Source of the DNA: a virus
Strand: one strand, 5' to 3'
Length of the DNA: 34,008 nucleotides
Virus record (IMG/VR): IMGVR_UViG_3300026533_000001
Span: 1-34,008 of that record
The notes below the pieces were generated by a model, which saw only the letters and a list, made by a program, of their open reading frames with translations, was not told the DNA's origin and did no database searches. Below are positions 1 through 34,008 of this stretch, piece after piece; position 1 is the first letter of the stretch, and the number at the start of each line of letters is the position of its first letter. A program made the position numbers and the translations under genes.

Positions 1-771
1 CATCTGCAGTAGGATATGTTCTTTTAGCTGTGTTCGCTGTAATTTCAGCAGCTTGAGCAGTCGTTATTCCTACCTTAGCTGTATTTAAAGCAACTGCTGT
101 TTTTAATCCATACTTAGCATCAGACTCTGTTTTTGTATAAGCATCAACTCCTGATGGTAATGTAGCCCATATAGCCACACCACTTGCTGAGTATTTTAAG
201 TACTGATTAGCAGCTCCACCTGTAGGAACATGAATATTTCCTGCAGTAGTAGGATGAACATATTTATTTGCACCTACTGCTACACCTGCAAGTTTAGTCT
301 CATCTGCAGTAGGATATGTTCTTTTAGCTGTGTTCGCTGTAATTTCAGCAGCTTGAGCAGTCGTTATTCCTACCTTAGCTGTATTTAAAGCAACTGCTGT
401 TTTTAATCCATACTTAGCATCAGACTCTGTTTTTGTATAAGCATCAACCTGTGCAGGAAGAGCGAACCAACTTCTTACACCTGCATCTGTTGAAATAAGT
501 ACATATCCACTAGCTGCAGGATTTCCTAAACTATTCTCTTTAGAGTTCCATGTTGTTCTCTCTGAATCTGTTATGAATCTATGTGAACTATCTTGAGTTA
601 TCATAGTTGCAGGATGAGATGATGGATGAACATATTTATTTGCACCTACTGCTACACCTGCAAGTTTAGTCTCATCTGCAGTAGGATATGTTCTTTTAGC
701 TGTGTTCGCTGTAATTTCAGCAGCTTGAGCAGTCGTTATTCCTACCTTAGCTGTATTTAAAGCAACTGCTG
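1..771. repeat. 300-bp tandem repeat within the tail fibre gene
   Basis: Bases 1-148 are identical to 301-448, an exact 300-bp period. Bases 149-300 are identical to 33709-33860. A third, partial copy at 624-771 matches 252-399. The unit encodes 100 residues, so it is in frame with the fibre gene. Identity at nucleotide level implies recent duplication or active homogenisation. It also makes short-read copy number unreliable. Confidence 0.9.
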
Positions 772-1126
772 CCTGTATAGCAGTATCATCATATAGTGTA
801 TCTGTAAACTTAGCATTAGCAGGAACATCAGTAAGCACTCTTGAATTATTTACTTTAGTTCCGAACTGTGTCTGCAAATCTGTTTGATGCTGTATATCAC
901 CCGTAATACTACCCCAAAGAGCACCTGATGTGGTAAACTTTACATAAACTGCAGTTGTATCATCCCATCTGAACATATTGCCTGTATCTTCTGCCACATA
1001 TATCTTAGCAGCTTCACCTACAGGTGGAAAGTCTGCACGAGTAGGATATGTTAATATCTCCTCTGAATTACACCAATCATAAGTCGCTCTATCTAAGTTC
1101 CCTCTTCCTGTGCTACAACCTGACAT
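1..1126 (-). CDS. Repeat-containing tail fibre protein, N-terminal part (runs off the window start)
   Basis: This frame starts at ATG 1126, just after the AGGAG of TAGGAGTATAAT, and stays open for 375 codons to base 1. Residues about 25-70 contain FPPVGEAAKIYVAEDTG and MFRWDDTT, a pattern common near the start of phage tail fibre and tail needle proteins. After residue about 115 the protein consists of repeats containing VALNTAKVGITTAQAAEITA, then YPTADETKLAGVAVGANKYVHP. The reading frame continues in phase into 34008-33370 if the two window ends are joined through their shared 148 bases, giving about 538 aa. It follows the T7-type fibre gene by 9 bases, so it is probably a second fibre or fibre extension that attaches to that adaptor. 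The repeat number may be under-counted. The receptor it binds cannot be predicted. Confidence 0.8.
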   Translation of the reverse strand, partial: MSGCSTGRGNLDRATYDWCNSEEILTYPTRADFPPVGEAAKIYVAEDTGNMFRWDDTTAVYVKFTTSGALWGSITGDIQHQTDLQTQFGTKVNNSRVLTDVPANAKFTDTLYDDTAIQAAVALNTAKVGITTAQAAEITANTAKRTYPTADETKLAGVAVGANKYVHPSSHPATMITQDSSHRFITDSERTTWNSKENSLGNPAASGYVLISTDAGVRSWFALPAQVDAYTKTESDAKYGLKTAVALNTAKVGITTAQAAEITANTAKRTYPTADETKLAGVAVGANKYVHPTTAGNIHVPTGGAANQYLKYSASGVAIWATLPSGVDAYTKTESDAKYGLKTAVALNTAKVGITTAQAAEITANTAKRTYPTAD

Positions 1127-1135
1127 ATTATACTC

Positions 1136-2122
1136 CTACCATTCACGAATTAAGAAATCAGGATACGTAGCAATTCCCTGTGCTATTATCTCGACTTCTT
1201 TATTCGCATCTAGTGGTGTATTTAACATCACATTTTGACCATCTGTAGCCACAAAATCAACTACAGGAACAAGCTTAATTCCCTCTACATAAACATCAAC
1301 TAAACCTACATTGTAGTGCTGAGTGAAAGTAGTTTGTCCCTGTGTTGAAACATAGTTATAATCTTCTCTTAGACCTTGAATAACACTTGTTGCAGCATCA
1401 GTTGCAGTCTTAGCAGAACCCATAGCTTGAAACTCATACCACTTAGCACTAAATACATTAGCCTGAGGTGTAACCGTATATGTTCCATCTTTATTAGATG
1501 TGTATAGTTTTACAAACTCATTACTCCCACCTGCACCATCCACAAACTCTGTAGCTATAGACAACGAGGTAAGTCTAGCAGCTTCCGAATCCCATGCTGC
1601 TTCTATAGCAAGTTTGAGTTGGTCTGATAGATTACTATCATTTTCAAGGGCATTTCCTGCAGAATTCCACTTAATGTAAGCATCAGGGTATGGAGCAGGT
1701 AATGTTCCATCTATTCCTTGAGAAGAATCAGGAACTCTTACTGCTTTTCCGAGTGCTGATAAAGTATCTCCTATTAGATATGTTTGATAGTTTTGGTCTA
1801 AGTTTAAAACATCAGATGATAAATCACCATTATGGGTATATTCCACATCTCTTAGTGCTGCAAGTCTCCTGATGAAAGTAAGCTTATCTCCTGCAGCAGC
1901 AGGTGTTGAAAGTGTCAAAGTACCACCATTATCTCCATTTATGACAACACTATAGTGTGTCCCTAAAACTAACAAATCATTAGTATCATCAGGAACATCA
2001 CCATTTGGAGTAAGCCAAACAACCAAGTCTGTATCTGCATAGACCTTAAACACAAAAGTAAAGTCTGTCTGTCCATTAAGAGCAGTATATTCTGCTCTAC
2101 CCTCTGCTGTATTAAAACTCAT
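1136..2122 (-). CDS. T7 gp17-like tail fibre N-terminal (tail-attachment) protein
   Basis: 328 aa. The first 100 residues follow the pattern of the T7 tail fibre N-terminal domain, which anchors the fibre to the tail tube: YTALNGQTDFTFVF, then a variable VVWL segment, then GTLTLSTPAAAGDKLTFIRR. Residues 110-130 (LNLDQNYQTYLIGDTLSALG) fit the start of the linking helix. The C-terminal third (FTQHYNVGLVDVYVEGIKLV) repeats the same kind of fold (a value, then V-x-V-x-G-x-K/G, then D-F), suggesting a second adaptor domain to dock the next fibre. The start ATG follows a GGGGAAT Shine-Dalgarno, and the gene lies directly downstream of an ejection protein. As in other podoviruses with branched fibres, this short fibre probably works as an adaptor for the repeat fibre encoded next. 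Family level call is secure; the adaptor role is inferred. Confidence 0.8.
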   Translation of the reverse strand: MSFNTAEGRAEYTALNGQTDFTFVFKVYADTDLVVWLTPNGDVPDDTNDLLVLGTHYSVVINGDNGGTLTLSTPAAAGDKLTFIRRLAALRDVEYTHNGDLSSDVLNLDQNYQTYLIGDTLSALGKAVRVPDSSQGIDGTLPAPYPDAYIKWNSAGNALENDSNLSDQLKLAIEAAWDSEAARLTSLSIATEFVDGAGGSNEFVKLYTSNKDGTYTVTPQANVFSAKWYEFQAMGSAKTATDAATSVIQGLREDYNYVSTQGQTTFTQHYNVGLVDVYVEGIKLVPVVDFVATDGQNVMLNTPLDANKEVEIIAQGIATYPDFLIREW

Positions 2123-5038
2123 TTATTCCCCTTTTTGAAAGTCAAGCTCATCATAAGCCTGACTTGTTCTTAGTTTTAATCCCTTATAAAGAGACTCCAT
2201 ATCTTCACCTGTTTTCTTTGCAAGTGAGTCTGCATACTGTCTGTTTTTTCTCTCTTGAACTCTCTCAAATAGATCTTTATTTTCACCATAAAGCTTCAGT
2301 TTTCCAAGCTTATCAAAAGTAGATGTAAGACTTCTCATAAGATCATACTTCTGATCATCTGTAGCCATCTGGTACTCTTCAGCTTTGATGAGCTTACCCA
2401 TCTGCTCAGTAAATGTAGTGTCACCATGTCGTGTATTTCTTGAGTACTTCACGAGATCGTGATACTCTTGAGCTGAAAGTCTTACACTCTCTATGACATT
2501 TTGAGGAAGTGCTATAGGATTTTTGTTTATAGCAAGGCCAAGTCTAGCACCCTCATCTAGTATGAGGTTATTTCTCTCACCTACTACAGGAAGAGGATTT
2601 AAAACATTATCATACTTTACAGGTAAACCTAAAGAGTCTAATCTGTTTGGAAGTGACTGAGAGTAGTAAGGCATATTTGCTTGCATCTCTGTGAGGATGC
2701 TGTCTGTTAATTTCTTACTATCATCAAACATTCTAGTCACATCTCTTCTTAATCCTGAGTATGGTACATTTGCATTTGCTGCTCTTTTGATGTAGCTCTG
2801 AACTCTAGCAGGAGTAGGATCGCTCAAAAGATCCATAGCATCCTGAAGTCCTGTCATAAAAGAACGATCAAGAGTTGCATTACTTACTGCAGTTATAAGA
2901 GCTGCACTAAGCATCTCTCCTTGTTTCTCCTCACTTACCCCTGCCCCATACTGTAAACGAGTCGTATCAGCAAAATCTGCTACTGTTCCAAAGATATATG
3001 CAAGAGGCTCAAGTCTTTTTATAGAGTAGTAAGTTGCTTTACCATTTTCATCTATAGCTCTTATGCTATAAGGCCTCCATCCAGACTGCTCTTGAGCCTG
3101 TCTAACTTTAGGGTTGTTTGATCCACCACCTGTTATGACTCCATTATATGCTGCAGTAGCTGCTATGAGAACTGCTGAAGATCCTGTGATCATTCTGGCC
3201 TTTGCCATCTGAGCACGAGCACCACCTGCTGCTATGTCATTTCTGTATTTGTCTGTAAGCATACCAAGAGGAGTTCTCTCTAAAAATCCCTGCTTGAGTA
3301 AGTTTGCAGGAGTCTTAACGAATGGCATAAAGTACTGAGTGAAAGGGTTTGATCCTGCAGCCTTTTGTATGTTCTGCCCCCAATCACCAAGAGGAGTCTG
3401 AAAAGTTACATGAAGTGCACTATCATTTGCCTCTTGTATCATCTCCTCTGTAGGGTTTTGCATAAGCTCACTGAGTCTACTAAGTGTCTCTTCTTGACTC
3501 CACTTGTTAGCCTGCCCCTCAGCATTTGCTTGTCTATAAGCTACTGCTGCAAGAGACTGTCTCTCAGCTATAACTTTCATAAAACCATCAACACCACCCA
3601 TAAGTCTTTCAGTTGGTGCTCTGATCACATGACCGATACCATCCACAAAAGTTCCTGTAGCACCTTTGATGCCTAAGTACTCTGCAGATATATAGGCACG
3701 ACCATTATTTTCTAGCTTACTTACACCACCATAAGCCTCAGCAGTTTTCATAACCTGCCACATAGTAGCAAAACCATCCTGTGCACCATTTACAAGGCCA
3801 AAGAGTCCTGCTTTCCACTCATCTTTATCTACTCTCATCGCTACATCATCTATGTGAGTTCCAAGTCTAGCAGCAAGTGCTGTATCTATAGACTTCATAC
3901 CGATCATCATAGCTGATCCTGTAGTGTTTATGATGTGAGTCTTTACTCCAGATAGTATAGAGTTTACAAAGTTCTCTATAAACACATTTCCCATCTTTCT
4001 CATGAGAGAGTCCTGAGCATCCACAAGGCCATGAACTGCTTTGTTATTTGGTGCTGCTGCGATCTGCTCTGCTGCTTGTTTTATGTCAAGTCCACCATGA
4101 ACTTTCTGTAGCATCTCTTGAACATGATCAGCCTGTGCATCTCCACTTCCTGTAGGAAGTCCATAAGCTCTAAGAGCACGACCAACATTTGCTCTTTTGG
4201 CCATAAACTGCCCCATGAACTGTTGATGAAAAGCATACTGTTTTTTAAATGCAAGCTGCTGATCTGGAGTAGCCTTTCCAGAAGTAACCAAAACAGATAG
4301 ATCATGTAGATAAGATGCTGAGTTGTTAAGAACTTGTCGTGCTGCTAAGATATTCTCTGGAGAAACAAACTGAGAGTCTGGTGCACCAAGAAACTCCATC
4401 ACAAAGTCTGGATCAGTTCCAAGATCTTCAGCAAGCTTTATGATCTCTTCATCTCTTCTTATTCCACCACGAGCCTCCATGATCTGATCACTCATATCTT
4501 CAGATACTTTAGCTATAAGTCCATTTACATCATCTTCATTCTCAAGCTGAGAGAAGTTTGTCTGCCAAATATCATCAGTCTTAAAGTTCTCTAATTTTTG
4601 CCCTGTAAGTCCTGCAGCATCTTCAAGTTTTATCTCTTCAAAACCCTTAGTAGCATCTATCTTTTTCGATGCAGTATCACCTGTATAAAAAACCTTTTTA
4701 GGCTTTGCTTCATGTTTTAAAACCTTGAGTAAACTTCTTGAAGCCCATGCTGAGATCTTACCTGCAAACTGTTCATCTGGAAGTGGAGGGATGTTTTCTG
4801 TAGCATTATCCATTCCCTCTTCAAGAGCTGCTACATCCATCTGCTGTCGTGTAGCATTTTCATCATAATCATCCATGATCTCAATTTGAGCACCTGTACC
4901 ATTTTGAGAGTAAGTACTCATCATAGCATTTGCAGGATCTTCAGGAGTTCCTGCATCTTCTGGTTCTGTCTGCTGAGGAGACTTTGCAACTTCTATTACA
5001 GGTGTATTTACACCATCTATAACCTCTGTGTTATTCAT
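2123..5038 (-). CDS. Large internal virion / DNA-ejection protein with conserved N-terminal tag
   Basis: 971 aa, mostly predicted helical. It overlaps the stop of the 1639-aa protein gene by 8 bases (ATGAATAA), so translation is probably coupled. Residues 3-50 (TEVIDGVNTPVIEVAKSP, then AMMSTYSQNGT) repeat the N-terminus of that upstream protein, although the rest is different. The central region (about 330-700) has Gly/Ala-rich amphipathic segments such as FVNSILSGVKTHIINTTGSA and TGSSAVLIAATAAYNGVITG, which could insert in a membrane. Position in the gene order (after the tubular proteins and other internal proteins, before fibres) and size match ejection proteins such as T7 gp15/gp16. Similar large helical proteins occur in many marine podoviruses. 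No enzymatic motif is apparent. The role in ejection is inferred from context. Confidence 0.6.
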   Translation of the reverse strand: MNNTEVIDGVNTPVIEVAKSPQQTEPEDAGTPEDPANAMMSTYSQNGTGAQIEIMDDYDENATRQQMDVAALEEGMDNATENIPPLPDEQFAGKISAWASRSLLKVLKHEAKPKKVFYTGDTASKKIDATKGFEEIKLEDAAGLTGQKLENFKTDDIWQTNFSQLENEDDVNGLIAKVSEDMSDQIMEARGGIRRDEEIIKLAEDLGTDPDFVMEFLGAPDSQFVSPENILAARQVLNNSASYLHDLSVLVTSGKATPDQQLAFKKQYAFHQQFMGQFMAKRANVGRALRAYGLPTGSGDAQADHVQEMLQKVHGGLDIKQAAEQIAAAPNNKAVHGLVDAQDSLMRKMGNVFIENFVNSILSGVKTHIINTTGSAMMIGMKSIDTALAARLGTHIDDVAMRVDKDEWKAGLFGLVNGAQDGFATMWQVMKTAEAYGGVSKLENNGRAYISAEYLGIKGATGTFVDGIGHVIRAPTERLMGGVDGFMKVIAERQSLAAVAYRQANAEGQANKWSQEETLSRLSELMQNPTEEMIQEANDSALHVTFQTPLGDWGQNIQKAAGSNPFTQYFMPFVKTPANLLKQGFLERTPLGMLTDKYRNDIAAGGARAQMAKARMITGSSAVLIAATAAYNGVITGGGSNNPKVRQAQEQSGWRPYSIRAIDENGKATYYSIKRLEPLAYIFGTVADFADTTRLQYGAGVSEEKQGEMLSAALITAVSNATLDRSFMTGLQDAMDLLSDPTPARVQSYIKRAANANVPYSGLRRDVTRMFDDSKKLTDSILTEMQANMPYYSQSLPNRLDSLGLPVKYDNVLNPLPVVGERNNLILDEGARLGLAINKNPIALPQNVIESVRLSAQEYHDLVKYSRNTRHGDTTFTEQMGKLIKAEEYQMATDDQKYDLMRSLTSTFDKLGKLKLYGENKDLFERVQERKNRQYADSLAKKTGEDMESLYKGLKLRTSQAYDELDFQKGE

Positions 5039-8000
5039 TACTATCTCCCTCTAAGTTAGCTCCGTTTGCTCCAACAAGTGCAGCTCCACCAACTCCATAC
5101 ATCTGTATCTTAGCATCTTTTAGTTTTGCTTTGAGTTTATCAGTTAGATCTATCTTCCAATACCACTCACTACCATTAGACTTATCATTAAAATACTCAA
5201 GATCTTCAGCTTTCTTTCCATCCCAAAATACTTTAGCACCTGTAACAGGCTCACCATCTTCAAATCTAGCCATGTAAGGAGTCTCACCTGTAGCTTTTTG
5301 AATAATTCGTGGCATCTCTTTATCGTAGGCTTGACTCATCCCTGTTGTTGTAGATATGCTACTGCCATTTTGAATATGACCATTTATCCAACCAAAGAAA
5401 CTTTTACCATCTTTGATACTTTTTGTGACATTATCAAGTAATACAAGTTTCTCATACTGAGTTCTATTTTCCATAGGAGGTGAAGCAAGATCAGCTCCAC
5501 TCTCATTTATATACTCATCAAGTTTTGATATTTGATCATGGTATTCTCTCATTTTAAAATCATGATCTTTCATCTTGTCCGAATAAGGCTTATACTCTCT
5601 CTCTGCAGCAACAACTGCATCATCAACTTTCCAAGCATTTTTCAGCTCATCCGATCTATCTGCTGCATCAACCTCTTTTCTGTGGAGATCTATCATCTCC
5701 TCAGCTACATCAGCATCTTTTACTTCTTCATTTCTTATTTTTGATCTTAAAACAGATCTTGCATTTGCTGCAGCATCTTCTTCTTTTTTAAGCTTATCAA
5801 TCTCAGGCTGCACTTTATCAAGATAATCTTTTTTGGCTTTAAATATTTTATCTCTTATCACTGCTTGTTCTTCACGAGTAGTTGCTACAGACTCATCAAG
5901 TTTTGTAGCCTGTTTTGATAGATCATCTATTTTTATTTGAGCTGCAGCTTTTTCTTCTTCAGTTGGAATATGTACTCCACCACCCTGAGATCTCCAATCC
6001 TGCTCCCACTGACTCTGTACTTCTTCAAGCACATCGCCCTCAGATCCATCAGGAGCTTTACGAGTTTTAATCCTTGCATGAACTTGAACATTATCCTGTC
6101 CGTACTCCATACTATTTCCATAATCTTCACCAAGATGAGGCTCTTGATGAAGTGGTTTATCTGATACAAAATCTTCCATCTGATAGACTTCCATTCTATA
6201 ATCTTGACCACCATCTATAGTATAGTTTTCAAATGAGTTGGAGTCTCCACGACCTCCCATATCTGCTTCATAATCATCATACATATTATTCATTACATGA
6301 TCTACTGCATCTTCAACATCATCAAATACTCTTCCATCTTCAGCTTCATAAACCCGCTTAGAAACATACTGATCATAGAACGATCCATCATCCATAGCTA
6401 AATCAAATGCAGCCTCTCGTATCTCGTTCTCATCAAAATCAGGATGATCCTCTCTTGCATTAACTATAAAATCATCAGCATAGTTATCAAGGAACTCCTC
6501 TTTAGCACCTGACCAATCCATTCCATCAGCATAATCATCATTAACATCTACATATACATCATCATCATAAGTAAAACCTACTTCACCTGTTTGACCTGTA
6601 GCATCATCTTGAAGTTTTATACCATAACCCTGCTCACCTGTAGATACTTCTTCGCCATCGTATCTTGAAACATAGTCACTCTCCCACTCATCACGACTTA
6701 GCTGTGATCCTGTGAAGTCCTCTTGAGTATAAACTCTCTTTTGGATCTTATCAGGTCTGCCATATCTTGAATAAATATCTTTAAGCCCCCCACCTGTTAC
6801 ATAAGTTCCTCCGTATCTATAGCCTAACTCCTTAGAGATCCCTGAGGCATCTATTTCACTCTTCTTGACTCCTGCCTTGACTAATGCCTCTATCGCAGCT
6901 TTAGGGCTTGCATACTTAGCATCATCAGCTATATTATTTACCTCATGCTCAAGCTTAGAGTAGAACTGCTCATTAAACTCTTCTTGCTGAGTGATTATCT
7001 TCTGAGCTTTAGGAGTTTTTTTCTTTTCTTTTGTGGGGTTAATAGTCTTGAGTGCTGCTATGATCTCCTGTTTCTTTTCAGGATCTGCATATCGCATCAT
7101 GGCATTAAGTTTTTTCTGTTTGGTTTTTAAGTTGTCACTGCCTCCTGCAACATCTGCAGGAGTAGCTTCACTCATTTTTGGTGCAGGTAAAAGTTTCTTA
7201 TCCTGTGGTGCTACTTTGTTGTAGTACTTGTTTTGGATGTCTTTGACTCTGCTCCGTAGATCTTCTTTCCTACGAAAGTTCTCTCCCCTATCGTTGAGCT
7301 GTCTGCTATCGGCTTGTCCTGTTGTTCCTGTGGTGTTCTCATTCTGAGTCCGTATTTCTTGTCTTGCATTTTTTAGTTCCTCCCAATTTGGAATAGCTAA
7401 CTGACCATCAATATCTGCAATATCAATGTCTCTGTTAAGCTTCATGTCTGACATTATAGCATCAACTTTATTAACTAACTCTGATCCTTTACTTGCATTG
7501 TCTGATATACCAAGTACTTTAAAGCCATCACCTGTAGCCACAATAGCATAATCATCACCCATTTTATTTGCTATGTTTATCATCTCATCATCAGTTATAG
7601 CACCGCCTGAAACTACAAAACCATTTACATCATCAGGTACTGATCCATCAGGCATATTTTGTCTCATAGTTACAGTGTTATATCCTATGGCATCCTGCTC
7701 TAAAACCTCTGCAAGTTCCATAGCTGTGTTATGGATCTTTGCTTTATACTCAGGAGTTGCACCACCTTTAGGGATCTTGATCTCGTACTGAGTAGATGGA
7801 TTAACTCCACCCTCCCATAGTCCTGAAGTGTCTGATTTATTTACAACCTCAAGGCCATTATCAGCTATGATCTCATCAGCTATAGGTTTGATCTCAGCAT
7901 GGTACTCAGCTTTAAGATCAGGGTTATTATCTAAGTGAGTTTTAAAGTCTGATCCTGTAGTCTGTGCACCTGTAATACTCTCTACTGACATATTAGTTGT

Positions 8001-9950
8001 TTTAGGTTTTGCTCTCTTTGAGAACGATGTTAAATTCTCAGCTATATCTGCATCTGATACAGGAGTCCACTCATTAAGATCTACACCTGTTGTAGCATCT
8101 TGACCAAGAAACTTAGCATTTGCCTCTTCTTGATTTTTGAGCACCTGTAGCCCTGCACCTGTAGGTATTCTCTCAGTAGTGTTATTTGGTACTACTCCAA
8201 GCTTTGCAGGATCTGTAAAATCTCCTGTAGCAGCTCTCACTAAAACATCTGTAGCAGCTATGTTAAAATCTTCTGCAGCTTGTTTAGCATCTACAGGTAT
8301 TCCCATATCTTCAAGGATCTTTATCTGTGTTCTAAATGCTACATCTTCCCACTCTAAGGCTCTCTGAGCTTCAGCAAGCGAAAGGCCTTTATATGTCTTT
8401 GGATCATTTGGATCATAAGGATTTTTTCTGTCAAATGTAAGTGCACCAAATCTTCGTGAGTCACCATACTTCTGCTGCATGAAGTGCTCAGTTAAAGCAT
8501 GAGATAGTTCGTGCACCTGTCTCCATGCTTTTGTGTACTCTGGATCAGCAAAACTTCCATGAGTATCATAAGGATCATATACCCATATATTACCATCTTG
8601 ATACCCTTGCTTAGTAAGTGCCTGTCTGTTCTTAGGTGCTTTTTCAATTACAGTAGTTCCTACAGTTTTTCCTATGCTCTCAGGATCTGCTGAGAAGTAC
8701 TTAAAATTAAAACCATACTGAGCTGCTACATCTTCCACGAGCTGAGGATTTTTCTGTAGCTTTTCAAGCATCATAGGCTGCAGCATACTCTCTGTATTTT
8801 CACCTATAACTCTCTCAAAAGTCTTATCAAACATAGTTGCTGCTACTTCATCAAAGGCATCTTTATTTCCCTCTGAAGCAAGCTTAACTGTTGCAGGATC
8901 TATCGCCTCAAGATCAACTGCTCCAAGCCCTCTCTCTCTCTCGTGGTACTCATCAAGAGCATTTATGTCTTGAAGCACTGACTGAGCATCTTCATCTCCT
9001 GCAGCAGCATCCTGTCTCACAAGTCTCTTATCTACAGTGCCCTCTTTTGAGATCCACTTCTGCATCTTCTCACCTGCATACTCAAATGCCTCTGGAAGAT
9101 ACTTACCTGCAAGTGCACCAAAACCTGTGCCTATAGCAACATTAGTTCCAACTGCTGTAGCATCATAACCTTGACCACCCATCTCACTTATTCTCTGCTT
9201 TCCATGCTCAAATGCACCACCATAAGCACCACCCTCTATAGCTCCTGCACCTGCATTTGAAAATGCTACTCTCTTGAGTGTTTCAAACATAGTCTTTTTA
9301 GCAGCCATTTTAGCAGCCTCTTTACCTGCAAAACCCCAACCAAGAGTAGAGATCCCAACATAAGTAGTTACATCTGTTCCCATATAGGCCATAGCTTCAC
9401 CAAGTCCACTCATAGTCCACTCTTTAGCCTCAAACATCTCCATCATATATAAAGCACTCTGAGCCTCCTCAGGAGACATTTGATCTACTTGATCTACAAA
9501 ACCATACAAGTTCTCTTTTGATGGATTATAGAGCACATTGTCTACCTTTCGCATAAGGTCTATGCCATACTGAGTAGCCTCTTCATCAGTTCCTGTAAAA
9601 TCCTCACCTCTCATAGATCTATACATCTTCTTTGAAGCATAACCAAAAGTCTCATCTTTAAGCAGATCTTCTTCTTTTACATCTTCTATGTTAGAGCTTA
9701 TAGCAAGTGACATATTTGCAGTCATTTGATCTTCATCATACTGATACTCAAGAGGAAGTGTAGCTGCTGAAACAACTTCTCTAGTTACAGTGTTATCCTC
9801 AGATACTACTGTTCCCTCTTGATCATAAGTACTTAACATCGCATCTGGAGAGTTCCCCATCTTTGGAGAAGATTTTGGAGATCCTCCAGATGGAGACTTT
9901 GCAACTTCTATTACAGGTGTTACGACACCATCTACTACTTCTGTTTGCAT
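5031..9950 (-). CDS. Giant internal virion protein with an HExxH metallopeptidase-like domain
   Basis: 1639 aa, the largest gene, occupying the position of T7 gp16. Residues 3-47 share TEVVDGVVTPVIEVAKSP and DAMLSTYDQEGT with the next protein. Residues about 230-285 form a Gly/Ala-rich stretch (NAGAGAIEGGAYGGAF, VAIGTGFGALAG) typical of membrane-penetrating segments. A zinc-peptidase motif HELSH lies at 480-484, with EWED at 533-536 and a DVLVRAATGDFTDP segment downstream, all patterns found in phage large polyvalent proteins. A very acidic region spans roughly 1030-1220, followed by a long charged coiled coil (about 1330-1500). The C-terminus is globular, with YGVGGAALVGANGAN. It probably travels in the virion and is ejected to cross the cell envelope; the HExxH domain may cleave peptidoglycan peptides or host protein. 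Lytic transglycosylase motifs were not recognised. Start TAATG overlaps the previous stop. Confidence 0.65.
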   Translation of the reverse strand: MQTEVVDGVVTPVIEVAKSPSGGSPKSSPKMGNSPDAMLSTYDQEGTVVSEDNTVTREVVSAATLPLEYQYDEDQMTANMSLAISSNIEDVKEEDLLKDETFGYASKKMYRSMRGEDFTGTDEEATQYGIDLMRKVDNVLYNPSKENLYGFVDQVDQMSPEEAQSALYMMEMFEAKEWTMSGLGEAMAYMGTDVTTYVGISTLGWGFAGKEAAKMAAKKTMFETLKRVAFSNAGAGAIEGGAYGGAFEHGKQRISEMGGQGYDATAVGTNVAIGTGFGALAGKYLPEAFEYAGEKMQKWISKEGTVDKRLVRQDAAAGDEDAQSVLQDINALDEYHERERGLGAVDLEAIDPATVKLASEGNKDAFDEVAATMFDKTFERVIGENTESMLQPMMLEKLQKNPQLVEDVAAQYGFNFKYFSADPESIGKTVGTTVIEKAPKNRQALTKQGYQDGNIWVYDPYDTHGSFADPEYTKAWRQVHELSHALTEHFMQQKYGDSRRFGALTFDRKNPYDPNDPKTYKGLSLAEAQRALEWEDVAFRTQIKILEDMGIPVDAKQAAEDFNIAATDVLVRAATGDFTDPAKLGVVPNNTTERIPTGAGLQVLKNQEEANAKFLGQDATTGVDLNEWTPVSDADIAENLTSFSKRAKPKTTNMSVESITGAQTTGSDFKTHLDNNPDLKAEYHAEIKPIADEIIADNGLEVVNKSDTSGLWEGGVNPSTQYEIKIPKGGATPEYKAKIHNTAMELAEVLEQDAIGYNTVTMRQNMPDGSVPDDVNGFVVSGGAITDDEMINIANKMGDDYAIVATGDGFKVLGISDNASKGSELVNKVDAIMSDMKLNRDIDIADIDGQLAIPNWEELKNARQEIRTQNENTTGTTGQADSRQLNDRGENFRRKEDLRSRVKDIQNKYYNKVAPQDKKLLPAPKMSEATPADVAGGSDNLKTKQKKLNAMMRYADPEKKQEIIAALKTINPTKEKKKTPKAQKIITQQEEFNEQFYSKLEHEVNNIADDAKYASPKAAIEALVKAGVKKSEIDASGISKELGYRYGGTYVTGGGLKDIYSRYGRPDKIQKRVYTQEDFTGSQLSRDEWESDYVSRYDGEEVSTGEQGYGIKLQDDATGQTGEVGFTYDDDVYVDVNDDYADGMDWSGAKEEFLDNYADDFIVNAREDHPDFDENEIREAAFDLAMDDGSFYDQYVSKRVYEAEDGRVFDDVEDAVDHVMNNMYDDYEADMGGRGDSNSFENYTIDGGQDYRMEVYQMEDFVSDKPLHQEPHLGEDYGNSMEYGQDNVQVHARIKTRKAPDGSEGDVLEEVQSQWEQDWRSQGGGVHIPTEEEKAAAQIKIDDLSKQATKLDESVATTREEQAVIRDKIFKAKKDYLDKVQPEIDKLKKEEDAAANARSVLRSKIRNEEVKDADVAEEMIDLHRKEVDAADRSDELKNAWKVDDAVVAAEREYKPYSDKMKDHDFKMREYHDQISKLDEYINESGADLASPPMENRTQYEKLVLLDNVTKSIKDGKSFFGWINGHIQNGSSISTTTGMSQAYDKEMPRIIQKATGETPYMARFEDGEPVTGAKVFWDGKKAEDLEYFNDKSNGSEWYWKIDLTDKLKAKLKDAKIQMYGVGGAALVGANGANLEGDSNE

Positions 9951-11620
9951 TATTTACTCCATTCTACTGTGTTAAATTTTATATCACCTGTCTCACCAAA
10001 ACGATCTGCAAACTCAGCCAAACCTTTGATGTAGTAAGCTGACTTTGTTTTTCCTACCTGTCTCTGATAAGACTCTATTCTGCCCTGTAGTGCCTCTCTT
10101 CTTTTTGTTTGAACAACATCAGAAACACTTTTGTTTTTCTCTAAGGCCTCAGCATCAGCAAGATCTATAGATGCCTGTGCATAGTGCATAGCATAAGACT
10201 CTCTCTTTGCAGGATCAAGCTCTTCCATCTCAAATATAAACGACTGATAAGCTTTAGCATAAGCTTTGAGATCTTTCTCTTTCGTGAGTCCTGCAAGCAT
10301 ACCTGCTTGAGCTATCTTATACTGATTTCTAAGCATCTCTATAGCTGCACGACCTTGAACAGTAGAAGTCCATTTGCCCTCATCAGATGCCTGATAAGTT
10401 CTAAGCTGCTTGATGTACTTCATCTTATCTTCATTAGTCATAGGCTGTATGCTCATAATGTCTTGAACACTTAGAGATGCCATATTTTGAACAACTCTAA
10501 GTTCTACACTTGTATCTGTAAATGGAGCACCTTTATCAAAAACTTTTTTAGAGTATGTCTTATGTTCTGCAGGAGTTATGAGTCCACTACTAAGTGCAGT
10601 ATCTACATCTTGAGATGTAAGTGCACCTGTAAGCCATGCCTCATCCATATCTTCTTTTAAAGCTATAGATTTTCTCTCTTTATCTGCCTCTTCTCTTTTG
10701 ATCTGATCATCTTCAAAACCATGTTTCTTCGAGAGTGTAGAGTACATATCGTCTATCATCTCATTGATCTCAGTTGGAGTAGCATCTTTAAAGTTTGGAC
10801 TCTTCTTAGCTTTTTCTCTAAAAGTACTTATGTATTCAGCACCCTCACCTGCAGCCATCTTGTTTCCAAACTCATTTTTAACGACTGCTTTTCTTACTCT
10901 TTTTCCAAGTATCTTCCACTTTGTCTCTATACCTTTTACACCTATCTGCTGAGTGTTATACATAGATCCAAGTGTAGCTCTCATACTTGAGACTGTAGCA
11001 CCTATAGCATCCTGATTTCCACTTACCATAGCAGATATATATTCATCTTCTAAAAGTACCAAGGCCTCTTCATTCTCTTTGATCTGGATGTTTCTCTGAG
11101 CTGTAACGAACTCAGCAGTGATCTTTGCATAAGCTGCATCACCATACTGCTGTGCTGTGTCACTTACTACTGCATCGACATATCCATTTTGATCAACATC
11201 TAATGCAGCTTTTTTGTAAGTAGATTTCTGAGCATCCCAATCTTTTATGAAACCCTCTGGAGAGTACTTATTTTTAGCGGCTATTCTGCTTACATTTTGT
11301 TTAATGTTTGTAGTAGTATCTGAGATGTATGCAGTCTTAGCAGCACCATCATAGGCCATCCCATAGATCGTTCCCTCTTCACTCAAAGAGAAGTCTCCAT
11401 TTGTGACATCTACGACTGCCTGCTCTTTAGCATTTTGGATCATCTTTTGTGTTCCAAGCTGCACTGCTTTACCACTAAACTGATTTAATCTTTCAAGAAG
11501 TGGGAGTGTGCTTTGCACTGCAGTGTTTACAGTTTGTGCTGCAGCTTGCTGAGATGTTGAGTCAAACTGAGGTGCAGTCATAGCACCTGTTGTAGTTCTG
11601 CCCTGTTGATTTAGTTGCAT
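9950..11620 (-). CDS. Internal virion protein (T7 gp15-like position)
   Basis: 556 aa, helical, charged, with no membrane segment or enzyme motif seen. The N-terminus is Gln/Thr/Ala-rich (QQAAAQTVNTAVQSTLPLLE), similar in style to internal virion proteins of T7-like phages. The order tubular protein B, small Ala-rich protein, this one, then giant protein corresponds to T7 gp12, gp14, gp15, gp16. It would be part of the ejectosome that extends the short tail through the periplasm. The stop overlaps the next start as TAATG, so it is co-translated with the 1639-aa protein. Sequence similarity to gp15 itself is not evident by eye. Assignment is from order, size and composition. Confidence 0.55.
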   Translation of the reverse strand: MQLNQQGRTTTGAMTAPQFDSTSQQAAAQTVNTAVQSTLPLLERLNQFSGKAVQLGTQKMIQNAKEQAVVDVTNGDFSLSEEGTIYGMAYDGAAKTAYISDTTTNIKQNVSRIAAKNKYSPEGFIKDWDAQKSTYKKAALDVDQNGYVDAVVSDTAQQYGDAAYAKITAEFVTAQRNIQIKENEEALVLLEDEYISAMVSGNQDAIGATVSSMRATLGSMYNTQQIGVKGIETKWKILGKRVRKAVVKNEFGNKMAAGEGAEYISTFREKAKKSPNFKDATPTEINEMIDDMYSTLSKKHGFEDDQIKREEADKERKSIALKEDMDEAWLTGALTSQDVDTALSSGLITPAEHKTYSKKVFDKGAPFTDTSVELRVVQNMASLSVQDIMSIQPMTNEDKMKYIKQLRTYQASDEGKWTSTVQGRAAIEMLRNQYKIAQAGMLAGLTKEKDLKAYAKAYQSFIFEMEELDPAKRESYAMHYAQASIDLADAEALEKNKSVSDVVQTKRREALQGRIESYQRQVGKTKSAYYIKGLAEFADRFGETGDIKFNTVEWSK

Positions 11621-11629
11621 ACTATCCCC

Positions 11630-12127
11630 TTACTTCATCATAGAGTAAGATCCTGCAGCACTTGCTACACCACCTACTGCACCAAATATTCCATTCATCA
11701 TAGCTGCATCTGCTGCTATCTCTGCCTGTTTTGCTTTACTTCTCGCTGAAGATGCACCACTACGAGCAGATATATTTCGCATTTTACCCTCTCTTCTCAT
11801 GAGGCTTGCATCCTGTTCTGCAGCATATCTGTTTGCATCTGAGATAGTTGTGTTCTCACCTGTCTTACCCATAGCAGTCATGATCGCTACATTTGCAGAC
11901 TCGCTCTGGTTATACTGCTCCATACGAACATTAGCTCCTGCTTCAGCATTTAAAAGCTCTTGTTCCGCTTGTATATCCATAGCCTCTGCACTCATCCCAT
12001 ATCCACCTGCTATAAGTTGCTGAGATGTTTGAGTTCCAAAACCTTGAACAAGAGATGCACCTGCTTGAGTAATTCCTTGACCAACTAGCCCATAGTAAGC
12101 ATAGTTATTTAATGCCTGATCTGCCAT
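11630..12127 (-). CDS. Small internal virion protein (T7 gp14-like)
   Basis: 165 aa. A central helix with many Ala/Gln/Glu residues (EAMDIQAEQELLNAEAGANV) leads into RNISARSGASSARSKAKQAE, the Gly-Ser rich segment commonly found in gp14-type internal virion proteins. The C-terminus is hydrophobic and Gly/Ala-rich (NGIFGAVGGVASAAG), and there is another such patch at the N-terminus (LVGQGITQAGASLVQGFG). Both fit a protein that forms a pore in the outer membrane during ejection, as reported for T7 gp14. It sits immediately after tubular protein B and before the gp15-position protein. The family assignment is by pattern and synteny. Confidence 0.65.
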   Translation of the reverse strand: MADQALNNYAYYGLVGQGITQAGASLVQGFGTQTSQQLIAGGYGMSAEAMDIQAEQELLNAEAGANVRMEQYNQSESANVAIMTAMGKTGENTTISDANRYAAEQDASLMRREGKMRNISARSGASSARSKAKQAEIAADAAMMNGIFGAVGGVASAAGSYSMMK

Positions 12128-12137
12128 AGCAAACTCC

Positions 12138-14354
12138 TTAGTATTTTATTTCTGTTTCGATCTGAAGTAGAGTGAAAGGCATAGGAATATCCTGTGTGAT
12201 CTCTACACTGTTATGATAAGCATACCCTAAAAGATATACTTTTTTTACACCTGTATAAGGAACAAGTTGTCTACTAAAATCCATAATGAACTTTCGATCA
12301 TTTACAGTATAGTTTTCAACCTTAATCCCAAGTGTTTTGTAAACATTTAGTTTAACACTAACAAGTCTTTTTTTCTCATTAAAGATCTGTCCTGCAGTAG
12401 TTGAAACATTTAAATTTACTGTTCTTACTCGTACTGTAAACCCAAAACCTGCCTCTAAAAATGAGTGGTTAGTATCAAAAGATAACTCTAACTTATTTCC
12501 ATTTACTACAGGTGTATCTTCGCCCTCATAAAACAAGTTTCCTTTCTTACTGAGATCTCTATAGTTGAGAGCTGCAGATGTAGGAAGAGTCATAGTTGTA
12601 TTTATGTTTGCAGATGGAACTACATATATCTCTACATGATCCTCTGGAGCTTTAATAAATGTTATACTATTAGATCCTACATCATAAGATGGCTGAGGAT
12701 TAGCAAGAACATCATCAAGTAAAACCTCAAATAATCCATCTGTAGAGTTCTCAAGAGCAAATGTTCTGGTTACATAATCACCCTGAAATATATCTACTCC
12801 CTGCCCTTGTTTATAGTAGTGATCAAGCAGCACATCTTCATCACTTTTTTCTATGTAGTATTTAATGTTTCCAGATGTATCATACCCACGAGCAACTAAA
12901 ACATAAAGAGTCTGATCAACCACTGTTAGATCTTTATATAGCCCCTGTGTAGTCCACTGACTCCATCCCTGTATCTGCTCAAGTCTCATAGTGTTGAGCA
13001 CTGCCATAGTTCCATCTTCATTTAAAACATAAACGAGATTAGCTATATCACTTCCAGATCCCTTAGCTACTGCCATTCTTTTAACTTTTTGAGTTAAATG
13101 ATCTGAGAGAAGTGAGATGTTTGGAGATACATAAGCATCCTCTTCAAGAGAGTATATAAACTGTCTCACTGCTGCCTGACTTCTATCTACAAAATAAGTA
13201 GCACCATCTATATTTACAGTGTTTGTTCTGTGTGCTCCATACCCTGTCTGTCTCTTCCATGAAGATGTAGCAGGAGTTATAGGAGATGCAGGGTTATAGT
13301 ACTCACCACTCTCTGTAAATACCTGAAGTGTTCTAGTAGATGTCATAACTGTAATATCATCAAATGTACCACTTGAGATCGTGTCAAATATACCCATATC
13401 TGCTGCACCATCACCAAGATTAAAATCAAAATAATCATTTATGATAGATCCAAATACTGTAATAGGTTTTGATCGTGTTCCACCAAAGAATAAGCGGCCT
13501 TGAAAAATAGTAACTGTTTTAGGATAACCACGAGCATCCGACCATATATCCTCATAAGTGTTGTCTGCATCCATCTCTGGAACACCTGCCCCACTTACTA
13601 GCTCAATGAGTGCACCATTTATAGGTGCAGTGGTAAAAGTTATCTTACCTACATCTTTATCATACACATAAGCTGTCTCTTTAGCACCATCAACATATAC
13701 TGTAAACTGTGGAACTGTATAGATGAGTATAAACTCTTTCTCAGCTCCTGTTCCTTTGAAGATCTCTTTTTTACCAAGATAATTGTTTGTGTAGTCATAG
13801 AGTGGTATGTTTTTGAAGTGTATAAAATCAATAGTCCAATCAGTCTCAGTAGCTCCACGAACAAGTTTTAAAGGTGGGAAGTCTGGATGAACTAAGATCA
13901 TCGTATCAGCATACTGTGTTACATCCATCTCTCTGAGCTGACTTGCTGTGATCGCAATACTTCCACCAAATGCAGATGAAAATGCAGATGAAAATGATGA
14001 AGAAAAAAGATTTACCATATCTTCTTCATATATCAAAAGATCATCTTTGATAACATAGAATTTTGATGTATCAAACACTATGAGATACTTCTGATCTATA
14101 TTAAAAACAAATGGCTCAAGTCTAGCCTCTTCAGATAAGAAGAACTCCTGAGCAGCATAGCCAAGTGAGCTATCTTTACTTCTAAGAATAGGCACTGTTC
14201 CTGCTCTTCTCTTGAGTCCACCATGAGGCATAAGAGTTATGTTCTCTCCTATATCAAGTGCATTGTAGTACTTAGCTATATCTATGCGGCCTGCAAGAGT
14301 TGGTGCTATTACACCTGTAGTAAATGAGCTTTGAACTACTTGAGATTTAGGCAT
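12138..14354 (-). CDS. Tail tubular protein B (nozzle, T7 gp12-like)
   Basis: 738 aa from the start chosen here. The N-terminus SQVVQSSFTTGVIAPTLAGR, then DIAKYYNAL and PHGGLKRRAGT, is the hallmark of T7-type nozzle proteins, which form the hexameric lower tail tube. An upstream in-frame ATG at 14393 would add 13 residues but overlaps the preceding gene by 35 bases and has no Shine-Dalgarno. ATG 14354 follows GGAG with suitable spacing and starts close to the conserved motif. Downstream, ARGYPKTVTIFQGRLFFGGT is the expected repeated core strand of the family. The partner protein A lies just upstream (4 bases between stop and this start). Confidence 0.9.
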   Translation of the reverse strand: MPKSQVVQSSFTTGVIAPTLAGRIDIAKYYNALDIGENITLMPHGGLKRRAGTVPILRSKDSSLGYAAQEFFLSEEARLEPFVFNIDQKYLIVFDTSKFYVIKDDLLIYEEDMVNLFSSSFSSAFSSAFGGSIAITASQLREMDVTQYADTMILVHPDFPPLKLVRGATETDWTIDFIHFKNIPLYDYTNNYLGKKEIFKGTGAEKEFILIYTVPQFTVYVDGAKETAYVYDKDVGKITFTTAPINGALIELVSGAGVPEMDADNTYEDIWSDARGYPKTVTIFQGRLFFGGTRSKPITVFGSIINDYFDFNLGDGAADMGIFDTISSGTFDDITVMTSTRTLQVFTESGEYYNPASPITPATSSWKRQTGYGAHRTNTVNIDGATYFVDRSQAAVRQFIYSLEEDAYVSPNISLLSDHLTQKVKRMAVAKGSGSDIANLVYVLNEDGTMAVLNTMRLEQIQGWSQWTTQGLYKDLTVVDQTLYVLVARGYDTSGNIKYYIEKSDEDVLLDHYYKQGQGVDIFQGDYVTRTFALENSTDGLFEVLLDDVLANPQPSYDVGSNSITFIKAPEDHVEIYVVPSANINTTMTLPTSAALNYRDLSKKGNLFYEGEDTPVVNGNKLELSFDTNHSFLEAGFGFTVRVRTVNLNVSTTAGQIFNEKKRLVSVKLNVYKTLGIKVENYTVNDRKFIMDFSRQLVPYTGVKKVYLLGYAYHNSVEITQDIPMPFTLLQIETEIKY

Positions 14355-14358
14355 CTGA

Positions 14359-14952
14359 CTATCTCCATCTTCTTCCACCTGAACTTCCACCATTTCTCAT
14401 GGCATAAGGAAGAGCAGCAGCAGCAGAAACACCTCTCATAGTATCTTCTTTTGAGTCAATGTTTTTGGCTTTTCTAAATGCTTTTTCAGCGATCCCATAA
14501 TATAGATCTGCATTAGTAGCATTTTCTGTTACAGGTATAGCCCATTTACTAGCAAGATGAAACTCAAATGCTTCTCTAAACAAAGGAGGGAAAAAAGACT
14601 CATCAGGTCTATGCATATAGTCTATATCTAGCTCTTTTGAGTCTGAGTATATTTTATCGCCAACGATCTCATAGTCACTCACTCTACTAACTGTAATAAC
14701 TCTTATATTATCTGTAGGAAGTTGGAACATATACTGCCATCTGTTAAGTGGTTTTTCAGTGAGTAGGTTTAGCTTCACCTGTTTTGTAGCAAAGTTCCAT
14801 TTGTACCCACCAAGAATAGCAAGCAGTGTAGTCTCATAAAAACTATTCGCTACTTTAGCACCTATCCCATCATCAGAAAAGCTTGAGATCACATCATGGC
14901 CTAGTAAAACTAGAGCATTTGAACATATACTTATAGCGACTGTTGTATTCAT
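14359..14952 (-). CDS. Tail tubular protein A (adaptor, T7 gp11-like)
   Basis: 197 aa, the usual length. Motifs seen in order are CSNALVLLGHDVISSFSDD at the N-terminus, NSFYETTLLAILGGYKWNFA, YMFQLPTDNIRVI, and the C-terminal helix LYYGIAEKAFRKAKNIDSKE. These are the signature elements of gp11-type adaptor proteins that form a ring between portal and nozzle. The C-terminus ends in a Gly/Arg-rich tail (NGGSSGGRRWR). The gene is in the expected position directly before tubular protein B. The call is secure at family level. Confidence 0.9.
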   Translation of the reverse strand: MNTTVAISICSNALVLLGHDVISSFSDDGIGAKVANSFYETTLLAILGGYKWNFATKQVKLNLLTEKPLNRWQYMFQLPTDNIRVITVSRVSDYEIVGDKIYSDSKELDIDYMHRPDESFFPPLFREAFEFHLASKWAIPVTENATNADLYYGIAEKAFRKAKNIDSKEDTMRGVSAAAALPYAMRNGGSSGGRRWR

Positions 14953-14961
14953 ACTAAATCC

Positions 14962-15126
14962 TTAATCAATTACATTTAAAACTTTGTTAAAAGCTCCATC
15001 TCTATCACAATCACAATTACACTCAAACTCTACAGTAGCTTTACAGTTACCTTTATCTCCTAAAGAGTGCAGGGTAGAACACCCCGATAAAACCAATGCA
15101 AAACCCATATAAAATATATGTCTCAT
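14962..15126 (-). CDS. Small cysteine-rich lipoprotein
   Basis: 54 aa. The start ATG 15126 lies one base after the stop of the previous gene. Residues 1-16 are MRHIFYMGFALVLSGC: a basic residue near the N-terminus, a hydrophobic core and an LSGC lipobox, so signal peptidase II would make C16 the lipidated residue. The mature peptide is only 39 residues and contains four more cysteines (CKATVEFECNCDC at 28-40). Phage lipoproteins are either outer spanins (Rz1-like) or superinfection-exclusion proteins that mask a receptor. Rz1-like proteins are Pro-rich, which this is not, and no inner spanin is seen, so exclusion or a host-surface role seems more likely. Its presence in the middle of the late gene block is unusual. 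Confidence 0.75.
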   Translation of the reverse strand: MRHIFYMGFALVLSGCSTLHSLGDKGNCKATVEFECNCDCDRDGAFNKVLNVID

Positions 15127-15127
15127 T

Positions 15128-15889
15128 TTAATAATCTGACTTTCTATCTACTGTTATATTCAAATATTTAACTACTAATGTATCGCTAGCACTCTCACAT
15201 TTAGCTTCTATTATAAGATTTATGTCCTGTTCTGTAGAGTTTTCAGATGGATAAGCATAATAAAAAATATTATCATCTGTAACATCTTTTGTCTCTTTAT
15301 TCCAATAGCTCCAATTTGAACCGTTATCAGTGCTAAATCTAAACATAGCACTTCTACCTGTTGTATCATAATTAAATGTCATAGATAAACCATATTCCAT
15401 AATTCCAGATGGAGCTTGATTTATATCAAGTCTAGCTACTTCTATATATGTATCTTGACTAATTGTCCTAGATGTTGGCATTTTAAAATACTCATAAAAC
15501 TGCTTATTAATGTACCATTGTTCTGATATGAGAGTTTCCCCTGCAACTTGACAAGTACCATCACTCATCAAAATAAAATCTGTTAAAACATCTCCTGTCG
15601 TTTTGTCTTTCAGGTAAAGTGCAAATGTTTGTAAACTCTCTGAATATAACATCTCTACAACTAAAATACCTGCACTCTCCACTCTCATTGATGCCATATC
15701 TCCTGCGGAGTTCATCTTCATAGCAAATTCAGGATTATCTCCAACTAGCTCCATTTTTCCATCTACAGGAAAGTTCTCTGCAAGTGTAAGAACTGAATTT
15801 ACTATATCTCTCATATCTTTAGCAGATATATCACCCGTAGTGTTATCAGGTAAAAGTGCTGCCATTTGTGCTCTAGTTAAATTTGCCAT
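15128..15889 (-). CDS. Putative structural protein, fibre/baseplate-like
   Basis: 253 aa. The N-terminal segment AALLPDNTTGDISAKDMRDI is a short motif (P-N-x-T-G-x-I-x-x-x-D-x-R) found at the start of many phage fibre and virion-surface proteins. The rest is beta-rich and Ser/Thr/Tyr-rich (AMFRFSTDNGSNWSYWNKET), typical of a jelly-roll or carbohydrate-binding fold. Composition is more AT-rich than in the neighbouring head genes. It lies between the decoration-like proteins and the lipoprotein, so it could be a head fibre or capsid-surface protein rather than tail. No specific family recognised. Confidence 0.5.
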   Translation of the reverse strand: MANLTRAQMAALLPDNTTGDISAKDMRDIVNSVLTLAENFPVDGKMELVGDNPEFAMKMNSAGDMASMRVESAGILVVEMLYSESLQTFALYLKDKTTGDVLTDFILMSDGTCQVAGETLISEQWYINKQFYEYFKMPTSRTISQDTYIEVARLDINQAPSGIMEYGLSMTFNYDTTGRSAMFRFSTDNGSNWSYWNKETKDVTDDNIFYYAYPSENSTEQDINLIIEAKCESASDTLVVKYLNITVDRKSDY

Positions 15890-15898
15890 GAAATCACC

Positions 15899-16441
15899 TT
15901 AGTTTAGAATAGGTGTTGCTTCAAAACCTATGCTATTTCCAACATTTGATTTATAAAATGCTGCTAGTACTGAAGAGTTATGTGATAGTTCATATCTATT
16001 TTCATCATCACTCCAAATAAACACAAAAGTATCTATCTCTCCTGAATAAACAATCTCTATAGCATCAACATCTACAATTTTAACACCATCAAAATCCATA
16101 GCTCCTGAACCTATCTCTCCATTTACAAAAAATGATGAAACTTTTTCACCACCTACAGTTAATGGCTCAAGTGTTCCATAGCCTGCACCTGTACTAAAAC
16201 CATAATTATCACCTGAATTTCCTACTTTAGAGCAGTATGAAGAACCACACCCACCTGTTCCTGACGAATGAAAACCTGCCTCTATAGTAATCTCTTTACC
16301 TGTAACACTATCTCTTATTAGTGCTGTTTCAACAAATCTTCCTGCAGGAAGAGATGTAATAGCTGTAAATGGCTCTAATAAAATATCCAAACCTGTACTA
16401 TCTAACTTTATTGTCGCTGCTTCAATGAGTCTAAATGACAT
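15899..16441 (-). CDS. Hypothetical beta-rich protein, possibly capsid-surface
   Basis: 180 aa from ATG 16441 (MSFRLIEAATIKLDSTGLDI), which follows AAAGGATTACC. A longer version from 16498 would place its first 19 residues inside a hairpin terminator and lacks a Shine-Dalgarno, so the short start is preferred. The sequence is beta-rich, with Gly/Ser-rich loops (SGTGGCGSSYCSKVGNSGDN) carrying two nearby cysteines (GCGSSYC) that could form a disulfide or bind metal. It is in an operon with the following structural-type gene. It lies after a terminator-like hairpin, so its expression may be reduced relative to the capsid genes. No family recognised. Confidence 0.45.
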   Translation of the reverse strand: MSFRLIEAATIKLDSTGLDILLEPFTAITSLPAGRFVETALIRDSVTGKEITIEAGFHSSGTGGCGSSYCSKVGNSGDNYGFSTGAGYGTLEPLTVGGEKVSSFFVNGEIGSGAMDFDGVKIVDVDAIEIVYSGEIDTFVFIWSDDENRYELSHNSSVLAAFYKSNVGNSIGFEATPILN

Positions 16442-16469
16442 GGTAATCCTTTTAAAATAAACTAAAACA

Positions 16470-16505
16470 TACCCTCCGAGCTTTTCAGCTCTTACCAAGA
16501 GGGTA
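16470..16505 (-). terminator. Hairpin between capsid genes and minor genes
   Basis: On the minus strand an outer stem TACCCTC/GAGGGTA encloses a second stem GAGCT-GAAA-AGCTC, followed by TGTTTTAGTTTATTTT. This is a plausible intrinsic terminator or attenuator after the decoration-like gene, letting capsid mRNA exceed that of the genes beyond it. Confidence 0.65.
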
Positions 16506-16517
16506 CTATTTAACTTA

Positions 16518-16799
16518 CTAAGCTACTGTTACAGGTGTAACATTAGCTGCAGAAGTAACACATACATTTTCAGTAGTTGCTCCATCTGTTAAAGTGATCA
16601 CTGCACCTTTGTTTAAAACAAGTGCTGCATCATTAAAAAAGCCTGAAGCTTTCATAGCTGCTACATCATCCCATGCAGTAGTACCATCTGCTTTAAGGTT
16701 TGCACCATAAACAAAAGTTCCTACACCTGTACCTGTTGCACTTGTGTTTGTAAAAGAGGGTAAGTGAAACCCTGCTGCTGTTGCTGTTTTATTTGCCAT
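16518..16799 (-). CDS. Putative capsid decoration/stabilisation protein
   Basis: 93 aa, Ala/Thr/Gly/Val-rich and of low charge, with no cysteine clusters or membrane segment. It lies 11 bases downstream of the major capsid gene and upstream of a terminator-like hairpin, so it would be made at high level with the capsid. Its size, beta-type composition (ALVLNKGAVITLTDGATTEN) and position agree with head decoration proteins. No recognised family signature is present, so the function is from context only. Confidence 0.45.
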   Translation of the reverse strand: MANKTATAAGFHLPSFTNTSATGTGVGTFVYGANLKADGTTAWDDVAAMKASGFFNDAALVLNKGAVITLTDGATTENVCVTSAANVTPVTVA

Positions 16800-16810
16800 A
16801 ATTTAGCTCC

Positions 16811-17665
16811 TTATGCTGTAATTTTATATTGAAAACGGATAACACCATCTGCATCAGCGATACAAGCACCACCCTTGAACTCACCTGTTGATAACCATGA
16901 TCTTTTATCAACTGACCATTCAACTGTAGTATCAAGTTCACGACCAATAGCCTCACCAACTGCTCTACGATCCCAAGCATAAGCTGACTGAACACCTGCA
17001 GAAATAAATGGAAGTCCACCCTCTTTTCTTTTAGATCCGATCTTCTTAAACATGAAGCCCATGAACTCTGAGATCTGACCTGTTTGAAGTGCTTTAACAC
17101 TTGCATAATCAGAAGAAGTTACTTTAGTCTCTTTAAGTAGGCCATTAAAACCTGCAGGAGTCATAGCAATAAATCTCTCACCCTCTGGAATTTCCATATC
17201 ATCCATAAGTGTACTCATCTCGATTAAAGTATCAAGACTCATCTGCTTAGTATCATCACCAACAACAACACCACCAAGAAGATCTCCAATAGGAGCAGCA
17301 GCCATAGCATCAATAGCGATCTGATCTCTTCTACGACCTATAGCACCTTTTGTAGTTGTAGCTAGCTCATTAACTTCATCAATAAGAACTTCAGTTTTAC
17401 CGAAAATATCAGTATATTCTGGAGCTTCCCAATCTGTAAGATCACACTCATTATACTTGTGACCAACACCCATAGGGATCACATCTGAAGATGGAGCACC
17501 TCTTTCATGTGCAACACCTGCACCCATTTTGTTAAAAGTTGCTTTTTCCCCTGTAACACCTGTACGAGTTCTAAAACAACCACGAAGAGCACCCATTGAC
17601 TGATACTCATGTTTAGTTGCTGTATCAAATGCAGTAACTGCTACATTGTTTAAATATCTTGACAT
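16811..17665 (-). CDS. Major capsid protein (T7-like podovirus type)
   Basis: 284 aa, shorter than T7 gp10A (345 aa) but in range for podovirus capsids. The order portal, small protein, scaffold, this gene, then tubular proteins makes the assignment strong. The sequence has conserved-type elements such as KTEVLIDEVNELATTTKGAI (the E-loop/spine region of HK97-fold capsids) and RRDQIAIDAMAAAP, followed by FIAMTPAGFNGLLKETKV. The Shine-Dalgarno AAAGGA is well placed (CAAAGGAAATAAATATG). The 188-bp leader upstream carries a promoter-like -10 and a hairpin, consistent with separate high-level expression. No frameshift extension is seen. Confidence 0.85.
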   Translation of the reverse strand: MSRYLNNVAVTAFDTATKHEYQSMGALRGCFRTRTGVTGEKATFNKMGAGVAHERGAPSSDVIPMGVGHKYNECDLTDWEAPEYTDIFGKTEVLIDEVNELATTTKGAIGRRRDQIAIDAMAAAPIGDLLGGVVVGDDTKQMSLDTLIEMSTLMDDMEIPEGERFIAMTPAGFNGLLKETKVTSSDYASVKALQTGQISEFMGFMFKKIGSKRKEGGLPFISAGVQSAYAWDRRAVGEAIGRELDTTVEWSVDKRSWLSTGEFKGGACIADADGVIRFQYKITA

Positions 17666-17853
17666 ATTTATTTCCTTTGAAAGAATTTTTTTTGTTGCGG
17701 TTTTTAAGGGTGTTTGGACTCAAAGAAGTCCAAGCCAAAACCTAAGTTCTGCTTGAAACTCGCTCTGAGCCTCTTGTAAGGAGGGTGTTCGTTGCTAGTT
17801 TCGTAAAACGATAAGAAAACTATACCATAATTTAACCTAAATAAATGCTTAAA
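17666..17853 (-). promoter_or_regulatory. Capsid gene leader with candidate promoter and hairpin
   Basis: 188 bases without a gene. Reading the minus strand, an extended -10 TATGGTATAGT (-10 hexamer at 17824-17819) lies near the start, then a small TCGT/ACGA hairpin, then a perfect 7-bp stem TTGGACT/AGTCCAA at 17733-17714, then AAAGGA before the capsid ATG. The leader probably supplies a dedicated capsid transcript; the hairpin may stabilise the mRNA 5' end. No -35 is convincing. Confidence 0.45.
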
Positions 17854-18684
17854 CTATGATACACCATGTTGCTTGTTGTACTTTTCTATCTGAGCATATA
17901 CCTGTTTAGCATACTCTGGAGATGTTTGCATGAGTGGCATACCTGCACTATCTTTTTTGTTCATAGCAGTAGATAGATCATCTTGAGATATAGGATCTTC
18001 TCCTACAAAATCACCGCTATCTGGATTAACTTTACCCTCACCAAACTTAGCTACAAGTGCCTCAAGTGCCATAACACCATCTGCAGAAGTTCCTATGTTT
18101 TGATACTGAGCTGCTAGATCCTCACCAAATATAGCTGTGAGCTTTGCATTAGTGTTATCTATTCTGATCTGTGCATCAGCACCAAGTTTACCCATCTCAG
18201 CCTCTTGATGAGCCTTAGCATTTTCAGCCTCAGCAGATCTTATAGTAGTGAGTAGTTCTGAGTAACCCTCTTGAGTGAGTCCTTGATCTTTACCCCATGA
18301 TCCAAGAGCATCCATTACAGGTGAACTATAACCCTCAAAACCCTCTATCCCATCATAGTCTCCCTCTGGAGCACCTGCAAAACCTTTGAGCTTATCTTCC
18401 ATAGCCTTAGCTTTTTCAGCAGTCTTAGTGTGCATAGTGACTGCCTCTTTGTAGCCTTTCTCTAACTCTTCAGGAGTTTTGTATTTACCTGCTAAAAGTT
18501 CTACACCATCACCATTCTCTCCACCCTTAATTATATGCTCACCATTATTATTAGTAGTTGGATCACCACCCTCATTATTTTCACCACCACCTGCAGCAGG
18601 AGCATCACCATCACCACCTGTAGGAGCTTCACCACCCTCTTCACTATATAGTTTACTATATAGTAATCTCTTTAAAATGTTCAT
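17854..18684 (-). CDS. Head scaffolding protein
   Basis: 276 aa, strongly acidic. The N-terminal 60 residues are low-complexity (Gly/Glu/Asp/Asn), then LLAGKYKTPEELEKGYKEAV at about 64-83, a motif typical of podovirus scaffolds, then a helical region (TAEKAKAMEDKLKGF; SAEAENAKAHQEAEMGK) and a basic C-terminal end (EKYNKQHGVS) that would contact the capsid protein. It sits directly before the capsid gene, the usual place for gp9-like scaffolds that are removed from the prohead. The start overlaps the stop of the previous gene by one base. Confidence 0.85.
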   Translation of the reverse strand: MNILKRLLYSKLYSEEGGEAPTGGDGDAPAAGGGENNEGGDPTTNNNGEHIIKGGENGDGVELLAGKYKTPEELEKGYKEAVTMHTKTAEKAKAMEDKLKGFAGAPEGDYDGIEGFEGYSSPVMDALGSWGKDQGLTQEGYSELLTTIRSAEAENAKAHQEAEMGKLGADAQIRIDNTNAKLTAIFGEDLAAQYQNIGTSADGVMALEALVAKFGEGKVNPDSGDFVGEDPISQDDLSTAMNKKDSAGMPLMQTSPEYAKQVYAQIEKYNKQHGVS

Positions 18685-18953
18685 TATTTTTCCTTTCTCA
18701 TGTTATTTAATATCTCGTGGATTATATATGCTTGACCATGTTGAAACATGATCTCGTTTGGTGTAGAGTTTGCTGCAGGTACATGGCCTATATATTTATT
18801 TACCATGTGTTCTAACAAGGCTTGACCATTATCAGTCTCAAATACCATGCGATACAGATCAGCGATCTCTTCTTGTTTTACATTTCTTTTCTTGAGTGCT
18901 GCATCATCTATCTGCAGTCTCTCATGTAGTGGTTTGTATTTTACTTTTTCCAT
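18684..18953 (-). CDS. Bbp19-like small phage head protein
   Basis: 89 aa. The core IADLYRMVFETDNGQALLEHMVNKYIG, then PNEIMFQHGQAYIIHEILNN, matches the pattern of the short Bbp19-type phage proteins found next to portal and scaffold genes (F-x-T-x-x-G-x-x-x-L, then a conserved G-x-x-x-x-x-x-I near the end). The role of this family is not established; gene position implies virion assembly. The gene is preceded by a hairpin after the portal gene and overlaps the scaffold start by one base. Confidence 0.55.
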   Translation of the reverse strand: MEKVKYKPLHERLQIDDAALKKRNVKQEEIADLYRMVFETDNGQALLEHMVNKYIGHVPAANSTPNEIMFQHGQAYIIHEILNNMRKEK

Positions 18954-18976
18954 TTGTTCTCCTTAACTGAACATGG

Positions 18977-19009
18977 TGCTCTCAAAGAGGTTAAGGCTCT
19001 AAGAGAGCA
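18977..19009 (-). terminator. Hairpin after portal gene
   Basis: A 7-bp perfect stem TGCTCTC/GAGAGCA encloses a 19-base loop that could pair further (AGAG/CTCT). It lies between the portal stop and the next gene and lacks a clear T-run, so it is a candidate processing site or weak attenuator. Confidence 0.35.
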
Positions 19010-19014
19010 TAACT

Positions 19015-20565
19015 TTACTGAGCAGGTGCTACATTTGGCTGACTTGCATCAGTCATGGCTTGCTGACCTGCTAGTGCTGCACCCTGCATACCTGCAACTG
19101 CTTTTTCTTCCTCAGCTTTGTTTCTCATCATAGATGCAGGAAGTCCTACTCTCTGTGACACAAAATGAGGGATCTCTTCTATCTTAACCTTAGCATATGT
19201 TATCTCTTGAGGCAGCCCCTCCGTATACATCATGAACTCCTGTAGACTCAGCAGCTCTTCAGCATCCTGAACTCTAGCAGCAGGAGATGTAAACTTGATC
19301 GTGATCTCTTTACCATTTATTCTCAGTGGTGGGATCTTTCCTGCTTCAGATAAAACATGAACTATTCTAGCAAGTAGTGGCTCAAGGAACTCCGCTTGAA
19401 GTCTACCATAAGCACCATGAGCTGTCTGTTTTCTGTCATTCTCTCTCACACTCATCTCATAAGCAGTGCGAACAGGAGTCTCTTCTATATTTCCAAAAGA
19501 CTGAGACTGCATAACATCTCTCACCTCACCTTGCATCTCTTTGATCTTCACATCTGTAACATTGAAGTTTGTGCCTATATCAAGAGGTCTTATAGATGGT
19601 GAGTCATTTCTATTTGACTCTACAGGTAAGATCCCAAAAGGCTCTATTCGGATGTTATCAAGAGAGAGTGCATCATCATCAGATACAGTGTAAACTCCTG
19701 CAGCATTTATACCTACAGATACATCTTCATAGTAGCTGATCTTGTTAAGCTTAAGGATCGTTCCTATGATGTTAAGAACTCTTCCATCACCAAAGGCCTG
19801 ACCTGCAAGAGTAGACTCTCTAAACACAACATAAGGTGAGCTTACTCTCTCTTTATCCATAAGTGTAACACCTGAAGATGGATAGAGTAGCACATGATTA
19901 TATGTTCTCGTTTTGACATTAAAAACAGTACCCTCTATGAGCTGTAAGAACTGCTCAGGGTTATCCTGTATAATCTTCTCTATGAGAGCAGTCAAGGTGG
20001 CATCAGGGTACATATCCATAATGCGATTAGCTTCGAGTTTAAATTTTCTCCATACTGTTCTGATCTTACCATCACTTGACCTTTCTGGTATTAGTTCCAT
20101 CATAGGAATAGCTCTAAAATTAAGAGATGAACTGATCCCATCTCCCTCCTCAATTATAAGTGCACCTGTAGAGATCCCAAGATCTTTAAAAGCTTCATGA
20201 GTAGCAGCTAAGAAGTTTGAGTGGTGTATATGATCAAACACTACATCAGTAATATCTTCAAGCTGTCTATTTATATCTTCATGCTGCTCTTTAGGTATTT
20301 CACTTCCTGCCTCAAGCATAGCCCATGTTTTCCAAGATGGTACGATCTGAGCTTGAGTTCTGTTTGCATACTTATTTAAAGCGATCTTTGCTGTATCATC
20401 GTACACTGTAGGAGTTCTATCAAGTGTGTTAGCCTGCCCCTCATATCCATCGACCTGAGAAGATGGCATAGCATATCTATAGCACTCTTTAAGATCCTCA
20501 AGGATCATGCTCTTCTCAGACTCAGCCTTTGAAAACCTTTTGTGATATGTTCTATAATCAGCCAT
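19015..20565 (-). CDS. Portal / head-tail connector protein (T7 gp8-like)
   Basis: 516 aa. Signature-type segments are YRTYHKRFSKAESEKSMI at the N-terminus, RTPTVYDDTAKIALNKYANR and TQAQIVPSWKTWA (residues about 50-85), then HSNFLAATHEAFKDLGISTG, all typical of head-tail connector proteins of T7-like phages. The dodecameric ring it forms is the DNA gateway and binds terminase. The gene overlaps its upstream neighbour's stop (ATGGCTGA). Start choice is not certain: GTG 20574 and ATG 20568 are alternatives in frame; ATG 20565 has the best distance from GGTG. Confidence 0.9.
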   Translation of the reverse strand: MADYRTYHKRFSKAESEKSMILEDLKECYRYAMPSSQVDGYEGQANTLDRTPTVYDDTAKIALNKYANRTQAQIVPSWKTWAMLEAGSEIPKEQHEDINRQLEDITDVVFDHIHHSNFLAATHEAFKDLGISTGALIIEEGDGISSSLNFRAIPMMELIPERSSDGKIRTVWRKFKLEANRIMDMYPDATLTALIEKIIQDNPEQFLQLIEGTVFNVKTRTYNHVLLYPSSGVTLMDKERVSSPYVVFRESTLAGQAFGDGRVLNIIGTILKLNKISYYEDVSVGINAAGVYTVSDDDALSLDNIRIEPFGILPVESNRNDSPSIRPLDIGTNFNVTDVKIKEMQGEVRDVMQSQSFGNIEETPVRTAYEMSVRENDRKQTAHGAYGRLQAEFLEPLLARIVHVLSEAGKIPPLRINGKEITIKFTSPAARVQDAEELLSLQEFMMYTEGLPQEITYAKVKIEEIPHFVSQRVGLPASMMRNKAEEEKAVAGMQGAALAGQQAMTDASQPNVAPAQ

Positions 20566-21031
20566 CATCTTCACCAGATACTACAACTTCATCAGCATCA
20601 CCAAACACTGCATCAAGGATCATCTCTTCAAGTTGTGGCCGCTTAATATTTGGATTTTTCTTAACACCATTGTTAGCAGCACTGTTTAAAAGCTCCTGCC
20701 ATTTAAGAGCTTTAAGATGAGCAGCAACTTCTTCACGAGTCATTGTCTCCTCTTCAAAAACATTCTCAGGCTCTTCTTCAAACATCTTCACCTGTGCAGG
20801 ATTTTCTCTCTGTTCTGCTTGAGCTGTTTTTGCATTATGATTAGGCTTAGGACTGTTATCTACAGGCTTATCCATCAGTGCATCAAGATCAGCTTTACCA
20901 AAAAGTTCACCCTCTGGAACACAATTACAAGTTAAATCATCTGTATTGTAAGTATTGTTTGGAGCAACACGAGTAGTTCCACCACATCCATCACACATTA
21001 TGTCTGATACTTTGCTTACTGTAAACTTCAT
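20558..21031 (-). CDS. Small protein with an N-terminal Zn-ribbon-like CxxC/CxC
   Basis: 157 aa. Residues 13-37 contain CDGCGG and, about 18 residues later, CNC, so four cysteines could bind one zinc ion. The middle is acidic and disordered (FEEEPENVFEEE), and the C-terminal 55 residues (MTREEVAAHLKALKWQELLN to LEEMILDAVFG) look like a small helical domain resembling the Rho-N/SAP-type or HeH fold (the pattern L-x-x-L-x-x-x-x-x-N-G-V-x-x-N). It lies directly upstream of the portal gene. Such proteins are found near portals in podoviruses, but their role is unknown. Confidence 0.5.
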   Translation of the reverse strand: MKFTVSKVSDIMCDGCGGTTRVAPNNTYNTDDLTCNCVPEGELFGKADLDALMDKPVDNSPKPNHNAKTAQAEQRENPAQVKMFEEEPENVFEEETMTREEVAAHLKALKWQELLNSAANNGVKKNPNIKRPQLEEMILDAVFGDADEVVVSGEDDG

Positions 21032-21032
21032 T

Positions 21033-21341
21033 TTACTCTCCTAGCTTTTGTTTTTGGTTTGTACCAAGTATGCCTGTATCACCACCAGACAATAGATTTC
21101 CACCACCCATAGATCGTTTTTTTCTAGCCTTAGCTTTTGTCTCAGTTCTCATCTCTTGAGCATTGTTGATCTCTTTTGTTTTGGCCTGTTCACGAGCTGC
21201 TTCAGCTTTCATCTTCTCTTGCTCTTTTCGCTGTCTATCGGCCTCATCTTTCGCCTCTTCACCTGCTTCATAAGTATTATATGCACTTGCACCTGCTGCT
21301 GCTGCACCCACTACTGCTGCTACTGCTGCTGTTATCCCCAT
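21033..21341 (-). CDS. Small virion-type protein with Ala-rich hydrophobic N-terminus
   Basis: 102 aa from ATG 21341, which has AAGGAG five bases ahead; a GTG at 21344 is in frame. The N-terminus (MGITAAVAAVVGAAAAGASA) is a possible membrane-interacting helix, followed by a long charged helix (EAGEEAKDEADRQRKEQEKM) and a C-terminal SMGGGNLLSGGDTGILGTN. The last part follows the R-x-S-T-x-L-x-G-x-x-G-x-L-G pattern seen in a class of small phage proteins encoded beside terminase and portal. Its role is not established; it is presumably part of the virion or of head assembly. Confidence 0.5.
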   Translation of the reverse strand: MGITAAVAAVVGAAAAGASAYNTYEAGEEAKDEADRQRKEQEKMKAEAAREQAKTKEINNAQEMRTETKAKARKKRSMGGGNLLSGGDTGILGTNQKQKLGE

Positions 21342-21344
21342 CAC

Positions 21345-21926
21345 CTACTCCTTAATATAATATTGTTTTGGAACTTCATTTAACAATGCCTTAGTATCAA
21401 AACCACTTCTGATCCCTACTATATCCATTATTAAATGCACCCTATCTTCATCACCATTTACTACAAAATGCGGTACAGTATTATTGATCTCTACTATCTC
21501 ACCTGCTGACATTCTACCCTCTTCACCATCTAATGTAAAGACACACTCACTGTTTGTTACTATAGGAATATGAACTCTATGAGCATACTTATATATCCCT
21601 GCTTCATCTATATGCTCCGCTATATCTTCACCTGCAAGTAAAGTAACGAGCATAAGAGATCTCAGTTCAACATGAGTATATCCATAGCCTATTCTTATTT
21701 TATCTATAGCATTTTCAACCTTTGGATAAAAAGTATTAAATACATTCAGATCACCAAAACCATCAACACCATCAAGGATATTATAGAGTCCTATGATGTT
21801 TCTAGTGTGCACCTGATTAGGCACTGACTCCCTGAGACTTCTCTTGCTAAAGTCCATATCAAGAGCTGCTGCAACAAGTCCTGAAAAATCTTCAACATAT
21901 CCATATCTTCTAAAATTGCTTGACAT
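21345..21926 (-). CDS. Aspartyl/asparaginyl beta-hydroxylase-like Fe/2-oxoglutarate oxygenase
   Basis: 193 aa. Residues about 104-170 have the cupin core of this family: EHIDEAG, then HRVHIPIVTNSECVFTLDGE, then GEIVEINNTVPHFVVNGDED, then RVHLIMDIV. Numbered from the alternate GTG start one codon earlier, H106-x-D108 and H154 are the likely iron ligands, and R163 (in DRVHL) the likely 2-oxoglutarate contact. Substrate is unknown; family members hydroxylate Asp/Asn side chains or related groups. It overlaps the acetyltransferase gene by 17 bases and shares a transcript with terminase and portal, suggesting that it modifies a late protein or helps in virion maturation. ATG 21926 is preferred over GTG 21929 because of its spacing to AAAAGG. 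Confidence 0.75.
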   Translation of the reverse strand: MSSNFRRYGYVEDFSGLVAAALDMDFSKRSLRESVPNQVHTRNIIGLYNILDGVDGFGDLNVFNTFYPKVENAIDKIRIGYGYTHVELRSLMLVTLLAGEDIAEHIDEAGIYKYAHRVHIPIVTNSECVFTLDGEEGRMSAGEIVEINNTVPHFVVNGDEDRVHLIMDIVGIRSGFDTKALLNEVPKQYYIKE

Positions 21927-22383
21927 CACTTAACCTTTTAGCAAGTAGTGTCTCTTTTGGAGCATAGCCAAGTCTCTCAAGAAAAGGAGCGAACTCATTT
22001 GTAAACTTTGCATGATGTGTGATCATATCAACACCAAGATCACCAAGTAGCTGCTCACTCTTACGAACTAGATTTACACCTATTCTACTCCCTCTTTTGT
22101 CACCTACAACATAAAACACATCTTCTATCGCATACAAAAAGTCTTTATAATGCAGGTTATTACTGATCACAAATGCACTGTAACCAACTATGATCCCATC
22201 TTCATCACGAGCTATTAACCACATAAACTTTCCTGCAGCATCCATCATTCTGTAAGCATCCCAATCAGGATTTAATCGCATATCTTTATCTGACTGTAAC
22301 TCAACTCTATGATCTTCCAAAATAGGTGTGACTTCTTCTATGAGGGCATCTGTGATCCTCTCAACTTTGTAGCTTATTTTCAT
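21910..22383 (-). CDS. GNAT-family N-acetyltransferase
   Basis: 157 aa. The GNAT fold is indicated by IARDEDGIIVGYSAFVISNN (strands 2-4, residues 57-76), DVFYVVGDKRGSRIGVNLVR (the acetyl-CoA pyrophosphate-binding R/Q-x-x-G-x-G/A region at residues about 88-107, here GDKRGSRIG), and FLERLGYAPKETLLAKRL at the C-terminus. Similar GNAT genes lie between the terminase and portal genes of many podoviruses, often without known target. It overlaps the following hydroxylase gene and the preceding small gene, which points to one translation unit. It likely acetylates a protein or small molecule. Confidence 0.75.
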   Translation of the reverse strand: MKISYKVERITDALIEEVTPILEDHRVELQSDKDMRLNPDWDAYRMMDAAGKFMWLIARDEDGIIVGYSAFVISNNLHYKDFLYAIEDVFYVVGDKRGSRIGVNLVRKSEQLLGDLGVDMITHHAKFTNEFAPFLERLGYAPKETLLAKRLSDVKQF

Positions 22384-22537
22384 ATTCCATTCCTGCTATG
22401 TATTCATTAAGTCGTTTTATCTCAGCCTGTGCTGCTTCATTCTTCTTATGCTCAGTAACAAATGCTATATACACCTGCTGCTTGCTCCATGAATTATAAA
22501 GAGTTCTCTCTTTTTTGTTCATCTTTAGATCACTCAT
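22361..22537 (-). CDS. Small coiled-coil protein between terminase and acetyltransferase
   Basis: 58 aa (MSDLKMNKKERTLYNSWSKQ then QVYIAFVTEHKKNEAAQAEI). Its ATG overlaps the TerL stop as ATGA and its TGA lies 20 bases inside the acetyltransferase gene, so it is part of the translationally coupled run. It looks like a single charged helix. The position after TerL is where T7-type phages carry small lysis or packaging accessory proteins, but there is no signal peptide or membrane segment, so it is not an Rz-type spanin. Function is not recognised. Confidence 0.65.
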   Translation of the reverse strand: MSDLKMNKKERTLYNSWSKQQVYIAFVTEHKKNEAAQAEIKRLNEYIAGMEYENKLQS

Positions 22538-23991
22538 CTCTTAAATGCCCTCCCTCCTGAAAATTTCTGGCCACTCTTTGCAAGTGCTCTGAACTTAGAG
22601 CTGCTGAGTAGTTCTTTACCACCACCCATTCCATTCACAAGGTACTCAAGAGCATTACACACATGAGAGTACTTACCTTTATCTGGCTTTTCAGCATACT
22701 TCTCTCCAGATACATTTACTCTTTTGAACTGATACCCACCATTTAATCCCTTTCGTAAGTTCTTACACCTTGATGAGATCATAAGTGCAGGCTGCCCATG
22801 TATGAGAGTGTTAAACATGGCCTTAACCGCTTCAACAACTATATCTGGTTTATTTGTAGGTACTAACTTGCAGTTGAGGCCTAGCTTGTTCCATACTTTG
22901 AGCTGAGTATGATCTGTAACTTGACCACGAGATCCTGCAGCTATATCTAACCAGATCATGTGCCTGTACTGTCCGTAATCTGCCTGCATCATACTCTTAA
23001 CATACTTTCCAAACTCCATAGCACCAACATCATCAGATACGATCTCATCAAACACCACGAGTCTACCCATAGCATCCACTTGACCAAATACTACTGCTGA
23101 AGTTCTACCATTCTCACCACCACAAATAAGAGCGATACTCACATCTGGAGGCCTGATCTCTTTCTCATCAATACAATGCACACGATCATTGTACTCAGGA
23201 TAAACAGGTTTACCTGTCTGAAGTGGTATGAACTTAACCTTAGCCATTACATCCACCCAATCTTGAGGCTTACCAAGCATATACTCACCATAGTATTCAT
23301 CAGGTAAGTTCTCAAGGTTTTCAGCATCTGGATTAATAGATCCATCATCTAGCATAGCAGGAGGCTGCAGGAAAAGTTTATGGTTAGATGGTATGTTTTC
23401 TAAGAAGAGTTTATATACCCAATGCTCTTGATCAAAAGCATTACTATCAGCCCAAGCACATGGATGAGTAGCCTTAACACCCATAGTTGGAGATGGATAA
23501 CGACCTAAACGAGATGTGACATTATACAGGGCGGCCTGTGGTAACTCTCGCAGCTCATTCAAGTAAGCATAAGTGATCTCAAGTGAAAGCAGTTTCTTCA
23601 TGTCCTGCGGCTTATCTAGTGCACGAAATAGGATCTCAGCATGGACTTTGTCCTCCTCATCTTCATAGACTGCTGAGAGGTTACTCCAATTCATAACAAG
23701 ATCATCACCAAACCACTCAACAAAACTCTTGATCGTAGTATCTTTAAGCTCAACTGTAGTGTTACGGATCACAACTGTGCGAGTTCTTTTCCATCCGTTC
23801 TTATCTGGCTCTTGCAGGTGGATGAGATAGTACCACTTCATGATGCTGCCAAGAGTTTTCCCTGATCCAATAGCACCGATGATGAGAGTTACAAATGTGA
23901 AGTCCTGTAAGAAGTTATTTACTGTAGGAGATGGATTATAGATCATATCATCTGGCTGCGGCTCATACATGGAGAACTCAGGTTTTGACAT
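22534..23991 (-). CDS. Terminase large subunit (packaging ATPase and nuclease)
   Basis: 485 aa. The Walker A motif is GAIGSGKT at residues 39-46. YAYLNE at 141-146 is the Walker B-like strand followed by the catalytic Glu. In the C-terminal nuclease, VVFDEI at 312-317 and WLDIAAGSRG (D349) give acidic residues expected of the RNase H-like fold; the first acidic residue is less clear, being within CGGENGR rather than a usual D-x-G. It starts as TAATG, overlapping the small-subunit stop. The protein cuts concatemeric or circular DNA and drives it into the prohead through the portal. Headful versus defined-end packaging cannot be told from the sequence. Confidence 0.92.
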   Translation of the reverse strand: MSKPEFSMYEPQPDDMIYNPSPTVNNFLQDFTFVTLIIGAIGSGKTLGSIMKWYYLIHLQEPDKNGWKRTRTVVIRNTTVELKDTTIKSFVEWFGDDLVMNWSNLSAVYEDEEDKVHAEILFRALDKPQDMKKLLSLEITYAYLNELRELPQAALYNVTSRLGRYPSPTMGVKATHPCAWADSNAFDQEHWVYKLFLENIPSNHKLFLQPPAMLDDGSINPDAENLENLPDEYYGEYMLGKPQDWVDVMAKVKFIPLQTGKPVYPEYNDRVHCIDEKEIRPPDVSIALICGGENGRTSAVVFGQVDAMGRLVVFDEIVSDDVGAMEFGKYVKSMMQADYGQYRHMIWLDIAAGSRGQVTDHTQLKVWNKLGLNCKLVPTNKPDIVVEAVKAMFNTLIHGQPALMISSRCKNLRKGLNGGYQFKRVNVSGEKYAEKPDKGKYSHVCNALEYLVNGMGGGKELLSSSKFRALAKSGQKFSGGRAFKR

Positions 23992-24458
23992 TAGACACTC
24001 GCATCTGTTCTCTGTTTTAAGTTCAAGATAAATTTACCTTTTACTTTGTGCTCAGTCTCAATCTTCTCAGCAGCATATAGTCCACCGATCTTGAGTATCT
24101 TATCTATAGCACTATTAGCTCCAGATGAGTCTTTCATCTCTTCCCAAGTATCATATTTATTAGATCTTCTCTGAGTACCCATACCAAACTCAGCTATATT
24201 CTTTAACCAATCTATCATCTCATCACGATCAATAGCACCACGAGCACGAGTCTCATCTCTGAGTTGTTCTATGTATTGTAGTACTTCTCTCTTATTTGCT
24301 ATTCGATGAGCTTTTGCTAGTAAACTCTTACGAGTGCAGGTCTGTAGGCCAAATGCTTTAGTATAAGCAGTAGGATTATCATAACCTTTTGCTAAATACT
24401 GAGCAAAGTTTTCCTGATTAACAGTGAGTCCTGTGATAACTGATTTAGTTGATTTCAT
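23991..24458 (-). CDS. Terminase small subunit
   Basis: 155 aa. The N-terminal region VNQENFAQYLAKGYDNPTAY, then KAFG and SLLAKAHRIANKREVLQYIE, is the usual helix-turn-helix module of TerS proteins (sequence pattern Q-x-x-F-x-x-x-x-x-x-G-x-N-x-x-x-A-Y). A central helix (DRDEMIDWLKNIAEF) and a short C-terminus would form the oligomerisation domain and contact the large subunit. The start is not certain: ATG 24458 is chosen, but TTG 24464 is in frame and neither has a good Shine-Dalgarno. Upstream are a hairpin terminator and an AT-rich gap, so the late operon probably begins here. Confidence 0.8.
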   Translation of the reverse strand: MKSTKSVITGLTVNQENFAQYLAKGYDNPTAYTKAFGLQTCTRKSLLAKAHRIANKREVLQYIEQLRDETRARGAIDRDEMIDWLKNIAEFGMGTQRRSNKYDTWEEMKDSSGANSAIDKILKIGGLYAAEKIETEHKVKGKFILNLKQRTDASV

Positions 24459-24509
24459 GCCCAAATGGTAACATAAAAATAATTAAAAGTAAAATGTAAG
24501 TAGTTTAAA

Positions 24510-24529
24510 GAGCCTTGAAGATAAGGCTC
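24510..24529 (-). terminator. Intrinsic terminator after the acidic-protein gene
   Basis: A perfect 7-bp stem GAGCCTT/AAGGCTC with a 6-base loop is followed on the minus strand by TTTAAACTACTTACATTTT. It lies 8 bases after the stop at 24538 and separates the holin-like/acidic operon from TerS. Confidence 0.7.
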
Positions 24530-24537
24530 AGTGGGGA

Positions 24538-24876
24538 TTAGTTAGTTCTAAAAGCTACAAGATCAGCAAGATCAATTTCATTACCATCATAGCTACTTAG
24601 TGAGTGGCCACGACCATCATATCTAGCATCTTTTTTCCATGACTCACTATCAAAGTAATTCTGGTATGCTTCATTTAACTCTGGTAAAATACACTCATCT
24701 ATGTAACTATCTAATGACTGATCCCATGCCTCATCTGCCTCTTCTTCAGTACCTATAGCATACTCACCATTCTCAGTATTTATAACTGTTAAACCATAGT
24801 GCTCATAACTCTCAACTGTAAATCTTCCTAGTTCTTCTATAATTTCTTTAGCCTGTGTGTATGTAAAATCTTCCAT
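24538..24876 (-). CDS. Very acidic small protein of unknown function
   Basis: 112 aa with about 28 Asp/Glu and only 7 Lys/Arg. The charged core contains GTEEEADEAWDQSLDSYIDE, then DARYDGRGHSLSSYDGNE near the C-terminus. The latter motif, with Gly-Arg-Gly-His-Ser-Leu, is one I recall in many phage hypothetical proteins, without a known role. The acidity could fit a DNA mimic such as an antirestriction or anti-CRISPR protein, but many acidic phage proteins are not mimics. It follows the holin-like gene by 4 bases and ends at a terminator, so the two form a short operon under operator-bearing promoter A. I would not name it beyond that. Confidence 0.6.
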   Translation of the reverse strand: MEDFTYTQAKEIIEELGRFTVESYEHYGLTVINTENGEYAIGTEEEADEAWDQSLDSYIDECILPELNEAYQNYFDSESWKKDARYDGRGHSLSSYDGNEIDLADLVAFRTN

Positions 24877-24880
24877 AATA

Positions 24881-25051
24881 TTATCCTTTGATTACTTTTC
24901 TAATTCTTGCAGCTTCAGCTCTATTATGAGCATCAACTGAAACTATAAACCCTGATAGAGCACCTAAAGCAAGTGGTAAAAAACCATAAGCTAAAAACAA
25001 AACAAAAAACACTATCGAAACGATGAAGCTAATAAGTTCTAAAGTTTTCAT
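24881..25051 (-). CDS. Small two-helix membrane protein, holin-like
   Basis: 56 aa. ATG 25051 follows AAGGAGTAAGAG. Residues 6-22 (LISFIVSIVFFVLFLAY) and 24-39 (FLPLALGALSGFIVSV) are two hydrophobic segments separated by a short Gly turn; the last 17 residues are charged and basic (DAHNRAEAARIRKVIKG). This resembles class II or pinholin-sized holins, and the gene leads an operon ahead of the packaging genes, where T7 has its holin (17.5). However, it is driven by the shared operator-bearing promoter A, not placed in the late block, and no endolysin is adjacent. A small membrane protein with another role in the lysogen is possible. Confidence 0.6.
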   Translation of the reverse strand: MKTLELISFIVSIVFFVLFLAYGFLPLALGALSGFIVSVDAHNRAEAARIRKVIKG

Positions 25052-25079
25052 CTCTTACTCCTTAATTTATTTATACTGA

Positions 25080-25155
25080 AGTATATCTAATTGTCTGACA
25101 ACAAGTCAAGCTTTTTGTGTAGAAGTTGTGTAAGTTGTGTGTAAGTAGTGTGTAT
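25080..25155 (-). promoter_or_regulatory. Promoter/operator module A
   Basis: Reading the minus strand: boxes of the TTACACAACT type (25155-25115), then -35 TTGACT (25109-25104), an 18-bp spacer holding the perfect palindrome TTGTCAGACAA (25101-25091), and -10 TATACT (25085-25080). Transcription would start near 25073, before the holin-like gene. The -35 and box array overlap the last codons and stop of the upstream gene. Two other copies occur at 27373-27437 and 29592-29655. Confidence 0.75.
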
Positions 25156-26035
25156 ATATAGGCTTATAGAGATAGATCATACTCTTTAAGAGCTGCAGCA
25201 TCTTATCAACTGAGATACTTTTATAGATGATATTATTTTTAGATCTTAGTTCTTGCTGCTGCACCTGTAGTTCCAAGAGCATACCCCTTAGTGCATTAGT
25301 TTCCTCACCATCTTTAGCATTAAAATATGATCTGTATTTATCCATGATATTGATTTTTAGTAGGTATTTCCTGATCGTTTTTCTATCCATCTTTAAGCTT
25401 TTAGCTAATGAGCTTATACTCTCACCTGTACTGAATAGTTTTATGTGTCTACTGAACTGATCAAACTTAGATCGTGATCTCTTATAGCTTTGATGCTTTG
25501 CATTTTCTGCTCTGTTCATATCAGTAAGCTTCACTCTTCCTGCAGTACCACCATCATCATAGTATCTCTGTATGGCCTTAGCTTTGTATTGTACTTTTTT
25601 CCACTCTTTAGTGAACTGTGCACCATATTGTATTAGATCATCATACATATCTTCTATGCCTTGAGCATATAGCTTATGAGAGTAGATCCTAAGCTCATCA
25701 AAGATCACATCTTTATTTTCCATGCTGAGGCCTATATGCTTACTAATTTTCTTGTTTCTTCTTTTAAGATCATCAAAATCACATAACTTATAACTCACAC
25801 CTGTTGTCTCGTGGTGAGAGTGATAAACTATCTTCATTAACTGAGAGTTCATATTTATTGTAAGAGAGTTTGCTATGTCTCGCAGGTACTCTTTTCCTGC
25901 TGCAGTAGTAAAGAAACCATCTATGTTAAATCGCATAATATTAGTTTCTCTGAAGTTGTTATTTGATGGTGGTGGTACATCTTCAAAAACAGAAGTGTCT
26001 ATTTTATCATGATAGTATATTTCTATATATGCCAA
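25106..26035 (-). CDS. Helix-turn-helix protein, possible regulator or replication initiator (TTG start)
   Basis: 309 aa from TTG 26035, which has AAAGGAA about 8 bases ahead; the next ATG would drop over 30 residues. Residues about 205-228 (GESISSLAKSLKMDRKTIRK) are a resolvase/Hin-type helix-turn-helix. The N-terminal 140 residues (MRFNIDGFFTTAAGKEYLRD, IVYHSHHETTGVSYKLCDFD) match no family I recognise. The C-terminus (YTHYLHTTYTTSTQKA) is encoded by the box array of promoter module A, so gene end and operator overlap. It sits between two copies of TACACA-type boxes and an inverted repeat near its own start (26048-26065), so it may bind these boxes as a plasmid-type initiator or repressor. 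That is inference. Confidence 0.55.
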   Translation of the reverse strand: MAYIEIYYHDKIDTSVFEDVPPPSNNNFRETNIMRFNIDGFFTTAAGKEYLRDIANSLTINMNSQLMKIVYHSHHETTGVSYKLCDFDDLKRRNKKISKHIGLSMENKDVIFDELRIYSHKLYAQGIEDMYDDLIQYGAQFTKEWKKVQYKAKAIQRYYDDGGTAGRVKLTDMNRAENAKHQSYKRSRSKFDQFSRHIKLFSTGESISSLAKSLKMDRKTIRKYLLKINIMDKYRSYFNAKDGEETNALRGMLLELQVQQQELRSKNNIIYKSISVDKMLQLLKSMIYLYKPIYTHYLHTTYTTSTQKA

Positions 26036-26224
26036 ATTTGTAGTTCCTTTTGTGTATTCACAAAAAGAGAGAAGAAGAGGTTAAGTAACTTATAAGTGCA
26101 TTTCAAGTAAAATACACACAAGTTACACAACATAGCTTGAGACTATTTGTGTGAGGTCTTAGTCGCTTGCAGGCACTAAGACATTGAATTAGGTAACTTT
26201 ATCTAATTTTAACTTAAAATAAAA
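26036..26224. promoter_or_regulatory. Intergenic region with inverted repeat, box array and hairpin
   Basis: No gene seen. It holds an inverted repeat TTTTGTG-TATT-CACAAAA at 26048-26065, just ahead of the Shine-Dalgarno of the TTG-start gene; a TACACACAAGTTACACAAC segment on the plus strand at 26113-26131, which is an inverted, near-identical copy of the box array in modules A and B; and a hairpin at 26156-26182. The layout suggests autoregulation of the helix-turn-helix protein. Confidence 0.5.
26156..26182. terminator. Hairpin, possible terminator after the AcrVA2-like gene
   Basis: A perfect 8-bp stem GTCTTAGT/ACTAAGAC encloses CGCTTGCAGGC, which can pair partly. It lies 43 bases after the stop at 26225. 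There is no T-run on either strand, so termination strength is uncertain. A second stem AATTAG/CTAATT lies at about 26188-26209. Confidence 0.4.
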
Positions 26225-27091
26225 TCACACCTTAACTATTTTCCCTAAAACTTTTGATCCAGATCCTTTCCACATAGCATCAATCCAAATGCTCTTATAT
26301 GTCGGTGCACTGCGACTTCCATAGGGTTGTCTCCTGAAGTGTCCTTTTTGCATCCATGTTTTATCACTAGATCCACGAGAACTTATATTGTTTTTTCCTG
26401 ATAGTGTGTATGATGGCTGTGATAGATAAACAGTAGTAGTCACATGATCTGGAATAGATCTCTTTTTACTTCCTTTGTTTGCAACTTTATGAAGCAGCAC
26501 TTTATCTGTTACTTTTTGAAACATACTTGTAAACATTATAATACTTATACATTTGTAAATAGTCTCTCTCATATCTTTACTCTCAGTTCCAAGAACACGA
26601 TCTATCATCTGCTGCATATCAAAAACTGTTAAGATCGCATCTATCTCATCCTCTATGTTTTTTCCATCATCTAGCTTCATCTGGTGATAACGAGTTCCAC
26701 CATCTTCAACTGTCTCAAATGTAAAAACTTTACTCTCACCATCAAAAAACACATGAACATACTCATATCCACTCCATGCAGCATTTGTAAGATCTATTGT
26801 AAATGCTTTGTATGGCATCTTCAGATCACTCACATCCATCTTCTTGATCGTTTTCTCACTCATGGACTCATTCCAATGCTCTGAGTCCTTGAGCTTTATG
26901 AGCACACAACCATTTTCCTGCACCTGTAGAAGTGTAGCGATCCTGTTTGAGTAAACACTGCACTCACTCTCAGTTCTCCCTGCACTAATAAATGTAGGCA
27001 TGATCAGACTTTTAAACTCTTGAGTACCTGTAACCATCATTTTTTTCATCATGTCACGATCTGACTGTGCTCTATATATAGGGTGTTTCAT
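26225..27091 (-). CDS. AcrVA2-like protein (C-terminal GHFRxQ...WIxxxxKG domain)
   Basis: 288 aa. Residues 249-276 contain KGHFRRQPYG and KSIWIDAMWKG, matching the C-terminal pattern G-H-W/F-x-x-Q-x-x-G followed by a W-x-x-x-x-x-x-G element found in the broad AcrVA2-like family of phage and plasmid proteins. An upstream MPYKAFTIDL, then YVHVFFDGE, resembles the N-terminal half of that family. AcrVA2 itself blocks Cas12a by acting on its nascent chain and mRNA; most homologues occur without Cas12a and have unknown targets, so an anti-CRISPR role is not shown here. The start overlaps the previous stop as ATGA and the gene is expressed from module B. The similarity is from memory of motifs, without an alignment. 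Confidence 0.5.
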   Translation of the reverse strand: MKHPIYRAQSDRDMMKKMMVTGTQEFKSLIMPTFISAGRTESECSVYSNRIATLLQVQENGCVLIKLKDSEHWNESMSEKTIKKMDVSDLKMPYKAFTIDLTNAAWSGYEYVHVFFDGESKVFTFETVEDGGTRYHQMKLDDGKNIEDEIDAILTVFDMQQMIDRVLGTESKDMRETIYKCISIIMFTSMFQKVTDKVLLHKVANKGSKKRSIPDHVTTTVYLSQPSYTLSGKNNISSRGSSDKTWMQKGHFRRQPYGSRSAPTYKSIWIDAMWKGSGSKVLGKIVKV

Positions 27092-27345
27092 GATATAAGC
27101 ACCCCCACTTCCATTTTATGAGAGATGTTACACTCTAAATGATTTCGTATAAAAGTATAACTCATCTCAGTATCTTCTGAGAGCTGCAGTGCAGCATCAG
27201 CTAAATGAAACCTAGTGAGATCATCTCTACCCTGTTCTTTTAAAATTAACTTCGCCTGATACACAAGATTTTCAGTGCTTTGCTCTATAAGCTCATCAAT
27301 CTCCTGTCTTGCTTTGATTAACTGTTCTAAATTAAATATTACCAT
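27088..27345 (-). CDS. Small helical protein, first gene of the module B operon
   Basis: 85 aa from ATG 27345, with AGGAG 7 bases ahead (CAGGAGTTTGAGATG). It appears as two helices, the first amphipathic (LEQLIKARQEIDELIEQ), with no motif of known family. Its TGA overlaps the next ATG, so it is coupled to the AcrVA2-like gene and may be its partner or regulator. It is the first gene after promoter module B. Confidence 0.6.
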   Translation of the reverse strand: MVIFNLEQLIKARQEIDELIEQSTENLVYQAKLILKEQGRDDLTRFHLADAALQLSEDTEMSYTFIRNHLECNISHKMEVGVLIS

Positions 27346-27372
27346 CTCAAACTCCTGTGTTTTATTTCAAAC

Positions 27373-27437
27373 AGTATATCAAGTTGTCTGACAATATGTC
27401 AAGGGTTTTGTGTAAAAGTTGTGTAAGTTGTGTGTAA
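27373..27437 (-). promoter_or_regulatory. Promoter/operator module B
   Basis: Minus strand: TACACACAACTTACACAACT boxes (27437-27403), -35 TTGACA (27402-27397, a perfect consensus), an 18-bp spacer containing the palindrome TTGTCAGACAA (27394-27384), and -10 TATACT (27378-27373). It drives the 85-aa/AcrVA2-like operon. It is the closest of the three copies to consensus, so the best to test for repressor binding. Confidence 0.8.
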
Positions 27438-27443
27438 GAAGCA

Positions 27444-27465
27444 CACACTATGTAAGTATAGTGTG
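27444..27465 (-). terminator. Hairpin ahead of promoter module B
   Basis: A perfect 8-bp stem CACACTAT/ATAGTGTG with a 6-base loop lies 10 bases after the stop at 27476 and just before the box array. On the minus strand it is followed by TGCTTCTT. It insulates the upstream unit from module B. Confidence 0.55.
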
Positions 27466-27475
27466 CTTTGTAGGG

Positions 27476-27781
27476 TTATCGCTGTCTGTTTCCATATCCA
27501 CCATTAGCTGAGAGATCATAAGCAGGCTGAGGCTGCTGCTGATTAGTGTTATAATTGTTTTGTTGAGGCTGCTGCCCTTGCTGCTGATCTGCTTCAAAGA
27601 GTTGAAAAGATCCATCCCACCATCCACCTGTAGGAAGTGCATCTACATCTCCAAAAGTTTTCATCTGACCATCGTTTCCTGCCATCTCTACTGCAGATCC
27701 TATCTTTACCCATTTTGTTTTAGTCTGTCCAGACTGCTTATCCAAGTAAGGTTTTGCAACCATCATGTTAAATTTTTTCAT
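27476..27781 (-). CDS. Small protein with Gln/Asn-rich tail, possibly single-strand DNA-binding
   Basis: 101 aa. Residues 1-60 (MMVAKPYLDKQSGQTKTKWV, KIGSAVE, LPTGGWWDGSFQLFE) form an OB-like beta pattern seen in a class of small conserved proteins encoded beside recombination genes in mobile elements. The tail (residues about 65-101) is rich in Gln, Asn and Pro, like the disordered tails of SSB proteins, but lacks the acidic SSB tip, ending in NGGYGNRQR. Being in the RecT operon, it could hold single strands for annealing. This is a context-based guess. A hairpin follows its stop. Confidence 0.45.
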   Translation of the reverse strand: MKKFNMMVAKPYLDKQSGQTKTKWVKIGSAVEMAGNDGQMKTFGDVDALPTGGWWDGSFQLFEADQQQGQQPQQNNYNTNQQQPQPAYDLSANGGYGNRQR

Positions 27782-27971
27782 CGTGTACCTTTTTGATTTT
27801 ATTTTCTATCTCTTGCTGCAGCTGATCAGCTGCTTCTTCTATGCCAAAAATACTATCAGACGATATAGCATCACACCCTATATCGTGTAGTCTTTCGCTA
27901 AATCTTTTAAGATGCTTTACACACCTCTCAAGCTCCATGACACACTCTGCATACTCTTCACATACACCCAT
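27768..27971 (-). CDS. Small helical protein
   Basis: 67 aa (MGVCEEYAECVMELERCVKH and LKRFSERLHDIGCDAISSDS). Four cysteines, mostly paired on one helix (residues 4, 10, 17) and one further on, but not in a classic zinc pattern. It starts as TAATG on the preceding stop and overlaps the next start by 14 bases. Function unknown; part of the RecT operon. Confidence 0.55.
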   Translation of the reverse strand: MGVCEEYAECVMELERCVKHLKRFSERLHDIGCDAISSDSIFGIEEAADQLQQEIENKIKKVHDEKI

Positions 27972-28090
27972 TATTTATCTCCAAGATCCTTAAATGCTGC
28001 ATAGATCTTAGCAGCCTGTGATACTGTACACTTAGGATATTTCTTTACAATTATATCTAAAATTTTACTCTGATCATTTTGCTTTGCCAT
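27971..28090 (-). CDS. Very small protein (39 aa)
   Basis: MAKQNDQSKILDIIVKKYPK then CTVSQAAKIYAAFKDLGDK. The end (TVSQAAKIYAAFKDLG) has a helix-turn-helix-like look. It lies 3 bases after the previous stop, and its stop overlaps the following ATG as TAATG. Coupling on both sides supports its being real. No family recognised. Confidence 0.5.
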   Translation of the reverse strand: MAKQNDQSKILDIIVKKYPKCTVSQAAKIYAAFKDLGDK

Positions 28091-28093
28091 CAT

Positions 28094-28288
28094 CTACCCC
28101 TTAGTAACTGCTTCAGTTATTTCACCTTCATCAAAGGCTGCTATATATCTATTAAATGCAGCTCTCTGAACATCAGATCGTTTGATCTTCAGTCCTGTAG
28201 CAGCACTTAACTCTTCAGCGATCTCTTCTAGCTTGATCTTCACTGATGCGATCACTCTCGTATCGCAGTTTACTTTACCTGTACTCAT
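28094..28288 (-). CDS. Small DNA-binding-type protein
   Basis: 64 aa; ATG 28288 follows AAGGAG. The sequence RVIASVKIKLEEIAEELSAA, then GLKIKRSDVQRAAFNRYIAA, fits a ribbon-helix-helix-like pattern (strand then two helices ending in a conserved-type hydrophobic helix). Proteins of this size in phage early operons are commonly regulators. It is a candidate ligand for the TTGTCAGACAA operators, but no direct evidence is available. Confidence 0.45.
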   Translation of the reverse strand: MSTGKVNCDTRVIASVKIKLEEIAEELSAATGLKIKRSDVQRAAFNRYIAAFDEGEITEAVTKG

Positions 28289-28298
28289 TCATAACTCC

Positions 28299-28820
28299 TT
28301 AGTTTATATAATATCCTGCTTGTCTAGTAATAATATCCTCAAAATTAATTGTACTAAAAGATAAATTATCGTATTCAAAACTAATATTTTTGCTTAGAAT
28401 ACAATTACTTAAATCAACAAATGAACTATCTCCATAATGAGCAGGTATTTTTAAAAAATATGGACTAGCAATAGATGATGATGATGATACTGAGTCAATA
28501 ATGAATAATCGACATTCAACTCCAAAACAATCTAGTGCCCAAGATAGTTTCTTTATTTTTTTTGCTCTCATAGCACTTATCCTGTCTGTAACTGTTATCT
28601 CTATAAAATCAACAATCCTTAATCCTTTTTCATCCTGTAAAAAATTATATAAATTTGGAACATAATCACCTAAAATATCCAATAAATATTTAGCTTCACT
28701 TCCGAGATCACTATCGGCAATATTAATATATTTAATAAGGTTTGATTTAAACTGATACTTCTTAAATTCATATTTGTTCTTTAAGTTTATTGTAACTTCT
28801 CTTCCTAATTCACTTATCAT
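28299..28820 (-). CDS. Hypothetical protein, AT-rich insert in the RecT operon
   Basis: 173 aa. It is more AT-rich than its neighbours, using many AAT, AAA and ATA codons, and has a run of five Ser codons (VSSSSSIAS) encoded by a TCA/TCT repeat. No motif, membrane segment or signal peptide is recognised. The N-terminal half is charged-helical and the C-terminal half beta-like (YFLKIPAHYGDSSFVDLSNC). ATG 28820 lies 10 bases after the previous stop with a weak ribosome site. Composition and lack of overlap suggest a moron-type gene added to the operon, perhaps for defence or exclusion. Function is unknown. Confidence 0.5.
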   Translation of the reverse strand: MISELGREVTINLKNKYEFKKYQFKSNLIKYINIADSDLGSEAKYLLDILGDYVPNLYNFLQDEKGLRIVDFIEITVTDRISAMRAKKIKKLSWALDCFGVECRLFIIDSVSSSSSIASPYFLKIPAHYGDSSFVDLSNCILSKNISFEYDNLSFSTINFEDIITRQAGYYIN

Positions 28821-28830
28821 CCTATAACTC

Positions 28831-28974
28831 TTATATCTTCAATCTGAAGTAGTCTCTAAATATTTTGTTCCATTTAGCTTCAATCTTCTTTCTAGCATCT
28901 TCATACCCTGATCCGACTATAGCCTCTCTAAGTAGTGCACTCTTTCTAAATGGATGCTCTATGTTTGTTGTCAT
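28831..28974 (-). CDS. Small basic protein after RecT
   Basis: 47 aa (MTTNIEHPFRKSALLREAIV, then GSGYEDARKKIEAKWNKIF). ATG 28974 overlaps the RecT TGA as ATGA, so translation is coupled. It is Arg/Lys-rich. It might be an accessory factor for annealing or a fragment of a larger family. No family recognised. Confidence 0.55.
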   Translation of the reverse strand: MTTNIEHPFRKSALLREAIVGSGYEDARKKIEAKWNKIFRDYFRLKI

Positions 28975-29564
28975 TCTACAACTCCTACATCTATGATCCC
29001 TGCATCTTCAACTACTTGAGTTGCGATGTTCGTTAAACCTAAGTAAATATCACTCACATAATCTTTTGCAAACAAAGTAGCAGCACGAGCTTTGAGCATT
29101 ACCTCTGGCATCACTCTCCACTTACTACCTTTTTTAGTATATAAACCCTCCTGTTTTGCTATCCAAGTTGAGTACCATGAGCCATAAACCATCTCACCAT
29201 CGTTACCCATCATGTAAACTCTACAGTGCTGCTCACCCTCTTCATCTTTCATCTCATACTTTATGAGACTTGCAAACCTACCAGATCCATGTATGATCGC
29301 CCTGTAGAACTCAGCACTAAAACCAACATTACCATGCACTACATAGATGTGGTTAGCTATAGTCATCGCAGGTATGCCTGTCTTATTAGAGAGATCTATA
29401 GCAACAACTGCATTAGCTATGTTACCTCTCCAATCTCCTGAGATCACACTGCTCATAGTAAGCAGCTTTCCCATTCTCTGAGCAGCTTCAAAGCCCTCTT
29501 TACTTTCAAAAGGTGCAGTCTGTCTCATGAGCTGCATCTCCTGTGCTTTTTTTCTTAATGACAT
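28971..29564 (-). CDS. RecT-family single-strand annealing protein
   Basis: 197 aa. Residues 149-177 (KWRVMPEVMLKARAATLFAK, then DYVSDIYLGL) are the strongest hallmark of RecT/Bet-type proteins: W-x-x-x-P-x-x-M-L-x-K-x-A-x-x, then a downstream G. The central GNVGFSAEFYRAIIHGSGRF also fits the family core. These proteins pair complementary single strands for recombination and can circularise or repair phage DNA. Length is shorter than E. coli RecT (269 aa) but typical of phage versions. No RecE-like exonuclease is seen nearby, so it would rely on host nuclease or act on replication forks. ATG 29564 follows AAGGACTTGAT, and module C lies upstream. Confidence 0.85.
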   Translation of the reverse strand: MSLRKKAQEMQLMRQTAPFESKEGFEAAQRMGKLLTMSSVISGDWRGNIANAVVAIDLSNKTGIPAMTIANHIYVVHGNVGFSAEFYRAIIHGSGRFASLIKYEMKDEEGEQHCRVYMMGNDGEMVYGSWYSTWIAKQEGLYTKKGSKWRVMPEVMLKARAATLFAKDYVSDIYLGLTNIATQVVEDAGIIDVGVVE

Positions 29565-29591
29565 ATCAAGTCCTTAACTTTAAGATAGCAA

Positions 29592-29655
29592 AGTATATCA
29601 TGTTGTCTGACATTAATCAAGGTTTTGTGTAAAAGTTGTGTAATATGTGTGTATT
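29592..29655 (-). promoter_or_regulatory. Promoter/operator module C
   Basis: Minus strand: TACACACATATTACACAAC boxes, then -35 TTGATT (29620-29615), a 17-bp spacer with TGTCAGACA (29612-29604), and -10 TATACT (29597-29592). It differs from A and B only by weaker -35 and loss of one base on one operator flank. It drives the RecT operon. A half-site TTGTCAG lies at 29693-29687. Confidence 0.75.
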
Positions 29656-29723
29656 GTAGTTCTTAATATTATCAGGTATAATTACACTGACAATATCAAG
29701 TTGAAGCTCTTAGGAACTTCTAG

Positions 29724-29737
29724 CCCTCGCAAGAGGG
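29724..29737 (-). terminator. Short hairpin directly after the 29738 stop
   Basis: Stem CCCTC/GAGGG with a 4-base loop abuts the stop codon at 29738. There is no T-run (CTAGAAGTTCC follows). It may mark the end of the upstream early operon or a processing site; termination is uncertain. Confidence 0.4.
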
Positions 29738-29971
29738 TTAATCTTCAAACTGATCTAAAAAGATCACTCTCTTAGCATTTTTACTATTCTCCATCTGATC
29801 ACGAGTACATTCAAAAACACCATGTATTACGATCTCACCTGTTGGATGATCTATGGCAGCAGCCACTTCATCATCACTCAAACCATTAACACTTACTATA
29901 TAACACTCAAGATTATCTATAGGAGTTCTTAGTACAGGATCATATTCGATCTCAAAGACTTTACACTTCAT
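29738..29971 (-). CDS. Small hypothetical protein (early region)
   Basis: 77 aa from ATG 29971, which has GAGGATG 9 bases upstream; an ATG at 29980 is in frame. The sequence MKCKVFEIEYDPVLRTPIDN, then CYIVSVNGLSDDEVAAAIDH, is compact, with an alpha/beta appearance. It overlaps the previous gene's stop. No family recognised. Confidence 0.5.
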   Translation of the reverse strand: MKCKVFEIEYDPVLRTPIDNLECYIVSVNGLSDDEVAAAIDHPTGEIVIHGVFECTRDQMENSKNAKRVIFLDQFED

Positions 29972-30182
29972 CAAAATCATCCTCAGTTAAATACTCAATA
30001 GGGAATACTGTTTTATCCCAATACATATAGATCACTCTACGAGCCTCTTCAAAAGAAACAACTCTACAGATAAACTCATCATCACATCTCATAATAAACC
30101 ACTCATCAGTAGTCTCTTCTACAGTATATTTTCTCTCATTAATGTATGCTATATACTTTTTATTTATATGTTTATCAATCAA
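29961..30182 (-). CDS. Small hypothetical protein (TTG start)
   Basis: 73 aa. The start codon TTG 30182 lies in TTTTGATTG, overlapping the previous TGA (TTGA), with AAAGGA about 8 bases ahead; no closer ATG is available. The protein is aromatic-rich and acidic at the C-terminus (PIEYLTEDDFDEV). It overlaps the following gene by 11 bases. Function is unknown. Confidence 0.5.
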   Translation of the reverse strand: MIDKHINKKYIAYINERKYTVEETTDEWFIMRCDDEFICRVVSFEEARRVIYMYWDKTVFPIEYLTEDDFDEV

Positions 30183-30727
30183 AACCCATCCTTTATTTTC
30201 TTACCCTCTATGATCATATTGTTTTTGAGTATAAACTTCTTACCTGCAAATGCAGATCTTCTCAAACTCACACCTGTATGAGGCTCAAGCTCTTTGATAT
30301 ATATAGATAAAATATCATCACCTGTATCTTCAAGTTCCCTGTACTCATCCGATGGTATGTGATCGCTAGTTGTAGCAGCCTGCATATCCTCTATAAGTTT
30401 CTCAGATATGTTACCATACTTTTTAAGAGGTGCAGCATAATATCCATAAATGAGTGCACAAAAATCTATCCCTATAATAGGTGATCTTGCACCATGAGCT
30501 TCAGTAGCCCTCACCCATAGTAACTTTTCAAACTCAGATGTAAATGCACCCTGCACCCTATCTCTCTTTGCTTCACCAATGATCAGCTTATGCAGTCGCT
30601 GCATCAACTTCTCAAGATGCTTACTTCTCTCATGAGGATGAAAGTTCTTTAAAAATCGCATCATAGTATGACCTGTGATCACTGCCTGTTGTCTTGATGT
30701 AAGTTTTGACTCTGGATCTTTAGTCAT
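30179..30727 (-). CDS. Hypothetical early protein
   Basis: 182 aa. It starts as ATGA on the stop of the ribbon-helix-helix gene. The N-terminal 100 residues are helical and basic (RHERSKHLEKL-like pattern, KLIIGEAKRDRVQG), the rest mixed. One IPSDEYRELEDTGDDILSIY region is acidic. No motif recognised. The operon RHH, this gene, then two small genes may be an early takeover unit or lysogeny module. Annotated only as unknown. Confidence 0.5.
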   Translation of the reverse strand: MTKDPESKLTSRQQAVITGHTMMRFLKNFHPHERSKHLEKLMQRLHKLIIGEAKRDRVQGAFTSEFEKLLWVRATEAHGARSPIIGIDFCALIYGYYAAPLKKYGNISEKLIEDMQAATTSDHIPSDEYRELEDTGDDILSIYIKELEPHTGVSLRRSAFAGKKFILKNNMIIEGKKIKDGF

Positions 30728-30885
30728 ATCTTCATATCCAACTGAGCATTTTCACCAACATATCTTTTTATAAACTTTCTAAGTTCTTGAGCAGCACTAC
30801 TCTCATTTATTTTTGAAACCTTTTTAAATCTATCCCATAGTTGAGAGTCAATATCAAAGTTTGCTTTAGTTCTATCTTCTGCCAT
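30724..30885 (-). CDS. Arc-sized ribbon-helix-helix repressor candidate
   Basis: 53 aa, the length of P22 Arc. The sequence MAEDRTKANFDIDSQLWDRF, then KKVSKINESSAAQELRKFIK and RYV, has the pattern of a beta strand (KANFDID), then two helices, the second with a conserved-type hydrophobic face (AAQELRKFIKRYV). ATG 30885 follows TTAAAGGAGG, the strongest Shine-Dalgarno in the window; the surrounding AACCT/AGGTT can pair and might control access to it. A TATAAT -10 lies upstream at 30918-30913. As the first gene of the early operon, it is the leading candidate for the repressor binding TTGTCAGACAA, or for autoregulation of its own promoter. Confidence 0.65.
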   Translation of the reverse strand: MAEDRTKANFDIDSQLWDRFKKVSKINESSAAQELRKFIKRYVGENAQLDMKI

Positions 30886-31107
30886 AAAAAACCTCCTTTA
30901 AGGTTAGCCGATATTATACCATCATTTCACCCATATTACTAAATGGTTTACATAATGCTAATTCTCTATCATTGCTTTATTTTAGGGTTTTGGTATTTTT
31001 TGTTTGCTTTAAGTTTAAGCTAGAAAACTTAAACTTTCAATTTGTGGAGTTTGTGAAGTGTTGTGAAACTTAAACTTAAAGTTTTAAGTTAGTTTATTTG
31101 TGTAAGG
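30886..31107. promoter_or_regulatory. AT-rich intergenic region with promoter and repeats
   Basis: 222 bases without a gene. From the minus strand: a TATAAT -10 at 30918-30913 for the ribbon-helix-helix gene (start of transcription near 30906) with no good -35; and in 31011-31088 several repeats described separately. Very AT-rich. A candidate for replication origin or partition site because it joins repeats, AT-rich DNA and the partition cassette. Confidence 0.5.
31011..31088. repeat. Cluster of inverted and tandem repeats near the partition genes
   Basis: Three copies of CTTAAACTT: at 31028-31036, 31069-31077, and inverted (AAGTTTAAG) at 31011-31019; a degenerate AAGTTTTAAG at 31079-31088. 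Between them are three 9-mers TTTGTGGAG, TTTGTGAAG and TGTTGTGAA in tandem (31041-31067). The first two CTTAAACTT copies form a 9-bp hairpin. Possible binding array for ParG or a Rep protein. Confidence 0.6.
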
Positions 31108-31254
31108 TTATAGCCATTCTATAAACCCACCATCTTTTTTAGCTTTCTTTTTTCTCTTGTTCATCTTGCGAAAATATCTGAACATATCTATCAGCAGCCA
31201 TAATAAAACCAAGATCAAGAACATGATTAAAAATAAGACTGCTGCTATGTTCAT
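31108..31254 (-). CDS. Small single-pass membrane protein in partition operon
   Basis: 48 aa (MNIAAVLFLIMFLILVLLWL, LIDMFRYFRKMNKRKKKAKK, then DGGFIEWL). A hydrophobic helix of about 21 residues is followed by a strongly basic tail. ATG overlaps the ParG-like stop as TAATG, so it is translationally coupled to the partition genes. Its layout resembles type I toxin peptides or small holins, and it may aid plasmid maintenance. No antitoxin RNA could be identified. Function is unknown. Confidence 0.55.
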   Translation of the reverse strand: MNIAAVLFLIMFLILVLLWLLIDMFRYFRKMNKRKKKAKKDGGFIEWL

Positions 31255-31508
31255 TATAACCCTCTTGCTCTTTTAATATCCATTAATAAAATTCTTATTG
31301 CTTTACTAAAATTCATTTTTTCACCTGTAGGGAAACTAGCCATGATTACTTCAGCGATTTTAATAATTTCTTTTTTATCTTTCATTGATAAATTAATATT
31401 CATTCTTATTAATTTATCGTCTTTTATGCTTGCTTCAAGATCAGCAGTATGAACACGAGTCATATCTGCAGTGCCCTTGCTTGCTGCTATCATCTCTTTC
31501 TTAGTCAT
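31254..31508 (-). CDS. ParG-like centromere-binding protein
   Basis: 84 aa, near the length of ParG (76 aa). The N-terminal 35 residues are flexible-looking (TADMTRVHTADLEASI), and the rest follows the ribbon-helix-helix pattern: DDKLIRMNINLSMKDKKEII, then MNFSKAIRILLMDIKRARGL. ParG-type proteins use the C-terminal dimer to bind the partition site and repress their own operon, and the N-terminal arm to stimulate the ParA ATPase. The gene overlaps ParA by 8 bases (ATG within its last codons), a usual arrangement in such cassettes. Exact family is not verified. Confidence 0.65.
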   Translation of the reverse strand: MTKKEMIAASKGTADMTRVHTADLEASIKDDKLIRMNINLSMKDKKEIIKIAEVIMASFPTGEKMNFSKAIRILLMDIKRARGL

Positions 31509-32163
31509 TGTTTAACTCCTGTACTACTGCATCTACGAGTCTAACAACTGCAGCAGCAGGTTTTGACTCAGGAGCAAACTCACCTATACCTAAACCCATC
31601 CCATGACTATCTGAAAATATAGTGTAGTGTGGAACAGTTGGCAGCAGCTTGTAGCCCTCATCTGTTATGTACTCAAGCTCTCTCTCGATCTTAGGTCGTT
31701 TAGTCGCTGAGTGTGTGTTATTTGGTACAAACTGAACATTTAACTCAGATCCCAGATCCTTGAGTACCTTGAGCTTATCCATATAGTGAGTGTTCCCATC
31801 CATATCTTGAGTGCTCAGACTTGTAGGTACAACTATGATGTCACTGTAGATCATAGCAGCAGTAGCTATATCATCTATAAATCCACCCATATCTACTATC
31901 ATGTAGTCCATTTCTTCACTCATATACTTTCCACTCTCCAGAACTGTCTCCATATCATTTGAGCTTACTATAGTTGTGATCTCTATTCTGCTAAGATCAA
32001 AAGAGTGGACTCTTCTGTTACAGAATTTAAGAGAAGTTTGTGAAGTATCATGATCTATGAGAAGTACTTTTGAGTGTGCTGCTAAAGATGCAGCTATGTT
32101 TGTGGCAATGGTACTTTTTCCAACACCACCCTTATTGTTTGCAATAACTATTATTTTTGACAT
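31501..32163 (-). CDS. parA: ParA-type partition ATPase
   Basis: 220 aa from ATG 32163 (MSKIIVIANNKGGVGKSTIA), with AAGG 6 bases ahead. An upstream in-frame start at 32235 would add 24 residues encoded by operator repeats, so it is rejected. The deviant Walker A KGGVGKST is at residues 11-18, LLIDHDT follows at about 38, and YMIVDMGG is the next conserved aspartate element. The length and absence of an N-terminal DNA-binding domain put it with small type Ib ParA proteins, which position plasmids with a ribbon-helix-helix partner. With the ParG-like gene it forms a complete partition cassette, which is unexpected in a lytic podovirus and suggests plasmid-type maintenance. Confidence 0.9.
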   Translation of the reverse strand: MSKIIVIANNKGGVGKSTIATNIAASLAAHSKVLLIDHDTSQTSLKFCNRRVHSFDLSRIEITTIVSSNDMETVLESGKYMSEEMDYMIVDMGGFIDDIATAAMIYSDIIVVPTSLSTQDMDGNTHYMDKLKVLKDLGSELNVQFVPNNTHSATKRPKIERELEYITDEGYKLLPTVPHYTIFSDSHGMGLGIGEFAPESKPAAAVVRLVDAVVQELNND

Positions 32164-32189
32164 ATCAAATCCTTGTGTAATATTTGCAC

Positions 32190-32245
32190 ACATTATACAC
32201 AAATAATACACAAATAATACACACTTTGTAAACAATTCGTGTGTA
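32190..32245 (-). promoter_or_regulatory. Direct-repeat array and promoter upstream of parA
   Basis: On the plus strand TACACAAATAA occurs twice in tandem (32196-32206, 32207-32217), followed by TACACAC (32218-32224), which pairs with GTGTGTA at 32239-32245 to form an inverted repeat. The minus-strand -10 TATAAT lies at 32197-32192 within the array. TTATACACA at 32193-32201 equals an E. coli-type DnaA box but may simply be part of the repeat. Overlap of repeats and promoter is typical of ParG-type autoregulated partition sites. Confidence 0.65.
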
Positions 32246-32369
32246 AAGTTATATTATTTAAAACTATTTCTTACGAGGAGAGTAATCAAAGTATACACTA
32301 CAGTTTACATCTATACTACTAATATAATTACTTCTGCTTTTCTCATATAATTTCCTTAGTTTTTAATAC
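32246..32369 (-). other. Gene-poor region between chaperone and parA arrays
   Basis: About 120 bases. A good Shine-Dalgarno (CTAAGGAAATTATATG) leads to an 11-codon frame (MRKAEVIILVV, 32346-32311). An adjacent frame is open for about 30 codons (with SSIDVNCSVYFDYSPRKK) but has no start. It may be a frameshifted remnant of a small gene. No terminator is obvious. Confidence 0.3.
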
Positions 32370-32705
32370 CTAAACTTTTATAACTTTTGTTTCATATAGT
32401 TCAGATAATTTTTCTCTAGCAGCAGCTCTTAGAGTTACTACATCAACAGGTATAACTTTACTTGTTTCTGTAAATCTTACAACATACCAATCTGTTTCAT
32501 TTAAGTATGTTCTAGCTTCCATAACTTCCAAAACTAATCTCTCCTCTGCTTCCAATAAAGCTATCTTTTTGGTATCAGGTGTACCATCTAAGTTGTAAGC
32601 TCTATATGTTCTACCATCTTTGTTGAGTTCACATTGAACCATGCCATTAACATCACAACTATTGCCATCAAACAAACTACCATTTTTATCCATAAATACT
32701 TTCAT
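32370..32705 (-). CDS. Tail fibre assembly/chaperone-like protein
   Basis: 111 aa from ATG 32705 (MKVFMDKNGSLFDGN), with AAAGGAA 6 bases upstream; the ATG at 32744 lies inside the preceding gene and lacks a ribosome site. C-terminal residues ARTYLNETDWYVVRFTETSK, then LRAAAREKLSELYETKV, match the pattern of tail fibre assembly chaperones (A/R-x-x-L-x-x-T/S-D-W, then R-x-x-x-R). It lies directly after the fibre genes, in the usual place for such chaperones. It would help trimerise or attach the repeat fibre. The assignment is by pattern. Confidence 0.6.
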   Translation of the reverse strand: MKVFMDKNGSLFDGNSCDVNGMVQCELNKDGRTYRAYNLDGTPDTKKIALLEAEERLVLEVMEARTYLNETDWYVVRFTETSKVIPVDVVTLRAAAREKLSELYETKVIKV

Positions 32706-32725
32706 TTTGTTTCCTTTTAATTTTA

Positions 32726-33349
32726 TTATCTTAACTCTGCCCATACTTCGGGATATGGAATACCATTAGATTCAATTTTGTATATTCCTCCAACTGGCAC
32801 TATTATTGATATTGTTTCGGTATCAGCCTGTGGTTGAGCAGTCCAACCAAAACCACCTACTTTTATAGAATCAACTAAAAAGTAACCGTTTTCGGAGTCC
32901 CCATACCTACATCTTATAGATACTTGTATAGGCTTATTTGTATTGTTTGTATATGCAGTATTAAACACTCTTGCAGATAGTACATCTTGCCAAGTCTGAC
33001 CATACCCAATACCTGTACTACCTGCAACTGTAGTATCTACATACTTCTTAGTAACAGCATCAAAATCAGATGCAGGTTCTTTTACTTTAAAGTTATTTGC
33101 TGAATCGCCAAACTTATTAGCTTTTGTAGCAATAGATGTAGAATTATTGTTTATAGCTGTAGTATTACTATTTATAGCTGTAACATTAGCATCAACCTCG
33201 CTCTTCTTAGCAAGGGCTATATTGTTATTTCCACCAACATCACCAACATATACTCTACTTGCATCAGAACCTTGAGCATCAAACCCAAGTTCACCCTGAG
33301 CTAAGTTGCTCTTTGTTCCATTTGTATCTTGCTTGTTTATAAAAGCCAT
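32726..33349 (-). CDS. Terminal fibre / receptor-binding protein
   Basis: 207 aa. The N-terminal 45 residues contain KSNLAQGELGFDAQG and SRVYVGDVGGNNNIALA, a common phage fibre element. A Thr/Asn-rich helix (TAINSNTTAINNNSTSI) follows. The C-terminal domain starts GIGYGQTWQDVLSARVFNTA, then YTNNTNKPIQVSIRC, a sequence class typical of receptor-binding tips in tail fibres of enterobacterial and other phages. The gene follows the repeat fibre by 20 bases and precedes the chaperone. It most likely forms the distal tip. Specific receptor is unknown. Confidence 0.7.
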   Translation of the reverse strand: MAFINKQDTNGTKSNLAQGELGFDAQGSDASRVYVGDVGGNNNIALAKKSEVDANVTAINSNTTAINNNSTSIATKANKFGDSANNFKVKEPASDFDAVTKKYVDTTVAGSTGIGYGQTWQDVLSARVFNTAYTNNTNKPIQVSIRCRYGDSENGYFLVDSIKVGGFGWTAQPQADTETISIIVPVGGIYKIESNGIPYPEVWAELR

Positions 33350-33369
33350 ATCATTTTCCTTTTTTTATT

Positions 33370-34008
33370 TTACCATTCTATTATTGCATCAGTTATCAGG
33401 TTTGCACCATTTAGAGTCTTTATTGTACCATCTTGATTAATAGCTAGCCTATTGGTTGTAGTACCACTAATATTTTTAGTCTCAAGTATTAAATTCTCAT
33501 TAGCTTCATTCACATGAACAGAACCCATAAGAGAATCATCAACTCTCCTAAAATGTATAATTGTATCACTTGCTGATGGTGCAGCTCTAAGATTAATAAT
33601 TCCTCTATTTCCACCACTACCATCACCTATAAAAAGCTCGCTTTTTAAGTGACCACCATTGGTGGATAAAAACTTAGCATCAGACTCATTCTTCGTATAA
33701 GCATCAACTCCTGATGGTAATGTAGCCCATATAGCCACACCACTTGCTGAGTATTTTAAGTACTGATTAGCAGCTCCACCTGTAGGAACATGAATATTTC
33801 CTGCAGTAGTAGGATGAACATATTTATTTGCACCTACTGCTACACCTGCAAGTTTAGTCTCATCTGCAGTAGGATATGTTCTTTTAGCTGTGTTCGCTGT
33901 AATTTCAGCAGCTTGAGCAGTCGTTATTCCTACCTTAGCTGTATTTAAAGCAACTGCTGTTTTTAATCCATACTTAGCATCAGACTCTGTTTTTGTATAA
34001 GCATCAAC
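33370..34008 (-). CDS. Repeat-containing tail fibre protein, C-terminal part (runs off the window end)
   Basis: The minus frame is open from base 34008 and ends at the stop at 33370. It begins VDAYTKTESDAKYGLK, repeats the whole 100-residue unit seen at 448-149, then diverges after VDAYTKNESDAKFL into a distinct C-terminus. That part contains HLKSELFIGDGSGGNRGIINL, a beta-rich fibre-type sequence, and ends TDAIIEW. An internal ATG at 33738 could be mistaken for a start, but it lies in the middle of the repeat unit (VAIWATLPSG) and has no Shine-Dalgarno sequence. The open frame upstream matches the frame at 1-1126 exactly, so the two pieces are one gene on a circular or permuted molecule. The next gene (32726-33349) is another fibre component. 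Confidence 0.8.
   Translation of the reverse strand, partial: VDAYTKTESDAKYGLKTAVALNTAKVGITTAQAAEITANTAKRTYPTADETKLAGVAVGANKYVHPTTAGNIHVPTGGAANQYLKYSASGVAIWATLPSGVDAYTKNESDAKFLSTNGGHLKSELFIGDGSGGNRGIINLRAAPSASDTIIHFRRVDDSLMGSVHVNEANENLILETKNISGTTTNRLAINQDGTIKTLNGANLITDAIIEW
33701..34008. repeat. Direct repeat at the window end, overlapping the window start
   Basis: Bases 33701-34008 are identical to 141-448, and the last 148 bases (33861-34008) are also identical to 1-148. The match to base 1 is what expected overlapping ends of a circular or terminally redundant assembly look like. Because it falls in a tandem repeat, it could instead mean that assembly stopped in a repeat and that additional copies are missing. 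Joining on 148 bases preserves the fibre reading frame and gives a molecule of 33,860 bp. Confidence 0.85.

Follow-up and report, generated by a model that had tools for sequence, protein, structure and literature searches.

Repeated early promoters with a spacer palindrome and 11-bp iterons in an uncultured phage, and their possible link to DNA partition

Three minus-strand promoters in the early region of this phage are copies of a real, conserved regulatory module, in which a sigma70-type promoter is combined with a palindrome and with repeated upstream boxes. The modules occupy positions 25080-25159 (S1), 27373-27441 (S2) and 29592-29658 (S3) of the window, by which we mean the whole stretch of 34,008 nucleotides that was analysed. 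Their upstream boxes recur in a longer array directly ahead of a parA gene, and on balance we consider it probable from the sequence that S1-S3 represent a single dual-input early promoter, present in three copies and linked to partition.

The three core promoters share a TATACT -10 hexamer and differ slightly elsewhere. In S1 (25080..25109, minus strand) the palindrome TTGTCAGACAA at 25091-25101 lies between a TTGACT -35 (25104-25109) and the -10 (25080-25085), and S2 (27373..27402, minus strand) has a TTGACA -35 with its palindrome at 27384-27394. S3, the promoter ahead of recT (29592..29620, minus strand), has a TTGATT -35 and an imperfect palindrome, ATGTCAGACAA, at 29603-29613. The spacers measure 18, 18 and 17 bp respectively and, when the modules are aligned on the -10, the palindrome within the spacer is centred at -23. 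The original prediction of three near-identical promoter-operator modules on the minus strand was therefore correct in position, strand, spacer length and -10 sequence, while its statement that all three spacers hold the same palindrome applies to S1 and S2, the S3 copy being imperfect. In each case the predicted start lies about 21-22 nt from the ATG and a purine-rich, Shine-Dalgarno-like stretch is present; because of this short leader and ribosome-binding-like stretch, we read S1-S3 as tight operon-head promoters. MerR promoters have overlong spacers, and 17-18 bp is near normal, so a MerR-type reading, in which the palindrome would sit in such an overlong spacer, is unlikely.

As a class, promoter-like matches in the early region are no more frequent than in shuffled sequence, and the top sigma70-type match of that region is S2 (11/12). 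The TGTCNGACA motif occurs four times in the window against 0.175 expected, with three of the four copies inside the S1-S3 promoters. Palindrome matches with up to two mismatches are not enriched in the window (12 seen, 17.8 expected); the palindrome signal resides in the exact and near-exact copies and their context, and not in the bare two-mismatch count.

The repeated boxes that had been predicted upstream of the promoters are present, not as loose repeats but as contiguous 11-bp iterons with a TACACA/TGTGTA core in strict register. S1 carries four units (25116..25159, minus strand) with exact TGTGTA cores at 25116, 25127, 25138 and 25149, an array that falls inside the last codons, at the 3' end, of a 309-aa ORF. 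S2 (27409..27441, minus strand; cores at 27409, 27420 and 27431) and S3 (29626..29658, minus strand; cores at 29626, 29637 and 29648) carry three units each. The iteron nearest to each core promoter is centred near -44, upstream of the -35. Two further arrays have no palindrome: a two-unit array upstream of the 309-aa ORF (26113..26134, plus strand) and the longest of all, seven contiguous iterons directly upstream of parA (32174..32250, unstranded). This arrangement far exceeds chance. Exact cores 11 bp apart on the same strand form 10 pairs in the window and none in 100 Markov sequences; runs of at least two exact cores at 11-bp steps number five against a chance mean of 0.02; and relaxed runs of at least three units number four, namely S1, S2, S3 and the parA array only, against 0.065 expected.

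Within the window, the 11-bp periodicity peaks in the parA array, where the best lag-11 stretch lies at 32187. The array scores 27/33 at lag 11, a value reached by none of 60 shuffles, so that the upstream repeats of a type Ib partition locus are in place. The array covers a promoter match, TTTACA-18-TATTAT (32232-32203), as expected of an autoregulatory site. The gene behind it (31501..32163, minus strand) encodes a ParF/MipZ-like partition ATPase of 220 aa, which matches phrog_164 (2.3e-35), has ParF and Soj among its PDB matches, and hits NF041546 ParA_partition at 5e-26, under that model's curated cut-off of 180 bits. Judged by its sequence, this ParA is of the small deviant-Walker partition type found in type Ib loci; it has no close relatives in IMG/VR. 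Iterons of the parA array stand also at the promoters of other genes, in the S1, S2 and S3 arrays, as they do in omega-like regulons.

The gene after parA encodes an 84-aa protein (31254..31508, minus strand) that we propose as the iteron-binding partition protein. Family-model searches returned no match to any ribbon-helix-helix (RHH) model, the single-sequence AF2 fold is poor, and comparison with the PDB names no family; inspection of the sequence and gene position suggest that it is RHH-like, and synteny with other ParA loci makes it the likely iteron binder. The original prediction listed a 53-aa, a 64-aa and a helix-turn-helix protein as repressor candidates, and left out this likeliest binder of the boxes because it did not recognise the boxes as the parA-promoter iterons.

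Relatives of this ParA on Campylobacter and Zymomonas plasmids and in phages KS14, MAR and Ahp2 are each followed by a gene with an RHH-type model match. That of KS14 (RHH_1) is the sole one above its curated cut-off, that of pZM36, which is annotated as Arc-type RHH, falls just under it (ParG, 0.00038), and the others are weaker than these two; the gene after parA in phage K303 has no RHH-type model match. Repeats before parA vary likewise. In K303, an independent phage, five 11-mers precede parA and form the best lag-11 stretch of that genome, KS14 has marginal 11-bp repeats, MAR and pZM36 have 8-bp repeats, and A. towneri has 22/11-bp repeats. No repeats above shuffles were found before parA in Sodalis phiSG1, Ahp2, Tunturi_5 or the Campylobacter plasmid.

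IMG/VR holds two diverged relatives of the phage, L001 (RecT and TerL at about 80% amino acid identity) and L003 (TerL at 81%), as well as a near relative, L002, that does not include the module region. L001 and L003 contain four further modules, giving seven in three phages; in each of the two, one module follows ssb or a Q-rich gene and the second lies ahead of the pre-terS genes. Six modules have the palindrome centred at -23, and the seventh (L001-B) is degenerate with an ambiguous -10; leaders to the next ATG are about 13-22 nt. The first box is centred between -41.5 and -45.5, with further boxes at 11-bp steps. When a position matrix trained solely on five L001 and L003 sites was run on the window, S1, S2 and S3 emerged as the top matches (45.1, 32.5 and 20.5 bits; next 2.9). 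The search of related phages that had been suggested as a check thus recovered the modules in both relatives and allowed the window sites to be predicted from them. Beyond L001 and L003, the exact module pattern was not found in IMG/VR, the early region had no megablast match among phages, and RecT and TerL searches of genome contigs gave no match, and hence neither a host nor a prophage copy. TerL searched against plasmids gave two distant matches only, leaving a near phage-plasmid relative unsupported. The L001 and L003 contigs end before any par locus, so the co-occurrence of par and modules is that of one genome. A structured RNA candidate of about 660 nt was also observed in L001 and L003.

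Across the modules the palindrome keeps a fixed distance from the -10, whereas its distance from the box ranges over about 3 bp (19.5-22.5), and for this reason we favour two different proteins, one on the iterons and one on the palindrome. A classical phage repressor regulon would need only one, a palindrome repressor controlling S1-S3, with the boxes as host-factor upstream or activator elements unrelated to partition. The palindrome is indeed the element held at a fixed distance from the -10, and the nearest box, at about -44, stands where an activator or alpha-CTD could act. However, the longest array of these boxes, again in 11-bp register, is the one at parA, where the palindrome is absent, and box orientation is inverted between phages with the register kept, which fits a symmetric dimer on the iterons more closely than it fits an A/T-rich UP element. 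We therefore regard a repressor regulon of this kind as rather unlikely. The lysogenic repressor network originally envisaged keeps its co-regulated promoters with a spacer operator, but neither an integrase nor CI was found among the proteins searched. The searched proteins were a subset of the ORFs of a record that may be incomplete; parA is present, and all recognised genes lie on one strand.

Two small proteins are candidates for the palindrome regulator. One is the 64-aa protein of the recT operon (28094..28288, minus strand), which is conserved in L001 (48%) and for which AF2 folding and PDB comparison name no family. The second is a 53-aa Arc-like RHH candidate (30724..30885, minus strand), predicted from the outset as ribbon-helix-helix; this agrees with a weak match to phrog_3180 'Arc-like repressor' (0.0017), and the protein also matches phrog_19878 (1.8e-7). 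The 309-aa helix-turn-helix ORF has no relatives in IMG/VR or phages, and the candidate proteins include no CI-type repressor.

Alternatively, the modules might serve chiefly as satellite parS, dispersed centromere sites that stand at promoters by coincidence and affect transcription only secondarily. Their iterons are contiguous, as in pSM19035 parS, and four IR centromere sites are known from the plasmid prophage N15 (PMC7205306). Against this, apart from the parA array, all arrays with at least three units accompany both a palindrome and a promoter, the latter at a nearly constant distance; moreover, three or four units are few, given that full ParA activation in pSM19035 needs four contiguous repeats (PMC9499535). 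We consider this explanation very unlikely.

The genes behind the modules are diverse. As predicted, the first gene behind S3 encodes a RecT-like annealing protein (28971..29564, minus strand; phrog_561, 1.3e-29). S2 is followed by genes for 85-aa and 288-aa proteins of no known family (26225..27345, minus strand); the 288-aa product had been called AcrVA2-like, but searches of Pfam, PHROGs, NCBIfam and PDB sequences gave no match to support the name. Behind S1 are genes for 56-aa and 112-aa proteins (24538..25051, minus strand), where the label holin-like gained no support from the same four collections where tested; the 112-aa protein has a weak ArdA/anti-restriction match (E 0.003), below the cut-off. 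In blastn of the window against L001 the main matches were the modules and stretches of recT, the 64-aa gene, terS and terL, with no match for the cargo genes. The cargo differs from phage to phage, and because of this the modules behave as portable promoters. A 92-aa acidic gene follows module A in L001 but module B in L003, and the stretch of homology starts at the palindrome, which suggests that the modules act as recombination joints. That the three copies are nothing but recent promoter-region duplications, spreading cargo genes by recombination with no special regulation, is scarcely probable: S1 and S2 share 88% identity over 69 nt, the promoter-palindrome unit of L003-B is tandemly duplicated and the 92-aa gene stands behind different modules in L001 and L003, but diverged phages keep the core, palindrome and 11-bp register while the flanks differ, and the iterons occur at parA too, where this promoter core is absent.

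We therefore return to the dual-input, partition-linked promoter. In this model, the 84-aa protein would occupy the iterons with one dimer per 11 bp and would autorepress parA through the seven-unit array, which is also a putative centromere. At S1-S3 it would act from upstream of the -35, probably in a modulating role, whether by activation, co-repression or bridging, and these arrays may serve as added satellite centromere sites. A second small phage regulator, the 64-aa or the 53-aa protein, would bind the spacer palindrome and, placed between -35 and -10, repress by excluding RNA polymerase. The partition or plasmid state of the phage DNA would in this way be coupled to recombination and accessory gene expression. 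Several observations count against this reading: parA lacks the palindrome, the parA iterons of K303 were not found at other promoters of that phage, par and the modules occur together in one genome, four of the other par loci have no repeats above shuffles before parA, and the proposed RHH nature of the 84-aa protein is drawn from gene position and the look of the sequence. More tentatively still, the partition protein may control the early genes of the phage globally, with centromere-type iterons built into portable modules that also hold a palindromic operator and serve as joints for cassette swapping; plasmid maintenance and the expression of recombination and accessory, possibly anti-defence, cassettes would then both be governed by one protein.

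If the model is correct, a single DNA sequence would tie prophage or plasmid segregation to the early gene switch. The operator code would be a clear one, open to testing, and there would be a sequence tag by which quickly changing accessory genes of an uncultured phage group, perhaps including anti-defence genes, could be found, an approach already taken for archaeal viruses through their early promoters.

By analogy, the system would be a variant of the RHH-iteron partition regulons, here in a phage. In Arc-type spacer operators a small RHH repressor has its operator between -35 and -10; the likeness to our modules is one of operator position, drawn apart from operator sequence and with candidate binders here. 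ParG/ParF of TP228 and other type Ib loci likewise have repeats before parA and a small ParA whose gene is followed by another small one, RHH-like there and putatively so here, although the TP228 repeats are split by AT-rich spacers whereas here contiguous 11-bp units recur at other promoters. Omega of pSM19035, an RHH ParB, binds iterons that overlap several promoters (PMC9499535, PMC5016525). It is a small RHH-type partition protein, as is proposed for the 84-aa protein here, and its short contiguous iterons, in direct and inverted orientation, cover par and other gene promoters. However, its units are of 7 bp (WATCACW) rather than 11 bp, it has no separate spacer palindrome, and it belongs to a plasmid, where it serves copy-number and par genes in place of the recombination and accessory genes seen in this phage. 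The N15 plasmid prophage, with its four IR centromere sites (IR1-4; PMC7205306), is likewise a phage with several partition sites in its genome, but uses SopB, an F-type ParB, with inverted repeats and not short iterons in promoter modules. Lastly, archaeal rudiviruses have a shared, Aca8-controlled early-promoter sequence that marks anti-defence genes (PMC11065993). As here, one conserved regulatory sequence is repeated before many early, fast-changing genes, although those promoters are archaeal, their regulator is a wHTH protein and they carry no partition iterons.

A non-coding stretch of ~660 nt in two diverged relatives of the window phage (L001:3435-4120 and L003:1109-1800) is a candidate large structured phage RNA. 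The copies are 76% identical across 618 nt, both fold far better than shuffles (z -5.4 and -4.95), and 26 of the 158 consensus pairs carry both-sided changes. An Rfam search with this stretch returned nothing up to E 1, there were 0 matches among 50,697 phage records, and blastn of the window did not find it there. L003 also carries a tandem duplication of the promoter-palindrome unit (L003:1914-1970, step 29 bp), potentially giving two starts.

Within the window, a strong inverted repeat (29660-29705) lies immediately upstream of the S3 array, the 11-bp iterons at the recT promoter module. With a stem of ~17 bp and a z of -7 when its surroundings are included, the repeat is operator- or terminator-like. 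Repeats of the AACTTAAACTT and TTTGTGAAG types recur in an AT-rich stretch (30990-31100) flanked by the 53-aa and 48-aa genes, possibly an origin or a further operator.

An exact terminal repeat of 148 nt occupies positions 1-148 and 33861-34008, with a third copy at 301-448 within the tail-fibre gene. Because the fibre ORF is open at both window ends, the window probably comes from a circular or permuted genome broken inside the fibre repeats.

In Vibrio phage K303 (OZ195676.1), five contiguous 11-bp repeats (23621-23665) immediately upstream of parA, the partition ATPase gene, form the best lag-11 stretch in that genome.
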